Virus record (IMG/VR): IMGVR_UViG_3300025383_000011 | Coordinates: 62,001-126,000 of that record | Length of the DNA: 64,000 nt | Source of the DNA: a virus | Strand: one strand, 5' to 3' | Shown here: positions 1 through 64,000 of the stretch, piece after piece | Layout: every line of letters begins with the position of its first letter | How positions within the stretch are numbered: the stretch's first letter is position 1 | The notes under the pieces: generated by a model | Database searches by the model: none | Seen by the model: only the letters and a program-made list of their open reading frames with translations | Told to the model about the DNA's origin: nothing | Made by a program: the position numbers and the translations under genes

Positions 1-1282
1 CGCCGGTAAAAAATGCCGATAGTGCTTGATATTGCACTATCACTGTGCCTGATCCCCCGGTACCACCATTGGTATAAGAGCTGTGCATACTACCACCCCC
101 GCCGCCACCAGTGCCATCCTGTCCATTTCCGCCATTTCCCACACCGCCTCCGCAGTTGGCATTTCCGCCAGGTCCTGTACCACCGGGTCCTTGATTTCCG
201 TAGCCACCACCACCGCCTCCGGCCAATTGAAAAGTCAGACCGCCCTGGGTTATGGTTAAACCAGTACCGCCATCACCGCCGGTATCGCCGTTGCTTTGAT
301 TTCCCGGGCTGTTGTAGCCACCGCCGCCGCCACCACCAGCTTGTCCATAGCCTTGCCAAATACCAGTTCCGCCGCTATTTCCTTGTCCGCTTACACCCGA
401 GCCGCCACCGTGCGTATTTACATATCCGCAACCACCGCCGCCTGAGCCGCCATCGCCCACTGTTTGGTTTGGAGTTCCCCAGCCACCGTTGCCGCCACCA
501 ATGGCCAACAACGGGTTTCCAGTAATTACTGGAGCTGTCATTCTGGTATGCCATACCACATTTCCGTAGCGATCGTAAAGGGCTGCAGCAAATAGTGCTG
601 GTCCGCCATCATTGAGTGCCTGTACAGTAATTGTTTGCACCCCAGCATTGACAAAAAACGAACCTGATCCATTGGTACTGCCCCAATCGTCGTTGCCAAC
701 CACATAGTTACCATCCACGTACACTCTGATATGATTGTCAGCCGATGCTGTGATAGTATAGTAGCCGCTGGTAGCAACATTTACGATGTAGTCCACTGTG
801 ACCCACGAGCCCACTGGGCTTACAAAATCTTGACTGGTCCAAACTCCATATGTGTTTAGAAATCCGTTGTATACTGGGTATGTGCCAGCGTAAACTGGTC
901 GATCGACTCCGCCAATTACACTTGGTTGTGGTGTTATTCCAAAATAACTATTTTGTCCACTGGCGTTTGCGCCACCGCCTGCACCCACTGTGACATAGTG
1001 CGGTTGACTGACAGAAAGCTCAACATTGTTTTGCATCACTACGCCGCCGGCTCCGCCACCGCCTCCGCCTTCCCAACCGTAGCCAACACCTCCGCCACCG
1101 CCACCGGCAACTACAATTACATTGGCAAACACATTGGGTGGCCAAAATTGTTGCCACTGTCCATTCTTTTTATTCCAACCAGCACGTATGCTCGATGCGT
1201 GTCCAGCCGACGTATTCACATAAGGCGCAGCAACTGATTGCCACACGCCATTGTTGTTGACAAATATTCCGCGGCCGGCCAT
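1..1282 (-). CDS. Glycine-rich tail-fibre adhesin (C-terminus beyond window)
   Basis: Reads leftward from ATG at 1282 and stays open to the window edge (427 codons seen). The N-terminal 60 residues (MAGRGIFVNNNGVWQSV, then a W/Q-rich stretch ending QQFWPP) look like a fibre attachment segment. A first poly-glycine block follows. Residues of about 150-250 contain a beta-rich stretch with SGYYTITASADNHIRVYVDG, which resembles a PA14/lectin-type sandwich. The rest is dominated by Gly-Gly-Gly-Asn/Thr runs, like the glycine-rich polyproline-II sandwiches of T-even-type gp38 adhesins. It is probably the distal receptor-binding protein of the operon, being its last gene in the window. It starts 3 nt after the upstream stop with AGG as ribosome site. 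The family is assigned by composition only, and the receptor cannot be predicted. Confidence 0.7.
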   Translation of the reverse strand, partial: MAGRGIFVNNNGVWQSVAAPYVNTSAGHASSIRAGWNKKNGQWQQFWPPNVFANVIVVAGGGGGGVGYGWEGGGGGGAGGVVMQNNVELSVSQPHYVTVGAGGGANASGQNSYFGITPQPSVIGGVDRPVYAGTYPVYNGFLNTYGVWTSQDFVSPVGSWVTVDYIVNVATSGYYTITASADNHIRVYVDGNYVVGNDDWGSTNGSGSFFVNAGVQTITVQALNDGGPALFAAALYDRYGNVVWHTRMTAPVITGNPLLAIGGGNGGWGTPNQTVGDGGSGGGGCGYVNTHGGGSGVSGQGNSGGTGIWQGYGQAGGGGGGGYNSPGNQSNGDTGGDGGTGLTITQGGLTFQLAGGGGGGYGNQGPGGTGPGGNANCGGGVGNGGNGQDGTGGGGGGSMHSSYTNGGTGGSGTVIVQYQALSAFFTG

Positions 1283-1285
1283 TGA

Positions 1286-2860
1286 TTAACCTACCTGAAA
1301 CCAGAAGTCGCCGTTGTTTCCGCCACTGGGTGGATTAGGTGATACTGTATAATTAAATTTTTGTGCTGCAATAGCGCCAGTTACAAATGCTGTAGTAGCC
1401 AACTGTGTGCTGTTGGTGCCAGCAGGAGCAGTAGGTGCTGTGGGTGTTCCAGTAAATGCTGGACTACCAATGTTGGCCTTGAGTGCCAAGTCAGCATTGA
1501 GTGTGTTGATCAATGATGCTTCAAACGCTGAAATTTGTGTAGACAATGCAGCATTTAATGCAGAACTGGTTGTATCAACATAAGCTGTACTGGCTATAAC
1601 TGTGTTGTTGGAATTCAAAGTCGCTGTTGGAACAGTAGGTGTTCCTGTCAATGCTGCACTATTCAATGGCGCCAATGTTGGAATAGTGTTGTTGATGCTG
1701 ACCACATTGCCTTGTAAAGTGGCAATTTGACCGGAAAAAGTAGCTACATTGGAATTTAATGCTGTGGATACTGCGTTGACGTTGGCGTTGATATTGTTTG
1801 TAGCTGTGTTTAAATTGGTTGCTGTATCTGACCGCAAAGTGTTGATGTTTGCTGTCAATGCGGCCACTGCAGAATTCAAATTGGTAGTGGTTGTTTGTGC
1901 CAACAATCCAATATTGGCGTTGAGAACCACAACGTTTTGATCAACGTAACTTTTATTTGTTACCGAATTTGGGTTACTGGCACTGGTCAACGGTATAGGC
2001 ATTTGAGGAACGCCGTCGATGCCAGAAATTGACAACGAGTGTGTGGTTCCGTTGATGGTATTGACATATACTTCAATGTTGCCAGAAAAATTGCGATTTT
2101 GTATAGTTAATGATTTGTTACCAAACGATAAACTGGCATCACCAAGTCGTAAGTTTCCGTTGACGCTGATATCTTGTGCAAATGTGCTGGCAATGTCTGT
2201 TCTGGCATAGTTGGCTGCTATTGCTCCGCCTAAAGCTAGGGCGTTTAAAGTTGTACCGTTTACAGTTACGAGATTGCTTAGATTGATACCAGGCTGTATG
2301 TCGCCAAAATGTGCAATGGCAGTTTGAGGAGTAAATTCAGGGTCAAAGCTGGCAATGGAAATTCTATTGCCATTGGTATATGTGCTTACCACTGTGTGCC
2401 CGTTGCCGGCACTATCAAGTATGGTTTCAACTATGTCGCCGCTTAGACCTTGTGTGGCCGAATAAGGAGGCCCTACAACTACCCACTCAGCACCGTCCCA
2501 AGAAAATAATTGTTTGTCGTTGATAGAATACCATTGGTCGCCCAATTTGTTTTGAGTAGGAGCAGTTTGACTAACAGTACGTTCACTTACTGGTATCCAA
2601 TTGGTACCATTGTACACACGTATTCTAAGATTGGCAGTATCATACCATAGTGTTCCTTTTAAAGGAGTGTATGCGCCATTTTTGTTGGGATCTTGTTCGC
2701 TGGCAAAATTTTCCAACAGTCTAACAAAGTTTTCGTTTTGAAATTCACCGTAGTTGGTATAATTACGACCAATCAAGGTCACGCCTAGATCGCTGTTGGT
2801 TGTACCGTCCAATAGGTCAAATAATTTAGTACTGTCGGTTGTGGTAATAGGGTAACTCAT
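1286..2860 (-). CDS. Tail-fibre/virion structural protein with coiled-coil region
   Basis: 524 aa. The N-terminal 130 residues (from MSYPITTTDSTKLFDLLDGT) include the short segments GTLWYDTANLRIRVYNGTNW and LGDQWYSINDKQLFSWDGAEW. These G-x-W-x-x-T/N...W-x-G-x-x-W blocks are common in phage fibre proteins. The centre has an Asn/Thr/Ala-rich heptad-like stretch (about residues 305-400) likely to form a trimeric coiled coil, then two copies of an APL/GSPAFTGTPTAPTA motif typical of fibre shafts. The C-terminus ends NPPSGGNNGDFWFQVG. It lies between a baseplate-type protein and the glycine-rich adhesin, so a shaft or connector role is inferred. No catalytic motif is visible. The start is 4 nt after the previous stop. 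Confidence 0.7.
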   Translation of the reverse strand: MSYPITTTDSTKLFDLLDGTTNSDLGVTLIGRNYTNYGEFQNENFVRLLENFASEQDPNKNGAYTPLKGTLWYDTANLRIRVYNGTNWIPVSERTVSQTAPTQNKLGDQWYSINDKQLFSWDGAEWVVVGPPYSATQGLSGDIVETILDSAGNGHTVVSTYTNGNRISIASFDPEFTPQTAIAHFGDIQPGINLSNLVTVNGTTLNALALGGAIAANYARTDIASTFAQDISVNGNLRLGDASLSFGNKSLTIQNRNFSGNIEVYVNTINGTTHSLSISGIDGVPQMPIPLTSASNPNSVTNKSYVDQNVVVLNANIGLLAQTTTTNLNSAVAALTANINTLRSDTATNLNTATNNINANVNAVSTALNSNVATFSGQIATLQGNVVSINNTIPTLAPLNSAALTGTPTVPTATLNSNNTVIASTAYVDTTSSALNAALSTQISAFEASLINTLNADLALKANIGSPAFTGTPTAPTAPAGTNSTQLATTAFVTGAIAAQKFNYTVSPNPPSGGNNGDFWFQVG

Positions 2861-2864
2861 AGTA

Positions 2865-3509
2865 TTATCCGATCGAGCTTAAATTGGTCAGGGTTTGAAT
2901 TCGCACAGTATAATCAATTTGAATTAATCTATTAAGAGCTTTTTGCACTGGGTGGAATACCACGTGAGTCAATAACAATCCAGTGGAAGTTAGTCCGCTA
3001 GTGCCATTAATGCTGCGACCGCGCAGACCTAATTCGTCAAATACAAATTCGTTGTTTAGACTTTGGCTAACGTCAAAGTAATCTTGCCCGTTGGGCTCAC
3101 CGTAGTCTAACAAACAGCTGACCAGAATATCAGTATAAATTGTGCCAGGAATATGGCTCACTGTCATTTTGTTGTTGCTGGGATCTTTGTTGGCCACCGC
3201 AGTATCGTCAATCACTTTGGTATAAGTTGGATTGTATAAATTGCTGTTTTGTCCTGTGGTGTTGGTTGGCAAATAGGTAATAATGCCAGTGGTGTCTACG
3301 CTGGTACCACCATTGCCAAAATTCATTTCGTAAATAAAGTTCTCGCCTTTGTTGGCAACAGAACTGGCCAATGCTCGACTAAAATTTTCATAGTGGATTG
3401 CATTGGGTTTATCAATGTAGACCTGCCCTGACTCGGGGTCAAAAATTTTGATATGACCACGTACATAAATACCAGACTGTTCATCTGGGCGTTTTTGTGT
3501 ATTTTCCAC
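2865..3509 (-). CDS. Virion structural protein, probably baseplate or fibre attached
   Basis: 214 aa from GTG at 3509, preceded by the ribosome site AGAGGA seven nt upstream and by a late promoter box at 3549-3542. A longer reading from GTG at 3551 (overlapping the upstream stop as GTGA) adds 14 residues, but would begin upstream of the predicted transcript start; it remains possible by translational coupling. The protein has a short polar N-terminus, then GIYVRGHIKIFDPESGQVYI and a beta-rich body with LLTHVVFHPVQKALNRLIQIDYTVRI split over its C-terminus. I do not recognise a named family. Position just after the giant wedge-associated protein and before the fibre genes suggests the link between baseplate and fibres (the place of gp8-gp10 in T4). 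Confidence 0.65.
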   Translation of the reverse strand: MENTQKRPDEQSGIYVRGHIKIFDPESGQVYIDKPNAIHYENFSRALASSVANKGENFIYEMNFGNGGTSVDTTGIITYLPTNTTGQNSNLYNPTYTKVIDDTAVANKDPSNNKMTVSHIPGTIYTDILVSCLLDYGEPNGQDYFDVSQSLNNEFVFDELGLRGRSINGTSGLTSTGLLLTHVVFHPVQKALNRLIQIDYTVRIQTLTNLSSIG

Positions 3510-3541
3510 TTGTTTTTCCTCTAAATTTTGTTTGTTATCAG

Positions 3542-3549
3542 TATTTATC
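3542..3549 (-). promoter_or_regulatory. Late promoter box GATAAATA
   Basis: Minus-strand GATAAATA, 7 of 8 bases of the T4 late consensus TATAAATA. By T4 geometry the transcript would start near 3536, 27 nt before the GTG at 3509 and upstream of its AGAGGA site. Confidence 0.6.
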
Positions 3550-6500
3550 ACGGTGTTTTACCCCCGGCTGCAGTAACACTTGGACTGTTTTTCAAGAAAG
3601 CAACCTGCGCTGTTGTACTGTTGTACAAGCCTGTGCCATCTGTTGCTGTGCCGTATGGGCCTGGGCTGTACCAAATTTGTGATTTTGAAACTGTTGAACC
3701 GGCTGGTACTGTGATTTTTCCATCTACGGTTACATTGCCCAAGATATAAGAACTCACAATGTAGCTGTCAGCTTCAACTCTGTTGATTTGCAGTTTGCTG
3801 GTTGAATTGCTAAATGAATCTTCGTCAAATCCGTCTGCAGTGTCAAAAAACTCAGGACGTCCTTGAGTGCCAATAATTGATCCGCTAGTAATAATGGCAC
3901 CAAAAGAACGCTGATTTGATACTGTTTCAAGTGCTCTTAGTGTAACACTCACCGCAGTATTACCTTCAAATGCATAGGTTACGTTGCCAGCTGCCAGTAC
4001 ATTTGCAAACTTGGATGTAGCTATGTTTGCCGACGATATTGGTGTGATATTTGATGTTGGGAATGTGGCAGAATACACATTACCTGTGGTAATATAAGTG
4101 TTGCCACCGCTGTCAAAAATATATGTGTGCAAAGGAAACGCTGTGTTGGCTGTCCAAGTTTTAGTGCCAGGGCCATAGACATTTCCGGTAACAGTATAAC
4201 TGTTTCCGTTGTAGTAGGTTAGAACTCCAGGTTTTATTGTGGTACCAGGTTGCCATAAATCCACAGTGGTCAAACTGGTGATGATATCACCAACATTGAC
4301 GCTTATGTTTGCTGTAGTTGTAATTCCATATGCAACCACATCAGTTGCTTGGTAAGTTGTTGCCTGACTCAATGTTGTTGAGGTAACTGCGGTATTGGGA
4401 ATCTGTTGTGTTGCACTAGAATCTACCACTCGACTGCCGGCTGGATGTATGTTAGCTGTTGCGGTTCCGTCAACTCCGCGTCTAATTTGTGCCAAGGTAT
4501 TGATACTGACTTGTTCAATTTGTGTTGGTGCTACATTTGCAAAATCTATGGCATAAACGTTACCAGTGGCCACATAAACATTGCCAACGTAACTGATCAA
4601 ACTTCCAGCAGGTACTGTAATGTTTGGTTGCCAAGGAATAGGAGTTTCCAATGCATAGTTTCTCCAGTAAGCAATTTTTTCTCCGTTGATGAAAACAATG
4701 CCCGGTGTGCTGGATATCTGATTGGGGGCCGGCAAACGTGTAGCATCAACTACACTGATAGTTGTGTCGGTCATTGCTAAATCTTGGGCTAATGCTGTGG
4801 TTGATGCCGCGGCAATTCGATAATAAGATCTCTCGCTTTGCATATTATCAAAATATCTCCAAGCAATATTGTCAGTTTGATAAACACTCAAATTAAAACT
4901 GTCAAACATACGACCCGGTATTAATTCTTCGGGTGCGTGACTGACATAGCTGTTTACATAGCTGCCACCATCCACATACACATTGGCCATATCAATGCCC
5001 AGGTTGTCGGAATATTGACTTTGTATAATAGTATCTACTGTGGTACCCAGGTATGTGTTGCCTTCAATGATCACCCCAGGATAATTTATTCCGTCGCTGA
5101 TCAAACTCAAATCAACATTGCCGTTGTAGGCCACAATGCGATCATTGGCATTGTCAAAGTCTGCGGCAGAAATTTTGACAATTTGGGAAGGAAAGTTGAC
5201 TGTGTTTGTTACAGTATTTCCAGTGATCACGTAGTTGTTGCTCAATCTAAATAGATGTGTATCCAACACTATGACTGAGTTGGCTGCAATAGTTTGTCCC
5301 AAACTTGCACTAACATTGCTTGATATATTGCTCCAAAACACAAAAGTGTTTGGGTTGGTATATGTGGTACGGTCAAATTTGATATTGGTTTTGATGCTTC
5401 TGACCACGTTGTGTCCCGAATTGTTTCCGGTATATTCGTTTCTCAGTATTGGGTTAACTATTGCACCCGCGCCTGTGCCGTTGACAACTATGGTCGGAGT
5501 CGATGTATAACCAGATCCAGGGCTGATCACACGAATTTGATTGATCTGGCCGTATGAGTTAATGGATGCAGACAAATTGGCTCCGGTACCACCACCACCG
5601 GTAACAATAAGTTGCGGAGGCAAGGTGTAACCCGATCCAGGGTTCTCTATGCTTACATCAACAATTTTGTAGGTGTAGTTGTTGGACCAATTTTGGTAGG
5701 TACTACTAGATAGCAAGGCAACGTCAGTACTTTGTGTTCCGTCTGGTGCTCTGTAAGTTTTTAAATTGGCGTCCCAGTATGCCGGCAGGTCAAAGTCTGT
5801 TATGTCTCCGGCATACGGATCATTGCGTTTGTAATTGATAACAAATTCGCGCAGTATGGTTCTGTATGGTTTAACTTCGTTGATGTACTCTAGATAATAA
5901 TCTTGGTTGTCTTTGATGTAGGCCGGGAAAGTTTCTAATTTTCTAATATCTTGTGTGGCCGATACAAAGCTGGTTTTAAATACCCAATCTAGATTTTTCT
6001 GTTCACTAAGCACATACTTGACCATTGAGAAGAAAATTTGATTGTAAGTCAACGCCAAGTCTTCAATGAAAATTTCTTTTTGCATTGCAGAAATAATTTG
6101 TCTCAATTCTTTGCTTGGAATAGCGCCAGTGGTGATTTGTAAGGTGCCGTTTTGTATTCCCACCAATGTTTTGGTAAGGTCGCTGTTGATCTGATAAACT
6201 AAAAATTGTCCGTTACCACCATCCAACACTTTGACAAACTGACCAGCTGTCAGTGACAATTTGCCCAGCTCAATGTCATTTTTAACAGTATAGTTGGGAG
6301 TGGTAGTTGGATTGTAAGCAGAATCATACCAATCAGCATAGGTCCAATACAAATCGGTTTTGTAAGTTTGTACTGTTGATACCGTAAATATGCCCACCGT
6401 GCCATTACAGCCCGACAGAGTGTATACTGCCCATTTGCCCAAATTGGTGCTGTCTGATTTTACCAATACACGACTTTGACCCACAGTTAATGCCGTTGTA

Positions 6501-9500
6501 TCAATGTAATTTAATTCATCAACAGTATCAACTGTTAAATCATATGCACCTGAATTGGCAGTAGGTACTGGTTCCTGGCTGAGCAAGGTTGTTAGTACTT
6601 TACGTTGTGTTACTGGATAGGTTAATAATTGTGTGTTGACCAAAGTAACATAGTTAATCAGGGCCAACGGCTGATCCACAAACATTGTTTGTCTTGGACG
6701 AATATTGATACCGTAGGCCTGTGCCGGAGTTAACGCAGGATCAGGAACAACATTGCCAAATTTGTCAACCCCAGCAAGACTGTCAATAAACTTGGCCAAT
6801 ATTGCTGCAGGAATAACGCTGTCGGCATTGCCTTCTTGTACCAACGCATACTCGTTGTGTATTAAATCTGCATCAGGACTAAAACTGCCCAAATGCAATA
6901 CAGTATTTTTTGCTACCAAGTATTGATTTACATTGTACAAGGCCACGGTGTCATTGCGTAAAAATGCCGCATATGGAATTCCTTGACTCAAAGGATTTTC
7001 AATGGCAGAAACAATACTGGAAACGCTGTTGTATTTGCCGGCCGCTGTGTTGGCCACATCTCTGCCCGACACCCAGAAATAATACTTCAACTGTACTGAT
7101 CCTGATTGATCAATGTATCCATATGTGCTGTAGGCGCTGTCATTGCTGTATAAAGGTGTACCCACGTCAGAATACTGACTTGGCGGTACGGTGCTTTCTA
7201 CCCATTCGTAAACATCAATTGAGCTGCCAGGGAATCGATTGCCCCATTGGTTTAATCTATAGATCAATTCATCTTGTTCGTAGTCTACGTAACGTACAGT
7301 ATCCAAATTCCACCAAATTTTACCTACCTGAGCAGGCCCCCAGTGGTAATCGTTGTGTATGGTCAGACCAGGATTTAATGTAACATTACCGGCATTGTAA
7401 AGTGCTGGATCTTGTGTGCGTTGATAATCAATGTCTCTGGCAACAAAATTTAACACTTTTCCTTTGTTGGGATCAACATAGTCTATTGCAGCTAAAATAT
7501 TGTTGTTGACTTTGTTGTACAAAAATGTTCGGTTGATGCTGTTGATATCAACTTGGGGTTCTTGATTTCTGATCACTGTCCAAGAATTATCTACAGCGTC
7601 ATATTGGTATACTCCCCACTCACCTGTGTTGTAATTATCAACCCAAACTTTATCGCCAGTGATCCATCCGCCGGGTGGTGTAACTGATGCAATACCAGAA
7701 GGTGTTGCCACTCTAACCGATGCAAATTTATATACTGCACCATTGCCCTGTACCGGAGCCGGAATCAGTGCAACTAAGTTGGCCACGTTGGTAATGGCTA
7801 TAACAACAGAATTGTTGTTGTTGATTTGAATTACTTTGTACATTCCATCAAACACTGATGTGTTGTAGGTGGGCGACGAGGGATTCAAGTCAATATTGAA
7901 ATTGTTTAACAGTATGTAATCACCAACCACAAATGAATGTGTAGAATTGAATGTCAGCTGTGCGTAGTTGTCTAAATTGTAAGTGAGTGTGGTTGCTGTC
8001 AATCCGGTGTTGTTGATTCTAAACACATTCCATTGTTGATTGTTATCTTTGGCTACCCATACATAATTGCCCACTGTTACTGCTGGTGTAACGGTGTTGG
8101 TTATATCAAAAATAGTTGCGTCAACATCGTTGACATTGACATATCCAGCAGTTGGTAAATCTTGAGGATATGCTGTACCTGTTCTATTGTTGTACAGTGA
8201 TGTGCTTACGCTGGACAAATTGCTGGCATTGTAAACGTTAGACAATTTTAAATTGGCATCCAACTTCAAGTCCACAATGATATTGCCAGTGGAATAAGAA
8301 TCAGTTGTTAATGTAAATGCCACAGGATTTGTTTTGAACACACTTTGATCTAGAATAAATTCTGTGTATTGATTTCTAGCTAGGTCACCGTACTGTCCAA
8401 CGCGGAACGCCCATTCTTCGTAGGTGGTGATACTGCCGCCCACGTTGTTAAAGTTGGCTTTGGTCAATGCGCTGACAGAATTGATTGTGCCTTTTTGTTT
8501 GATATAACCCTGGTATAATTTTGTTTGATTTTGCACAGATATACCTAGATCAGTCAAGTAAGGACGCTGTCTAAATCCTATTAGGCCAGCACTGAATGCC
8601 TGAAAATCTTCGCTGACAGGCGGACGATCGATATCGTATATTCTTTCAAACTCTTGAGCATTTTGACCAAAGCTGGGCAGTAATCCAGTTTGAATATCAG
8701 ATTTGCTGATACTGGTCCACTGCTGTGGATTAAATGTTTCGCTGGCATCTAAATCAGTTTTGGTAACATAAATTTGATTGCTGTAGGTAACTATGTCGCC
8801 AGACTTGTAGTCTGTTCCTGGTTCCCACGTAACTACTGTAAAGTCACTGTAGACAAATCCTGGAGCATCAAGTGCGCCAGTCCAAGCGCCAGTTTTAGAT
8901 CCGGTCAATCGTAAACGATATTGACGACTGCCCAAACTTGGTACATAGATAATGTCGCCAAAGTCACTGACATTGTCCAAGATCAACACGTGCTCGTACT
9001 GTATCAAATTGAATTTGCCATAACACATTGGCGTACCGTTGACTGTACTCACAACTGTTTGATTGCCATTGACAAAGTTTTCTTTTCTCAACACATTGAA
9101 ATCATTGCTCTTGATGGTTTTATAATTTTGATCTAACAATTTACTGCTGTTTGGCAAATTGGTAATTTCGTCTACAACCATTTGAGTAGAATTGATAGTC
9201 ACCGATGTGGCTGCTGGATTTAGTAAGATAATTGTGCCAATGTCCCAACCCTGTTGTGCCCAGTATAAAAATTCTTTGACACTCAATTTCCAATCACGCA
9301 CCTCACTGAGATCGTAATCAAAGTCAGTAAACACAAAACCTTGACTGGTCAAGTATCTTTGATAGCTGAATAAAAAGTCTGCCAACTGTTGTTCGTTTAC
9401 AAATACTGTACCATATGGTATGGTCATTGTTTCGTTGGCGCTGTCTTGGTACAGGTTCACTGTTAGTCCATTGACAGTTACCACGTCAACTGATCTGCTT

Positions 9501-12500
9501 ACCGCACTTGGAATAATGGTAAAATACGGATTGGTTGTATCGTATCCGGTTACGCTATAGCCTGCCTGAACATTTTCCACGATCACTGCGCTGTATGAAA
9601 TGGATTTAACCGGAACCGATTTGTTTAGATACAAATTGTAGTTTGCATCTGGAATAATTACGCTGGCATTTGTTGAACCCGGACTTGTTTGTTCCGCACT
9701 CACCGTCAAAATCTTTTTATCAGTGAACCCACCAACTTTGTAAGACAGTTGCATATTCAAATGCATAAAATACTGATTGAACTTTGCTACTGGATCAATG
9801 CCAAGATTTTTAACGCTGTCAAAAATCCAATTGATATAGCCGCTGGTACGTAACACAGTACCCGATGTGCTGTCGCCATTGACAGCCAACAATGTTGGAG
9901 TCAATTTTTGATTGTCGCTGTTGCTGAATTGTCCAGTTACTGAATTTCTATAGAAACGACTGGTGTCAATTTGTGTGCTGAAATATTTTGCTGGTCTAGT
10001 CAATGCCATAGCCAATTGCAATGCATAAGCATAGTCACTGCTTCTGCGCCAAGCTGTTTCTACTGGGCCTTGCTGACCCACGCTGAAACTGCCAGATATA
10101 GTTCTTTGATTGAGCCCTGCCATCAACGGAATCTCTGATGGTGATTTTAGATCGCCAATTTCGTTCACTGGAATAATTGATGTCAAGCCAGGTCTAGCAA
10201 ATCTTGTATCGTAGTAGGGATTGCCTGCGTTCCAAATGTAGCCAGCTTCAAGATCTTGCCACAGAGTCAAGTTGTTTCCGGTGTACGGTGCTGGACCATA
10301 ACGATCTGTCCACCAATTTGGTTGGCGACTGAAGCCCAACATTTCCCACGGATGCAGGTGCGGACTATCTGTGTCAAACCAGTAGTTGTAAATTGCTCGC
10401 CAAGTTCCTTGTAAAGGAAGTCCTGTCAGGCTGTCAGCCAGACCGCCATAGTTCCAGGTCCAGCTGTTGTTGGCGTCATACCAAGTGTTTGATGTGTAGT
10501 CAATTTTGTAATTGCCGACCCACTGTAAAAAGTTTTGGTTTAGAATTTGATTGAATTCTTCTTTGCTGTAGTCAGTATTTCTGAAATATCCGGGAATTGT
10601 ATCGTAAAGGTTAATTTCATTGGTTGCGTAACTGGCTTTGATATTGTTAAAAATTCTTCGCTCAAGTTCTAGCAAAAAGTCGTCGCGGAAATCACCAAAC
10701 GCCGGAGTTAAACTTCCGTCGTGTCCTCTAATAACACGCACAGGAGTTTGATATGTGCTGTCAAGATAAATCTCTGGTTCAAACTTTGGGTGCAGTCCCA
10801 ATTTGGTTGGTGTTTCCGGCACATAACAACCATCGGTATTAAAATAGTCTCTGATGGTCAGTGTGTCACCAAATGTCAATGAAACCATGATTTCAACTGC
10901 TGGACTCACTGTGCTGAATTGGTAGTCGCGTCCCATTACCAATTGTTTATTGTTTAAATAGACCAATACTGCACGATTGCTCAATTTGGTTGTGTCAAAG
11001 AAACTGCTGATTTCGTAACTGGTTTGACGTGCATTTAAAATAGAGTACACCGTGGTGTTGTAATTGCCACCTTGTGGTACCATATCACTGAAGTACCAAG
11101 GGAATGTGTTGTTTTTGACCAAATTGATACTTTGTAATATGGCATCAACACCGGTCACGGGATTTTTATAATCAATACCATTCAACGTGGTGCACAGGCC
11201 CAAAAATTTATTTTTAAAGCGTGTGTATTCTTTTCTTGCTGCCGTAATGCTGTCAACAAAATTGGCCGACGGATCGTTTAAAAAACTCATTGCATAAGTC
11301 AATGGCGCACTATGTTGTACCAGTGTGCCACCTTGCGCTTTTAAATATCTGTCTTGCGAAGGTGTTGATTCAGTTGCCCCAGTAACAGTATTTTCAATCA
11401 GTTTGTTATAGTGTGCTCGTAATTGGCCAAGCGTGATTGTTGTGAAATTTTCATTCAGTGGGTTTAGGTCCAAGTTCTGAGGAACTTCGTAGTAGCCTAT
11501 ACTGCTTGGTTCGTTGCTAAACACAGCAACGTCAATTTTATCTCCAATGGCTGGCATCGATAAAAGATTAACAACATTGTATACACCATAGGTAGTTACC
11601 ACATAGTCAACATCTCTGCGTAGCAATGTGTTGTTTAAAAAAACTTTGATGTATGGTACTGTGGCTTCGTTGTCGGGCGTCACATCAATTTGTACAAATG
11701 CTCTTTCTATACCTTGATCATCTGTTATCACGTATCCTTCAAAGAATTTGGTAAACAGTTGATATTGTTGTGTTGGTTCAACACCTTTCACCCAGTTGTT
11801 TAATTTTGTTTGTGTGTCCAGTCCAGAATTTTTGACCATATAGCCGCTGTTGCAGTTGTGTGTGGTCACGGTAGAATTTACTGTTGTGGTAAAAGTGTCT
11901 GTGTCGTAATAGTTTGAAAAAACAATATCGCCAATGTTGTTGAAGTTTTGATATTGCAAGGCAAAACCCAATACTGCATCGGGTGTTCCTGTGCCGTGTT
12001 CGTAGCCAAACAACTGTGTACCAGCAAAGGTTGACGCAGGATAAACGGTGGTATCTGCAAAGCTGTAGCCATCAGCATCTACCAGTTCAAACATTGGTGG
12101 CTGATTAAAATTGGTCTTGGCCTGACACAAATGCCATTGTGCGCCATCAAATCTATAGGTATTGCCGGTGTGTGTTCCTTGCGTGATCAACACGTTTTCG
12201 TATGCCAACACCGGGTCGTCGTTGGTTGGTATCAGTCTGATAAAGTTGGTGTGATTGATGGTTTCAAATAACACTTCCCAAATTTGGCCTTTGACTGTGT
12301 TATCATAGTCGTTGGCAAAAATAATACGCATACCAGGGTATACTGTGATTCCGTCCACTTGTGCAGTGATCTGGCCTTCAACTTGATTGAAAGCATCACT
12401 CTGTGCTTCGTTTGGATTTACACCAATGATTACGTCTACTGTTTGTTTGTGTTGGCGTCCGTAGTTGAACAACTGTAGGTTAGGTTCAAATTCAATAATA

Positions 12501-14140
12501 GGACGGCGGCCAAAAATATTTGGGCCGTAGTTGATATCTGTTTGATTGTAACTGGCCGATGTGGCCAGTACATCTTTGTGGAACCAACGGTTACTGCGGC
12601 TCCAGGGATTGGCATCCTGGCTGGCACGATTGATTGTAAAGTAATCGGGTGTAGTTGCTATATCTGCGCCAAATGCTTCGGGCACTATGCATTGCGACAC
12701 TGGCACCAACACAATACCAGTTCCAACTCCTTCTACATAATATTCACGGTTGGCATAATCAACCGGCACTACCATTGAATCAAAACGTATTTTTAATCCG
12801 TTGGTAAATGCAACGCCATTGGGACTGGTATATCCAACTCGTCCCAAGATATCATTTGCAATATCTATAGGAGTTCCGGCAGTATCAACCAATTTGATTT
12901 CGCCAATAAAGTCGGGATTGCTACTGTCTTGATAGTATAGATAATCCAAGTCGGCTGTAATCAATGGTACTCGATTGTACAAGTAGTTGTTGTCAACCCA
13001 GTAATAAAATGATGCGTAGGTTTTTCCTGACACAATAAAAACTTTTTGTTGTTTATCTACAGTGGTCAAAGAAGAAATCTGTATTACTGAATCGGCACCG
13101 TTGTCAATGGGGGTCAGGCTAATTTGCCAAACACCAGTACGCAGAGCAGGATCTACTATGGCTCCTGGTACAGAATATCCAGTGGCTTGTGCAGTATAGT
13201 CTGGCGGCAATAAGGGTGCAGTCCAGTTTTGATCGTCGATCTTGTTGTTAATAAACACCAGTGTTTTGCCGGCTTCAATTTTGACTCCGTCAATGCCTTC
13301 GGGGTATGTTCTTAAGAATTCGCTCAAGCGACGATTTTGTATTTCAGTGTAATCAAATACCGCAGCTGCATCAACTTGAGAAGCTGTTCTCATCTGCAGG
13401 AAAAAATCCTGTGCTGTTTTTCGTGGCACGTTGAATTTGACTGTGCCGGTATCGCTACCGTTGTTGACTACACCAAACACTTCTCTAGTGCTGATAGTTG
13501 GTACTGCTCGGTCGACACCGGTTAATCCGGGTTCGCTTTGTATCCAAAATTTAATGCCAGGTTGATTCAATTGAAATTCGTATGAACCACCGCGTGCCAA
13601 AATCAACTGCGGATTTTGATAAGTGCCAGCACCGCTAAATGTGTAACCGCCTACACCGGTATTTCTAGTCACAGCAAAGTTGCCGGCTAGCGGAACTTGA
13701 TTGGAATAAATGTCCACAGCCGCAGGGCCATCAGGCAACCAATAATAATTTCCGTAATTTACAAATTTATCGTAATCAAATTTTCCGTCATAGTTGTAAA
13801 TTTCTTCTGAGAACAAACGCTGATGGTTGTTTGCAAAACCGTTGTTGGTACTTACTGTGTTTAATAAGTCTATGTAGTCGGCAGTAAATAAAATATTTTT
13901 GTTGTTGTCATCTACTACAACTGTTGATTCCAGTTGATACTGCTTGCGTAATGCACTTGTTTCAGGAACATAGTTGTCACCCAGCTTGTAAGTGGGTGCA
14001 AAGGTTCTACCAATGTATCCGTTGAGTGGTCCAATAACGCTGTCTTGTACCAACTGGTCCAGTGTTGCACCGGTAAAACGTTGGTTGGTTGTAGTTCTAA
14101 ATACCTGAGGTAAAAAGTTTTGGGTATTGATCAATGCCAT
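3548..14140 (-). CDS. Giant virion structural protein (3,530 aa), baseplate-associated; occupies the gp7 position
   Basis: 3,530 aa with no frameshift. It starts at ATG 14140, overlapping the gp6 stop (TAATG), so it is translationally coupled to the baseplate wedge gene. In T4 gene 7 follows gene 6, but that gp7 is about 1,030 aa, so this would be more than three times the usual size. N-terminus: MALINTQNFLPQVFRTTTNQ, a stretch with GRTFAPTYKLGDNY and NYYWLPDGP. The body is rich in Asn, Thr, Tyr and Val with many beta-type segments. Several short W-x3-4-Y/I...G...Y-x-G-x-x-Y blocks resemble chitin/cellulose-binding CBM5/12 folds (around 4060-4255, 4555-4640 and 8745-8835). A pair of GSGYT-x-P repeats lies near 5480-5650. 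The C-terminal part holds a region with IAYWRNY and RRGVDGTATANIHPAGSRV. Virion location is well supported by context; gp7 equivalence is inference from position. Confidence 0.75.
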   Translation of the reverse strand: MALINTQNFLPQVFRTTTNQRFTGATLDQLVQDSVIGPLNGYIGRTFAPTYKLGDNYVPETSALRKQYQLESTVVVDDNNKNILFTADYIDLLNTVSTNNGFANNHQRLFSEEIYNYDGKFDYDKFVNYGNYYWLPDGPAAVDIYSNQVPLAGNFAVTRNTGVGGYTFSGAGTYQNPQLILARGGSYEFQLNQPGIKFWIQSEPGLTGVDRAVPTISTREVFGVVNNGSDTGTVKFNVPRKTAQDFFLQMRTASQVDAAAVFDYTEIQNRRLSEFLRTYPEGIDGVKIEAGKTLVFINNKIDDQNWTAPLLPPDYTAQATGYSVPGAIVDPALRTGVWQISLTPIDNGADSVIQISSLTTVDKQQKVFIVSGKTYASFYYWVDNNYLYNRVPLITADLDYLYYQDSSNPDFIGEIKLVDTAGTPIDIANDILGRVGYTSPNGVAFTNGLKIRFDSMVVPVDYANREYYVEGVGTGIVLVPVSQCIVPEAFGADIATTPDYFTINRASQDANPWSRSNRWFHKDVLATSASYNQTDINYGPNIFGRRPIIEFEPNLQLFNYGRQHKQTVDVIIGVNPNEAQSDAFNQVEGQITAQVDGITVYPGMRIIFANDYDNTVKGQIWEVLFETINHTNFIRLIPTNDDPVLAYENVLITQGTHTGNTYRFDGAQWHLCQAKTNFNQPPMFELVDADGYSFADTTVYPASTFAGTQLFGYEHGTGTPDAVLGFALQYQNFNNIGDIVFSNYYDTDTFTTTVNSTVTTHNCNSGYMVKNSGLDTQTKLNNWVKGVEPTQQYQLFTKFFEGYVITDDQGIERAFVQIDVTPDNEATVPYIKVFLNNTLLRRDVDYVVTTYGVYNVVNLLSMPAIGDKIDVAVFSNEPSSIGYYEVPQNLDLNPLNENFTTITLGQLRAHYNKLIENTVTGATESTPSQDRYLKAQGGTLVQHSAPLTYAMSFLNDPSANFVDSITAARKEYTRFKNKFLGLCTTLNGIDYKNPVTGVDAILQSINLVKNNTFPWYFSDMVPQGGNYNTTVYSILNARQTSYEISSFFDTTKLSNRAVLVYLNNKQLVMGRDYQFSTVSPAVEIMVSLTFGDTLTIRDYFNTDGCYVPETPTKLGLHPKFEPEIYLDSTYQTPVRVIRGHDGSLTPAFGDFRDDFLLELERRIFNNIKASYATNEINLYDTIPGYFRNTDYSKEEFNQILNQNFLQWVGNYKIDYTSNTWYDANNSWTWNYGGLADSLTGLPLQGTWRAIYNYWFDTDSPHLHPWEMLGFSRQPNWWTDRYGPAPYTGNNLTLWQDLEAGYIWNAGNPYYDTRFARPGLTSIIPVNEIGDLKSPSEIPLMAGLNQRTISGSFSVGQQGPVETAWRRSSDYAYALQLAMALTRPAKYFSTQIDTSRFYRNSVTGQFSNSDNQKLTPTLLAVNGDSTSGTVLRTSGYINWIFDSVKNLGIDPVAKFNQYFMHLNMQLSYKVGGFTDKKILTVSAEQTSPGSTNASVIIPDANYNLYLNKSVPVKSISYSAVIVENVQAGYSVTGYDTTNPYFTIIPSAVSRSVDVVTVNGLTVNLYQDSANETMTIPYGTVFVNEQQLADFLFSYQRYLTSQGFVFTDFDYDLSEVRDWKLSVKEFLYWAQQGWDIGTIILLNPAATSVTINSTQMVVDEITNLPNSSKLLDQNYKTIKSNDFNVLRKENFVNGNQTVVSTVNGTPMCYGKFNLIQYEHVLILDNVSDFGDIIYVPSLGSRQYRLRLTGSKTGAWTGALDAPGFVYSDFTVVTWEPGTDYKSGDIVTYSNQIYVTKTDLDASETFNPQQWTSISKSDIQTGLLPSFGQNAQEFERIYDIDRPPVSEDFQAFSAGLIGFRQRPYLTDLGISVQNQTKLYQGYIKQKGTINSVSALTKANFNNVGGSITTYEEWAFRVGQYGDLARNQYTEFILDQSVFKTNPVAFTLTTDSYSTGNIIVDLKLDANLKLSNVYNASNLSSVSTSLYNNRTGTAYPQDLPTAGYVNVNDVDATIFDITNTVTPAVTVGNYVWVAKDNNQQWNVFRINNTGLTATTLTYNLDNYAQLTFNSTHSFVVGDYILLNNFNIDLNPSSPTYNTSVFDGMYKVIQINNNNSVVIAITNVANLVALIPAPVQGNGAVYKFASVRVATPSGIASVTPPGGWITGDKVWVDNYNTGEWGVYQYDAVDNSWTVIRNQEPQVDINSINRTFLYNKVNNNILAAIDYVDPNKGKVLNFVARDIDYQRTQDPALYNAGNVTLNPGLTIHNDYHWGPAQVGKIWWNLDTVRYVDYEQDELIYRLNQWGNRFPGSSIDVYEWVESTVPPSQYSDVGTPLYSNDSAYSTYGYIDQSGSVQLKYYFWVSGRDVANTAAGKYNSVSSIVSAIENPLSQGIPYAAFLRNDTVALYNVNQYLVAKNTVLHLGSFSPDADLIHNEYALVQEGNADSVIPAAILAKFIDSLAGVDKFGNVVPDPALTPAQAYGINIRPRQTMFVDQPLALINYVTLVNTQLLTYPVTQRKVLTTLLSQEPVPTANSGAYDLTVDTVDELNYIDTTALTVGQSRVLVKSDSTNLGKWAVYTLSGCNGTVGIFTVSTVQTYKTDLYWTYADWYDSAYNPTTTPNYTVKNDIELGKLSLTAGQFVKVLDGGNGQFLVYQINSDLTKTLVGIQNGTLQITTGAIPSKELRQIISAMQKEIFIEDLALTYNQIFFSMVKYVLSEQKNLDWVFKTSFVSATQDIRKLETFPAYIKDNQDYYLEYINEVKPYRTILREFVINYKRNDPYAGDITDFDLPAYWDANLKTYRAPDGTQSTDVALLSSSTYQNWSNNYTYKIVDVSIENPGSGYTLPPQLIVTGGGGTGANLSASINSYGQINQIRVISPGSGYTSTPTIVVNGTGAGAIVNPILRNEYTGNNSGHNVVRSIKTNIKFDRTTYTNPNTFVFWSNISSNVSASLGQTIAANSVIVLDTHLFRLSNNYVITGNTVTNTVNFPSQIVKISAADFDNANDRIVAYNGNVDLSLISDGINYPGVIIEGNTYLGTTVDTIIQSQYSDNLGIDMANVYVDGGSYVNSYVSHAPEELIPGRMFDSFNLSVYQTDNIAWRYFDNMQSERSYYRIAAASTTALAQDLAMTDTTISVVDATRLPAPNQISSTPGIVFINGEKIAYWRNYALETPIPWQPNITVPAGSLISYVGNVYVATGNVYAIDFANVAPTQIEQVSINTLAQIRRGVDGTATANIHPAGSRVVDSSATQQIPNTAVTSTTLSQATTYQATDVVAYGITTTANISVNVGDIITSLTTVDLWQPGTTIKPGVLTYYNGNSYTVTGNVYGPGTKTWTANTAFPLHTYIFDSGGNTYITTGNVYSATFPTSNITPISSANIATSKFANVLAAGNVTYAFEGNTAVSVTLRALETVSNQRSFGAIITSGSIIGTQGRPEFFDTADGFDEDSFSNSTSKLQINRVEADSYIVSSYILGNVTVDGKITVPAGSTVSKSQIWYSPGPYGTATDGTGLYNSTTAQVAFLKNSPSVTAAGGKTP

Positions 14141-17100
14141 TATGCACCACCGCCTACTATCGAGTTAGAAAGATTTAAACTTGCTGCTGTAACAGCCGTG
14201 ATAATATCAATTGTATCCACTGTGGCTGCGCTGGTAATAATTTCCCAAGGCTCTGCGTTGATTTGGAAATAGTTACCAAATACCAAATTGTTGTCGGCTG
14301 GCACAATCAATACGCTACTGATATTGGGCGCCAAGGTTGAATGCAGGTATGCAGCCAATTCTGAGAAATAAAATGTGTCACCAAAGTCCCAGTTTGCAAT
14401 GTCAAAGTATGTGTTGATGGCCGCAACCACTTGACTCTTGATTTCGTTGTCGGTCACGTTGACCGATGGATTTTTTACAATTTGAAATCTGGCTTGCAAG
14501 CTAGGATCTGCTTTGGCACCAAACAAGGGTTTGAATTTGGCAGGATTGTAAACAATGCTGTCGCTCATTGCTTTGAATGAATCTAGGTTGTTGTAAGCCA
14601 ATTCTAAACTGGTACTTGTTGGCAATTCTGGTTCAGAAACCACACCGGTCAAATCTCGCAACCAATTGATGTAACTCTTGGAATAGTCTGCTGTCAAGAT
14701 ATAAAGATCAATGATGTTGATTGGGGTTGGATCAATTCTACTGCGACTTGGTGCGTTGTGCGTGTATTGGAAATACAGGCTGTCTCTAGTAGTGGCTGTG
14801 TTTGCCACTGTTTGGAACAGCTCAGGATTGCTGGGAACGTTTTCCATTTGTGTTTCAGGAATTTTTACATTGACCACAGAGTCGTTGACGTATCCGTCAA
14901 CTTCAACCACAGAATCATAAATCTGCCAGATGTGATCTCGTTCTAGCATACGATCAGAGTTGGGTTTAGTATTAATTTTCAATATTTTAATAGTGTCGTT
15001 GATGTTGGTACCAGTGGCACTACTGTAAACTTTTGACAAGGGATCGTAATAAAACTTGGTATGACCGGCGCTGGAGAACGAGTAAGTCAGTGTTTTATAA
15101 CTCACGTTGTACAAGCCGTTTTGATATTCAAACTTTAACAGCCAATCTGAACTGTTGCCAATGTCGGCTGGTAAAATATTTTCCCAGGCCTGTGTCAATT
15201 GATTAAAACGTAAACCAAAGTTCACGTGTGCCTGAACCTGTGTAACCAATGTGGATACTAAACTGTTAGTAAAATCGTTTTTGTAAGCTGGAATTATTCC
15301 ACCTTTGTCCAAGACTGCACCGGTTGGTACCACTGTGGCCAACTTGATCAAATTGGGGGTGTTTAAATCTGTACTGGCTACTACTGAGGAGACAGCAGCA
15401 TACAAGTGTGTTGAATCAGTGGGCAATGCCACATTTCCGGGTTGTAGTGTTTGAGCTGCGTCGAAGTGGTAATTGGATGGAGCGACAAATCGCAACAGCG
15501 CACCAGAATTCACATATTGCAAATTGCCTGTGGCTGATCCGCCCACAGCCTGCACGGTATTTGCCAATGTCAATGTACCTGAGCTGATTGCAGTACTGTT
15601 TGATGTTTGATGGAATGTCAATCCCGACACCGATGTGATTGCCACGTTGGATACATTGGCCCAGGTATCGGCAAACACGTTGGCTGTAACTTGATAATTT
15701 TGTCCGTTGTATGACACCACAGTATTGCTGGTAAACACAGTATTGGCTGTCCACTGCTGGCTGTCTACAGCGTCAATACGTGGGAAATTTTTGTAATAGT
15801 AATTACGCATTTCCGTACTGTTGATCATGGGAATCACATCATTGTAAATGGTTGTGTAAATGTCGTTGCTGGTCAGGAAATCAAAGGTGTTTGATTGTGT
15901 TTTGGTGTTTGAAGAAATGATACCGTCATCACCAAAAATATTTGTGGTTGAATAACTGCCAGTTGGATCAATGGCATCCAAGTACAGGCTCACACCCGAA
16001 CTGGTACGGTTAACTGCTTTGACTTTTTGTATGCCAGTAAAAGTGGTCAACGGAAATATGTTGTAATCCTCGCCAGTGATCATACGATTTTGTGTGTAAT
16101 ACTGTTGAGGTGCCAAGGCTTTGATGCTGGCCAGACTTTGTGCCGCTGTGGCATTGGTCACTGTGTATTTCAAGCTGGCTGTGAATGTGATAGTTTCAAT
16201 TGAGTTCTTGGCACTGATGTAAGGAAATGCCACTGTCACTAGAGCCATATCGTCCGGAGTTATACTGTAGGTGGAACCGTTGCACACGCGATAGAAAAAT
16301 TTAAATAGGCCCTGCGGAATATTTGAGAAACTGCCGTCACCAAATACCAAGTTGACCTGATCGTTGTTGAGCGTGTTGATTTGATAAAGATTCTTGTCAA
16401 CTTGTTGATTGTAAATCACGTTTACTCCGCCCAAAGCTGGAACTTGATCCCACAATTGGTTAGGCGATTGATCGGTATTTAGGCTATATAGCCAAGCATC
16501 GGTGTTGTTGACGTTGGTGCCAGGAATACTCACATAGTTGTTGGGTATGCTGTTCTTGATATCAAATGTTGTGGCATTCAGTGTGCCCTGTTTGAAATAC
16601 AAGAAAAATCCAGTGTTGACGCTGCCGTTGCCGTTGTTGTCGTTACGATACAGGATATTGAACTTGCCTACTGTGGTAGGGTCCGCTTCGTACACATAAG
16701 TTTTGCCCACTGTGGTTGCACTGACAGCTTCAAAGCTCAAAGTGTTGCCACGAACTGTGGTACTGAACTGTGCCACTGGCAAAGTATTTGTGTTGATGCC
16801 AATGGAATATTCTTGTGTTTCAATACCGTTGATTGTTTGTGTGTTGCCAGGTTTGCCAATCACTTGATTGGAAATCAATGCAGAATTCAGTACTGTGGTA
16901 AATTGTTCCAACCAGTTGTCGTTTGTGGTGTCGTTCCATAATATGGTGGCATTGGACAAGTCTTGTCCTGAGCTGTCGGTAATAGATTCTGTTGTGCTGA
17001 CGCTTTCAATTTTTAACAGGCCATTTGAGCTGTTGGCACGTTTGGGATTGTAACTGAGCATACGAGCCAACTTCATGATGCTGTCTCGACGCTGTGCTGT

Positions 17101-17367
17101 GTCTATAAAATTTTCACGGGCATTTAGGTCAGTACGGAAAGCTAAACTTTGACCCAAAAACGCAATCATATCTATCAATGCTAGATATTCTGAACTTTCT
17201 AGGAAATCGTTGAATGACTCGGGATAATAAACTTTGAGGTAGTTTATCATTGAGCTACGTAAGGTTTCAAAATCGTAGCTGGTAAAGTCTGCGTTGGTAA
17301 AAGTCTGATAAATCTTGGTCCAGTCTTGCTGAACTAATAGATTTGTTTGACGTGTTGTTTGTGCCAT
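14140..17367 (-). CDS. gp6: Baseplate wedge protein gp6
   Basis: 1,075 aa from ATG 17367. A TTG 24 nt further upstream lies before the predicted late transcript start, so it was not used. The N-terminal 130 residues are the hallmark of gp6: ADFTSYDFETLRSSMINYLK, then DMIAFLGQSLAFRTDLNARE and MLSYNPKRANSSNG. gp6 forms the dimeric clamp linking neighbouring baseplate wedges. The C-terminal region (QARFQIVKNPSVNVTDNEIK, then a final domain with FYFSELAAYLHSTLAPNISS) matches the conserved gp6 end. T4 gp6 is 660 aa; the extra length is a beta-rich insertion in the middle. It includes a CBM5/12-like block (QQWTANTVF...VVSYNGQNYQV, near 15650-15760). It is followed by the coupled giant gene and preceded by gp25. 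Confidence 0.92.
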   Translation of the reverse strand: MAQTTRQTNLLVQQDWTKIYQTFTNADFTSYDFETLRSSMINYLKVYYPESFNDFLESSEYLALIDMIAFLGQSLAFRTDLNARENFIDTAQRRDSIMKLARMLSYNPKRANSSNGLLKIESVSTTESITDSSGQDLSNATILWNDTTNDNWLEQFTTVLNSALISNQVIGKPGNTQTINGIETQEYSIGINTNTLPVAQFSTTVRGNTLSFEAVSATTVGKTYVYEADPTTVGKFNILYRNDNNGNGSVNTGFFLYFKQGTLNATTFDIKNSIPNNYVSIPGTNVNNTDAWLYSLNTDQSPNQLWDQVPALGGVNVIYNQQVDKNLYQINTLNNDQVNLVFGDGSFSNIPQGLFKFFYRVCNGSTYSITPDDMALVTVAFPYISAKNSIETITFTASLKYTVTNATAAQSLASIKALAPQQYYTQNRMITGEDYNIFPLTTFTGIQKVKAVNRTSSGVSLYLDAIDPTGSYSTTNIFGDDGIISSNTKTQSNTFDFLTSNDIYTTIYNDVIPMINSTEMRNYYYKNFPRIDAVDSQQWTANTVFTSNTVVSYNGQNYQVTANVFADTWANVSNVAITSVSGLTFHQTSNSTAISSGTLTLANTVQAVGGSATGNLQYVNSGALLRFVAPSNYHFDAAQTLQPGNVALPTDSTHLYAAVSSVVASTDLNTPNLIKLATVVPTGAVLDKGGIIPAYKNDFTNSLVSTLVTQVQAHVNFGLRFNQLTQAWENILPADIGNSSDWLLKFEYQNGLYNVSYKTLTYSFSSAGHTKFYYDPLSKVYSSATGTNINDTIKILKINTKPNSDRMLERDHIWQIYDSVVEVDGYVNDSVVNVKIPETQMENVPSNPELFQTVANTATTRDSLYFQYTHNAPSRSRIDPTPINIIDLYILTADYSKSYINWLRDLTGVVSEPELPTSTSLELAYNNLDSFKAMSDSIVYNPAKFKPLFGAKADPSLQARFQIVKNPSVNVTDNEIKSQVVAAINTYFDIANWDFGDTFYFSELAAYLHSTLAPNISSVLIVPADNNLVFGNYFQINAEPWEIITSAATVDTIDIITAVTAASLNLSNSIVGGGA

Positions 17368-17391
17368 ATTGTATCTTTGCCCTGTATTCAA

Positions 17392-17399
17392 TATTTATC
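17392..17399 (-). promoter_or_regulatory. Late promoter box GATAAATA upstream of gp6
   Basis: GATAAATA on the minus strand in the 52-nt gap between gp25 and gp6. Predicted transcript start is near 17386, 19 nt before the gp6 ATG at 17367. Confidence 0.6.
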
Positions 17400-17419
17400 A
17401 GGGCAAATAATATGGTCAG

Positions 17420-17794
17420 TTAATTAGTGGTCAGGGTGTTTGAAGCGCGGTTAAAATTCAGGTTAATTACGTCGGTTTGATCTGTGGGTATATAGGCCAA
17501 GGTCAATTGTACCAAAAATCCATTTTCTTGCTGTGTCACAGCCACTTGCCCAATGGTCAATCTAGGATCGTACGTTACAATACGTTTGATATCGTCGGTG
17601 ATCATCTGTTGTGTATCTTCAGTCAAGGGTTCAAACAGCATATCCCAAATAATAGTGCCAAAATTTGGTTGCATTAGTTTTTCGCCCTTGCGTATGTTGA
17701 AATAGTTCAAGAGGTCTTGTTTGGCCAACTCGTAGTCGGTCAACGTGTATTTTTTGGGGCTATTTCTTGTGCTGAATCCGCGATATGTAATCAT
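17420..17794 (-). CDS. gp25: Baseplate wedge protein gp25
   Basis: 124 aa, the usual length for gp25. It has the conserved pattern ITYRGFSTRNSPKKYTLTDY at the N-terminus and IRKGEKLMQPNFGTIIWDML in the core, the gp25/LysM-like wedge fold that nucleates sheath polymerisation in contractile tails. The acidic/basic EPL and DPRLTIGQV segments follow. The ATG at 17794 lies exactly where the late promoter box at 17807-17800 would place +1, and no ribosome site is visible. It may therefore be made from a leaderless transcript as well as by readthrough from the gene upstream, whose stop is 8 nt away. Confidence 0.95.
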   Translation of the reverse strand: MITYRGFSTRNSPKKYTLTDYELAKQDLLNYFNIRKGEKLMQPNFGTIIWDMLFEPLTEDTQQMITDDIKRIVTYDPRLTIGQVAVTQQENGFLVQLTLAYIPTDQTDVINLNFNRASNTLTTN

Positions 17795-17799
17795 AATAG

Positions 17800-17807
17800 T
17801 ATTTATT
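17800..17807 (-). promoter_or_regulatory. Late promoter box AATAAATA abutting gp25
   Basis: AATAAATA overlaps the stop codon of the upstream gene. With T4 late spacing (box at -13 to -6) the +1 falls on the A of the gp25 ATG at 17794. Confidence 0.45.
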
Positions 17808-18468
17808 GACCTAAAACAGTAACAGCATAGCGGCCAGCATTGTAATAGATTTGCCCGGCTCCTATGTTGTGATATCTCCAGGCATAGGCACCGGTTCCGA
17901 TCGGCAAAGTTGAGTGTGCGCTGGATCCTGCCCCTAACCCCCAGGCCACATATATCATTCCGGCTACAACATCAGCAGTATCTTGATCAGTTATGGCGTT
18001 GATCAAGCCCAATTGATAGTTCAAATCCAGCAAACGTTGATAAGCCAAGTGCTCTTGTGCAGCTGGGCTAGTTAAAAATCCGTTCAAATTGGTAATGTTG
18101 TACAGATATGTTGCATAGGAATTGGTGGCATTTTTAACAGCAGTCTGACGCCAGCAGTTGCGGTAGTTTACACAACCTGACCCGTATGCTGTGTTGGATC
18201 CTGGTGCCAACAATCCGTACTGTTCCAGTATGGTTGTTTCAAATTGATATCGGCCCAACTCGTTGTCGTCACCAATCAAGGCGTAATTCCAAGCACTTTG
18301 ATCGTACGCAATCTGTGCCAACAAATTGCGTATTTGTGCAGATGTCAATGCATTATTGCCGGTGGCCCAAGCCGGTGGGGCAATAGGTGCGTCGGCACGA
18401 CCCAACCACGAATTTGGTAATGGGTTGGCTACTGCTACGCGACTGGCAGCTAAGATTCCAGCATCCAT
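17803..18468 (-). CDS. Lysozyme/transglycosylase-like baseplate protein, separate from gp5
   Basis: 221 aa from ATG 18468, which is 1 nt after the gp5 stop and preceded by GGAAGAG 11 nt upstream. A longer frame beginning at 18534 lies within gp5 and lacks support. After LTSAQIRNLLAQIAYDQSAW comes NELGRYQF, the G-x-YQF signature seen in phage lytic transglycosylase/lysozyme domains, and a C-terminal half with AGMIYVAWGLGAG and GAYAWRYHN. In T4 the lysozyme domain is inside gp5; here gp5 has none and this gene directly follows it. I infer a peptidoglycan-degrading partner of the tail spike. The position where related domains usually show the catalytic Glu (E-S) reads Q-S here, so activity is uncertain. 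Assignment is by pattern only. Confidence 0.55.
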   Translation of the reverse strand: MDAGILAASRVAVANPLPNSWLGRADAPIAPPAWATGNNALTSAQIRNLLAQIAYDQSAWNYALIGDDNELGRYQFETTILEQYGLLAPGSNTAYGSGCVNYRNCWRQTAVKNATNSYATYLYNITNLNGFLTSPAAQEHLAYQRLLDLNYQLGLINAITDQDTADVVAGMIYVAWGLGAGSSAHSTLPIGTGAYAWRYHNIGAGQIYYNAGRYAVTVLGQ

Positions 18469-18469
18469 G

Positions 18470-19858
18470 TTATTTTGATCTCTTCCAAGGTTCGTGTGAC
18501 GGTGCCACTGTACAGATAGAATCAAACGTGTCACCTTCGGTCCATACGCCGTTGGTCAATGCCACATCTGGGTGCGGGGTTGTTGTAGGCGGTGTAGCCG
18601 GTGATGGAGAACCACCGCCACCATTGTTTAAGTTTACCTTGCTGCCATTCAGTGATATTTCTCCATCAGAGCTGGCGCTGAATCCATTGGCTGCCGCAAA
18701 CGATCCTGTGCTCATTGAATGCAAGGTCATTGGCCCAATGGATTTAAATGATGCGCTGTCCATTGCATTTAGATTTATCTTGCCGTCGGTGTCTAAAGTA
18801 ATACCTTTGCCACTGGCACTGATATGTACTGTGTCTCCCTGTATGTTTACTGCTTTGTCACTGTGTAGATTCAGTGTGCCTTTGCTGCGTACATTAAATC
18901 CACGATCTGCGTAAATGTTGATTTGTCCGTTGGGACTGAACTCCACCCACTGATGCCCAGATGCGCTGGCAATGTAAAGCACTTGTTCAGTATCGTTCAT
19001 CAAAATTTGGTGTCCACCTGAACTACGCAATCTAATCAGTTGATCTGTGCCTTCGGGGTTGACTGGATCTCCGGCGGCTCCGTCATCCATTACAAAGCTG
19101 TGCCCGCCTTTGCGATATATAACTTCTTGGGTTTTACCAGGCACTTGATTGGTTGCAGTGGCCTTGCGACCCGGAGTGCTGATTCCGTATACATTGCTGG
19201 GCGATTCACGTAAACTACTAGAACTAATAGCGCCGCGTATTTTATCTCGATCAAGTCCTTGATTGAGCAGTATAGAAGTCTGTACATCGTGTGGGTAACG
19301 TGGAGTACTGGTCAGTGCATCTTTGGTAAAGGCCTTGGGATCGCTGGTGCTGTATTCTATCACCGGGACCACAGTATTGCTGGATATTTTACTAGCCAAG
19401 GCATCTGTGCTAGGAGCAGTTTTGTTACCAACAGCTCGACCCATCCCAGGAACCATATGGTGACTTGGTGTATCGTACACACAAGCAAACCAGTAACCGC
19501 GTCCTAAGTCGCCGGCCACAAAAGTGACCAATACTTTGCAACCAATGTCGGGTGGTACCATCCACATACCGTAACTTTGACCGGCTGTGGCTGCAGTATT
19601 GGGTAAATTTTGTCTATCAGTTCCGTAAGTGGTTCCGTAAAATGGACTGGCATAGCTGACAGGAGTGTATTTGCCGTTGGGGTCGAATGTGCCGTCACGC
19701 TCGGGTATGTACACTTCCAGTTGTCCCATACGCGATCCTTCCACGTGTCTGACCACTATGGCTTCGTATGGACCCGGGTCCACTGTCATTCCAGAATTTT
19801 TGCCATCGGCTTTGGTACTTTGATCTGCACCGGTTCGGCGTATTAGATTTGATCCCAT
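18470..19858 (-). CDS. gp5: Baseplate central spike gp5 (no lysozyme domain)
   Basis: 462 aa. An N-terminal OB-fold segment (PGPYEAIVVRHVEGSRMGQL, then GMWMVPPDIGCKVLVTFVAG and GRGYWFACVYD) is typical of gp5/VgrG spikes. The C-terminal half is a triple-stranded beta-helix: repeated short strands such as GHSFVMDDGA, GHQILMNDTE, NGQINIYADRGFNVRSKG and DGKINLNAMDSA. The membrane-piercing spike therefore looks complete, but the roughly 170-aa lysozyme domain found between these parts in T4 is missing; a candidate lies in the next gene. After the helix there is a GGGGSPSPATPP linker and a tail ending HEPWKRSK. It starts by TAATG overlap with the hub gene upstream. Confidence 0.9.
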   Translation of the reverse strand: MGSNLIRRTGADQSTKADGKNSGMTVDPGPYEAIVVRHVEGSRMGQLEVYIPERDGTFDPNGKYTPVSYASPFYGTTYGTDRQNLPNTAATAGQSYGMWMVPPDIGCKVLVTFVAGDLGRGYWFACVYDTPSHHMVPGMGRAVGNKTAPSTDALASKISSNTVVPVIEYSTSDPKAFTKDALTSTPRYPHDVQTSILLNQGLDRDKIRGAISSSSLRESPSNVYGISTPGRKATATNQVPGKTQEVIYRKGGHSFVMDDGAAGDPVNPEGTDQLIRLRSSGGHQILMNDTEQVLYIASASGHQWVEFSPNGQINIYADRGFNVRSKGTLNLHSDKAVNIQGDTVHISASGKGITLDTDGKINLNAMDSASFKSIGPMTLHSMSTGSFAAANGFSASSDGEISLNGSKVNLNNGGGGSPSPATPPTTTPHPDVALTNGVWTEGDTFDSICTVAPSHEPWKRSK

Positions 19859-22308
19859 TATGTGCCCTCACCCCATCCATCGTTTGGTATTTTTTCAGAT
19901 CTTGCGGCTGTGCCATCGTCGGGGAAATCTTCAACTTCGGCAGCTCTGTACAACGATCCGTCTTTGTATGTATTGCCCAGGCTGTCGGTAGTATAAGTAT
20001 CCAATTCAGTATCATATCCGTTTTCGGCAATCTTTTGTTGATACGTGGCTGCATCACCGGCTGCACTGGACCCGTTGGTAGGCAGTAAACTTTTGAGATT
20101 GTCTTGTAATGTGCCGACTGCACCGCCAACTGCGCCAACAACTGCACCGCCAATGGTACTGCCCACTCGACCAAATGCTGAGCCTGCGCCCGATCCAGTA
20201 CTGCCTGCACCAAATGCTTTGGCTGCATCGCTGTTGTTGTAACGAACCAAGTCCAACTCCTGTGTGAACACCCCATGACTGAATTTGTTTTTTATTGTTA
20301 AAATTTTGTACTGTCCACTAAAAAAACTGGTACGCATACCAGGCTTTGGATATACCAGACCTTGGTTGGTGATATCTATATCAATGTCTACCGGAGTGTT
20401 TACAGTAAGCGAGCAAACCACTTCTCCACTGTCCATTTTGATATGACCATACTGTGCAGCGAATCGATCTTGTCCCAATGAAAGATAGTTGCCGGCACCT
20501 TTTATTCCCAATCCGCCCAGCAATCGATTCACAGTACCATTGATCAAACTGTTTACTGCACCAGTCACAATGTTTGTGGCTGCTGTTGCCAAACTGTTTT
20601 CCAACTGCCCCAACAAACTGTTATCTGTTGACACTTGTACCGAATCAGCAGAAACAGCACCAGATCCGGTTTTGCTTGAGGGCGTTGGGGTATATAACCA
20701 ATCGTCTTGTTTGATCAAGGTAGGATCGCCCACGATAGTCAAATGCACGTTGACCATGTCGCCGGCTGCATTACTGTATACTGATTTCAATATGTCGGCA
20801 CTTTGTTGTGCCGCTGGTCTGTTGATAATGTTTAAACCAACTGTGTTGCTTTGGTCGCCCACCACGCTGTGATATCTAACTGGTGTTGCTGACGGTATCT
20901 GTGCCAGCTGTGGAATAAATTGAGAAAGAAAACTCAAGCTCGGCATAAAACTTGGCAATTTGCTGGTTACTTCTTCGCTGTTGGTGTTTTTTGTAACCTG
21001 TGTGGCTGCATTTGTTTTGGTATATTTGTTAACAGCCGTGTAAAAAGTAGTATCAAACTGCAATTTAAAATCAATGATATCGGTATTTTTTCCTGTGTAT
21101 ATGTAGTTGTAAATCTTGGCTGTGTATGGTGTGCTGTCCGACAACTGTGGCAAGTCAGGATGATCTGTTTTCCAAGTTGGATACTGTAGTATTTTATAAG
21201 TCAGCTGTTTGCCATAGGTATTGCGTGTTTTATCGTAGGCCAGGAATGTGGATTTAGTCACTACCTTGAATGCGTTAAACACAGAAGTTTCTGTGCTTTC
21301 TTTTTTTTCAGGCTTTTCCAATCCCAGTTGTTTGTTGATTAGCCAATCGCTTTGTGCCAACACTTTGTTAATAATGTCAACGTAGGTAGTACCTTTTGGT
21401 ATGTTAAAAGTGTTTTTGCTGAGATCAATGCCAGGAGCAACTGCGCCAGTTTTTTTAAAGCCATCGGGGTTGCCTTGGCTCAATGGGGTCAGCTGGTCTG
21501 ACACTATACTGCTTTTGGCTATTTCTGGATCAAATTCCCATTTAAAAACATCAGCTACTGTGCGTTTGCCATCAGTGACTTCGGCCTGATAAAAATCTGC
21601 CAATTCGCCAGCCACTCCTTTGGTAGGCGGTTTGGCATTGGGGTCTCCGTTGAAAAACTCATCAACTGTTCGAGCTGTAATAGACATATTGCGTGGAGTA
21701 GTGCGCAGTTCGTCGCTGTGTGCATCACCGGATCCGGTAGGAACAAATCCCAGTTTGTATTCGGTGCCCTTGGTACCAACACTGATTTTGCACTCAATGA
21801 TTTTTATTGGAAAACGTTTTCTAAATATGTTGGCATACTGTCGACCGATTGGATTGCCGTTGTCATCGTAGCCGGTAAAATTTAATTCTAACATATAGGG
21901 CTGTTGCAGGTAATTTTGAAATCCCGACGATGTTTGACTGGCCATCAGCAGGCTGTCAATCAAGGTAACTCCGTAGGGTTCAATGATGGTAAACGTACCT
22001 TCAATCATGTTGGTACTTTTGCTTTTTTTATTAAGTCCAATTACTGTTGTAAATTCAACATCTTGAATATAATAATTTAGGCCGGCTGTGCTGGGCAGTC
22101 GGCGATCTGGATATAGACCGGAATCTTCGGCGACCACGTAGCTGTTTGGCCCCAACTGATAAGTGACAGCACTTTCAACTTGACTGGCAGTCAATGCATT
22201 GTAGTCTGCAACATCCAACCACCATAGGCTCCAAGTGTAGGTATAGCTGGCGTAATTGTGCAGGGGATTGGGTACTACACTAGTGGGAATTGGAGCTTGA
22301 ACGGCCAT
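19858..22308 (-). CDS. Baseplate hub protein (gp27-like)
   Basis: 816 aa. The N-terminal 200 residues are beta-rich with FTTVIGLNKKSKSTNMIEGT and AIIEPYG-type segments (TFTIIEPYGVTLIDSLL). The middle carries TYVDIINKVLAQSDWLINKQ. The C-terminal part contains RTSFFSGQYKILTIKNKFSH followed by GVFTQELDLVRY, a pattern usual at the end of hub proteins of the gp27/GPD type. Gly/Ala-rich low-complexity sequence follows (residues about 690-740). It lies between gp53 and the gp5 spike, to which it is coupled by a TAATG overlap. It is the likely trimeric hub on which the spike sits. It is longer than T4 gp27 (391 aa), so the exact orthology is inferred. Confidence 0.7.
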   Translation of the reverse strand: MAVQAPIPTSVVPNPLHNYASYTYTWSLWWLDVADYNALTASQVESAVTYQLGPNSYVVAEDSGLYPDRRLPSTAGLNYYIQDVEFTTVIGLNKKSKSTNMIEGTFTIIEPYGVTLIDSLLMASQTSSGFQNYLQQPYMLELNFTGYDDNGNPIGRQYANIFRKRFPIKIIECKISVGTKGTEYKLGFVPTGSGDAHSDELRTTPRNMSITARTVDEFFNGDPNAKPPTKGVAGELADFYQAEVTDGKRTVADVFKWEFDPEIAKSSIVSDQLTPLSQGNPDGFKKTGAVAPGIDLSKNTFNIPKGTTYVDIINKVLAQSDWLINKQLGLEKPEKKESTETSVFNAFKVVTKSTFLAYDKTRNTYGKQLTYKILQYPTWKTDHPDLPQLSDSTPYTAKIYNYIYTGKNTDIIDFKLQFDTTFYTAVNKYTKTNAATQVTKNTNSEEVTSKLPSFMPSLSFLSQFIPQLAQIPSATPVRYHSVVGDQSNTVGLNIINRPAAQQSADILKSVYSNAAGDMVNVHLTIVGDPTLIKQDDWLYTPTPSSKTGSGAVSADSVQVSTDNSLLGQLENSLATAATNIVTGAVNSLINGTVNRLLGGLGIKGAGNYLSLGQDRFAAQYGHIKMDSGEVVCSLTVNTPVDIDIDITNQGLVYPKPGMRTSFFSGQYKILTIKNKFSHGVFTQELDLVRYNNSDAAKAFGAGSTGSGAGSAFGRVGSTIGGAVVGAVGGAVGTLQDNLKSLLPTNGSSAAGDAATYQQKIAENGYDTELDTYTTDSLGNTYKDGSLYRAAEVEDFPDDGTAARSEKIPNDGWGEGT

Positions 22309-22311
22309 GGT

Positions 22312-22611
22312 TTATAAACCCAATGCTTTTTTGATTGTGGTAGCAGTGGGCACGTAAATGATGTTGGGTGCAAGAAAATTAAAAACAGGATCTTTAAGTA
22401 CATCTGGATTACGCACCGCAAACACCCACCACAAGTTGCTGTCGCCATACAATTTGTGTGCCAGCAGATCGGGACGTAGGTTAAAAGGTGGGTCAATTTC
22501 GTATCTGGCATCGGTGCTGGCAGCAGGAATTGTTTTTCCAACCCATATGTCTAAAAATGGCCCCCACGTGCCGGTACCATTGTAAGGGCTAGTGTTTGAA
22601 TATTTGGCCAT
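22312..22611 (-). CDS. gp53: Baseplate wedge protein gp53
   Basis: 99 aa. It shows the gp53/LysM-like core: FNLRPDLLAHKLYGDSNLWW then VFAVRNPDVLKDP and a closing LAPNIIYVPT. In related phages gp53 completes the wedge and carries a LysM-like fold. It is shorter than T4 gp53 (196 aa), as is common outside the T-evens. The start codon overlaps the upstream stop (TAATG), and the next gene begins 3 nt after its own stop. Confidence 0.88.
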   Translation of the reverse strand: MAKYSNTSPYNGTGTWGPFLDIWVGKTIPAASTDARYEIDPPFNLRPDLLAHKLYGDSNLWWVFAVRNPDVLKDPVFNFLAPNIIYVPTATTIKKALGL

Positions 22612-23609
22612 TAAATAAATCCACCATTTTTATTGTTGCTGGCATACTGAGAACCGTGACTTGCACCAAACGCACTGGCTGGGTTGCCAGCACCAGGCGG
22701 ATTGATCAATGAACCATTGGAGAAATCTTCGAGACTGAAGTTTTGACTCTGTGCGGTACGACTGTAAACAGGTTGCAGAGACACTGAAATAGAACTGGTA
22801 GTTGGCAAGCGTGTGCTGTTTAATCTTGCACCGGTCAACTGTGGGTTGAAATTGGGCAAGCCTGGTTCAGGAATGTCCATATAGTCAACTTCAGCCGGCA
22901 TAGTGTGACTGAAACTGGTGACCACACACGGCACATTGGGCAAATAGTATTGACCATATCCGTTCAAATAAACTATGGGCGGTGGGTTACCTACTAGGTC
23001 TGCTGGATCAGATCCAAAAAACATTTTAGTAACGCTGCGGAAGAAATAGATACAGGCCAACAGGTATTGACCTTCGTTGATGTTTTGCACAGTAAAATCG
23101 CCCGAGATTGAAATGGCCGACACTTCACTGCTTTCGTAATAGTATTGTGCGTAATTGTTGTGAGTTAATTTTTGCGAAGAATAGTTTGCAGTATGAGTTA
23201 TCTGCACTTGTGGAGTATACGGAAAAACTACACCAACTCGTTGCGATCCGCCAAATAGCGCATTGGCTATGCCGGTCAAGGCAAAATCGCCACCGCCACC
23301 CGATCCATTGACTTCAGTACGCAACGGACTCAGTAAACTGTTGTTGGGATCGTTGTAAAAATAGTTTGCGCCAGCCGGTAAACTGATACGCACTCGCCAG
23401 TCCTGATTGGCATTAGGATAGGTAAATCTAGGTGCAGGTGCAGTTGTTTTGGTGCTGTACTTGAACATATCAGCCACGTTTACTGCATTGGATCTTGAAC
23501 TCAATCCAACAGAACCCAACAGGCTTGAGCTTATGGCCTGCCCGATCTGTTGCCCAAATGAGCCGTCTAAGCTGTTACCGGGTAGTGGTGCGTTAGGTAA
23601 AACTGGCAT
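22611..23609 (-). CDS. Baseplate/tail-tube junction protein (gp48/gp54-like)
   Basis: 332 aa and first gene of the leftward baseplate operon. It has an Asn/Gly/Ser-rich N-terminus, then DWRVRISLPAGANYFYN, the segment GVVFPYTPQVQITHTANYSS and LLACIYFFRSVTKMFFGSDP, ending with a Pro-rich, disordered tail. The PxPQVxxxHTANY pattern is typical of a structural protein found near gp53 and the hub in environmental T4-like phages. By position and size it could be the tube cap gp48 (364 aa in T4) or tube initiator gp54 (320 aa); I cannot decide between them. ATG 23609 has AGGA six nt upstream and a late box in front. Confidence 0.6.
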   Translation of the reverse strand: MPVLPNAPLPGNSLDGSFGQQIGQAISSSLLGSVGLSSRSNAVNVADMFKYSTKTTAPAPRFTYPNANQDWRVRISLPAGANYFYNDPNNSLLSPLRTEVNGSGGGGDFALTGIANALFGGSQRVGVVFPYTPQVQITHTANYSSQKLTHNNYAQYYYESSEVSAISISGDFTVQNINEGQYLLACIYFFRSVTKMFFGSDPADLVGNPPPIVYLNGYGQYYLPNVPCVVTSFSHTMPAEVDYMDIPEPGLPNFNPQLTGARLNSTRLPTTSSISVSLQPVYSRTAQSQNFSLEDFSNGSLINPPGAGNPASAFGASHGSQYASNNKNGGFI

Positions 23610-23630
23610 AAGTGTTCCTGTGTTATACAG

Positions 23631-23638
23631 TATTTATT
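23631..23638 (-). promoter_or_regulatory. Late promoter box AATAAATA of the baseplate operon
   Basis: AATAAATA on the minus strand. Predicted +1 near 23625 gives a 16-nt leader containing AGGA before ATG 23609. It is the head promoter of the leftward operon. Confidence 0.65.
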
Positions 23639-23679
23639 GATATCAATATGTGGGCATATAAAGATTTTTTTAAAAAAGG

Positions 23680-23709
23680 TTGACCTTGCGAAGATAATTA
23701 TGTTAGTAT
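23680..23709 (+). promoter_or_regulatory. Sigma70-like early promoter of gp55
   Basis: TTGACC, 18-nt spacer, TAGTAT (4 of 6 bases of TATAAT, preceded by TG). The spacer is AT-rich. It lies 25 nt before the preferred gp55 start. Confidence 0.5.
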
Positions 23710-23733
23710 GTGCTAACTTTAAAGGAACTAGAG

Positions 23734-24618
23734 GTGCGCCATAACTATCTTAACAACAAAGACATTCTAAAAGAAATTCACAAAAGCAAAAATACCTATT
23801 GCTACTATACTGCTCCTGCCTACGCAGACTACGATATGATTTTGCCAGCAGTATCAAAAATAAACAAAAAGAACATCTTGCAAGCACGTAAAGATCGTGC
23901 TGTGCGTTTGCAAAAGCTGGCGCACGAAGCAGCTACAGCCGACGGCACCAAGCGCAAGATGGACGAATTTGAAATCAAGCTCAAGGACGTGCCTGACACC
24001 GATGTGGTATTCCGTGTCATGACATGGGATCATATTCCAGTGGACGATGTCAAAAGCCGCAAAGCCGCTATCAAAGCCTACGAAGAAGAAGAGGGTGCTG
24101 TTACTCATTCCGAGTACGACGATGACACCTTGGACATTGCCGGCAATACCAAATATGTCAAAGTTAATTTTCCGCCGTTTGAACACTACACAGTTACCGA
24201 AGAGGGCGAACCTGTATTGGTGGGACGTAGTCACTGGCAAGGTGATTTTGTCAAGGGCAACTTCAGCAAAGATCACGGCAAAATGACTCCAAAATTGGCT
24301 CATATGTTTATCAAGCTGTGCGAACGCTATGCCACTCGTAGCAACTGGCGTGGTTACACCTACAACGACGAAATGCGTAGTCAAGCATTGTTACAGTTAT
24401 CACAAATTGGACTACAGTTTGATGAATCTAAAAGTCAAAATCCATTTGCCTATTACACAGCGGCCATTACCAACAGTTTTACACGTGTTCTAAATATTGA
24501 AAAACGTAATCAAAACTTACGTGATGACATTTTAGAAATGAACAACTTAACACCAAGCTACACACGTCAAGGTATGAAAATCAGTACCGGCAGCAGTGAT
24601 GGTGGCTACGACGATTGA
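23734..24618 (+). CDS. gp55: Late-transcription sigma factor gp55
   Basis: 294 aa from GTG 23734, chosen because AAAGGAA sits 6 nt upstream; an in-frame GTG at 23710 lies almost on the -10 box. The C-terminal third has the gp55/sigma region 2 pattern: LAHMFIKLCERYATRSNWRG, NDEMRSQALLQLSQIGLQFD, then NPFAYYTAAITNSFTRVLNI. gp55 binds host core RNA polymerase and recognises TATAAATA-type boxes, which occur throughout this window in front of structural genes. At 294 aa it is longer than T4 gp55 (185 aa); the acidic N-terminal half (about residues 60-170) has no assigned function. It is the first gene of the rightward early/middle block. Confidence 0.9.
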   Translation: MRHNYLNNKDILKEIHKSKNTYCYYTAPAYADYDMILPAVSKINKKNILQARKDRAVRLQKLAHEAATADGTKRKMDEFEIKLKDVPDTDVVFRVMTWDHIPVDDVKSRKAAIKAYEEEEGAVTHSEYDDDTLDIAGNTKYVKVNFPPFEHYTVTEEGEPVLVGRSHWQGDFVKGNFSKDHGKMTPKLAHMFIKLCERYATRSNWRGYTYNDEMRSQALLQLSQIGLQFDESKSQNPFAYYTAAITNSFTRVLNIEKRNQNLRDDILEMNNLTPSYTRQGMKISTGSSDGGYDD

Positions 24619-24629
24619 ACAAATTAGTA

Positions 24630-24658
24630 TTGCATTTACCAAAACAATCAGTTATACT
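24630..24658 (+). promoter_or_regulatory. Sigma70-like promoter of gp47
   Basis: TTGCAT, 17-nt spacer, TATACT. The -10 box ends 8 nt before the gp47 ATG, so the predicted +1 (near 24665) leaves almost no leader. Confidence 0.65.
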
Positions 24659-24666
24659 GTGTAACT

Positions 24667-25686
24667 ATGACAAACCTTTTTAAGAAGGCCGCAGTCTTCA
24701 CAGACATACATTTCGGCTTAAAATCCAATAGTACCTTGCACAACGAAGACTGTTTGGCCTTTGTCAAATGGGCCACAGCCAAAGCCAAAGAGGAAGGATG
24801 TGAAACCTGCATCTTTACCGGTGACTGGCACAACAATCGTGCGTCAATCAATATTTTAACTCTGGGCTACAGTCTCAGAGCTTTGGAACATTTGAATGAC
24901 AATTTTGACTCTGTGTATTTTATTCCCGGCAACCACGATTTATACTATAGAGACAAGCGAGATGTGCAAAGCGTGGAGTGGGCCAAACACCTACCCAACA
25001 TCAAGATTGTGAATGATTGGTTTACTCAAGGTGATGTTACTATTGCTCCGTGGCTCATTGGTGATGACCACAAGCGTTTAAAAAAATTAACTGGTAAATA
25101 TATGTTTGGGCACTTTGAATTACCAGGTTATTTGATGAATGCCATGGTTGCCATGCCCGATCACGGTGATGTAGATCCCAAAAACGACCTCAAAGGTTTT
25201 GAACACGTTTATTCAGGTCATTTCCACAAGCGTCAAACCAAAGGCAATATTACCTATCTGGGCAACTGTTTTCCACACAACTATGCCGATGCCGGTGATG
25301 ATGACCGCGGCCTAATGATTCTAGAATGGGACAAGCCACCAGTTTATCACGCCTGGCCTGATCAACCTATGTATCGTGTGTTCCAGTTGAGTGATGTGCT
25401 CAAGCACACCGAAGTTATGCTTAGGCCCAATATGCACGTAAGGGTAAATTTAGATATCGATATCAGCTACGAAGAAGCCACATTTATCAAAGAAACTTTT
25501 ATTGACACTTACAACCTGCGTGAAATTACCTTGATACCGGCCAAAACCACAGATCTAAGCGAATACGAAATACAAGGCAACATAGCATTTGAATCGGTGG
25601 ATCAGATTGTGTTCGGACAACTGAATTCCATTGAAAGCGAGCAGTACAACAAAAATTTACTGTTGGACATTTACAGAAATCTCTGA
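24667..25686 (+). CDS. gp47: Recombination endonuclease subunit gp47 (Mre11-like)
   Basis: 339 aa, the size of T4 gp47. Calcineurin-type phosphoesterase motifs are all present in order: DIHFG (residues 13-17), GDWHNNR, GNHDLYY, and GHFHKRQ. They ligate two metal ions for the Mre11-type nuclease. gp47 pairs with the Rad50-like gp46 to resect DNA ends for recombination-dependent replication. Here gp46 is not adjacent: three other genes (two radical SAM and one ANL-like) lie between. No ribosome site precedes ATG 24667 and the promoter -10 box ends 8 nt before it, suggesting a leaderless mRNA. Confidence 0.95.
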   Translation: MTNLFKKAAVFTDIHFGLKSNSTLHNEDCLAFVKWATAKAKEEGCETCIFTGDWHNNRASINILTLGYSLRALEHLNDNFDSVYFIPGNHDLYYRDKRDVQSVEWAKHLPNIKIVNDWFTQGDVTIAPWLIGDDHKRLKKLTGKYMFGHFELPGYLMNAMVAMPDHGDVDPKNDLKGFEHVYSGHFHKRQTKGNITYLGNCFPHNYADAGDDDRGLMILEWDKPPVYHAWPDQPMYRVFQLSDVLKHTEVMLRPNMHVRVNLDIDISYEEATFIKETFIDTYNLREITLIPAKTTDLSEYEIQGNIAFESVDQIVFGQLNSIESEQYNKNLLLDIYRNL

Positions 25687-25689
25687 GTA

Positions 25690-26679
25690 ATGTATGCATT
25701 TGAGGATATCCGCAGACTAGAAATTGAGCCTACAAATCAGTGTCAGGCTCGTTGTCCTCAATGCTTACGCACCCCACCCGATGGTACAGTTAATAAATTC
25801 TTACGTGACGAACTATCACTAGATGTAATTCGCAATCAAATTCCCGTCGGCTTCTGGGCGCAATTAACCAATATTAATTTTCAAGGCAGTACCGGCGACT
25901 GTATGGCACACAGAGACATTGTGAATATTGTGCGCTATATGAAACTGCATAGTCCGGCCCAAATAACAGTACACACCAATGGCGGACTTGGTTCCGCCGA
26001 TACCTGGGCAGATTTAGCTAGAGTATTAGACCCCCACAACAAGGTTGTATTTGGCATTGATGGTTTAGCTGATACTAGTCCTTTATATCGCATAGGTGTT
26101 GACTTTGATCTTGCTATACGAAATGCCCAAACATTTATTTCTGCGGGTGGACAGGCTGAATGGCAATATATTGTGTTCCAACACAATCAACATCAAATTG
26201 AACAGGCAAAGCAATTGAGTCGCGACTTAGGATTTCAAAAATTTTGGCTACGTAGCTCAGGTCGCTTTGAAGGCAAAGGTTATCAAGATGTTTATGATAA
26301 AGGTACGGTAACACACAGACTAGAGCCTGCCACAATCAAAGTCAATTCCTACGTAGAAGGCGAATACAAACAGAATATTCAGACCACAGCAATTGACTGT
26401 GAAGCTATCGATACCAAATGGATTGGTATATATGCTGATGGTACTGTGTGGCCTTGCTGTCATTTAATGGGATGGCATCGTATTCCCAATTATGGTCTGA
26501 GTAATTTAATAAACAAAAAGAAAATCATTGAAGTAGTCGGCGATTACAGCCAAATTGATTTGCACACGCATACCTTAGACACTATTATTCGCAGTGACGT
26601 ATTTCAAAAGAACTATGAGAAAAGTTTTACAAGCAGTCAACCAATACCAGTGTGTGTAAGCACCTGCAGACGACGATGA
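25690..26679 (+). CDS. Radical SAM protein with SPASM-like C-terminus (copy A1)
   Basis: 329 aa. The radical SAM cluster motif is C18-x3-C22-x2-C25 (NQCQARCPQCLRTP), which binds the 4Fe-4S cluster that cleaves S-adenosylmethionine. The core TIM-barrel continues with NFQGSTGD and TVHTNGG. The C-terminal part has IYADGTVWPCCHLMG and a closing PVCVSTC, the Cys arrangement of a SPASM/twitch auxiliary-cluster domain. Its substrate is unknown. It starts 3 nt after gp47 and its stop overlaps the next gene (ATGA), so the three are one operon. The protein is a paralogue of the one at 31022-32026 (same motif layout, similar size, matching EIVRY/NIVRYMK and LGF segments). QueE-type function is unlikely, since QueE has a longer first Cys spacing. 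Confidence 0.85.
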   Translation: MYAFEDIRRLEIEPTNQCQARCPQCLRTPPDGTVNKFLRDELSLDVIRNQIPVGFWAQLTNINFQGSTGDCMAHRDIVNIVRYMKLHSPAQITVHTNGGLGSADTWADLARVLDPHNKVVFGIDGLADTSPLYRIGVDFDLAIRNAQTFISAGGQAEWQYIVFQHNQHQIEQAKQLSRDLGFQKFWLRSSGRFEGKGYQDVYDKGTVTHRLEPATIKVNSYVEGEYKQNIQTTAIDCEAIDTKWIGIYADGTVWPCCHLMGWHRIPNYGLSNLINKKKIIEVVGDYSQIDLHTHTLDTIIRSDVFQKNYEKSFTSSQPIPVCVSTCRRR

Positions 26680-28115
26680 ACACGCAAGAACTACGAGCCA
26701 ACTTGGAAAAAGACTATAAGTTATTGGTATTTGCTGACTTTGCAGAAGTTAGCCACTCACCAACGGCTGCTTACAAGTTATTAGAAAGTGTACGCAAGGA
26801 TGAGTTTGCCGACCGCGAGCGTATTGTATTCTATGGTAATTACCCAGACCCGGAGTTGGTTAATCACGTGGCCAGGGCCAGAGAACTGTTGGACATTGGC
26901 GAGTTCTTTTGTATTTGGCAAAATGATATTTCTGATGCCGGCATACCAGGAACAGGATACCAGGTCAACAGTGACACGTTTTGTCCATTGCTGTGGGGTC
27001 ATTTAGAAGTTAGACACAACGGCGATGTATATCCTTGCTGTGTAAGCAAAGAGTTTATTGGTAACGGCAACGATAATACCTTAACAGAGTTATATCACAG
27101 TGATCAAATGAATCGTATACGTACAGAACTATTGTCTGGTGTGCAATCCAAGGGCTGTGAAAAATGTTGGCGTCACGAAGCTGAAGGCTTACAATCAAAT
27201 CGCCAATGGCACATAGGCAAGAACAGCCGTGATTTTTACAGTACCTGGCACGATGACCTAAAAGTACGCAGCTTGGACTTGAAGCCCGGTAATGTATGCA
27301 ATTTTAAATGCCGTGTTTGTAACCCAACTAGTAGTAGTTTGGTGGCCGAGGAAGTGAGACAAAGTCAACGACAACGTGGTATTAGTATTCCGGTGGTGGG
27401 CGATCGTTGGGCTGGCTACAATGAGTTTATGTGGGGCGAGCTAGATCGACTCATACCCGACGTAGAAAATTTAGATTTCTACGGCGGTGAACCGTTTTTG
27501 TTAAAAGAGTTAAAGACATTTTTACATTCGGCTGTGGCCAATGGTCACGCTGATCATATACGTTTGCACTTCAACACCAATGGTAGCGTATATCCCGAGG
27601 ACTTGATTGATACTCTGCGACAATTTCGCGAAGTTGATGTTTGTTTGAGTATTGACAATGTGGGCATTCAATTTGAATTAGAGCGCGGTGGCACGTGGAC
27701 AGCAGTTGAACAAAATATTTTACGATTCAAAGAGTTAACTGCCGATCCTGTGTTCAAAGTAAGCATATTCCCCACTGTCAACATACAAAACATTTATTAC
27801 CTGGATCGTTTGTATGAGTGGGCCGACCAACACAACATAATGGTCACTTTAAACTACTTGGATGATCCCGATTACCTGAGCATAGACTCAATGACTTCTG
27901 CGGCACGTGACTTGGTTGTTGATAAATATCAAACTAGTTCAAACGAATCTTTGCGTAATCTAGCTCAAAGAATCAAATCAAGCGCCGGCAGCAACGGACA
28001 AAAATTTATAAAAACTGTGGCGTACTATGACCGTATACGCTCACAAGACTTTACCAAGACTCACACAGAAATAGCTCAAGCGATGGGCTACACAGGACTC
28101 AACAATGATAACTAG
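26676..28115 (+). CDS. Twitch-domain radical SAM protein (copy B1)
   Basis: 479 aa from ATG 26676 (ATGA overlap with A1). A GTG at 26652 in the same frame lies inside A1 and was not used. It has an unusual domain order, with the auxiliary-cluster (twitch) domain before the radical SAM barrel: C103 in FCPLLWGHLEVRHNGDVYPC, C121-C122, and C161-x2-C164. The radical SAM motif follows at C208-x3-C212-x2-C215 (VCNFKCRVC), then FYGGEP, the SAM-binding GGE motif, and FNTNG. Residues 1-100 form an extra N-terminal region without clear homology. The order is known from environmental phage proteins of unknown substrate. It is the paralogue of the protein at 32016-33320 and is always placed directly after the A-type partner. 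Confidence 0.85.
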   Translation: MNTQELRANLEKDYKLLVFADFAEVSHSPTAAYKLLESVRKDEFADRERIVFYGNYPDPELVNHVARARELLDIGEFFCIWQNDISDAGIPGTGYQVNSDTFCPLLWGHLEVRHNGDVYPCCVSKEFIGNGNDNTLTELYHSDQMNRIRTELLSGVQSKGCEKCWRHEAEGLQSNRQWHIGKNSRDFYSTWHDDLKVRSLDLKPGNVCNFKCRVCNPTSSSLVAEEVRQSQRQRGISIPVVGDRWAGYNEFMWGELDRLIPDVENLDFYGGEPFLLKELKTFLHSAVANGHADHIRLHFNTNGSVYPEDLIDTLRQFREVDVCLSIDNVGIQFELERGGTWTAVEQNILRFKELTADPVFKVSIFPTVNIQNIYYLDRLYEWADQHNIMVTLNYLDDPDYLSIDSMTSAARDLVVDKYQTSSNESLRNLAQRIKSSAGSNGQKFIKTVAYYDRIRSQDFTKTHTEIAQAMGYTGLNNDN

Positions 28116-29238
28116 ACATTCAATCAATTCCGCAATGGTATTTCAATACCACGACAAAATGGCACACATTAAAACCTACAGTTACGACGACCTGTGTGAT
28201 CGCATTGATCGTTGGAAAATGTTTTACATTGAACAATACTGTGTACAACCAGGTCAAACCATATTGATTGATTTTAGCGTAATGACCATTGACTATTTTG
28301 CCAGCGTGTTTGCTGCTGCCGAATTGGGGTTGGTCTTGATCAATGGAGTGCCTGCAACCTGGCGCATACGAAATAGCAAGGAGAACAACCCTATTCCCAC
28401 CGGATTAGAGCCAATTGATTACATACTGGATTTTGGTACCAAGTCGGACTGGGATCACCAACTGTATACAGCATTGAGCAAAGATGTTGTGGTCAATGCA
28501 TATTGGCAAGACTATCAGGTCAAAGATACTGCACAATTGGCCTCAGTAAAAAATGACATACGTTGCACTGACGAATTGGTGCTGACAAAAGACTTGGTCA
28601 CCGGTGCCGCTGCCACACACAAAAAAATCACAGCCGTGAGTCAACGCATGGCCACAATACTGGGGTACAGCAACACCGACAGTATTTTGCACACTAGAAA
28701 TTTACACTTGCTGGACTATAATTTCTGTTGGAATTTTTTGCCGGGATTTATGCTGTGTCGTGAACATTTTGTATTCAACGATGTTGACGTGCCTGGCGGT
28801 AACGATTACTTGAGTATGTTGAGCGAATTTATCACAGACAATCGAATAAATTTTATTCCTATTGATCACGTGGTACCGGGTTCGTTAACAGGTTTACTCA
28901 AAAATATCAGTGCTGTTGATTTTGATCTGACTGTCAATACCACTGCTGCCATCAATAGAGAAGCGGTAAAACTGATGCGTGAAAAAAATATTCGTGCTAT
29001 TAATCGACTGTTTTGTACCAATCCACGCAATGCCGGTATGTTGATAAAAACTGTTGACAAGGACACACCCGATAGTCGATTACAAATGAATAATTTTGGC
29101 GCACCGCGCGATAACTTTTTTCAATTTAAATTAGACAATCACGTGTTGTACTACTCGTGCCCAGACTTGGGGGAGGATTGGCAAACCGACGGCAATCAAT
29201 TTATTTTCAGCAACAGCGAGTATCATTTTGCTGGATAA
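28105..29238 (+). CDS. ANL-superfamily adenylation-like protein, short and degenerate
   Basis: 377 aa. The N-terminal part matches the start of acyl/aryl-CoA synthetases and AMP-ligases: TYSYDDLCDRIDRW, then QTILIDFSVMTIDYFASVFA and AELGLVLINGV. The place of the ATP-binding loop reads LVTGAAATHKKI, not TSGTTGKPK. Near the end NNFGAPRDNFFQFK and CPDLGEDWQTDGNQFIF resemble the G-x-P and TGD motifs. The mobile C-terminal domain with the catalytic Lys (about 110 aa) appears to be absent, since ANL enzymes usually exceed 500 aa. It may adenylate or merely bind a carboxylate. It overlaps B1 by 11 nt and has AGGA in the B1 3' end, so it belongs to the same operon. Family membership is inferred from pattern only. 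Confidence 0.6.
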   Translation: MITRHSINSAMVFQYHDKMAHIKTYSYDDLCDRIDRWKMFYIEQYCVQPGQTILIDFSVMTIDYFASVFAAAELGLVLINGVPATWRIRNSKENNPIPTGLEPIDYILDFGTKSDWDHQLYTALSKDVVVNAYWQDYQVKDTAQLASVKNDIRCTDELVLTKDLVTGAAATHKKITAVSQRMATILGYSNTDSILHTRNLHLLDYNFCWNFLPGFMLCREHFVFNDVDVPGGNDYLSMLSEFITDNRINFIPIDHVVPGSLTGLLKNISAVDFDLTVNTTAAINREAVKLMREKNIRAINRLFCTNPRNAGMLIKTVDKDTPDSRLQMNNFGAPRDNFFQFKLDNHVLYYSCPDLGEDWQTDGNQFIFSNSEYHFAG

Positions 29239-29256
29239 CAATCTGTTCAATTTGAT

Positions 29257-29284
29257 TTACATACACCATTTATCAATCTATAAT
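29257..29284 (+). promoter_or_regulatory. Sigma70-like promoter of gp46
   Basis: TTACAT, 16-nt spacer, TATAAT (perfect -10). The -10 box ends 8 nt before the gp46 ATG at 29293, with no ribosome site between. Confidence 0.6.
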
Positions 29285-29292
29285 GTAGACTA

Positions 29293-31062
29293 ATGTTTAA
29301 AATAAAAACTCTAACGGTTCGAAACTTCATGAGTGTGGGCAATACCACACAAGCAGTTGATTTTGATCGACAAGATCTCACTTTGGTCTTGGGCGAAAAT
29401 TTAGATTTGGGCGGTGATGATTCGGGTGCTCGTAACGGCACAGGCAAAACCACCATTATCAATGCACTCAGTTATGCCTTGTACGGCAATGCTCTTACCA
29501 ACATCAAAAAAGACAACTTGATCAACAAAACCAATAGTAAAGGAATGATGGTCACTATTGATTTTGAAAAAGACGGCGAAGCATATCGCATCGAGCGCGG
29601 ACGTAAGCCTGGTGTTATGAAATTCTGGGTAGGTGATCAAGAAAAAGAAATTACCGATGATGCGCAGGGTGATAGTAGAGAAACACAGGCCGAAATAGAA
29701 CGTATGTTGGGCATGAGTCACGAAATGTTCAAACACATTGTGGCGCTCAACACCTACACCGAACCATTCCTTAGTTTAAAAGCCAATGACCAGCGCACCA
29801 TCATTGAACAATTATTGGGCATTACACTATTGAGTGAAAAAGCCGACAATCTCAAAGAAGCAAACAAAGCAACCAAGGATGCTATCACACAAGAGGAATT
29901 CCGTATCAAAGCCGTGGGCGATGCCAACAAGCGTATTGAAGAACAAATTGAAGCATTGAAGCGCAGACAGACTTTGTGGAATAACAAACACGATGAAGAG
30001 ATCGATAAGATTCAAACGGCGATCGAAGAACTACAGAGGATCGACATTCAGGCCGAAATTCAGGCACACCAAGCGTTTAAGACGTGGGATCAAACTAGAA
30101 AGGATCTCAATGAACTATCGACGGCGATTGGTCGGACAAAGCTGGACCTGGCCCGCGAGGAAAAAACCATTGCCAAGGTATCTGCAGAACTTGTTTCGCT
30201 GGAAAATCACACGTGTCATACCTGTGGTCAAGAGTTCCACGACGAAAAGCACCAACAGGTGTTGGGATCGAAGCAGAGAGATTTGGCGACAGCAGAGGAA
30301 AATCAGAGAACCTATGCTGCCACTTTGGACGAACTACAGCAGGCTCACACCGGGCTGGGCACTCTGGGTCCACGGCCTGTGACATTTTACGACACCGAAA
30401 GCGAAGCTATACAACATCAGGCCACTGTGGACAATTTGATCAAACAGTTGACTGCCAAGGCAGCTGAAAATGATCCGTATACCGAACAAATTGCAGAAAT
30501 GCAAGCAACTGCTGTGGAAGAAATCAATTTTGATACCATCAACGAGTTGACCAATCTACGAGATCATCAAGAGTTCCTGCTTAAACTGTTGACCAACAAA
30601 GATTCATTTATTCGCAAACGTATTATTGATCAGAACCTAAGTTATTTAAATGCCCGCTTGGGACAATACTTGGACCGTATTGGCTTACCACACACAGTCA
30701 AGTTCAACAACGATTTGACTGTGAGTATTACAGAGTTGGGACGAGACCTAGACTTTGACAACTTGAGTCGCGGTGAACGCAATCGTTTGATCTTGAGCTT
30801 GAGTTGGGCGTTCCGTGACGTTTGGGAAAGTCTATATCAACCTATTAACCTACTGTTCATTGATGAGTTAGTGGATTCGGGTATGGATAGTTCGGGTGTT
30901 GAAAATGCGCTGGCCGTCTTAAAAAAGATGAGTCGCGAAGCACACAAGAGTATATGGCTAGTAAGCCACAAAGACGAATTGTCTGGACGTGTAAACAATA
31001 CGTTACACGTGGTCAAAGAAAATGGATACACAAGTTACAACACCGACATTGACATTGCTTGA
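29293..31062 (+). CDS. gp46: Recombination endonuclease ATPase subunit gp46 (Rad50-like)
   Basis: 589 aa, near the T4 size (560). Walker A is GARNGTGKTT (residues 45-54), with a short insertion (LDLGGDDSG) just before it. Two coiled-coil arms flank a zinc hook C308-H-T-C311. The ABC signature is LSRGERNRLILSLSWAF and Walker B INLLFIDELVDSGMDSSG, followed by the H-loop VSHK. It forms the gp46/47 complex that processes DNA ends. Its last 41 nt overlap the next radical SAM gene. The start MFKIKTLTVRNFMSVGN is the conserved family N-terminus. Confidence 0.96.
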   Translation: MFKIKTLTVRNFMSVGNTTQAVDFDRQDLTLVLGENLDLGGDDSGARNGTGKTTIINALSYALYGNALTNIKKDNLINKTNSKGMMVTIDFEKDGEAYRIERGRKPGVMKFWVGDQEKEITDDAQGDSRETQAEIERMLGMSHEMFKHIVALNTYTEPFLSLKANDQRTIIEQLLGITLLSEKADNLKEANKATKDAITQEEFRIKAVGDANKRIEEQIEALKRRQTLWNNKHDEEIDKIQTAIEELQRIDIQAEIQAHQAFKTWDQTRKDLNELSTAIGRTKLDLAREEKTIAKVSAELVSLENHTCHTCGQEFHDEKHQQVLGSKQRDLATAEENQRTYAATLDELQQAHTGLGTLGPRPVTFYDTESEAIQHQATVDNLIKQLTAKAAENDPYTEQIAEMQATAVEEINFDTINELTNLRDHQEFLLKLLTNKDSFIRKRIIDQNLSYLNARLGQYLDRIGLPHTVKFNNDLTVSITELGRDLDFDNLSRGERNRLILSLSWAFRDVWESLYQPINLLFIDELVDSGMDSSGVENALAVLKKMSREAHKSIWLVSHKDELSGRVNNTLHVVKENGYTSYNTDIDIA

Positions 31063-32026
31063 TCATCATCGTATACATATCGAAGTCAGTAGCAAATGTA
31101 CTTTGAAATGTCCACGCTGTCCTCGCACGGAGTTACGGCCCGAAGCACTCAACAGAGAAATTAGCCTGCTTGAGTTTCAACGTGCTTTTACTGCGGACCT
31201 GTTGAGTGAAATAGATGAAATAACATTCTGTGGTGACATTGGCGATCCCATCTATGCCAAAGACTTTTTAGAAATTGTTAGATATATTAAAACTAGTCGG
31301 TTTGATACTCGTTTGGTCATTGTTACCAACGGTAGTTATAAAGATACCAGCTGGTGGATTGAACTAGGCGAACTGTTAAACAATGATGATACTGTAACAT
31401 TCAGTGTTGACGGGTGGGATCAAGAATCAAACGAGCAATATAGAGTTAACAGCAACTTCGAAAGTATCATACGTGGTGCTAAAGCCTTACGTGCCAATAG
31501 TAATTGTATTATGAATTGGTCGGCTATCTACTTTAACTTTAATGAAAAAGAAATGGGCCATATACAAAATCTAGCACAAGAGCTAGGATTTGATACGTTT
31601 GACGCTGTACACAGTACTAAATTTGATGGTGCGTACTTAATTAATGGCACTGATCCACTTAAGCCAAGTCCAATGTATATCGCTGCATCAGGTAAGTATC
31701 GTGTTTCTAGATTGCCCATTAGTGATCGTGGCGGTAATCGCACACTACTGCGCCGACATCCTACTCGGGCTGCACACCCGTGGGCTCGCTGTATTAACGG
31801 TGACAAAGAAATGTTTATCAATGTAGACGGACTGGTATTTCCTTGCCCTTGGTTCAACTCGGGCTATATGTACAACGACTTTGTAGAAAAATATAGAGAT
31901 CAAATCAACATCAAGACTCGTACTCTTAAAGAAATACTACAGGACCCGCTGTGGGAAGAGCTGTATACCAGATTTGAAGTAGCACCATTAGATATTTGCA
32001 AACACAAGTGTAGAGATGCCCAATAA
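31022..32026 (+). CDS. Radical SAM protein with SPASM-like C-terminus (copy A2)
   Basis: 334 aa from ATG 31022, which overlaps gp46 by 41 nt. A TTG at 31052 would shorten the overlap, and the conserved part (RIHIEVSSKC) begins only at residue 17, so the start is not certain. The cluster motif is C26-x3-C30-x2-C33 (KCTLKCPRCPRTE). It then has FCGDIGDP, IVTNG and a C-terminal FINVDGLVFPCPWF with ICKHKC near the end, a SPASM-type Cys set. It aligns along its length with A1 at 25690-26679. It is followed by a B-type partner with an 11-nt overlap, repeating the A-B order of the first pair. Substrate unknown. Confidence 0.83.
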   Translation: MDTQVTTPTLTLLDHHRIHIEVSSKCTLKCPRCPRTELRPEALNREISLLEFQRAFTADLLSEIDEITFCGDIGDPIYAKDFLEIVRYIKTSRFDTRLVIVTNGSYKDTSWWIELGELLNNDDTVTFSVDGWDQESNEQYRVNSNFESIIRGAKALRANSNCIMNWSAIYFNFNEKEMGHIQNLAQELGFDTFDAVHSTKFDGAYLINGTDPLKPSPMYIAASGKYRVSRLPISDRGGNRTLLRRHPTRAAHPWARCINGDKEMFINVDGLVFPCPWFNSGYMYNDFVEKYRDQINIKTRTLKEILQDPLWEELYTRFEVAPLDICKHKCRDAQ

Positions 32027-33320
32027 AAATATATTCTGTAACATACCTTGGTATGAGATCCATATCAATCACGACGGCAGTTATGACCTCTGTGGTTGTA
32101 TGACTGAATTGATTACCGAAACAGATCAAGCCAAGGTTTGGAACATACGCAACTATAGTGTGGACGAATACTGGAACAGCCGCCGACTGCGAGATGAACG
32201 CTTGCAAAAAATGTCAGACACACCTAATCCAGCCTGTGCTATCTGCCAACACCAAGACTCAATTGGCAGTCACAGCAAGCGTATCAAGGAAAACCTAAAG
32301 AGTGTGCTGTTTAACGATCTCAACTTCAACAAGAGTTTCGATCAAAGTCCGCACAGAACCATATTTGAACACAGCCTGCACAACGACGGTGAGACCACTA
32401 CACGGCCGGTCAGTTATCATTTGAGTTTGGGCAACGAATGTGACCTAGCCTGCATTATGTGTAGTCCATACAGCAGTTTTAAACTGGCACAAGACTACCG
32501 AGCCTTGGGTTGGATACAGGATGCTCGTAGATTAAATTGGACCGATGATCCTGCGATTTGGGATCAGATGTGTGCAACATTGTTGGCCACAGACTTGGTT
32601 AATCTGCACATTATCGGCGGTGAACCCACCATTAACAAGCGTTTTCATCAACTGATTGACACCTTGGTTGCTGCAGGGCACACCAACTACAGTTTTAGCT
32701 TTACCACCAATGGTATGCACGATTTAACAGAGTTATGGCCCAAGTTGGCGCAATTTAAACGTGCCGAAGTCAGTTTCAGTATCGAAACCATGAGTAAAAC
32801 CAACGACTACATTCGTTATGGCAGTACGTTTGAAACCTTGATCGACAACATTGCACAGGCACGCAGAGATGCGCCCACAAACGTGGATTTTGTTATACGT
32901 ACTGTGCCTACATTTTTGACTATCACAGAATATGTGGATGTCATTGAATGGTGTGCGGCACAAGGGCTAGTAGTTGACAGTTATTTTGCCACAGATCCAG
33001 TCTGGCAACAGATCAAAATCTTGCCCAAATCGATCAAACAAATGTTGCAAAAAGATTTTGAGCAGTTGCTGACAAAACTGAATCGACTAAAACAGGACAG
33101 GCCAGCTGGCATGACCAATTGGCGTAATCCAGCTTATGCACTAGAAAACTGTATCAAAGAAACAGAAAGCAGTATTGCTAGCTTGCAACACACAGAAGAT
33201 TATGTGGACCTGAGACGCGAAGCGGCACGTAGATTGCGCGAATTAGACACCCGACGTGGCACTGACGTGACTGCTCAATTTCCCATACTAAAAGATTTTT
33301 TAATAGAATATGGCTACTAA
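32016..33320 (+). CDS. Twitch-domain radical SAM protein (copy B2)
   Basis: 434 aa. The N-terminal twitch-type Cys set is C8 (IFCNIPWYEIHINHDGSYDL), C26/C28 and C74-x2-C77. The radical SAM motif is C142-x3-C146-x2-C149 (ECDLACIMC), then IIGGEP and FTTNG. A helical, charged C-terminal extension (residues about 340-434, with ESSIASLQHTEDYVDLRREA) is absent from B1. The SSF/SSL-type segment after the third Cys and the GGEP spacing match B1 closely, so the two are paralogues. It overlaps A2 and the following gene by 11 nt each, which indicates a tightly coupled operon. Confidence 0.84.
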   Translation: MPNKNIFCNIPWYEIHINHDGSYDLCGCMTELITETDQAKVWNIRNYSVDEYWNSRRLRDERLQKMSDTPNPACAICQHQDSIGSHSKRIKENLKSVLFNDLNFNKSFDQSPHRTIFEHSLHNDGETTTRPVSYHLSLGNECDLACIMCSPYSSFKLAQDYRALGWIQDARRLNWTDDPAIWDQMCATLLATDLVNLHIIGGEPTINKRFHQLIDTLVAAGHTNYSFSFTTNGMHDLTELWPKLAQFKRAEVSFSIETMSKTNDYIRYGSTFETLIDNIAQARRDAPTNVDFVIRTVPTFLTITEYVDVIEWCAAQGLVVDSYFATDPVWQQIKILPKSIKQMLQKDFEQLLTKLNRLKQDRPAGMTNWRNPAYALENCIKETESSIASLQHTEDYVDLRREAARRLRELDTRRGTDVTAQFPILKDFLIEYGY

Positions 33321-33753
33321 TTTAAAGTTTAGCATAACTGTAGATCCTGTGGGCTATGCGGACCGCTGGCCAGAGTTTTATATCAAAATTGATGACCACC
33401 TTCAGGATCGGGGTGTGTTGCGAGACACAGCCACTTACAACTTTGACGTCTCGCTCCAAGACGGTAACCACACTATTGCAGTTGGGTTTACCAACAAGCT
33501 GGATGATGATACTCGGGTTGAGAACAATCAAATTGTGGCCGACAAAGCAGTCGTAGTCAAAACTGTCAACATTGAAGGGTACGAGTTGGCTGATTTCATC
33601 TATCGTGGACGTTATTTCCTTATAGGTAGAGAAACAATGTCCAGCAATTACCTCAGTTGGAATGGTGAATGGCGTTTGGATATTACCACTCCAATTTTTA
33701 CTTGGATACACGAAACACAGCAGTTGGGCTGGATTTACGGGAAAAAATTATGA
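33310..33753 (+). CDS. Small beta-sandwich protein at end of radical SAM cluster
   Basis: 147 aa, predominantly beta-strand. The pattern W-P-E-FYIKIDD, then YNFDVSLQDGNHTIAVGFTN, DDTRVENNQIVADKAVVVK and VNIEG resembles calcium-dependent carbohydrate-binding modules (CBM36/60 type), where Asp/Asn-rich turns bind calcium. The similarity is by eye and the function is inferred. It overlaps the B2 stop by 11 nt, so it is co-translated with the radical SAM genes. It could bind their substrate or be a virion surface protein that they modify. No signal peptide or membrane segment is seen. Confidence 0.5.
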   Translation: MATNLKFSITVDPVGYADRWPEFYIKIDDHLQDRGVLRDTATYNFDVSLQDGNHTIAVGFTNKLDDDTRVENNQIVADKAVVVKTVNIEGYELADFIYRGRYFLIGRETMSSNYLSWNGEWRLDITTPIFTWIHETQQLGWIYGKKL

Positions 33754-33783
33754 CATTCTTGTTACGATGATAACTAAGCATGA

Positions 33784-34212
33784 ATGACCTGGCTTTTCGA
33801 GAACTCCCTTGTAGAAACTCTACCCGAAGACTGTGTTGGTTTTGTTTATTTGATTACAAATAAGCTGACCGGCAGGATGTATGTTGGAAAAAAATTGGCC
33901 AAGTTTAGCAAGACCACTTACCGAATGGTCAAACTAAAAAATGGCAAAAAGAAACGTAAAAAAATCAAGGGAAAAATAGATTCAGACTGGCAAACATATT
34001 ATGGCTCGAATACGGAATTAAACAAGGATGTGGCTGAACTGGGCGAAGAAAATTTTACAAGAGAAATACTGTATTATTGTCGAAGCAAAGCTGAATGCAG
34101 CTACATCGAAGCAAGGGAACAATTTTCACGCAAAGTGTTAGAAACAACAAATTATTATAACGGACACATACAGGTTCGTGTACACGGCTCACACATTATC
34201 AACAAGATATAA
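33784..34212 (+). CDS. GIY-YIG nuclease (free-standing homing-endonuclease type)
   Basis: 142 aa. The N-terminal GIY-YIG domain reads GFVYLITNKLTGRMYVGKK (residues 19-37). A very basic loop NGKKKRKKIKGK (53-64) follows, then DSDWQTYYGSN, and a helix with YIEAREQFSRKVL that supplies the conserved Glu. Similar small GIY-YIG proteins with a SDW...YGS segment occur as free-standing genes in many T4-type phages. The DNA-binding domain, if any, is minimal. The gene stands alone between the radical SAM operon and a structured noncoding stretch, with no visible ribosome site. It does not interrupt a recognisable gene. Confidence 0.85.
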   Translation: MTWLFENSLVETLPEDCVGFVYLITNKLTGRMYVGKKLAKFSKTTYRMVKLKNGKKKRKKIKGKIDSDWQTYYGSNTELNKDVAELGEENFTREILYYCRSKAECSYIEAREQFSRKVLETTNYYNGHIQVRVHGSHIINKI

Positions 34213-34684
34213 TCTTCAGACAACAAGTCTAAATGCATTAAAACCCAATATTATACAGTAATGGCTCGCACAGGCTAAACACGTGTGCCTACGACAACTC
34301 GATGACAAGAGGGACGGAAATCTTGCCGCTGTAGCAAGTGCTCAATCACTATCCTTAACAGGACGAAGATCGCTAATTGCCGCGGTTTGATTGTTTGAAG
34401 ATTATATAAGGCTAAAAAGACGTGCTAGTGATAGCACACGTTGGTATTGAATGTTAGCGTATTTGATATTGACCGCCGTTGTAAAAGACGCATCTCGAGG
34501 TACCGGACAACCGCCTCTGTAATGGTGTAACGCTAAGTGACTGTGCTACTCGGATAATGCTACAGATCTATACTTTGCCCTGAGCGGGCAAAGTGTGACC
34601 AATTAATCTGGATAATACTGAAAAACATCAAAGAAGAAAAACATTTCTGAACGAAGTGAAAGAAATAGATTAGCGTAGCTAATC
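34213..34684 (+). ncRNA. Hairpin-rich noncoding stretch, possible structured RNA
   Basis: No open frame above 60 codons is found on either strand across 470 nt. Visible inverted repeats on the plus strand are a 9-bp stem ACTTTGCCC/GGGCAAAGT at 34572-34594, GTGCTA/TAGCAC around 34422-34437, GCACA/TGTGC at 34268-34288, CTTGC/GCAAG at 34322-34338, and TTAGCGT (34454) with ACGCTAA (34529), which could close a larger domain. TATTAT/TTATAC near 34249 could serve as a -10 box, but no good -35 was found. The stretch ends in a perfect 8-bp hairpin at 34667-34685. No tRNA, tmRNA or group I intron core could be recognised. The strand is assumed from the upstream gene direction. Confidence 0.4.
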
Positions 34685-34685
34685 T
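34667..34685. terminator. Hairpin between convergent genes
   Basis: AGATTAGC-GTA-GCTAATCT, a perfect 8-bp stem abutting the stop of the leftward 72-aa gene. The minus-strand side is followed by ATTTCTTTC (U-rich), so it would best terminate the leftward gp26 transcript. Confidence 0.5.
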
Positions 34686-34903
34686 TAAAAGAATGGTAAC
34701 CCCGATTCTTTAGTAACTTTCATATTTTCTTTGACTATTTGAGCAATGATTTCTCGTTCTTCAGGACTCAACGCCATGGCATCTTCATATGTGAGCCCAC
34801 CTCTCATATGCCAACTCAATCTCAGTGCTTCTTCTTTTATGGCTCTTGTATCTTTTTCGTAACGATCAATTAGATCAACCACTTCCTGGTGCGATAAAGT
34901 CAA
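34685..34903 (-). CDS. gp51-like baseplate hub assembly protein
   Basis: 72 aa, mostly helical. It shows LRLSWHMRGGLTYEDAMALS, then PEEREIIAQIV and the ending TKESGLPFF. A small protein with this W-x-MRGG...S-x-x-ER...GLPFF layout follows gp26 in many T4-type phages and is annotated as gp51 or as a tail-assembly chaperone. The start is 5 nt after the gp26 stop, so the two are one transcript. gp51 equivalence is from pattern memory and position; confirmation would need a profile search. Confidence 0.65.
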   Translation of the reverse strand: MTLSHQEVVDLIDRYEKDTRAIKEEALRLSWHMRGGLTYEDAMALSPEEREIIAQIVKENMKVTKESGLPFF

Positions 34904-34908
34904 GAGCC

Positions 34909-35748
34909 TTACGCGAAAAAAGTTGAGTAGTCAAACTCTAGAGGTGTTTCGTATTCGTTTTTACAGCCGGTGCAACTCAATTTGGTTAAGGGCAATGCAC
35001 CTTCTTTGGCCATTTCTGACAAACGAGTTTCTAACAATTTGGTAACACGTCCGTCGGCATTGGCATAAAATTCTTTGATATGCTCGCGGTCGCTCACTCG
35101 TGTACCGTCGCTGAGTTCGATATAGTCGGTGCTGTTGACCAATAACTCATTGGCTAATGCTAGCAGTTTTTTCATACTGGCTGCCAATTTGGCATTACGC
35201 ACATCTTCGTCTTCGTTGGTACTGTTGATGGTTTGTAGAATACGCTGTTCTTCGTACTGTACCAAATTACTGGCAGTAACACTGAAGTAAATCTGTGGTT
35301 TGGTGTAAATTTTAAGATCTTCAAATTCAACCGGTTGACTATAATCGGGGCTTTTGACTTTTGAGATCAGGCCTGACAGATCAACGTTGTATTCGTGATT
35401 TTCGCCGCAACTGGGGCATTTGGTTGAAATGGTCATGGCATTGCCGTAGCTGGCCATACGGATAGCTATTAACACAGTATCAACGTCAATACTGGGCATT
35501 TTCCAAGCATCAACAATGCTGGGGCAACAGCTCTGGATCACACTGACAACGCCGGCGCCGTTTAGTAGTGCATCTGGTGTCTTAAGGGTGATTTCGTCGC
35601 CGGCAGTCATTGGGTACACTGGTATTTCTCCAGTAACTGGTAAATCTAAACTGTTTTCTGCCCAGAATTTACCGTCGCTTGGCAATCTGATGTGCATAAC
35701 AGGTTTTCTAAAGTGCTTTGACAACGGATTGTTAGGTTTTGTATCCAT
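34909..35748 (-). CDS. gp26: Baseplate hub protein gp26
   Basis: 279 aa, compared with 208 in T4. It carries the T4 baseplate-protein family features: MTAGDEITLKTPDALLNGAG, then SCCPSIVDAWKMPSIDVDTV and LIAIRMASYG. There are two CxxC pairs, CPSC (about residue 118) and CTGC near the C-terminus, which could bind zinc. A lysine/leucine helix region with MKKLLALANELL follows. It is led by a canonical late box (35788-35781) 27 nt beyond the predicted leader start, and it is divergent from the tape-measure gene. Confidence 0.85.
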   Translation of the reverse strand: MDTKPNNPLSKHFRKPVMHIRLPSDGKFWAENSLDLPVTGEIPVYPMTAGDEITLKTPDALLNGAGVVSVIQSCCPSIVDAWKMPSIDVDTVLIAIRMASYGNAMTISTKCPSCGENHEYNVDLSGLISKVKSPDYSQPVEFEDLKIYTKPQIYFSVTASNLVQYEEQRILQTINSTNEDEDVRNAKLAASMKKLLALANELLVNSTDYIELSDGTRVSDREHIKEFYANADGRVTKLLETRLSEMAKEGALPLTKLSCTGCKNEYETPLEFDYSTFFA

Positions 35749-35759
35749 ATTTTAATTCC

Positions 35760-35767
35760 CATAAATA
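35760..35767 (+). promoter_or_regulatory. Late promoter box CATAAATA (rightward, tape measure)
   Basis: CATAAATA. Predicted +1 near 35773, 42 nt before ATG 35815. It forms a divergent pair with the leftward box at 35781-35788. Confidence 0.6.
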
Positions 35768-35780
35768 ATTGATATAACTA

Positions 35781-35788
35781 TATTTATA
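35781..35788 (-). promoter_or_regulatory. Late promoter box TATAAATA (leftward, gp26)
   Basis: TATAAATA, a perfect match to the T4 late consensus. Predicted +1 near 35775, 27 nt before the gp26 ATG at 35748. Confidence 0.7.
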
Positions 35789-35814
35789 GGTAAAAATACC
35801 CTGGTGTTTAAAAG

Positions 35815-38502
35815 ATGAATGATAATATTGATTACGACCGGCTAGCAGCAGCTATTAGCAAAGCCTTGTCTGGCGGTGGCAGTGGTACCGGTGGTGCAAC
35901 TGCTTCAACCGCTGCAATGAACCCAGCTGACTTACAAAAGTTTTTTAAACAACTCAAAGACAATACCAATACCTGGGGCAGCGTAACCAAGTCTCTGGTT
36001 ACCGGTCAAAAGAAATTTCAAGATTTAAGCTACCAAATTGAGTCGCTTGATAAAAAGATTGAAGAAATTGAGGATTCTTTTGACGATCTAGATGATGCAG
36101 CCAAAGATCAGGCACACGCATTAAAAGAACAACTAACACAACAACGTGAAGCCACAGCCACAGTACAGCGCGAAAATGTCGCACGTACAGCCACCGTTGA
36201 AGGTTTGACCAATTTTACCAAGTCTGTAGTAAGTGCGGCTGCCAGAACAGCTGGCAATTTTGCCAAAGGTTTACAAGACGGATCTAGTGCATTTAGTCTA
36301 GCTGGTGGTTTGATGGAAGGCGCCATTGATGGTGCCAAAGGCGGAATTGATGCTCTAGGCAACACAGTGGGTGCTGTTGGCACAGCATTTTCTGCAGTTC
36401 CTGGCCCAGTTGGTATGGTTGCCAAAGTGGCTGCCGTTGCAGGTCCTGCTATTGCCGGGTTGGGCGATGCGGCTGCTGCAGTATCCAAATTCTATGTAAA
36501 CTACATGGTCAAAGAAGCCGAACAAACAGTTGCGGCTTTCAACAAAATATCTGCGTCTGGTGGTTTGTTTGCTGATGGTATGACCGGTATGCGACAGTCG
36601 GCTGGACAAGCTGGACTAACAGTCAAACAGTTTAGCGAGGTCATGTCGCAAAATGCTGAAAAGTTGGCAGCCAGTGGACTGGGTGTAACCGAAGGCGCTA
36701 AACAAATGGGTCGTGTTGGCAAGGTCATGAAAGACACTGGCATCACAGATCAACTGTTAAAACTGGGTTACGGGTTTGAAGAACAGGCCAGCCTGACAGC
36801 AGATGTAATTGCACAGATGCGCCAGAGTGCTGGTGGCAAAGTCGGTGACAAGGCAGTCGCAGAAGAAACTCAAAAATACGCAGAAAATTTAAGAATAATT
36901 GCTGCCATTACTGGCGAAGACGCCAAAAAGAAAGTGGCTCAAGTACAACAGGAAAATGCAGTACTGGCTTTCCAAATTGAAATGGCCAAGAAAACTCCTG
37001 AGCAACGTGCTGCTATCAATGCCGCAATGGCAACAGCCACAGAGCAAGAACGCAAGAATCTTAGAGATCGTGTGGCGTTTGGCGAAGTTATCAACAAAGA
37101 AGGTGCCATATACGAAGCCACAGTAGCCGGCGCAAAAGAAAAAGGCGAAGAACAAAAACGATTGTTGGACAACAACAATCTAACAACAAAAACCAATGCT
37201 GACTTGAATGCAAAATACGGCGATCAAATCAAGAAAAGTGTGTTGGCACAGAAAGATTTTGCTGTGGCTGGTATGGCCGCAGGCGGCACAATCGCCAATG
37301 TAAACAAAGCTCAACTTGACGTATTAAATCAATCAAATACCTATACCAAAGACGCTGTTGAAACTGGCAAAGACCTAGTAAATCAACAGCAGGCGTCCAC
37401 TGACGACTTGACTACAAGCACCATTGATGCCTCCAAAGCAGCTCAGCAATTGGCGTTGGATATACAAGAAATGGTGCTGCCTCAATTGAGCAAGTTCAGC
37501 GAAGTTACTGCTCAGATTTTAAAAACCATGAGCAAGTATGTTAAAGAATTCAATGACGTGACCAACAAGCAAGATGAAGCCAACTGGAAAGTAATGGACT
37601 TTTGGGAAAAAATGGAATCGGGACTTGCACGAGTAGTTGAATGGGTGGGCACTATACTTGACAAATTGACCATGGGTGCATTTGGCAGTATCTTGAAGGG
37701 AATTTTTGGACAAGATATTGAAGACATCAAAGAAGAGCGTGTCAAAAAAGAAACAGAATATCTCAAAGAGCACGGCAGAGAAACAGGTCCAGCCGCTGAA
37801 GAAAAAACAAAAGCTGCTCAAACACCTTTCGTTGGCAAGAGCAACGAGTACTATGCCAAGATGCAAGCTTCTATCACCGAAGCCGCCAAAAAGGCCGGTG
37901 TAGCCAACCCCGAAGTGATAGGCAAACTGGGAGCGTCTCAAACCAGCTTGGAAACTGGCTACGGCAAACACATGGCCGGCAACAATGCGTTTGGTATCAA
38001 AGCCGATGCCAGCTGGACTGGTCCTGTAGCTGAAGTAATGACCAAGGAGTTTGTCAAAGGTGTAGGCATGGTCAATGTTATGCAAAAATTCCGTGCATAC
38101 GACAAAGTAGAAGATTCAGCCAAAGACTATGTGGAGTTCCTGCAAAAAAATGGTCGTTACAAAGGAGTGTTGGCAGCCACAAACATCGACGATGCTATCA
38201 AAGCACAAGCCGCCACTGGTTATGCTACAGATCCCGACTACGGTTCAAAATTGTCTAGCATTACTAATACCTATGCTAACCAAGGTAATCACGGTGGTGC
38301 TGCTACCGGTGCATTTGTCAAAGCCACCCCGGGTGGAACCAGTATGAAATTGGCCGAAGGCGGACGTGATGAATTGGTTACTCCGTTGATCAATGGTCGT
38401 TTGCCGGGAATGGATGAATTGATTGACGCTGTAAATCGTTTGGTACGAGTTTCGGAAGCACAGCACTCAACTTCGGAAAAGATCTTGTACGCAACAGCAT
38501 AA
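35815..38502 (+). CDS. Tail tape measure-like protein with GH73 glucosaminidase domain
   Basis: 895 aa. An N-terminal low-complexity segment (SGGGSGTGGATAS) precedes coiled coil. A long hydrophobic Ala/Gly-rich region (residues about 140-220, with VGTAFSAVPGPVGMVAKVAA) may cross the inner membrane at DNA ejection. More helical coil follows. Residues about 680-820 match N-acetylglucosaminidase (GH73, FlgJ-type): IGKLGASQTSLETGYGKHMA with the candidate catalytic Glu713, NNAFGIKADASWTG, then DYVEFLQKNGRYKGVL and ATGYATDPDYGSKL. The protein combines length-ruler character with a peptidoglycan-cutting domain, as in many long-tailed phages. T4 gp29 (590 aa) has no such domain. Tape-measure role is inferred from architecture and the position between gp26 and the portal gene. 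Confidence 0.75.
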   Translation: MNDNIDYDRLAAAISKALSGGGSGTGGATASTAAMNPADLQKFFKQLKDNTNTWGSVTKSLVTGQKKFQDLSYQIESLDKKIEEIEDSFDDLDDAAKDQAHALKEQLTQQREATATVQRENVARTATVEGLTNFTKSVVSAAARTAGNFAKGLQDGSSAFSLAGGLMEGAIDGAKGGIDALGNTVGAVGTAFSAVPGPVGMVAKVAAVAGPAIAGLGDAAAAVSKFYVNYMVKEAEQTVAAFNKISASGGLFADGMTGMRQSAGQAGLTVKQFSEVMSQNAEKLAASGLGVTEGAKQMGRVGKVMKDTGITDQLLKLGYGFEEQASLTADVIAQMRQSAGGKVGDKAVAEETQKYAENLRIIAAITGEDAKKKVAQVQQENAVLAFQIEMAKKTPEQRAAINAAMATATEQERKNLRDRVAFGEVINKEGAIYEATVAGAKEKGEEQKRLLDNNNLTTKTNADLNAKYGDQIKKSVLAQKDFAVAGMAAGGTIANVNKAQLDVLNQSNTYTKDAVETGKDLVNQQQASTDDLTTSTIDASKAAQQLALDIQEMVLPQLSKFSEVTAQILKTMSKYVKEFNDVTNKQDEANWKVMDFWEKMESGLARVVEWVGTILDKLTMGAFGSILKGIFGQDIEDIKEERVKKETEYLKEHGRETGPAAEEKTKAAQTPFVGKSNEYYAKMQASITEAAKKAGVANPEVIGKLGASQTSLETGYGKHMAGNNAFGIKADASWTGPVAEVMTKEFVKGVGMVNVMQKFRAYDKVEDSAKDYVEFLQKNGRYKGVLAATNIDDAIKAQAATGYATDPDYGSKLSSITNTYANQGNHGGAATGAFVKATPGGTSMKLAEGGRDELVTPLINGRLPGMDELIDAVNRLVRVSEAQHSTSEKILYATA

Positions 38503-38507
38503 CGTAC

Positions 38508-38515
38508 GGTAAATA
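38508..38515 (+). promoter_or_regulatory. Weak late promoter box GGTAAATA before gp20
   Basis: GGTAAATA keeps TAAATA but differs at the first two bases. Predicted +1 near 38521, 18 nt before the gp20 ATG. Confidence 0.35.
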
Positions 38516-38538
38516 TAGCATAAACAGAGAATACACAT

Positions 38539-40251
38539 ATGGCCGGTTGGAAAAAATACTTTAAAACCAGTAACTTACCCAGTAATATCAGTCCTTTAGG
38601 TGGTGGTCGTCTGCCAGATGCTGGCTATCGCAACTATCAAAGTCAATTGCCGGAAGTTTACACCGGGCAACCAAATCGTGTTGAACGTTACAATCAGTAC
38701 GAACAAATGGATATGGATTCCGAAGTCAATGCAGCTTTGGACATTCTAGCTGAATTCTGTACTCAAAAGAATTTAGAAAATAACACAGCATTTACAATCA
38801 AATACAAAGAACAACCCAGCGACAACGAAGTCAACATCATCAAAGAGCAACTGCAACAATGGGTAGCACTTAACGAGTTCAACAGACGCATATTCAAAAT
38901 TGTTCGCAACGTGTTCAAGTACGGCGATCAAGTGTTTATTCGAGACCCAGAAAACTTTAAACTGTACTGGACCGAAATGTCCAAAGTTACTAAAGTTATT
39001 GTCAACGAAGGCGAAGGCAAAAAGCCCGAGCAGTACTTGATCAAAGATATCAACCCTAACTTTCAAAACCTAACAGTTACCGCAGTGGCCACAACAGATA
39101 CCTATACGAATCACCCACAGGTGGGTGGCCCATCAGGCGCTTATGTACAACCACAAAGCCCATTTGGTGGTGGCTCACGTTTTAGTCACGCTAAAAACGA
39201 AGCTGCTATCAATGCTGAACACGTGATGCACATCAGCTTGACTGAAGGCCTGGATGTGTATTGGCCATTTGGTAACTCGGTGTTGGAAAACATTTTTAAA
39301 GTGTTTAAGCAGAAAGAACTCTTAGAAGACAGTATCATTATCTATCGTGTGCAACGTGCTCCAGAGCGTCGTGTGTTCAAAATTGACGTGGGTAATATGC
39401 CAAGTCATATGGCCATGGCATTTGTTGAACGTATCAAAAACGAAATTCACCAACGCCGTATTCCCACACAAACTGGTAACGGTGGAGCCACAATGATGGA
39501 TGCCACTTACAATCCCTTGAGTACAAACGAAGATTATTTTTTCCCACAAACAGCCGATAGCCGTGGATCCAGCGTGGACGTATTGCCGGGCGGTAGCAAC
39601 CTGGGCGAAATCACCGACTTGCGATTCTTTACTAATAAATTATTCCGCGGTTTGCGTATTCCAAGCAGCTACTTACCAACCACTGCCGAGGATGGTAGTC
39701 AAGCATACACAGATGGTCGCGTGGGTACAGCACTCATTCAGGAATGGCGATTTAACCAATATTGCCAACGCTTGCAAGCCATGGTTGCCGACAAGTTGGA
39801 TTCGGAATTCAAACTGTTTATGCGTTGGAGAGGTTTCAACATTGATGGATCGTTGTTTGATTTGTCGTTCAACGAACCACAAAACTTTGCACAGTATCGT
39901 CAAGCCGACATTGACTCAGCTCGTATTGCTACATTTACACAGCTGGAACCATTGCCTTATTTTAGCAAACGTTGGTTAATGAAACGTTATCTAGGTATGA
40001 CCGAACAAGAAATCAGTGAAAATGAACAGGCCTGGGCCGAAGAACGTGGCGACACAGATTTGGCACAGCCAGATGCACCTGGATTGCGTAGTGTAGGCAT
40101 TAGCCCCGGTGGTGTAAGTGCTGATTTAGAAGGTCTAGGTCCTGACACAGCAGGTGGCCCAACACCAGCTGGAGCCGGTCCTACAGGCGGAGCAATACCA
40201 GCTGCCGGCGGCGCACCTGGTGGTCCAGCCGGTTCAGCTAGCCCAATTTAA
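38539..40251 (+). CDS. gp20: Portal vertex protein gp20
   Basis: 570 aa (T4: 524). The N-terminal RYNQYEQMDMDSEVNAALDI and LAEFCTQKN, the core FGDQ-type NVFKYGDQVFIRDPENFKLY, and the helix-rich clip/stem with VQRAPERRVFKIDVGNMPSH and DVLPGGSNLGEITDLRFF are classic gp20. The dodecameric portal is the DNA gate and the initiator of prohead assembly. The C-terminal 50 residues are a Gly/Pro/Ala-rich tail (AGGPTPAGAGPTGGAIPAAG), absent in T4 and probably disordered. It heads the head-gene module, in T4-like order with 67, 21, 22, 23. Confidence 0.96.
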   Translation: MAGWKKYFKTSNLPSNISPLGGGRLPDAGYRNYQSQLPEVYTGQPNRVERYNQYEQMDMDSEVNAALDILAEFCTQKNLENNTAFTIKYKEQPSDNEVNIIKEQLQQWVALNEFNRRIFKIVRNVFKYGDQVFIRDPENFKLYWTEMSKVTKVIVNEGEGKKPEQYLIKDINPNFQNLTVTAVATTDTYTNHPQVGGPSGAYVQPQSPFGGGSRFSHAKNEAAINAEHVMHISLTEGLDVYWPFGNSVLENIFKVFKQKELLEDSIIIYRVQRAPERRVFKIDVGNMPSHMAMAFVERIKNEIHQRRIPTQTGNGGATMMDATYNPLSTNEDYFFPQTADSRGSSVDVLPGGSNLGEITDLRFFTNKLFRGLRIPSSYLPTTAEDGSQAYTDGRVGTALIQEWRFNQYCQRLQAMVADKLDSEFKLFMRWRGFNIDGSLFDLSFNEPQNFAQYRQADIDSARIATFTQLEPLPYFSKRWLMKRYLGMTEQEISENEQAWAEERGDTDLAQPDAPGLRSVGISPGGVSADLEGLGPDTAGGPTPAGAGPTGGAIPAAGGAPGGPAGSASPI

Positions 40252-40260
40252 TCAAAAAGG

Positions 40261-40268
40261 GTTAAATA
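40261..40268 (+). promoter_or_regulatory. Weak late promoter box GTTAAATA
   Basis: GTTAAATA (two mismatches). T4 spacing would put +1 on the A of ATG 40274. AAAAAGGG upstream of the box is an alternative ribosome site for readthrough transcripts, so the box may be fortuitous. Confidence 0.25.
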
Positions 40269-40273
40269 CTCAT

Positions 40274-40504
40274 ATGAATATTATGGAATTGTTTGACCCA
40301 GCACCAGAGGGCTATTACGACGAAAAGAGCGATCAAAGTACTCTTAAAATGTCAGATAGCCGTAAAACCCGACTGACATTGGCACACCTAAATCGGCTGA
40401 GAAAAAGTCACGACGTTCGTAAATTGGAACACGAAAAGAAGTTGGAAGCAGTAGCCAAACAATATCAACCTGCACCCGAAGCCGGTGCTCTTGCTGGATT
40501 ATAA
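40274..40504 (+). CDS. Small prohead core protein (gp67/gp68-like)
   Basis: 76 aa from ATG 40274, after the gp20 stop. An open frame extends back into gp20, but those residues overlap the portal gene. It begins MNIMELFDPAPEGYYDEKSD, then MSDSRKTRLTLAHLNRLRK and a charged helix. Small proteins with the pattern ELFDxAPEGY...SDxRKTRLTLxHLNxLR lie between gp20 and gp21 in environmental T4-type phages and are taken as prohead core components. T4 gp67 is 80 aa. Assignment rests on position and pattern. Confidence 0.7.
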   Translation: MNIMELFDPAPEGYYDEKSDQSTLKMSDSRKTRLTLAHLNRLRKSHDVRKLEHEKKLEAVAKQYQPAPEAGALAGL

Positions 40505-40575
40505 GCAGTTTTCTGTAATAAATCTGTAAAACACCTCAAAATATACCCATTTAACCCCAGAAATATACGTACTTT

Positions 40576-40583
40576 AGTAAATA
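40576..40583 (+). promoter_or_regulatory. Late promoter box AGTAAATA
   Basis: AGTAAATA in the 111-nt gap before the acidic core gene. Predicted +1 near 40589 gives a 27-nt leader with AAGGGG before ATG 40616. Confidence 0.45.
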
Positions 40584-40615
40584 ACTAACAAAGCTATATT
40601 TTTAAGGGGTTTCTT

Positions 40616-41593
40616 ATGAACAAGTTTGAAAAGTTAATTGAATACATCATTAATGATGAAGATCAAAAAGCACGTGAATTATTTCACGACATCGTAGTAG
40701 AAAAATCACGCGACATATATGAATCTATCATGGACGAAGAGTCTATGGAAGAAAACTTTGACCACCCAGCAGTTGCAGGTGATCAGGTTGAAGATATGGT
40801 CAAAGAAGTTGGAACCGAAGAAGCAATGGGTGAAGACGACGAAGAAGGCGCTGAGTTAGAGTTAGGCGGCGACGAAGAAGAATTCGGCGACGAAGAAGAT
40901 CACGACGAAATCGAAGGCAATCCAGCTGAAGAAGAAATCGAAGACAAAGTAATGAACATTGATGCCAAGTTAGACGAGCTATTAGCCAAGTTTGACGAAA
41001 TCATGGGCGACGAAGGTCACGGCGAAGAGCCAGCTATGCACAACGAACCAGAAATGGGCGCTGAGCACGGTGAAGAACCAGAAATGGCTGAAGAAATGTA
41101 CGAAGAAGAAGTTGAAGAAGAGGAAGAAAAAGAAGAAGAGTCTAAAGAAGCAAAAAAGACTGAAGAATCTAAATCTAACCGTATCAAATCAACTTCTGAA
41201 CTAATGCGTGAATATGTTGACCAAATTGGCGATATCTACGGCGGTCAAGGCGACGCAGCCGAAGGTACAGCAGTTGGCGCAGCTGGCAAAAAAACTTCAA
41301 TCAATACCAAAGATCCAGTAGGTCCAGGTGCTGATTTTGGTGGTACACCAGTTAGAACAAAAGGCGCAGACAGCAATCAAGACGGTACTAGCCCAACAAA
41401 GGCAAGTAACGAATATACCAAAGGCGAAGGTACTATCAAGTCTGGTAACGTAAACGTTCCAGGTGGCAAAGCAGCTCAGAAACCAACAGGTAAAGAGTAC
41501 AGCAAGTCACACGACGCTGAAGGTAAAACAGTAGGTAACAACGGTTCCGTTCCAATTAACAAGAAGAGCGAAATCGGTGGAAAAGTACGTTAA
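40616..41593 (+). CDS. Acidic prohead core protein
   Basis: 325 aa. Residues 50-180 are extremely acidic, with long Glu/Asp runs such as EEEVEEEEEKEEESKEAKK. The C-terminal third is neutral to basic and Gly/Thr/Lys-rich (GKKTSINTKDPVGPGADFGG). This bipolar composition suits an internal scaffold-core protein degraded by gp21. Several L/I-x-E-type sites could be cleaved. It has no recognisable family beyond composition; its position between the gp67-like gene and gp21 supports the role (T4 has gp68 there, 141 aa). A strong AAGGGG ribosome site precedes the ATG. Confidence 0.65.
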   Translation: MNKFEKLIEYIINDEDQKARELFHDIVVEKSRDIYESIMDEESMEENFDHPAVAGDQVEDMVKEVGTEEAMGEDDEEGAELELGGDEEEFGDEEDHDEIEGNPAEEEIEDKVMNIDAKLDELLAKFDEIMGDEGHGEEPAMHNEPEMGAEHGEEPEMAEEMYEEEVEEEEEKEEESKEAKKTEESKSNRIKSTSELMREYVDQIGDIYGGQGDAAEGTAVGAAGKKTSINTKDPVGPGADFGGTPVRTKGADSNQDGTSPTKASNEYTKGEGTIKSGNVNVPGGKAAQKPTGKEYSKSHDAEGKTVGNNGSVPINKKSEIGGKVR

Positions 41594-41614
41594 TCGTATT
41601 AGATAGGAAACAAA

Positions 41615-42253
41615 ATGGCTTTGTATCTTAAAGAGAATTTGACTTTTGACCGTGCAGGGATCGTTGTTGAACACAGCGAATCCGCTGACGGCAAGAGTAA
41701 GGATCTCTATATGAAAGGGATATTCATCGAAGGTGGCGTTAAGAATGCCAACGAACGTGTATATCCTGTTCACGAAATTCAAAAAGCCGTGTCAACTATT
41801 AATGAACAAATCAAAGGTGGTTATAGTGTACTCGGCGAAGTAGACCACCCAGATGATCTAAAGATTAACTTGGACCGTGTTAGCCATATGATCACAGAAA
41901 TGTGGATGGATGGCCCTGCAGGTTACGGAAAATTAAAAGTGTTGCCAACTCCGATGGGTAAACTGGTAGAAGCCATGATCACATCAGGCGTAAAACTAGG
42001 TGTATCATCACGTGGATCTGGTAATGTTAACGAAGGAAGTGGACACGTTAGTGATTTTGAAATCATTACCGTTGACATCGTAGCACAGCCTAGCGCACCT
42101 CACGCTTATCCAAAAGTCATTTATGAAGGCTTGATGAATATGCGAGGTGGTATGCAGGTATTTGAAACGGCACGTGAAGCCGCTCAAGATCAAAAAGTAC
42201 AGAAGTACCTGAAGCAAGGCATTGAAGCCTTAATCAAAGATTTAAAACTATAG
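41615..42253 (+). CDS. gp21: Prohead core protease gp21
   Basis: 212 aa, the T4 size. The herpes/phage assembly-protease triad can be placed: His78 in GEVDHPD, Ser131/132 in KLGVSSRGSG, and Asp154 in VDIVAQPSAPHAYP. The N-terminal KGIFIEGGVKNANERVYP segment is typical. It matures the prohead by cutting scaffold and capsid protein after L/I-x-E sites. AGGA 7 nt before the ATG and tight spacing with gp22 show one operon. Confidence 0.94.
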   Translation: MALYLKENLTFDRAGIVVEHSESADGKSKDLYMKGIFIEGGVKNANERVYPVHEIQKAVSTINEQIKGGYSVLGEVDHPDDLKINLDRVSHMITEMWMDGPAGYGKLKVLPTPMGKLVEAMITSGVKLGVSSRGSGNVNEGSGHVSDFEIITVDIVAQPSAPHAYPKVIYEGLMNMRGGMQVFETAREAAQDQKVQKYLKQGIEALIKDLKL

Positions 42254-42265
42254 GAGAAATATCCA

Positions 42266-43381
42266 ATGTTAGATGCTATCAAACCATTGTTGGATAACGG
42301 AATTATTAACGAGGAAACTCGTACTGCAATTTCCGAAGCTTGGGAAGCTCGTATTACCGAAGCCAAAGAACAAGTACGTGCTGAACTACGTGAAGAATTC
42401 GCACAACGTTATTCACATGATAAAGCTGTAATGGTTGAAGCTCTAGACAAAATGGTTACAGAGTCTCTCACTGCAGAACTACAAGAATTTGCAGACGAAA
42501 AAAAACAATTAGCAGAAGACCGTGTTGCATTTAAACGCACAATGGTTGAAAGCGCCAGCAAGTTTGATAATTTCATGGTAGCAAAACTATCAGAAGAAAT
42601 TAAAGAACTACGTGCAGATCGTAAGACATACGAAGCAGCTATTGCCAAGTTAGAAAACTTTACAATCCGTGCGCTAGCAGAAGAAATCAAAGAGTTTGAA
42701 GCAGACAAGCGTGCCGTGGTGGAAACCAAGGTTCGTTTAGTTGCTGAAGGTAAAGCTAAACTAGCTGAACTACAAGCTAAATTTGTAAAACAATCTGCCG
42801 AGGCTGTTAAAGAGGCTGTTACCAGTTCGTTAGAGTCAGAATTGACTCAACTAAAAGAAGATATCCAAATTGCTCGTGAGAATATGTTTGGTCGTCGTCT
42901 ATTTGAAGCATTCGCCAGCGAGTTTGCCGGTACTCATTTAAATGAGAACAAGCAGATCCGTGAGTTACAAGGTACTGTAAGTACTTTGGCTCAGAAATTG
43001 TCTGAAGCAGTATCAGCAATTGAAGACAAGAAAGCTCTAGTTGAATCAAAAGAAACAGAAATCAAGATTATCAAAGAGTCAGCAGAACGCAAAGAAAAAC
43101 TTGCAGAAATGTTGAAGCCTTTGAACAAAGAGAAGTCAGCAATCATGCGTGACTTGCTCGAGAGTGTACAGACTGATCGTCTTCAGACTGCATACGAAAA
43201 GTATCTACCAGCTGTATTGAACAATTCCGCTGTTAAAGTTGTTGCTGAAAAGCAATCAGTTTTGACAGAGAGTCGTGCAGTAGTAACTGGTGATAAAACT
43301 GCTAAAACTGCCGTTGAAGGCCGAACAACAGAAGTGCAAACCAATGTTGTTGAACTAAAACGTTTAGCAGGGCTTAATTAA
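42266..43381 (+). CDS. gp22: Prohead scaffold protein gp22
   Basis: 371 aa, almost wholly alpha-helical, Lys/Glu/Ala-rich coiled coil. MLDAIKPLLDNGIINEETRT at the start and the C-terminal VELKRLAGLN match the gp22 family, whose last residues bind the capsid protein. Many L-x-E and I-x-E sites for gp21 are present. T4 gp22 is 269 aa. TAGGAG precedes the ATG, 12 nt after gp21. Confidence 0.9.
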   Translation: MLDAIKPLLDNGIINEETRTAISEAWEARITEAKEQVRAELREEFAQRYSHDKAVMVEALDKMVTESLTAELQEFADEKKQLAEDRVAFKRTMVESASKFDNFMVAKLSEEIKELRADRKTYEAAIAKLENFTIRALAEEIKEFEADKRAVVETKVRLVAEGKAKLAELQAKFVKQSAEAVKEAVTSSLESELTQLKEDIQIARENMFGRRLFEAFASEFAGTHLNENKQIRELQGTVSTLAQKLSEAVSAIEDKKALVESKETEIKIIKESAERKEKLAEMLKPLNKEKSAIMRDLLESVQTDRLQTAYEKYLPAVLNNSAVKVVAEKQSVLTESRAVVTGDKTAKTAVEGRTTEVQTNVVELKRLAGLN

Positions 43382-43406
43382 ACCCTAAAAGGAAAGAGGA
43401 ATTAAA

Positions 43407-44582
43407 ATGACACAACAATTATTAGAAAGCCGTTGGGGCGAAACCAAAGAAGCCCTGTTAGAAGGCCTACAAGGTTCACGTCGTACAACAATGGGTGTGA
43501 TCTTAGAAAACACTCGTAAAATGTTAGCTGAGAACGCAACAGCTGGCTCAACACAAGCAGGTAACGTAGCTACACTAAACCGTGTAATTCTACCAGTTAT
43601 CCGTCGTGTAATGCCAACAGTTATCGCTAACGAAATCGTTGGTGTACAACCAATGACAGGTCCAGTTGCTCAAATCCACACATTGCGTGTTCGTTATGCT
43701 GATAGCGTTAGTGCTACAACATCAACAGACGGCGCAAACGCTGGCGATGAGGCATTGAGCCCATTCAAGATTGCAACAGCATACTCTGGTAACTCTGCAA
43801 CTTCACAAGCTACTTCTACAGCAGCTCTTGAAGGCGTAGCAGGTAACCGTATCAACGTTCAAATCTTGAAACAAGTTGTAGAAGCTAAAACACGTAAGTT
43901 ATCAGCTCGTTGGACATTCGAAGCTGCGCAAGATGCACAATCTATGCACGGTTTGGATGTTGAAGCTGAAATCATGGCTGCTTTGGCACAAGAGATCACA
44001 GTTGAGATCGACCAAGAAATTTTGGCTTCTTTACGTGCTCTAGCTGCAACTGATTACACATTTGACCAAGCTGCAGTATCTGGTACAGCTACATTCGTTG
44101 GTGATGAACACGCTGCTTTAGCTGTTCTAGTCAATCGTACAGCTAACTTGATCGCTCAGCGTACACGTCGTGGTGCTGGTAACTGGGCAGTTGTTTCCCC
44201 AGCTGCGTTAACAGTACTACAAAGTGCTACAACATCTGCATTCGCTCGTACAACAGAAGGCACATTCGAAGCTCCTACAAACACCAAGTTTGTTGGTACA
44301 TTGAACGGCGCAATGAAGATTTATGTTGACGGTTATGCAAACGACAGCCAAGCTGTATTAGTTGGTTATAAGGGTTCAAGCGAGGCTGATGCAGCTGCGT
44401 TCTATTGCCCATATATCCCATTGATGAGCTCTGGTGTTGTACTAGATCCAAGTACATTCGAACCAGTAGTTAGCTTCATGACACGTTATGGTTATGTTGA
44501 GTTAACAAACACAGCGTCATCTCTAGGTAACGCTGGTGACTACGTTGGTGAGATTGCAGTTGCGAACTTATCATTCCAGTAA
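43407..44582 (+). CDS. gp23: Major capsid protein gp23
   Basis: 391 aa, against 521 in T4. The HK97-fold sequence is continuous: NVATLNRVILPVIRRVMPTV then ANEIVGVQPMTGPVAQIHTL, QRTRRGAGNWAVVSPAALTV and the C-terminal FYCPYIPLMSSGVVLDPSTF and EPVVSFMTRYGYVEL. The candidate gp21 cut is after Glu42 in KMLAENATA. The shorter length fits the absence of the T4-type insertion domain. Codon use is strongly biased to GCT/GTT/ACA, as expected for the most abundant virion protein, and AAAGAGGAATTAAA is a strong ribosome site. A clear terminator follows. Confidence 0.96.
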   Translation: MTQQLLESRWGETKEALLEGLQGSRRTTMGVILENTRKMLAENATAGSTQAGNVATLNRVILPVIRRVMPTVIANEIVGVQPMTGPVAQIHTLRVRYADSVSATTSTDGANAGDEALSPFKIATAYSGNSATSQATSTAALEGVAGNRINVQILKQVVEAKTRKLSARWTFEAAQDAQSMHGLDVEAEIMAALAQEITVEIDQEILASLRALAATDYTFDQAAVSGTATFVGDEHAALAVLVNRTANLIAQRTRRGAGNWAVVSPAALTVLQSATTSAFARTTEGTFEAPTNTKFVGTLNGAMKIYVDGYANDSQAVLVGYKGSSEADAAAFYCPYIPLMSSGVVLDPSTFEPVVSFMTRYGYVELTNTASSLGNAGDYVGEIAVANLSFQ

Positions 44583-44616
44583 TCCAAAAATTACTACCCA
44601 GGGATGGGAAGGAAAC

Positions 44617-44641
44617 AAAAAGCCCCGCAAGGGGCTTTTTT
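44617..44641 (+). terminator. Rho-independent terminator after gp23
   Basis: AAAAAGCCCC-GCAA-GGGGCTTTTTT: 10-bp stem, GNRA-type loop and T run, 35 nt after the gp23 stop. It closes the head operon. Confidence 0.9.
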
Positions 44642-44649
44642 GTTGACCG

Positions 44650-44657
44650 CATAAATA
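44650..44657 (+). promoter_or_regulatory. Late promoter box CATAAATA
   Basis: CATAAATA 9 nt after the gp23 terminator. Predicted +1 near 44663 gives an 81-nt leader that contains GCCC-TTG-GGGC just before the ribosome site. Confidence 0.6.
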
Positions 44658-44743
44658 ATAGTGTTCACTCACAAGAGTAACTTTCGGAGCACCACTTCGG
44701 ATAGCCTAGAACGCTAACGCCCTTGGGGCAAAGGAGAAATAAA

Positions 44744-45214
44744 ATGGCAAACAAACTAAAAATCGCAAAAACTCATTCGGTTACCAGTCAGCTGGTTGAC
44801 TCATACACCAGTCCAACTTTAATCAGCGGTAATCACGTTGGTTCTGTTGGTGGTATTCGCAGTCAAATTGGACCACAGATTGCACCGCAAGTTAAAATTA
44901 ACGGTTCTGCAACAACCGGTAGCATTTTGCGTCAAAAAGGTGCACACAAGTTTTTAGCTACAGATGGTACAGATACTGCTATCTGCAAGCTGGTAAATTT
45001 GGCAACACCAACAGTGGCAAACACAATGAGCATTGGTATTATTCTAGCCAACACTACACAGTTACAAGCTAGCCGTATTACCAACCGTTGGGTATATGAC
45101 TTTGCTGGTAACAAGTATCGTTATTGGACCAAAGCTGCTACAACAAACAATCCATATGCTGTTGATGCAGCCGCCGGCACAGTGGGTTTTGTTCAAGTAT
45201 TAGACGCTAACTAA
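44744..45214 (+). CDS. Virion protein after gp23, possible capsid decoration protein
   Basis: 156 aa from ATG 44744 with AAAGGAGAAATAAA in front; an in-frame TTG at 44723 lies within that site. The sequence is beta-rich: SGNHVGSVGGIRSQIGPQI, SILRQKGAHKFLATDGTDTA and ITNRWVYDFAGNKYRYW. I do not recognise a named family. It has its own late promoter and strong terminators on both sides. It lies directly after gp23 and has similar codon bias, so high late expression is likely. Capsid decoration (the Hoc/Soc niche) is an inference. Confidence 0.6.
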   Translation: MANKLKIAKTHSVTSQLVDSYTSPTLISGNHVGSVGGIRSQIGPQIAPQVKINGSATTGSILRQKGAHKFLATDGTDTAICKLVNLATPTVANTMSIGIILANTTQLQASRITNRWVYDFAGNKYRYWTKAATTNNPYAVDAAAGTVGFVQVLDAN

Positions 45215-45233
45215 TTTTATTTGTTAGACTCAA

Positions 45234-45260
45234 CAAAAACGGGCTTCGGCCCGTTTTTTT
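45234..45260 (+). terminator. Rho-independent terminator
   Basis: AAAAACGGGC-TTCG-GCCCGTTTTTTT: UUCG tetraloop and T run, 20 nt after the 156-aa gene. Confidence 0.92.
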
Positions 45261-45284
45261 ATTAAAAGTTATATTTTATGATTG

Positions 45285-45292
45285 CATAAATA
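45285..45292 (+). promoter_or_regulatory. Late promoter box CATAAATA of fibre operon
   Basis: CATAAATA. Predicted +1 near 45298, leader 17 nt with AAGG before ATG 45315. Confidence 0.65.
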
Positions 45293-45314
45293 CTACTAAA
45301 TTAAGGTTTCTAGG

Positions 45315-45935
45315 ATGGCAACAGTTAAAAAAATTCTTGGCGATTATACCATACAAAGTGTTGGTACACAAAGCAACGTCAATATTAACACAAACACACT
45401 AACAGTCAACGGAAATATGATTGTTAATGGTACAACAACGACCATTGAAAGTACCAATACTGTTATCTATGACAACCAAATAGAACTAAATGCCAATCTG
45501 AGTCCCACTGCGCCACCGTTGCCAATTCAATCTGGCATAATAGTAAATCGCGGAACCGGCGCTCTAGCACAACTGATATGGGACGAAACAACTAAATCTT
45601 GGTTGATCAATACACCAGGCAACCCATCATCTTCATTGAGTGCCGTTGCCATTACCAGCAGCAGTGGTGGATTACAAATCACCGGCAATCTAGATTTAAA
45701 ACAATACACACTATATACCAGCACACAATCACAGTTGACAATAGATTCAAACGTGTCAATAAAAAATTCCAATGTGGCTCCTGGCGCTACAGCTGGTTAC
45801 AACACAATTTACACAACTACACCACCTGCTAGCAGTCCTAGAGACTCGGGTGTATTTGTCACAAACACAACAAAACAAGGTGCTCAGCTGTCAACTAAAA
45901 ATCAAGCACTTCTTTATTCGTTGATTTTCTTCTAA
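45315..45935 (+). CDS. Short fibre-like virion protein
   Basis: 206 aa. An N-terminal beta module NVNINTNTLTVNGNMIVNGT, then STNTVIYDNQIELNANL and GIIVNRGTGALAQLIWDE. The same module (TVNGTT-x-I-x-x-TN...DP/DN...LN-x-G...I-NRG...W) recurs in the fibres at 49509, 55715 and 57751. The C-terminal half is Thr/Ser-rich. First gene of a four-gene run with small gaps up to 49311. Probable trimeric fibre or appendage; no enzymatic motif. Confidence 0.65.
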   Translation: MATVKKILGDYTIQSVGTQSNVNINTNTLTVNGNMIVNGTTTTIESTNTVIYDNQIELNANLSPTAPPLPIQSGIIVNRGTGALAQLIWDETTKSWLINTPGNPSSSLSAVAITSSSGGLQITGNLDLKQYTLYTSTQSQLTIDSNVSIKNSNVAPGATAGYNTIYTTTPPASSPRDSGVFVTNTTKQGAQLSTKNQALLYSLIFF

Positions 45936-45945
45936 GGATTTATAA

Positions 45946-46275
45946 ATGGCTATCACAAATACAAAATTACCAAATGGACCATTTGCAAATGTTGCCTATG
46001 CTCCTGCAAGTCAGACTCGAGTGGTCACAACAATGTATCTTTGCAACAATAGCAATGTCACTGTTGCGGCAAATGTTTACTTGGTACCTGCACAGGCCAA
46101 CGTGGCTGACCCGCTTGGTAGTTTGGTTTATACCAACATTCAACTTACACCATACGAAACTTATGTGATTGATGGCGAACGCATTGTGTTAGAAAATGGT
46201 GATAGTATTTTTGCAAACATAAGCACAGGAACTTCTGGTGCAGTTATAATGACAGTTAGCTCTGTTGGAGCCTAA
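45946..46275 (+). CDS. Small beta-sandwich virion protein
   Basis: 109 aa. Alternating strands: VVTTMYLCNNSNVTVAANVY, then PYETYVIDGERIVLENGDSI and FANIS...GAVIMTVSSV. The look is of a small jelly-roll or Ig-like structural domain. I recognise no named family. It sits between two fibre-type genes (gaps of 10 and 3 nt), with AAGGA before the ATG. A role as a fibre cap, adaptor or decoration is inferred from context only. Confidence 0.6.
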   Translation: MAITNTKLPNGPFANVAYAPASQTRVVTTMYLCNNSNVTVAANVYLVPAQANVADPLGSLVYTNIQLTPYETYVIDGERIVLENGDSIFANISTGTSGAVIMTVSSVGA

Positions 46276-46278
46276 TAG

Positions 46279-46719
46279 ATGGGACGATATCTTAAAAATA
46301 CTCAGCTGAAAGGCGGGAGTCATTCTATTCAACTACCGATGGGTACCAACAGTATTGGTCCCGACAGTCCGGTCAACGGCCAAATCAGATTCAATCAAAC
46401 AACCAATAAAATTGAATTTTACTACAACAATCAATGGAATCAAGTGGCCAAAATTGGCACAGTACAAGTGGTAGTTGATCAACTGGTCACAGCCGATGGC
46501 GTAAATCAATATCCAATGTCACAGAGTTATATAGCTGGACAAGAAAGCAGCGTATTGGTATTTGTTGGCGGAGTCCAACAGATCCCCAATGTGAACTACA
46601 CTTTTTCTGCCAACGTAGCATCAAATCAATTGTATCTCCAACCCAGCACATCTGGAGATGCCAATCAACCTATTATTGTAATACACAACCTTAATAGCAC
46701 CAAAACGATCGGGGATTAA
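46279..46719 (+). CDS. Small fibre-module virion protein
   Basis: 146 aa. It consists mostly of the module seen in the larger fibres: GQIRFNQTTNKIEFYYNNQW, then VTADGVNQYPMSQSYIAGQE, VLVFVGGVQQIPNVNYTFSA and a closing strand. The same blocks occur near the C-termini of the 862-aa and 2,042-aa proteins, so this gene is a stand-alone copy of a fibre domain. The start is 3 nt after the previous stop. Virion location is inferred. Confidence 0.6.
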   Translation: MGRYLKNTQLKGGSHSIQLPMGTNSIGPDSPVNGQIRFNQTTNKIEFYYNNQWNQVAKIGTVQVVVDQLVTADGVNQYPMSQSYIAGQESSVLVFVGGVQQIPNVNYTFSANVASNQLYLQPSTSGDANQPIIVIHNLNSTKTIGD

Positions 46720-46722
46720 CCA

Positions 46723-49311
46723 ATGGCAATTGGTAAAGTATCGGGGGTAATGCTACAAAACAACTTGGCTCGCCAAGGTAGCAATCTTGCGTTCGACGGA
46801 AACCTAATATACCTTGATGTTACCAATCGAAGAATTGGTGTTAACACAGTAAACCCAACCAAAGATTTTCAAGTTGCTGGTGCAACACAGTTAGGCAACG
46901 TTATCATCAACGGCGACTCAATCGCTCACATCAACCCTTCCAGTCAAGTGTTGTTGGGCAACGTCAGTCAAATTCATATTGCCGGCGGCAGCGCCAACAA
47001 TTTGTTATACACAGATGGTGCTGGTAACTTGGCATTTACCAGTTTACAGACTCTACTGTCACTTAACAATGTAACAACAAACAATATTCCATATCGACCT
47101 GTGCCGGTTACCGCCAACATTGGTCAAAACTCTGTCACTTACAGCACCAATGCATTGACCACAGGTCAAAGTACCAGCCAAGCCATCAGCATCTTGGACA
47201 GCATACTGGGCAACATCACCAACATCAGCGGCAATGTTATTACCACTGGCAATTTGTTTCTAACAGGTGGAGCACAAAATTATGTATTGTCCACTGACGG
47301 AGCCGGCAACACCTTTTGGTCAGACATTTCAAATGTGGTCAACACTGGTGGATTCAGTGGTACCGGCTTGGTGTTGGGTGCAAACACCACAGGCAGTTTT
47401 TCTTCGGCCATTACGCTAACTTCCACTACCAGTATAACCAACAGCATAGCGTTGTTGAATCAATTGCTAGGCAACATTACCAACAGTACTGGATCGGCTA
47501 TTCACACGTCTGGTAACGTGAATGCCAGCGGAGTAGTTGCCAATAATTTTTATGGCAATCTTGTTGGATCTGTTTTAACTGCCAATCAACCGTATATCAC
47601 TGGCCTGGGCAATCTGGGCAATCTTACAGTTAATAATTCCATAACATCTACCACAGTAACAGCTCAAAACTATTACGGCAACCTAACTGGTAACAGTACC
47701 GGCACACTGACTGGCAATGTGATTGGTAACATAACTGGCACCAATGGTACATTCTCCAGCAATGTAACAGCTGGAAATGTTTATACCACCAATGGCACAT
47801 TCAGTGGCAACGTGTACGGTAACATCGGCACAGCATCGCAACCTTATATTACCGCGGTTGGTACATTGTCTAATTTGGCAGTGACCGGTGGGGTACAGGC
47901 CAGCTCAGTTACTGCCGGCGCAGCCTATATTAACGGACCACTAACAGCCAACTCAGCCAGCATTGCTGGTAATTTGTCAATTGGTAACAATCTTACCATT
48001 GGCGGAACAACTACTTTGGCAACCTTGTTGGTTAACACAGTTGAACTGGATCAAGGTAACCTGACAGCGGCCGCCACTTTCAGTACATTCTACGGCAACA
48101 CATACGGTACCGTGGCCAGCTATACCGGTAACGTAACTACTGGTAACTTGATAACCGGCAACATTGCCAGCAATACTGTGCGCGGCAACGTGATAGGACG
48201 TTTAACCGGTAACGTTACTGGTAACGTGAGTGGCACTTACGGCGTATTTTCAAACAGCATATCAACTGGAGATGGCACATTCTCGGGCAACATTTACGGC
48301 AACATCAACACTCCTGCTCAACCTTACATTACCAGCTTGGGTACACTGACCAATCTTGCTGTAATTGGCAATATTACGGCCAACAACATTGCGGCCAACT
48401 CAACATTATACGGAAATTTTGCCGGCACGTTATTGACACCAAGTCAGCCCAATATTACTACGGTGGGTAATCTTGGCAATTTGACAGTCAACACCAGCAT
48501 AACAGCCACCACTGTAACAGCTCAAACCTATTATGGCAACATTGTTGGCAACGCAACAGGTACATTATTGACACCAAGTCAGCCCAACATTACCACGGTG
48601 GGCAATCTTGGTAACCTAACTGTTAATACTACAATCACCGCCGGTGGTAACATTACCACAGCGGCCAATGTCAATGCTACTACATTCTTTGGAAACATTT
48701 ACACAGACCGCATCAATTCTCTTTACACAACAGTAACAGAGTTTGATTCGGTTGGTGCATTGGGCCTGCCAAACGGCAACAGCGTACAGCGTCCTTCCTT
48801 AACCAAGGGCGGGTATTTGCGTTACAACACAGATATACCGTCAATTGAATACTACGATGGCGCGGCCTGGGTAGCAGTTACCAACTCAGTTAGAAGTCAA
48901 ATTATAACTCCTGACGGCGTCAGTCAACAATTTGGCCTAAATCAAGTGACCACATCAGCCGGTTGTATTGTCAGTATCAACGGTACTGTGCAACAGCCTG
49001 GTATTGCATATAATGTAAACGAAAATCAAATTACCTTTACAGAAGTTCCGCAAGTGACTGATATTGTTGACGTTCGTTTCTTGGGCGCAACGGTAAACAT
49101 CAATACCAGTCTTGCAGATAACTTGAACATTGCTGGCAACCTAACAGTGGTTGGAACAACATCTGCTCATACTGTGTCAACTGGAGCCTTCAGCATCACA
49201 GAAAACAACAATCAAGTTGTGGTCAGTTGCAATGGTGTTAAGGTATTTGCCATTGACAGCACAGGCAATGTAATGATTGCCGGCAATATCACCTACGGTC
49301 CAATTGTTTAA
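46723..49311 (+). CDS. Repeat-rich tail-fibre protein (862 aa)
   Basis: 862 aa. The N-terminal 60 residues are distinct (GVMLQNNLARQGSNLAFDGN). The shaft is built of Gly-Asn-Thr repeats such as YGNLTGNSTGTLTGNVIGNI and a unit containing TLLTPSQPNITTVGNLGNLT, present twice with nearly identical DNA at about 48430 and 48563. The C-terminal region has the shared module RPSLTKGGYLRYNTDIPSIE then YYDGAAW, TPDGVSQQFGLNQVTTSAG and FTEVPQVTDIVDVRFL. Beta-helical trimer likely. It follows the small-module genes in one operon and ends it, since the next gene has two late boxes of its own. Confidence 0.75.
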   Translation: MAIGKVSGVMLQNNLARQGSNLAFDGNLIYLDVTNRRIGVNTVNPTKDFQVAGATQLGNVIINGDSIAHINPSSQVLLGNVSQIHIAGGSANNLLYTDGAGNLAFTSLQTLLSLNNVTTNNIPYRPVPVTANIGQNSVTYSTNALTTGQSTSQAISILDSILGNITNISGNVITTGNLFLTGGAQNYVLSTDGAGNTFWSDISNVVNTGGFSGTGLVLGANTTGSFSSAITLTSTTSITNSIALLNQLLGNITNSTGSAIHTSGNVNASGVVANNFYGNLVGSVLTANQPYITGLGNLGNLTVNNSITSTTVTAQNYYGNLTGNSTGTLTGNVIGNITGTNGTFSSNVTAGNVYTTNGTFSGNVYGNIGTASQPYITAVGTLSNLAVTGGVQASSVTAGAAYINGPLTANSASIAGNLSIGNNLTIGGTTTLATLLVNTVELDQGNLTAAATFSTFYGNTYGTVASYTGNVTTGNLITGNIASNTVRGNVIGRLTGNVTGNVSGTYGVFSNSISTGDGTFSGNIYGNINTPAQPYITSLGTLTNLAVIGNITANNIAANSTLYGNFAGTLLTPSQPNITTVGNLGNLTVNTSITATTVTAQTYYGNIVGNATGTLLTPSQPNITTVGNLGNLTVNTTITAGGNITTAANVNATTFFGNIYTDRINSLYTTVTEFDSVGALGLPNGNSVQRPSLTKGGYLRYNTDIPSIEYYDGAAWVAVTNSVRSQIITPDGVSQQFGLNQVTTSAGCIVSINGTVQQPGIAYNVNENQITFTEVPQVTDIVDVRFLGATVNINTSLADNLNIAGNLTVVGTTSAHTVSTGAFSITENNNQVVVSCNGVKVFAIDSTGNVMIAGNITYGPIV

Positions 49312-49346
49312 AAACCAAGCGTATCTAGAATATTTTTTTACAACCA

Positions 49347-49354
49347 GGTAAATA
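49347..49354 (+). promoter_or_regulatory. Upstream late promoter box GGTAAATA
   Basis: GGTAAATA, weaker of two boxes ahead of the giant repeat fibre. It would give a leader of about 149 nt that contains a stem CCGGCTA (49403) / TAGCCCGG (49444). Confidence 0.35.
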
Positions 49355-49466
49355 CTAAAGTAATACAGCAGTTCGTTTCTCTACCACCTTCTCTTATATT
49401 CCCCGGCTAGCCTAAAATCCAAAAACCCATTTTTAAAAGGGTGTAGCCCGGAATTCCTACGGCCGC

Positions 49467-49474
49467 GATAAATA
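49467..49474 (+). promoter_or_regulatory. Late promoter box GATAAATA of repeat fibre
   Basis: GATAAATA. Predicted +1 near 49480, leader 29 nt with AAAGGA before ATG 49509. Confidence 0.65.
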
Positions 49475-49508
49475 ACATTATAACCTATAAATTATAAAGG
49501 ATTTAACT

Positions 49509-52500
49509 ATGAGCGCCGGTAATATTACAAGAATTAAAAATAATCAGATCACTGATTCTACCATCACAGCACAGAAAATTGCATCTGGCACACTGACAGG
49601 TGCATTGTTTAGCCCCTCATTAACACTTTCTTCTGATGTTACTATCACTGGTAATTTGAGTGTTAGCGGCAACTCAAGTACAATTAACTCAGTTAATACA
49701 TTTATCAATGACCCTACTGTTGTTTTCAACAACGGATACACTGGCAGCTTGGCCGGTTATGACATTGGTATGTTTATCAATCGTAACTTGTCATCCTTGG
49801 CTGGTTACGGTGCGGTTAATACTGCATTCGTTTGGGACGAAAACGCTGGTGCGTTTATTGCAGTAGCAACAACAACCAGCACAGGCGGTGGTAGCAGCAA
49901 AGTTACCAGCGTTACTAACTCAGGTTTTGCCAACGTCAAAGTCGGTAATGCCACAATGGTCAGTGCAAGTATTACCAACAATTTATCGGCTGGTGGTATT
50001 ACTGCAACTCCAATTTCAGGTAGCACAGGTTCCTTTACAACATTAGCTGCTTCAACTGGTTTTTCTACAGCTAATGCTGTAATTACAGGCGGTAGCTTGA
50101 ATTCAACACCAATTGGTGCTACAACAGCTTCAACTGGTGCATTTACAACATTATCTGCAACCAGTATTTCTACTGCCAACGCAGTTATCACTGGTGGTAG
50201 TTTAACCAACATTTCCATTGAAGGTGTTACAACATTAACTGCTACAAACTTCTCAACTGCCAACGCAGTGGTTACAGGCGGCAGCTTAGATTCAACACCA
50301 ATTGGTGCTACAACAGCTTCAACTGGTAAATTCACAACATTGTCAGCAAGTGGTACACTAGGTGTAACTGGTGCTGCTACATTATCAAGCACATTGGCTG
50401 TAACTGGCGCAACTACATTGTCAACAGCTACAGCTGGCGCAATCCAAGCCACTGCAATTGGTAACGTAACACCAGGCACTGGTGCTTTCACAACATTAAG
50501 CTCAAGTGGTGCAGCTACGCTAAACAGCGCCGCAGTAACAAACAATGCTACTGTAGGTGGCACACTGGGCGTAACTGGCGCAACTACTTTGGCTGGTTTA
50601 ACAGCTGGTGCAACCAGTGTAACAACATTGGCAGCAAGTGGCACAAGTACATTGGCGGCTGTAAGTGCAACCAACGTAACAGCAAGCGGTACACTAGGTG
50701 TAACTGGTGCAACCACTTTAACTACAGCTACAGCAAGTAGTTTACAAGCCACTGCAATTGGTAATGTGACACCAGGTACTGGTGCTTTCACAACATTAAC
50801 ATCAAGTGGTGCAAGCACACTAAACAGCTTGGCTGTAACTGTTAACGCAACTGTTGGCGGCACATTAACTGTAACTGGCGCAACAACTGCGGCCAACATT
50901 GGTGCAACCAACATCACAGCAAGTGGTACACTAGGTGTAACTGGTGCTACAACACTAAACACATTGAGCACAAGTGGTGCCGCTACTTTAAACAGCGCAA
51001 GCATAACAAACAACGCAACAGTTGGCGGTACATTAACTGTAACTGGTACATTGAGTGCTGCTTCAGCTTCGTTCTCAAGCATCAACAATACTCCAGTTGG
51101 TAATGCAACTCCAAGTACTGGTGCTTTCACAACGTTAAATTCAAGTGGTGCTACAACACTAGGTGCTGTAACAGCAACCAGCTTGAATTCAACACCAATT
51201 GGTGCTACAACAGCTTCAACCGGTGCATTTACAACACTAAGCGCAACTGGAGCAAGTACATTGGCTGCAGTAAGCGCAACCAACATTACAGCAAGTGGCA
51301 CATTGAGTGTAACTGGCAACACAACTGTTGGTCAATTGAGTGTTGCTAACGAAACAGACACAGGTAACTTGACTGTTGGTGGTACACTAGGCGTTACTGG
51401 CGCAACTACTTTGGCTGGTGTGACAACTGGTGCCGCTACATTATTGAGCGCAAGCGTAACAAACAACGCTACTGTGGGTGGTACACTAGGCGTTACTGGC
51501 GCAACTACTTTGGCTGGTTTAACAGCTGGCGCAGTAACAGCTACTAGCTTGAACAACACACCAATTGGTGCTACAACAGCATCAACTGGTGCATTTACAA
51601 CTGTAAGCACAAGTGGTGCAGCTACTCTAAACAGCGCAAGTATTACCAACAATGCAAGCGTTGGTGGTACATTGGGTGTAACTGGCGCCACAACGCTAGG
51701 TTCATTGAGTGTTGCCAACGAAACTGACACAGGTAATTTGACTGTAAGCGGTGGTTTACAAGCTACAGCAATTGGTAACGTAACACCTGGCACAGCAGCC
51801 TTTACAACACTAAGCACAAGTGGTGCAGCTACTCTAAACAGCGTAACTGTAACAAACAATGCAACAGTAAACGGCACATTGACAGCCGCTTCGATCAGTA
51901 TTGCATCGTTAAACAATACACCAATTGGTAACGCAACTCCAAGTACTGGCGCATTTACAACATTAAGTTCAAGTGGCGCAGCCACATTGGCCAGTGCAAG
52001 CATAACAGGTAACGAAACTGTTGGCGGTACTTTGGCAGTAACTGGTGCAACTACTTTGGCTGGTTTAACAGCTGGCGCAGTAACAGCAACTAGTTTGAAT
52101 AACACACCGGTTGGTAACGCAACACCTTCAACAGGTTCGTTTACAACATTGATCAACTCTGGTGTACACATCAGCAACGGTAACATTGTTGCCGCAAGTG
52201 GTACAGCAAGTACAAGTACAACAACTGGCGCATTGGTAGTTGCTGGTGGTGTTGGTATTAGCGGTGCTGTGTTTATTGGTGGCAACTTGAGTGTTGCTGG
52301 TACATTGACATACCTAAACACAACACAAGTACAAATTACTGGTACAGAGGTTGTTGCTGGTACATTAACAGCAAACTCAACCAACACATCAACAAGCACA
52401 ACATCGGGTGCCTTACAAGTGGCAGGCGGTGCGGGCATTGTTGGTAACATTTATGCTGGTAGTATCCAAGCTACTCCAATTGGTTCATACACACCAAGTA

Positions 52501-55500
52501 CTGGTGCATTTACCACATTGAACGCAACAGGCGCTGCAGCACTAAGCACAGTAACAGCATACGGCATACAAGCAACTGCAATTGGTAACGTAACACCAGG
52601 CACTGGTGCTTTCACAACATTAAGCTCAAGTGGTGCAGCTACATTAAACAGCTTGGTTACAACTACCAGCGCCAACGTTGGCGGTAACTTGATTGTTGGT
52701 GCTGGATCAACATTCAGCGGCGACCTAATCCCAAGTGCAAACGTAACATACAATTTAGGTAGCTCAACTAACCAGTGGAAAACATTATGGATTAGTGGTA
52801 GCACAATCCAAATTGGTGGTGTAGCAGTTACAGCAGCTCCTGCAACTGGTGTTGTAATGCCAGCTATTAACAGTACACCAATTGGTAACGCAACTCCAAG
52901 TACTGGTGCATTTACAACATTAAGTTCAAGTGGCGCAAGCACACTAAACAGTTTGGGCGTAACAAACAACGCAACAGTTGGTGGTACATTGGGCGTAACT
53001 GGTGCTACAACACTAGGCACATTGAGTGTAACCAACGAAACAGACACAGGTAACTTGACTGTAAGTGGTGGCTTGCAAGCAACTGCAATTGGCAACGTAA
53101 CTCCAGGTACTGCGGCATTCACAACACTAAGTACAAGCGGTGCAGCCACATTGGCTAGCGCAAGCATCACTGGCAACGCAACTGTTGGTGGCAACGCAAC
53201 TGTTACTGGCAATTTAGTAGCAGCCAACTTTACAACATCTGGTTCAAACGGTAACATCAGTGGTGTTAACAACATTACAGCCACAAGCAGCAACTTTACT
53301 AGTGCAACAGTTTCTGGTACATTAACTACAGGCTCATTGAGTGTTGCAAGTATCAACAGCACACCAATTGGCAATGCAACTCCAAGTACTGCGGCATTCA
53401 CAACATTAAGCTCAAGTGGCGCAGCCACATTGGCTAGCGCAAGCATCACTGGTAACGAAACAGTTGGTGGTACATTGGCAGTTACCGGTGCTACAACATT
53501 GGCTGGTTTAACAGCTGGTGCAGTAACAGCAACAAGTATTAACTCAACACCAATTGGTGCTACAACAGCATCAACCGGTGCTTTCACAACATTGACATCA
53601 AGTGGCGCAGCTACTTTAAACAGCGCAAGCGTAACAAACAATGCTACTGTAGGCGGTACATTGGGTGTAACTGGCGCTACAACATTGGCTGGTGTAACAA
53701 CTGGTGCTGCTACATTGTTAAGTGCCGCAGTAACAAACAATGCTACTGTAGGTGGTACACTAGGTGTAACTGGTGCAACCACTTTAACTACAGCTACAGC
53801 AAGCGGTTTACAAGCTACAGCAATTGGTAACGTGACACCAGGTACTGGTGCATTTACTAACTTGACAGCAAGTGGCACACTAGGTGTAACTGGTGCTACA
53901 ACATTGGCTAACGTTAGTGCAACTAACGTGACAGCAAGTGGCTCAGCAACAATAACAGGTAACGTAATTGGTGGTAACATTGTTGCTCTTGGTGGCGTAT
54001 ACGGTACAATTTATGGTAGCTTGGCCGGTGCATCAACAAGTTCTAACGTTGCATTGTACATCACTACAACAACAACCAGCACAAACGGTACATATTACCC
54101 AGCGTTCTTGAGTGCAACAACTGGTAACTTGGCACCTATTACAAACAGCTCGTTAACATACAATCCGGGTACTGGTTTATTGACCACAACTGGTGTAACA
54201 GCTACAAACGGTACATTCACTTACGTTACTCCAACCAACTTGAGTACTGGTAATGCAGTATTGAGTGGTGGTACTATCAACAACGTGGTAATTGGCGGAA
54301 CAACGCCGGCAGCTGGTACATTTACAACAGCTACAGCTACAAACGTAACTGGTACAAACGTAACAGGTACATACGTAACTGCCACAAACTTCAGTACAGC
54401 AAATGCTCAGATTACTGGCGGTACATTGACTGGTATTACACTAGAAAACGTAACAAACTTGAACGTAACAAACTTGTCAACAGCCAACGCAGTGGTTACA
54501 GGCGGTAGTGTAAACTCAACACCAATTGGTGCTACAACAGCATCAACCGGTGCATTTACAACATTGAGCACAAGTGGCGCAGCTACATTGGCTAGTGCAA
54601 ACGTGTCCGGTGCATTGATTGTAACTGGCACTTCAACACATACTGCTAATGCAACGTTTGGTAACGCAGTTACAATTAACAGTAGCCAAACAGCTGGTAG
54701 CGACTTTATTGCCAAAGGTAAAAACGATGGTACATTGATTTGGGCACACTCAGCTAGTGCATACGATCAAGTTGTAATTGGTAATACAGCTACAACAGGT
54801 AACCTAGTAACTGGCGCCAAGTTGATCATCAACTCCACAGACGCTATCTTGTTACCAGTTGGTTCAAACGCACAACGTCCAAGTAGTTCGGGTGGTACAG
54901 ACGTAGCAGGTATGATACGTTTCAACAACTACTCAAACAGCGTTGAATATTATACAGGTTCAGGTTGGCAAGGTTCGGGTTCAACATTTACATTGATTAC
55001 AGATCAACAGATTACTGCTGACGGATCAGCATCAAGTTGGACATTGACACAAAGCACAACAACAGCTGGCGTTATTGTTAGCATCAACGGTGTGGTACAG
55101 ATCCCAACATTGGCTTACTCTGTAACTAGTGGAACAACATTGACATTCACTGAAATCCCAGCATCTGGCGATATCATTGATGTACGTATCCTAACTACAA
55201 CACAATCTGTTTCAAGCATTGCAAGTGCCAATGGTTATATGGGTATATCAGCCGACAACAACGGCGTATACATTTCAACTGGCACAAGCACACCAACCAA
55301 TACAACATATTGGAGCACAACAGGTGCACAAGTTAGTGCAATTGGTAACGTATCAGTTGGTGCAAGTGCTACTACAATTGACACAGTTGACAATACCAAG
55401 TTCCGTAGTGCCAAGTACGTTGTACAAATTACTAACGGTTCAAGCTACCAAGTTATGGAAGCATTGTTAATCAGTGATGGTACAACTGCAACAGTAACAA

Positions 55501-55637
55501 CTTACGGTGTAGTATCAACAGGTTCTAGCTTGGGTACATTGAGTGCAACACAAAGCGGTTCAAACGCATTGTTGCAGTTCACAGGTGCTTCAGCTGGTAA
55601 CCAAGTGAGAATCAAGAAAGATTATATCGCAGTTTAA
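49509..55637 (+). CDS. Giant tandem-repeat tail-fibre protein (2,042 aa)
   Basis: 2,042 aa. The N-terminal 120 residues hold the shared fibre module (VTITGNLSVSGNSSTINSVN, FINRN and FVWDE). About 1,600 residues of degenerate repeats follow, with elements like TSLNNTPIGATTASTGAFTT, LSTSGAATLNSASITNNATV and GGTLGVTGATTLAGLTAGAV. The C-terminus has the RPSSSGGTDVAGMIRFNNYS module, then FTEIPASGDIIDVRIL, and a last domain (residues about 1,945-2,042, with FRSAKYVVQITNGSSYQ and VRIKKDYIAV) shared with the protein at 57751. It is probably a long beta-helical trimeric fibre whose length can change through repeat recombination. No enzymatic motif is seen. Confidence 0.82.
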   Translation: MSAGNITRIKNNQITDSTITAQKIASGTLTGALFSPSLTLSSDVTITGNLSVSGNSSTINSVNTFINDPTVVFNNGYTGSLAGYDIGMFINRNLSSLAGYGAVNTAFVWDENAGAFIAVATTTSTGGGSSKVTSVTNSGFANVKVGNATMVSASITNNLSAGGITATPISGSTGSFTTLAASTGFSTANAVITGGSLNSTPIGATTASTGAFTTLSATSISTANAVITGGSLTNISIEGVTTLTATNFSTANAVVTGGSLDSTPIGATTASTGKFTTLSASGTLGVTGAATLSSTLAVTGATTLSTATAGAIQATAIGNVTPGTGAFTTLSSSGAATLNSAAVTNNATVGGTLGVTGATTLAGLTAGATSVTTLAASGTSTLAAVSATNVTASGTLGVTGATTLTTATASSLQATAIGNVTPGTGAFTTLTSSGASTLNSLAVTVNATVGGTLTVTGATTAANIGATNITASGTLGVTGATTLNTLSTSGAATLNSASITNNATVGGTLTVTGTLSAASASFSSINNTPVGNATPSTGAFTTLNSSGATTLGAVTATSLNSTPIGATTASTGAFTTLSATGASTLAAVSATNITASGTLSVTGNTTVGQLSVANETDTGNLTVGGTLGVTGATTLAGVTTGAATLLSASVTNNATVGGTLGVTGATTLAGLTAGAVTATSLNNTPIGATTASTGAFTTVSTSGAATLNSASITNNASVGGTLGVTGATTLGSLSVANETDTGNLTVSGGLQATAIGNVTPGTAAFTTLSTSGAATLNSVTVTNNATVNGTLTAASISIASLNNTPIGNATPSTGAFTTLSSSGAATLASASITGNETVGGTLAVTGATTLAGLTAGAVTATSLNNTPVGNATPSTGSFTTLINSGVHISNGNIVAASGTASTSTTTGALVVAGGVGISGAVFIGGNLSVAGTLTYLNTTQVQITGTEVVAGTLTANSTNTSTSTTSGALQVAGGAGIVGNIYAGSIQATPIGSYTPSTGAFTTLNATGAAALSTVTAYGIQATAIGNVTPGTGAFTTLSSSGAATLNSLVTTTSANVGGNLIVGAGSTFSGDLIPSANVTYNLGSSTNQWKTLWISGSTIQIGGVAVTAAPATGVVMPAINSTPIGNATPSTGAFTTLSSSGASTLNSLGVTNNATVGGTLGVTGATTLGTLSVTNETDTGNLTVSGGLQATAIGNVTPGTAAFTTLSTSGAATLASASITGNATVGGNATVTGNLVAANFTTSGSNGNISGVNNITATSSNFTSATVSGTLTTGSLSVASINSTPIGNATPSTAAFTTLSSSGAATLASASITGNETVGGTLAVTGATTLAGLTAGAVTATSINSTPIGATTASTGAFTTLTSSGAATLNSASVTNNATVGGTLGVTGATTLAGVTTGAATLLSAAVTNNATVGGTLGVTGATTLTTATASGLQATAIGNVTPGTGAFTNLTASGTLGVTGATTLANVSATNVTASGSATITGNVIGGNIVALGGVYGTIYGSLAGASTSSNVALYITTTTTSTNGTYYPAFLSATTGNLAPITNSSLTYNPGTGLLTTTGVTATNGTFTYVTPTNLSTGNAVLSGGTINNVVIGGTTPAAGTFTTATATNVTGTNVTGTYVTATNFSTANAQITGGTLTGITLENVTNLNVTNLSTANAVVTGGSVNSTPIGATTASTGAFTTLSTSGAATLASANVSGALIVTGTSTHTANATFGNAVTINSSQTAGSDFIAKGKNDGTLIWAHSASAYDQVVIGNTATTGNLVTGAKLIINSTDAILLPVGSNAQRPSSSGGTDVAGMIRFNNYSNSVEYYTGSGWQGSGSTFTLITDQQITADGSASSWTLTQSTTTAGVIVSINGVVQIPTLAYSVTSGTTLTFTEIPASGDIIDVRILTTTQSVSSIASANGYMGISADNNGVYISTGTSTPTNTTYWSTTGAQVSAIGNVSVGASATTIDTVDNTKFRSAKYVVQITNGSSYQVMEALLISDGTTATVTTYGVVSTGSSLGTLSATQSGSNALLQFTGASAGNQVRIKKDYIAV
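50100..54560 (+). repeat. DNA-level tandem/dispersed repeats in fibre gene
   Basis: The 20-mer CCAATTGGTGCTACAACAGC occurs six times (near 50108, 50298, 51195, 51560, 53550 and 54521). A second element with GCAATTGGTAACGT followed by an ACxCCxGG tract recurs near 50455, 50755, 51768, 52577, 53086 and 53821 with base variation. Units alternate and are shuffled rather than in one fixed period. Unequal recombination or assembly collapse is possible here. Confidence 0.85.
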
Positions 55638-55646
55638 TTGCAAGAT

Positions 55647-55675
55647 AGGTTAGGCGGGACAGGCTCGCCTAACTT
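55647..55675 (+). terminator. Hairpin between fibre genes (weak terminator)
   Basis: GTTAGGCG/CGCCTAAC, 8-bp stem with a 9-nt loop, followed by TTAATAACC rather than a T run. It may attenuate or protect mRNA ends rather than terminate. No late box is visible between it and the next gene. Confidence 0.4.
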
Positions 55676-55714
55676 AATAACCTTATCGGGGAATATGGAA
55701 CCGGGGAAAACAAA

Positions 55715-57667
55715 ATGGCAAACGGAAATTTCGTAGTACAAAATGGTCTAACAATTGGACCATTAACAATCGATGCTGCAACAGGTAGCATCACCACAAC
55801 AGGTAACATCAACGCTGTTGTTACTTCTACATCTGAAACAATTGGTACATTAACAGCTAACACTATTGTTGCTGGTAACAACGGTACTATTATCTTAACT
55901 GGTAATATTATCCCAAGTGCTAACTTAACATACGACTTGGGTAGTTTACAAAAACAATTCCACTCAGTATACGTTGGTCCAGGCACATTGTACATTAACG
56001 GTACACCAGTATTGGGTGCGTCTACAACAGGTACACCAACAATTAACATGACAGCGTCAGCTGGTCAGAACATTAGCGTTGCCACAAACGGCGGCGGTAT
56101 TTTACAACTGGACGGTGGTGCAGCAGGCGCTGGCTACATTCAAATCAAGAGCCCATTGCAAATGGCTGCCGGCTACAACATCACAAGTAGCGATGGCAAC
56201 GCAATTCAATTTGCTAACCAAATTGGTGTTGACTCGATCACATCACACTCGGCCAACACAAACTTTACCATCACTGCACAAGGTACTGGTAAAGTTGCTA
56301 TCAACACAGATACAATTATTACTGGTAACTTGACAGTTAACGGTGTAACAGAAACTATCAACACAACAAACTTGTTGGTAAGCGATCAATATGCTGTTTT
56401 AAACAACGGTGTAACAGGTACTCCAACTCTAGATGCTGGTATCCGTATCAACCGTGGTACAAGCAACAACGCAGTATTAAAATGGACTGAATCAGTTCAA
56501 GCCTGGCAAATCAGTAGCGACAATACCACATACGGTAACATTGCTACACAAAGTTATGTATCAAGTGCTATTTCAGCAGCTACTCCAAGTGCCAGCACAT
56601 TGACTGGTACAACACTAGCAAGCACTATTGTCAACAGCAGCTTGACAAGCGTTGGTACATTGGCCAACTTGACAGTAACCAATACCATTACTGGTTCAGT
56701 AAGTGGTAACGCTGGTACAGCAACCAAATTGGCTACAGCTAGAACTATTGCGTTGACAGGCGATGCAACTGCAAGCGGTTCATTTGATGGTAGTGCAAAC
56801 TACAGTCAAGCTGTAACACTTGCCACAGTTAACAGCAACGTAGGTTCATTTGGTAATGCAACAACGATTCCGGTTATCACAGTTAACGCAAAAGGTCTTG
56901 TAACCGCAGTATCAACTGCTAGCATTTCTGGAGCATTGACATTTACTGGTGATGTGACTGGTACAGGTAGTACTGGTGGTTCAACAGCATTGACAATCGC
57001 ATCCGGCGCAGTGACAAATGCCAAATTACAGTACAGCACAATTACTCATAGTGCTGGTACAGGTATTAGCATTTCTGGTGGTACTACAAGTTTAGGTGGT
57101 ACTGTAACAATTACCAACAGCGGTGTCACAAGTTTAAGCAGCGGTGGTCACATTACTGCAAGTGCATCAACTGGTAGTATTACGCTAGGTTCAGATGCAA
57201 CAAGCAGCAACACAGCTGGCACAATCGTTGCACGTGATGGTTCGGGCAACTTCAGTGCTGGTACAGTTAGTGCTACAGCAACAACAGCACAATACGCTGA
57301 CTTGGCAGAAAACTACCAAGGCGACAAAGCGTATGCTCCTGGTACAGTAGTTATGTTTGGCGGCGATCAAGAAGTTACAGTAGCCGATGCAGATACACGT
57401 GCAGTGGCAGGTGTAGTATCTACTAACCCAGCTCACTTGATGAACGGTGGCCTAAACGGTGCCAACGTAGTTCCTGTAGCATTACAAGGTCGTGTTCCTT
57501 GTATGGTTATTGGTCCTGTCAAGAAAGGCGATATGCTAGTTTCAGCAGGATACGGTTATGCCAAGTCCAGTGCTAACCCACAAATGGGTCAAGTGATTGG
57601 TAAAGCATTGTACGACTTCCCAGGTAACAGCAAGGCTGTTATCGAAGTAGTTGTTGGTCGTATCTAA
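55715..57667 (+). CDS. Tail-fibre protein with C-terminal G2-peptidase-like domain
   Basis: 650 aa. N-terminal MANGNFVVQNGLTIGPLTID, a TYDLGSLQKQFHSVYVG block and the shared module NLTVNGVTETINTTN then GIRINRGTSNNAVLKWTE. A repeat-like shaft with GDATASGSFDGSANYSQAVT (usual in phage fibres) follows. The last 125 residues read YADLAENYQGDKAYAPGTVV, MFGGDQEVTV, AGVVSTNPAHLMN and VALQGRVPCMVIGPVKKGDM to VIEVVVGRI. They resemble the C-terminal domain of phage appendages linked to self-cleavage (peptidase G2 type), though I cannot confirm catalytic residues. It has the gp23-like strong codon bias. The start has GGGGAAAACAAA in front. Confidence 0.75.
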   Translation: MANGNFVVQNGLTIGPLTIDAATGSITTTGNINAVVTSTSETIGTLTANTIVAGNNGTIILTGNIIPSANLTYDLGSLQKQFHSVYVGPGTLYINGTPVLGASTTGTPTINMTASAGQNISVATNGGGILQLDGGAAGAGYIQIKSPLQMAAGYNITSSDGNAIQFANQIGVDSITSHSANTNFTITAQGTGKVAINTDTIITGNLTVNGVTETINTTNLLVSDQYAVLNNGVTGTPTLDAGIRINRGTSNNAVLKWTESVQAWQISSDNTTYGNIATQSYVSSAISAATPSASTLTGTTLASTIVNSSLTSVGTLANLTVTNTITGSVSGNAGTATKLATARTIALTGDATASGSFDGSANYSQAVTLATVNSNVGSFGNATTIPVITVNAKGLVTAVSTASISGALTFTGDVTGTGSTGGSTALTIASGAVTNAKLQYSTITHSAGTGISISGGTTSLGGTVTITNSGVTSLSSGGHITASASTGSITLGSDATSSNTAGTIVARDGSGNFSAGTVSATATTAQYADLAENYQGDKAYAPGTVVMFGGDQEVTVADADTRAVAGVVSTNPAHLMNGGLNGANVVPVALQGRVPCMVIGPVKKGDMLVSAGYGYAKSSANPQMGQVIGKALYDFPGNSKAVIEVVVGRI

Positions 57668-57686
57668 TACTATTATCAGTATTGTC

Positions 57687-57712
57687 AAAAAGGGCGCTTA
57701 GGCGCCTTTTTT
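57687..57712 (+). terminator. Rho-independent terminator
   Basis: AAAAAGGGCGC-TTAG-GCGCCTTTTTT: 11-bp stem with one G-T pair and T run, 20 nt after the 650-aa fibre gene. Confidence 0.9.
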
Positions 57713-57719
57713 GTTTGGC

Positions 57720-57727
57720 GATAAATA
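57720..57727 (+). promoter_or_regulatory. Late promoter box GATAAATA
   Basis: GATAAATA 8 nt after the terminator. Predicted +1 near 57733, leader 18 nt before ATG 57751. Confidence 0.65.
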
Positions 57728-57750
57728 TACAATAACACGGAATTTAACTG

Positions 57751-58881
57751 ATGGCATTAACTAGACCAAAAATTTGGGATATTGATACTAATATCGAATA
57801 TTTTATGGACCCAATTACGGTCCTTCACCAAGGTGCATCTAGTGCCAACGTTGATGTGGGATTTTTATTTAATCGTGCCAACGGACTAGTTTCAAATGTT
57901 TCGTTGTATTGGTCAGAAACCAATCAAAGTTTTGTCACCGCATTTACCTCAAACACCGGTTCAACAAACAGTAATATTGCACCCAGCAGTTATGCCAACC
58001 TAACAGTAGGCAACGTACTGTTGATCAACGGTACCATTGCTATCAATGGAAACCTAGGGCTAGCAGGACAGTACATTGTGTCTACCGGATCGGGTATGGC
58101 CTGGACCACGGCTGCTTTCAACGGTGGCACAATTACTAATGCGTTGACAGTTACAGCCAACGTGACAGCACCACAATACAATTTTGCCAATGGCGTAAAC
58201 ATTTTATCAACTGTGACCAACACGTATGGTAATACACAGGTGGCTGCCTACTTACCAACGTATAACGGTGCATTAACAGCAAATGCACTTACAGTATCAC
58301 AAACTGGAACTGGTAATCAATATGCACTAACTATGAAAGGTTCCGGTTCTGGCGACCAGTGGGCTTTTACAGTAGGAAGTACAGCTGGACAAAATAATAT
58401 TACTAGTCTTAATACTGCCGGTAGTAGTTATGCACCTTTTACAGTAAACGGATCAACATTCACTATTGGCACAACTGGCGCCAGCGCAACCACAAGCGTA
58501 TCAATTGACAACACTGGTGCAACTCGAGCCTACGGGAATTTAACATACGGTGTAGTACCAATTCTCAACAGCTCAAGTACTACTACCAGCATAGGAACCA
58601 GCCCGGTGGCCATTGACTCATTTAGCAGCACAGCTTATCGTAGTGCCAAATATGTGATATCAGTTACTGATGTGACCAATACCGCATATCAAACGTCAGA
58701 AATATTGCTGATGCAAGACGGCACCAACTCAACTATCACCAGCTACGGATTGTTAGTTTCCAGTGGCAATGCCAAAATGTCATTTAGTTCCAACCTAGTA
58801 GCCGGCAACGTTACTTTATGGGGTACAGGAGTGAGTGCAAATAACACAGTAAAACTGGCTAGAACACTGATTCCAGTCTAA
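57751..58881 (+). CDS. Tail-fibre protein sharing its C-terminal domain with the giant fibre
   Basis: 376 aa. The N-terminal part has the shared module (DPITVLHQGASSANVDVGFL, FNRANG and LYWSETNQSFV). A beta-rich shaft (GNVLLINGTIAINGNLGLAG) follows. The C-terminal 100 residues (SFSSTAYRSAKYVISVTDVT, then TITSYGLLVSSGNAKMSFSS and VKLARTLIPV) align with the end of the 2,042-aa fibre: same R-SAKYV, SYG/TYG and closing V-K-x-R/K...V elements. A tip or trimerisation domain is inferred. Own late promoter. Confidence 0.72.
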   Translation: MALTRPKIWDIDTNIEYFMDPITVLHQGASSANVDVGFLFNRANGLVSNVSLYWSETNQSFVTAFTSNTGSTNSNIAPSSYANLTVGNVLLINGTIAINGNLGLAGQYIVSTGSGMAWTTAAFNGGTITNALTVTANVTAPQYNFANGVNILSTVTNTYGNTQVAAYLPTYNGALTANALTVSQTGTGNQYALTMKGSGSGDQWAFTVGSTAGQNNITSLNTAGSSYAPFTVNGSTFTIGTTGASATTSVSIDNTGATRAYGNLTYGVVPILNSSSTTTSIGTSPVAIDSFSSTAYRSAKYVISVTDVTNTAYQTSEILLMQDGTNSTITSYGLLVSSGNAKMSFSSNLVAGNVTLWGTGVSANNTVKLARTLIPV

Positions 58882-58885
58882 ACTC

Positions 58886-58893
58886 CATAAATA
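58886..58893 (+). promoter_or_regulatory. Late promoter box CATAAATA
   Basis: CATAAATA. Predicted +1 near 58899, leader 23 nt with AAGGA before ATG 58922. Confidence 0.6.
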
Positions 58894-58921
58894 CAATATA
58901 AGAAACCCAAGGATTGTTAAA

Positions 58922-59677
58922 ATGCAAATGCTAAAAGAAATTTATCGTGCTACATATGGTGGAGAACACATTGTTTCTCAATTGACTCTTCGCGACGGCG
59001 ACTGGGAAACTGAAACTGAATATGTACCAAATAGTGTGTTTGCAACACATACTACAAATCAAGCTGTGGCCATTGGTAACGGTGAAAGTCGTTTGGCATT
59101 TGATTTAACACATTTGGCCAACCACAAAGGTGGATTGTTGGGCGAAAACAAATTGCAAACTTACGGTTGCAATGCACTATACAGAGATTTCGCTCCAGAC
59201 TTTTTAGTAGCAGTTGGTCCCGACACTGGCGACGAAAACGACATCATTAAAGAAATTGCCGACAGCGGTTATGCAGACAACCATATTGTATACACCAACA
59301 CTTTTGGAATCACACAATATCCTGGTAAATTTTATCTAGTACCACAAAACATACACTACGACAGTGGTGCATTGGCTGCCTATTTGGCCTGTTTTGATGG
59401 ACATAAAAAAGTATTTTTGTTGGGTTATGACAACTATGTACACGATCAGAAGTCATCAAGTGTGTACGCTGGAACAAAATGTTATCCAACAGATGAAATA
59501 TTCAATGGCGCATTTTTTGAATTGAGTTTACTCAATGTTATGAAAACTTATTTGTCGGTTGAATTTGTTCGCATCACACCAACTGTTCAAACTTTTTGTC
59601 CCGATAGTTGGCAAGCTCAATTGAATTTTAGACAGATCAGTTTTAGAGATTTTGTTTTTGAAGCTGATATTGGTTAA
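58922..59677 (+). CDS. Glycosyltransferase-like protein (DUF115/GT42-type nucleotide-sugar fold)
   Basis: 251 aa. VAIGNGESRLAFDLTHL, TYGCNALYRDFAPDFLVAVG and later YDSGALAAYLACFDGHKKVF then LLGYD form the pattern GNG-x-S...GCNA-x-Y+DF-x-PD...SG-x-x-A...K-x-LLGYD. It is found in DUF115 proteins and in CstI-type sialyltransferases. The donor and acceptor are unknown. Placement at the end of the fibre block with its own late promoter suggests modification of fibres or other virion proteins. Its stop overlaps the stop of the convergent Nudix gene (TTAA at 59674-59677), leaving no room for an intergenic terminator. Confidence 0.55.
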   Translation: MQMLKEIYRATYGGEHIVSQLTLRDGDWETETEYVPNSVFATHTTNQAVAIGNGESRLAFDLTHLANHKGGLLGENKLQTYGCNALYRDFAPDFLVAVGPDTGDENDIIKEIADSGYADNHIVYTNTFGITQYPGKFYLVPQNIHYDSGALAAYLACFDGHKKVFLLGYDNYVHDQKSSSVYAGTKCYPTDEIFNGAFFELSLLNVMKTYLSVEFVRITPTVQTFCPDSWQAQLNFRQISFRDFVFEADIG

Positions 59678-60102
59678 TTCAATATTGATTCTAGCGTTTT
59701 AATTTTCTTTTTAACAATATTAAAACTGAAACTACGCCAGAGCCCCGGATGTAACGGGGTTGGGTGATCATCCAGATTGACCCAGCAGTAACCCCTGTGT
59801 TCGTTGTTTAATACAGGAACAAACTCCTCCTCAACAGTTACCAAGAATGTGTAGTATACAAATTTTTGATTGTCGGCAGTGAATGTTTCCAATGGAATAA
59901 ATTTACGGTTGGTATAATCCTGACCTATTTCTTCGCGTATTTCTCTTACCAGTGCGTGTATAACAGTTTCGTTGGGTTCAATTTTTCCACCAGCTATACC
60001 CCAACTGCCTGCGTGACGACTTTTGTTTCTCAACAAGAACAAGTAACGATGAGTATTTTTTGCGTAGATTAACGCACCTACGCCTTCGGAGCATTCTTTC
60101 AT
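59674..60102 (-). CDS. Nudix hydrolase
   Basis: 142 aa from ATG 60102, coupled to the upstream gene by TAATG; a longer frame from 60159 lies inside that gene. The Nudix box is complete: G39-x5-E45-x7-R53-E54-I-R-E57-E58-I-G60, the metal site for hydrolysing a nucleoside diphosphate linked to another group. SWGIAGGKIEPNE and the flanking strands (YLFLLRNKSR) match small MutT-like enzymes. The substrate is unknown; T4 NudE is a phage precedent for a dinucleotide-polyphosphate or ADP-ribose hydrolase. Unusually it is third in a leftward operon of late virion genes. Confidence 0.9.
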   Translation of the reverse strand: MKECSEGVGALIYAKNTHRYLFLLRNKSRHAGSWGIAGGKIEPNETVIHALVREIREEIGQDYTNRKFIPLETFTADNQKFVYYTFLVTVEEEFVPVLNNEHRGYCWVNLDDHPTPLHPGLWRSFSFNIVKKKIKTLESILN

Positions 60103-61481
60103 TATGGTACCAAACTCCACATACCGGATCGGTAAAAACCTTCGTAACTTTTGACCCAAGCAGAGCCAGTCCAGCAGTATTGTATTGTGGTTTTTAAATT
60201 GGCCACATACTGCACACCAGGATTGTTTTGACTGTCAAATGCCACTTGCCAGTAGTTGCCATTCCATTCAATAATGTCATTGGCTCGAGCTATCAAGTTT
60301 GTGCCCGGAGTTCCGCGCCACGCAACGGCCGGCTCAGTGTTGGCTTCGCCGATGGGATTTAAGATCAAGTATCTAGTACCAGCGGTAGGGCTCAGCAAAT
60401 GCATCTGTTCTACATTAACTGTCATTGGATCAATAATAGCATCTACCGGCGCCAGGGTATTGGCCGGCAATGTTGCTGGATCGGGTGTAAACAATAATTG
60501 TGTATCATCTGTGGGGTTGTATGCAACAGTACCAACTATTTGGTGTAGACCAGTAGGACTATCAAATGTTAATCTGAGTTGACTGATACCGTTGGTTAAC
60601 CGACCGTATAAACCAGTCAAACTATTCCATTTGACAGTTTGTCCGTAAACAGTACCATCGCTTTCAGTTACTCCATACTTGTACAAAGTCAATGAATTGC
60701 CAACAAACAGCACTTCATAATTCATTGGTGTAAATTGCTGACGTGCCACTAGCCCTTGTAAGTTGGTTAACACTTCTTCGCTCAAGGTACCTTCTTCGCT
60801 GTATATGCTGGCAACAATCTGTGATACAACTCCGCCTTTTTTAACTTTGGCCGGCAAGCTGATCCAGATAGGCATTTCAAATGTCAAGGTAGCAACATCA
60901 ATGGATTCATCTGCGCCAGACGGAATTGATCTATTGGTATAGTCGGTGTTGGTCAACAGCACAACACTCAAACTGGTCCAGTCAATGAAGTTATCGTTGC
61001 TTTGTATTTCTATGCCAGGATTGAACAAGGGAATAATTTGTTCAAGTATTTGATGTTTTTGTTCGGTGTTTGATGTCCATATGTCCAGCTTCATAGTCAG
61101 CTTGTATGGTGCTGGCATCATACGATCTACAGTATACAGGCCATCAGAACTGGCTTCGTACGATTCAGTGTCTTCGTTGTAAACTCTTTCATTGACACGT
61201 ATGGATCCTTCGTGATAAGGATTTTGTACACGGTCGCGATCGTATTGCAATGCAGAAATATAACAGGCCATTGCCGGTACCGAATTCAAACTGTTTTCGC
61301 TGTTGCCACGCAGGATCATTGCAGCCTGTCTGCTGACATCGCCGTAGTAGACTGGAACAGTTTGTAGTGTATGATTACCGTCGGAATTTTTACCAAATTC
61401 AACTTGGAATCCAGAAACCATTCTAATAAATTGAATCACGAATCGACGTATCTGTCCGTCGTAACTGAATTGTACAGCCAT
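60102..61481 (-). CDS. Tail completion/sheath stabiliser protein (gp15-like)
   Basis: 459 aa, compared with 272 in T4 gp15. The N-terminal half resembles gp15: FSYDGQIRRFVIQFIRMVSG, VPVYYGDVSRQAAMILRGNS, then VPAMACYISALQYDRDRVQN and MMPAPYKLTMKLDIWTSNTE, QILEQIIPLFNP, ATLTFEMPIWISLPAKVKKG. gp15 caps the contracted tail and joins it to the neck. The C-terminal 200 residues (beta-rich, NPIGEANTEPAVAWRG) are an extension not present in T4. It overlaps gp14 by TAATG, as expected for neighbouring neck genes. Confidence 0.75.
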   Translation of the reverse strand: MAVQFSYDGQIRRFVIQFIRMVSGFQVEFGKNSDGNHTLQTVPVYYGDVSRQAAMILRGNSENSLNSVPAMACYISALQYDRDRVQNPYHEGSIRVNERVYNEDTESYEASSDGLYTVDRMMPAPYKLTMKLDIWTSNTEQKHQILEQIIPLFNPGIEIQSNDNFIDWTSLSVVLLTNTDYTNRSIPSGADESIDVATLTFEMPIWISLPAKVKKGGVVSQIVASIYSEEGTLSEEVLTNLQGLVARQQFTPMNYEVLFVGNSLTLYKYGVTESDGTVYGQTVKWNSLTGLYGRLTNGISQLRLTFDSPTGLHQIVGTVAYNPTDDTQLLFTPDPATLPANTLAPVDAIIDPMTVNVEQMHLLSPTAGTRYLILNPIGEANTEPAVAWRGTPGTNLIARANDIIEWNGNYWQVAFDSQNNPGVQYVANLKTTIQYCWTGSAWVKSYEGFYRSGMWSLVP

Positions 61482-62650
61482 TAATTATCTGCCTTGGGTT
61501 TTAGTACCTGACTCAATGCTTGTCTTTCGGTATGTGACACACCTTGAGAGTCAGTGTAGGTATTAGTGTTATTTACATAGGTCATACGCTGTGTGCTAGA
61601 ATCTTCGCTCGGAGTGATATTGGTTCTAACCTTGTCTTCGATCTTGGTCCAGCTTCGGCCGTTGAAACGGAACAAACGATTTGGCAAGTAGTCTAGGCGT
61701 AGGAAATAGTCTCCTTCGTTTGGATGTGCTGGGAACGCAATGCCTGCACCAGTAGGTACACCATTGGGAGCCAGCCCATCACCGGACAAGTAACCTTCAA
61801 TTTTATAATTGGGAGTAGGAGATCCCTGATCTGAGTTAACTACCGAATTGTCAGCTGTGATAACAGTACTGTCGGCTGCAATTGGAATTCCAGCTGGTGA
61901 ACCGTCGTTGTTAAATGGCGTGGTATAAAGTGTACTGGTATCGTAACCAGATTTGGGAACATCGACTTCGGCCTGAGTTACAATGGCCTCGTTGATATTT
62001 AGGTATTTGTCGTAAGTGCTTAAAATTTGACCAACCGGTGTGTCTGTGCCCGGGCCAGCTTTGATTCGGTCAAGTATATCTTTGTACTCTTGACTGTCTA
62101 CTAAGGGATTAAGTTTGACACGCCACAGGTGTGGCCACCAAGTTGGGCTAAAACCTTCAGCGGCAAATGATGCGTCACCTACCACATAATATCTCTTTAA
62201 TGCAGCCGGCACATCTTGATCCAGTGCATCGTAATCTTTCAAATGTTGTAGCTCTAGCACGTCACCGGCAATCAATTTGCGCCCTAGCATATCAACCATA
62301 TCACGCAAATGGAAAACCATAAAGATGGTACCAGTTTGCAAGAACAAGCCAAATTGACTTAGATCAAAGTCTTGGTCACCGCGTTGGTAGATACCACGCA
62401 TTTTGTAAACATCCTGATCGTACTTGCGATCACGGTTTTCTAACCACAGCAAGTCTTGAATATTTTGTTCACTTTGATTTAGGTAATCGGGTTTGGTAGC
62501 ATCAGTACTACCGGTTTGTTCGATTGGCCCTAGATACTTGTTTACCAAAATTCCAGTACCGCCAATGGTAAACATTTCGCTGATCCGGCGATCTATAAAC
62601 TTGTAATCATTTGAATGTTGGCCGTCTTTCCAAAGACTTAAACGCGGCAT
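61481..62650 (-). CDS. Neck protein (gp14-like)
   Basis: 389 aa from ATG 62650 with AGGGA six nt upstream; the in-frame TTG at 62656 is less likely. It starts MPRLSLWKDGQHSNDYKFID and continues RRISEMFTIGGTGILVNKYL and GP, typical of gp14 (256 aa in T4), which forms the neck between head and tail. It contains YKIEGYLSGDGLAPNGVPTG and ending NGRSWTKIEDKVRT. It heads the leftward operon gp14-gp15-Nudix. In T4, genes 13-14-15 lie next to the terminase genes, which are not in this window. Confidence 0.75.
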   Translation of the reverse strand: MPRLSLWKDGQHSNDYKFIDRRISEMFTIGGTGILVNKYLGPIEQTGSTDATKPDYLNQSEQNIQDLLWLENRDRKYDQDVYKMRGIYQRGDQDFDLSQFGLFLQTGTIFMVFHLRDMVDMLGRKLIAGDVLELQHLKDYDALDQDVPAALKRYYVVGDASFAAEGFSPTWWPHLWRVKLNPLVDSQEYKDILDRIKAGPGTDTPVGQILSTYDKYLNINEAIVTQAEVDVPKSGYDTSTLYTTPFNNDGSPAGIPIAADSTVITADNSVVNSDQGSPTPNYKIEGYLSGDGLAPNGVPTGAGIAFPAHPNEGDYFLRLDYLPNRLFRFNGRSWTKIEDKVRTNITPSEDSSTQRMTYVNNTNTYTDSQGVSHTERQALSQVLKPKADN

Positions 62651-62670
62651 AGTCAATCCCTATATTGTAG

Positions 62671-62678
62671 TATTTATG
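62671..62678 (-). promoter_or_regulatory. Late promoter box CATAAATA (leftward, gp14 operon)
   Basis: CATAAATA on the minus strand. Predicted +1 near 62665, leader 15 nt with AGGGA before ATG 62650. It lies 3 nt from the -35 box of the divergent early promoter. Confidence 0.65.
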
Positions 62679-62681
62679 GGT

Positions 62682-62710
62682 TTGACCAACAATGGTCAAA
62701 ATGCTATACT
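62682..62710 (+). promoter_or_regulatory. Sigma70-like early promoter
   Basis: TTGACC, 17-nt spacer, TATACT. The -10 box ends 6 nt before ATG 62717, so the predicted +1 is the A of the start codon. It shares the 16-mer CAAAATGCTATACTAG with the next promoter. Confidence 0.75.
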
Positions 62711-62716
62711 AGCACT

Positions 62717-62974
62717 ATGGAGCACAATTCTGACTACAAACATCGTATAGATCAGGCATTTTTTGCCATAATACAGGTGCGCCCAGATCAACGCGAAGAT
62801 CTAAGACGTATGTGGCGTGCCACTAGAAATTTATGGGATCAATTGGATATTGAGCTAATTAACTGCAAGCGATTGCACAAAGTAACACCAAAGTATGCAG
62901 AATTAGAAACTGAGCTAAGTCAGTGTTTACTAACATTGGAAGGCTACATTAGTTGGGGGCATCTGTGCGGTTGA
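62717..62974 (+). CDS. Small helical protein of unknown function
   Basis: 85 aa, wholly helical and amphipathic, with REDLRRMWRATRNLWDQLDI and ETELSQCLLTLEGYISWGHL. I do not recognise a family. Early-type promoter directly in front with no ribosome site, so a leaderless transcript is likely. The next gene's promoter overlaps its stop codon. A small early regulatory or host-directed protein is possible but unproven. Confidence 0.7.
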   Translation: MEHNSDYKHRIDQAFFAIIQVRPDQREDLRRMWRATRNLWDQLDIELINCKRLHKVTPKYAELETELSQCLLTLEGYISWGHLCG

Positions 62975-62999
62975 CTAAATATTACCAAAATGCTATACT
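62971..62999 (+). promoter_or_regulatory. Sigma70-like early promoter
   Basis: TTGACT, 17-nt spacer, TATACT. The -35 box overlaps the stop codon of the 85-aa gene. Leader about 20 nt with AAGGAG before GTG 63027. Confidence 0.75.
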
Positions 63000-63026
63000 A
63001 GGCTATACGAATAAGGAGCAGGCACA

Positions 63027-64000
63027 GTGAAACTCAACGGTAAAACAGTCAGAACCAAAGCCAAAGTTCAACGAAATCCCCTGATGGTGGATGAAAAATA
63101 CACAGGTGAAGAACCGGTGTGGGACACTGAACGAGCCTTGACTTTTGATGATGCCACTTTTGATCATCACCTGCGTCGTGCATTTTATTACTACAATTAT
63201 TTTTACAACCAAAAAGACTGTAAAAAGTATGTGGTGGAGTGGATGAAAGATCCCAAAAACGGGTTTACTGCCGCAGACGTCAAAACATTTAGCCGTAGCC
63301 CGGATCGTGCAATCGAAATGACAGCTTGCAGTCTTGTTATGGCACATCGTCAAGGAATGCCATTCAAACCTAGATCATTGGAATATCTCAAGTCAGCTAT
63401 TGTCAAAGCCATCAACAGCACAGCCGACGAAGTGGAAGAAGTAGCAACAGAAGAAAAACCCAAGGCATACGTGCCCACTATCCAGGATAGACTAAATGAA
63501 AAAACAGCAGACACCATTGGCGAACTTGAAGGTCACTACGATGAGTTTATTAGTAACCCTAAGTACCAGTTTAAGCCTTATGATTTTCTTGTGGCTAACA
63601 ATGTTCCCCAGAGCCAGCTGACCAAATACGAAGAAGTGTACCAAAAGCGGTTCAATGAACTCCGTGCCGCCTACGAAAAACAAGACGAGCAATTGGTCGA
63701 AGGCTACAGTCATATGAAATCTGCAGACTTCAAACGTGTGTTCACTTTCCTGGATCAAATTTTAAACGACATTATTCAGTATCGCGGAGTTAAAAAAGCA
63801 ACCAAGAAAGTTCGTGCTCCAAAGTCGGTCAGCAAAGAAAAAGTAGTGTCCAAACTCAAATATGCCAAAGAAGACAAAGTGCTACGTTTGATCAGTGTCA
63901 ATCCCGCAGACATTGTTGGTGCTCAAGAACTATGGGTTTACAACAGCAAAACACGCAAACTGGGCAAGTATGTAGCTGACAGTTTAAAAGGACCCTTAAA
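63027..64000 (+). CDS. Conserved-type phage protein, unknown function (C-terminus beyond window)
   Basis: 324 codons seen from GTG 63027, chosen by AAGGAG 8 nt upstream; the frame remains open at the edge. N-terminus MKLNGKTVRTKAKVQRNPLM, then a segment rich in Tyr (FYYYNYFYNQKDCKKYVVEW), a helical middle with acidic stretch (DEVEEVATEEKPK) and a Lys-rich region (KKATKKVRAPKSVSKEKVVS). The overall charge pattern suggests nucleic-acid contact, but no domain is recognised. It is expressed from an early-type promoter with the 85-aa gene upstream. Confidence 0.75.
   Translation, partial: MKLNGKTVRTKAKVQRNPLMVDEKYTGEEPVWDTERALTFDDATFDHHLRRAFYYYNYFYNQKDCKKYVVEWMKDPKNGFTAADVKTFSRSPDRAIEMTACSLVMAHRQGMPFKPRSLEYLKSAIVKAINSTADEVEEVATEEKPKAYVPTIQDRLNEKTADTIGELEGHYDEFISNPKYQFKPYDFLVANNVPQSQLTKYEEVYQKRFNELRAAYEKQDEQLVEGYSHMKSADFKRVFTFLDQILNDIIQYRGVKKATKKVRAPKSVSKEKVVSKLKYAKEDKVLRLISVNPADIVGAQELWVYNSKTRKLGKYVADSLKGPL

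Follow-up and report, generated by a model that had tools for sequence, protein, structure and literature searches.

Two exchangeable radical SAM cassettes in the recombination operon of a probable T4-related jumbo phage, with a possible role in glycan tailoring

The four radical SAM (rSAM) genes that surround gp46 in this phage DNA make up two exchangeable cassettes, as judged from gene order and homology among relatives. The first, between gp47 and gp46, combines an rSAM gene, an N_Twi rSAM gene and an ANL-like gene; the second, between gp46 and a SegE-like gene, combines an rSAM gene, an N_Twi rSAM gene and a CBM60-like gene. We tentatively propose, with slightly less than even confidence, that these cassettes serve the radical tailoring of a phage-made glycan. 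The DNA analysed (the window, 64,000 nt) comprises bases 62001–126000 of a virus record of 133,207 bases. Its gp46 protein was closest to those of the jumbo phages PA5oct of Pseudomonas (50 % identity), Phosso of Sinorhizobium (48 %) and Atu_ph07 of Agrobacterium (45 %), so that the record, which is from a T4-related phage, is probably a jumbo phage fragment; the largest related records are up to 354 kb long. The 133-kb record gave ten matches to PF04055 and relatives up to 17 in one record, so the finding is larger than an earlier sequence-only reading of the window had stated.

All genes of the operon lie on the plus strand and are named here by their start positions. The left fixed flank is a gp55-like late sigma factor gene (23710–24618), at the same place as the 'sigma factor for late transcription' of Atu_ph07; it represents conserved cluster 3, present in 62 of the surveyed loci. 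The core consists of gp47 (24667–25686), encoding the SbcD-like recombination nuclease subunit (Metallophos PF00149, E 3.5e-6) and kept across the surveyed loci, and gp46 (29293–31062), encoding the SbcC-like recombination ATPase (AAA_23 and SMC_N matches). The right fixed flank is a SegE-like GIY-YIG endonuclease gene (33784–34212; PF19835, E 4e-32; conserved cluster 2, in 80 loci). The sequence-only reading had described four rSAM genes with intact CxxxCxxC motifs, placed on both sides of gp46 within one overlapping operon, and we agree: the ORFs at 25690–26679, 26676–28115, 31022–32026 and 32016–33320 are all intact, and the overlaps range from 4 to 41 nt (25690/26676, 4 nt; 26676/28105, 11 nt; gp46/31022, 41 nt; 31022/32016 and 32016/33310, 11 nt each), with a 54-nt gap upstream of gp46. 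An overlap of exactly 11 nt thus recurs at three cassette junctions, at the starts of 28105, 32016 and 33310. That reading had left two operon genes unnamed, the ANL/AMP-binding-like 28105 and the CBM60-like 33310. Scans of the window for sigma-70-like promoters and terminators returned 30 matches against 31.1 expected by chance, and no tRNA genes were detected in it. The exact sequence TATAAATA occurs once in the window, at 35788 on the minus strand.

The PF04055 scores of 26676, 31022 (40.0 bits) and 32016 were above the curated cut-off, whereas 25690 scored 24.9 bits (E 1.6e-6) against a cut-off of 29.5. The latter protein aligns with the 31022 family with its catalytic cysteines invariant. 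The CxxxCxxC motif is present in all four proteins and invariant across both family alignments. In alignment A1 (the 25690/31022 family), C26, C30, C33, C257, C275, C326 and C330 were invariant in 18/18 members; in alignment A2 (N_Twi), the rSAM cysteines and the twitch residues C8, C74 and C77 were invariant in 20/20 sequences. On this basis we assign all four proteins to the radical SAM superfamily, and the cysteine motifs on which the sequence-only reading was built prove to be conserved in homologues. Its description of additional cysteines of the SPASM/twitch type also holds, since invariant auxiliary cysteines are found in every case, and can be refined with respect to position: in 26676 and 32016 the twitch is N-terminal and precedes the rSAM core. 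These two proteins matched the NCBIfam model NF033640 (N_Twi_rSAM, cut-off 170) over their full length with 295.5 and 244.6 bits, respectively, while 31022 reached 34.8 bits and 25690 was absent from the matches; these last two proteins, with a C-terminal auxiliary domain, are not members of that family. With the SPASM profile PF13186, 31022 was above the cut-off (30.1 bits) and 25690 marginally below it (21.2 versus 21.5). A full SPASM domain has seven cysteines and a twitch domain fewer. As only four auxiliary cysteines are invariant in 25690 and 31022, the alignment suggests that their C-terminal auxiliary domain fits a twitch better than a full SPASM domain.

The gp47/gp46 slot begins with 25690 (rSAM1), which has the C-terminal twitch/SPASM-like domain and a dN/dS of 0.11 against the homologue from relative L016. 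It is followed by 26676 (rSAM2), an N_Twi_rSAM with an N-terminus about 95 residues longer; its start is the ATG, while the program-made ORF opens at a GTG at 26652. The third gene, 28105 (28105–29238), was identified via its homologues as an eroded member of the ANL (adenylate-forming, AMP-binding) enzymes. Pfam gave no match to 28105 itself; three homologues (L022, L087 and L101) matched PF00501 above the cut-off, and the family profile matched NRPS adenylation domains with E 1.3e-9. 28105 is not a canonical ANL enzyme, as its A3 motif is degenerate (VTGAAA in place of SGTTG; alignment A3) and the C-terminal domain is missing, both of which are present in the L022 and L101 homologues. The degenerate gene is still constrained (dN/dS 0.15 against L099). 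Phage-borne genes for TctC/Bug-type periplasmic receptors were seen beside the ANL genes in the gp47/gp46 slot of L087 (8977–9927), L022 (7572–8513) and L101.

The gp46/SegE slot is opened by 31022 (rSAM3; dN/dS 0.06–0.09), an rSAM with a C-terminal twitch/SPASM domain, followed by 32016 (rSAM4), an N_Twi_rSAM of a subtype with a DLCGC twitch signature. All 18 compared loci that have the 33310 family showed this signature in their N_Twi protein, against none of 5 loci that lack the family. The third gene, 33310 (33310–33753), encodes a small, CBM60-like β-sandwich protein. Its match to the CBM60 profile PF16841 was below the cut-off (17.6 bits versus 28.2; E 0.0056). The AF2 model of 33310 had a pLDDT of 85.6, and the top two Foldseek matches were the Ca-dependent CBM structures 2xhh and 2xfd, the only strong matches and far ahead of the rest. 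The modelled fold thus resembles CBM36/CBM60, and the protein may work like a CBM60; we do not claim membership of that family. The family alignment contained few invariant residues. We found 74 loci with the 33310 family in IMG/VR; an rSAM gene was located within 4 kb in 72 of them, and gp46 was in view in 61. The family occurred in three contexts: the window type (rSAM, N_Twi, 33310); a longer rSAM (cluster 18, provisionally labelled B12-type because of its length and N-terminus), after which come the 33310 family, an rSAM/SPASM gene and an SDR gene; and together with PLP-like genes. In 18 window-type loci, the distance correlations among rSAM3, N_Twi and 33310 were 0.918–0.925, compared with 0.72–0.79 for each of them against gp46. 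We conclude from these sequence distances that the three genes are co-inherited as a cassette. When dN/dS was calculated by NG86 against relatives, and read where dS was measurable and identity exceeded 60 %, values were about 0.06–0.15 across the cassette genes, so purifying selection acts on them.

We surveyed 80 IMG/VR relatives fetched with gp46 as the sole query, so that rSAM content was not preselected. The order sigma55–gp47–gp46–SegE was constant, and three slots between these genes carried variable cargo. Among the 58 loci that were complete from gp47 to SegE, 40 had at least one rSAM gene in the gp47/gp46 slot or after gp46 (15 and 37 loci, respectively). After removal of near-identical gp46 copies, the count was 33/50 (13 and 31, respectively); a wider count of 46/64 complete loci includes the window and five loci from other queries. 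The co-occurrence in related phages that the sequence-only reading had implied is thus real. Empty slots were seen in L019, L032, L046, L050 and L093, and gp47 and gp46 are adjacent in PA5oct; the simplest reading is that the cassettes were inserted into an older module. Apart from rSAM genes, the slots carried genes for SGNH-like hydrolases, ANL enzymes, SDRs and a TctC receptor, and for sulfotransferase-like, PLP-enzyme-like and amidinotransferase-like proteins, the names of cargo with no Pfam match resting on sequence features. In L022, L024, L037 and L066 the gp46/SegE rSAM and N_Twi pair was kept, and the gp47/gp46 slot had different cargo or none. As in modules of the CP220 type, several rSAM genes lie in a module that is exchanged among related phages. 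The sequence-only reading had taken the four rSAM genes for a single multi-enzyme pathway; since the cassettes in the two slots occur independently, we reject one pathway for all four genes.

Searches of cultured phages by tblastn with 26676, 31022 and 28105 gave few or no matches, and a scan of genome contigs yielded only five MAG loci; at least one of them, L191, appears to be a binned contig of phage origin. Two chromosomal-looking Bdellovibrionota MAG contigs, L188 (8226–10765) and L190 (5142–7195), carry rSAM+N_Twi and rSAM+SDR pairs that resemble the phage cassettes.

A second rSAM island lies at 38–57 kb of the record on the minus strand, where rSAM genes follow tail-type genes and three proteins scored far above the NF033640 cut-off. 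In 13 regions from relatives the same order was found: tail-type proteins, k3, two GT8/glycogenin-like proteins, k5 and k0, then five to seven tandem N_Twi genes with optional inserts, then k6. SGNH hydrolases and a NodU/CmcH-type carbamoyltransferase were often present as well. These regions had been chosen for their rSAM arrays, so that the presence of the array was selected and that of its neighbours was not; one region (G001) is almost identical in sequence to this record. The carbamoyltransferase profile PF02543 matched in 14/15 records. The glycosyltransferase matches were weak (glycogenin, E 0.02–0.7; GT2, E 0.0036), and we regard these proteins as probable glycosyltransferases. k0 has an invariant DGD motif, making it a DxD-bearing protein; family c11 had no profile support, the profiles of k0, c11 and k6 matched no convincing solved relative, and PHROGs assigned them no function.

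We hypothesize that the cassette enzymes would apply radical (5′-deoxyadenosyl) chemistry to carbohydrate units within a glycan or glycoconjugate made by the phage. For the gp46/SegE slot we envisage that rSAM3 and then the N_Twi rSAM4 would process a substrate that the CBM60-like 33310 binds or presents. The glycosyltransferases, additional N_Twi rSAMs, SGNH hydrolases and the carbamoyltransferase would come from the second island. A candidate product is a decorated sugar on the virion tail proteins or on the surface of the infected cell. The main support comes from the CBM-like partner and the sugar-type neighbourhood. The record also contains genes for NAD-epimerases, a DegT aminotransferase and a PIG-L deacetylase, and the sulfotransferase-, amidinotransferase- and PLP-enzyme-like, SDR and SGNH-type cargo of other slots points in the same direction, as does the pairing of rSAM with sugar genes in other phages (CP220 and Mosig). 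The AF2 model of rSAM3 (pLDDT 85.7) had BlsE as its top Foldseek match (TM about 0.52), and DesII was also near. BlsE acts on a nucleoside sugar acid and DesII on a TDP-sugar. However, SuiB, viperin and anSME, like DesII, followed closely after BlsE, and the peptide-acting SuiB, SkfB and anSME score almost as high as BlsE, so that these model-based fold comparisons do not discriminate between sugar and peptide substrates. The weakness of the glycosyltransferase matches, the lack of a clear glycosyltransferase in the window operon and the location of the L188 and L190 homologues outside sugar/polysaccharide clusters also count against a glycan. Where the sequence-only reading had left the target as a peptide, virion protein, nucleotide or sugar, the evidence leans towards a sugar substrate without proving it; we infer the sugar, a single product shared by both islands and the location of that product.

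It is possible, but in our estimate unlikely, that the rSAM/twitch enzymes instead act on a protein or peptide of the phage or of its host, in RiPP-like fashion or during virion maturation, with 33310 as substrate or carrier. Most rSAM enzymes with SPASM/twitch domains are peptide or protein modifiers; the N_Twi profile had SkfB and anSME as its best PDB matches, the rSAM3 model is near SuiB, and the 33310 family stays constant while the chemistries that it accompanies differ, as would be expected of a substrate protein. Yet the operon is packed too tightly to accommodate a short precursor ORF, 33310 is predicted to be a CBM-like β-sandwich with few invariant residues, and sugar-type genes dominate the second island.

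We consider it rather improbable that the product of the cassettes is a small metabolite or cofactor, unrelated to any glycan, which aids the infected host or blocks its defence. The variety of cargo (ANL, TctC receptor, SDR and amidinotransferase-like) resembles small-molecule biosynthesis, a metabolic benefit has been proposed for the rSAM clusters of CP220 (Timms et al. 2010, PMC2853527), and clusters of jumbo cyanophages are predicted to make secondary metabolites (PMC7824862). Against this stand the predicted carbohydrate-binding-like fold of the partner and the N_Twi array itself, which is kept in synteny with tail-type genes. Hypermodification of phage DNA bases is very unlikely: some pathways of thymidine hypermodification make use of radical SAM enzymes and the record has QueE-like, QueD-like and thymidylate synthase family genes, but the cassettes lack a base-modification marker, and DpdA was not found in seven records in which the controls responded. 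A HMUDK_hel search gave no match, but its control was silent as well and the result carries no weight. The QueE-like (4421–5281) and QueD-like (3659–4162) genes of the record (G000) lie outside the window and may represent a 7-deazaguanine pathway.

Returning to the tailoring of a glycan, a broader and doubtful extension is that this jumbo-phage lineage has a modular system in which N_Twi arrays and slot cassettes, some with a CBM-like sugar-presenting module, are swapped to diversify a virion or cell-surface glycan.

Phages with several rSAM genes are already known. The exchangeable modules of CP220 and CPt10, which include an amidinotransferase, encode 11 and 12 rSAM proteins, respectively (Timms et al. 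2010, PMC2853527), and our own count for CP220 was 11 PF04055 matches. A marine T4-like genome likewise encodes 12. The remark in the sequence-only reading that environmental phages have single twitch rSAM proteins thus understates their number. The modules of CP220 resemble those of the window in being exchangeable and multi-rSAM, and adjoin amidinotransferase and nucleotide-sugar transferase genes; its gp080, gp083 and gp084 are about 26–31 % identical to the 31022 family over 175–260 aa. Unlike the present record, CP220 belongs to another phage group with another host, a CBM60-like partner was not noted, and the stretch compared contained no good N_Twi match and no rSAM gene between gp47 and gp46. 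The rSAM cluster of phage Mosig is paired with DegT and a carbamoyltransferase. Clusters of jumbo cyanophages share glycosyltransferases and carbamoyltransferases with the second island and are predicted to alter surface polysaccharides (PMC7824862), but rSAM is not mentioned in that paper under the spellings tried.

Atu_ph07 and Phosso share with the record the sigma55–gp47–gp46 order as well as the gp46 similarity. Each has four PF04055 matches, most beside tail-type genes, and their rSAM clusters occupy a place matching the second island, adjoining a k10-like protein (E about 1e-80). The rSAM genes themselves are different, with a weak N_Twi model match or none, the intervening genes do not match k0, k4 or k5, and no rSAM is annotated in the gp47/gp46 slots. 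The NF033640 family, which includes 26676, 32016 and the three second-island proteins, is represented here by tandem arrays and by members in fixed pairing with an rSAM whose twitch is C-terminal. As far as the literature searched shows, new features are the fixed slots within the recombination operon, a CBM60-like partner inherited together with its cassette, the conserved N_Twi array next to tail genes, and the maximum of 17 PF04055 matches per record. Phages with ten or more rSAM enzymes have been reported since 2010, and we found no substrate for these enzymes in the literature searched. The present lineage adds fixed slots, defined cassettes of two or three genes that include a co-inherited partner, and a second island whose sugar-type neighbours are conserved. 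Together with cultured relatives of known host (Atu_ph07 and Phosso) that have rSAM clusters beside tail genes, this makes the substrate of an N_Twi_rSAM-type phage enzyme directly testable.

Directly 3′ of the SegE-like gene lies a Polynucleobacter-1 RNA (RF01718; 34263–34396, plus strand; Rfam 89.9 bits, cut-off 37), which we regard as a neighbour of the cassettes and not as an established component of the system. The same RNA was found in eight relatives (L014, L020, L022, L024, L026, L027, L034 and L052). As it directly follows SegE in the window and in these relatives, the RNA family appears to belong to this phage lineage and hints at a Polynucleobacter-like host.
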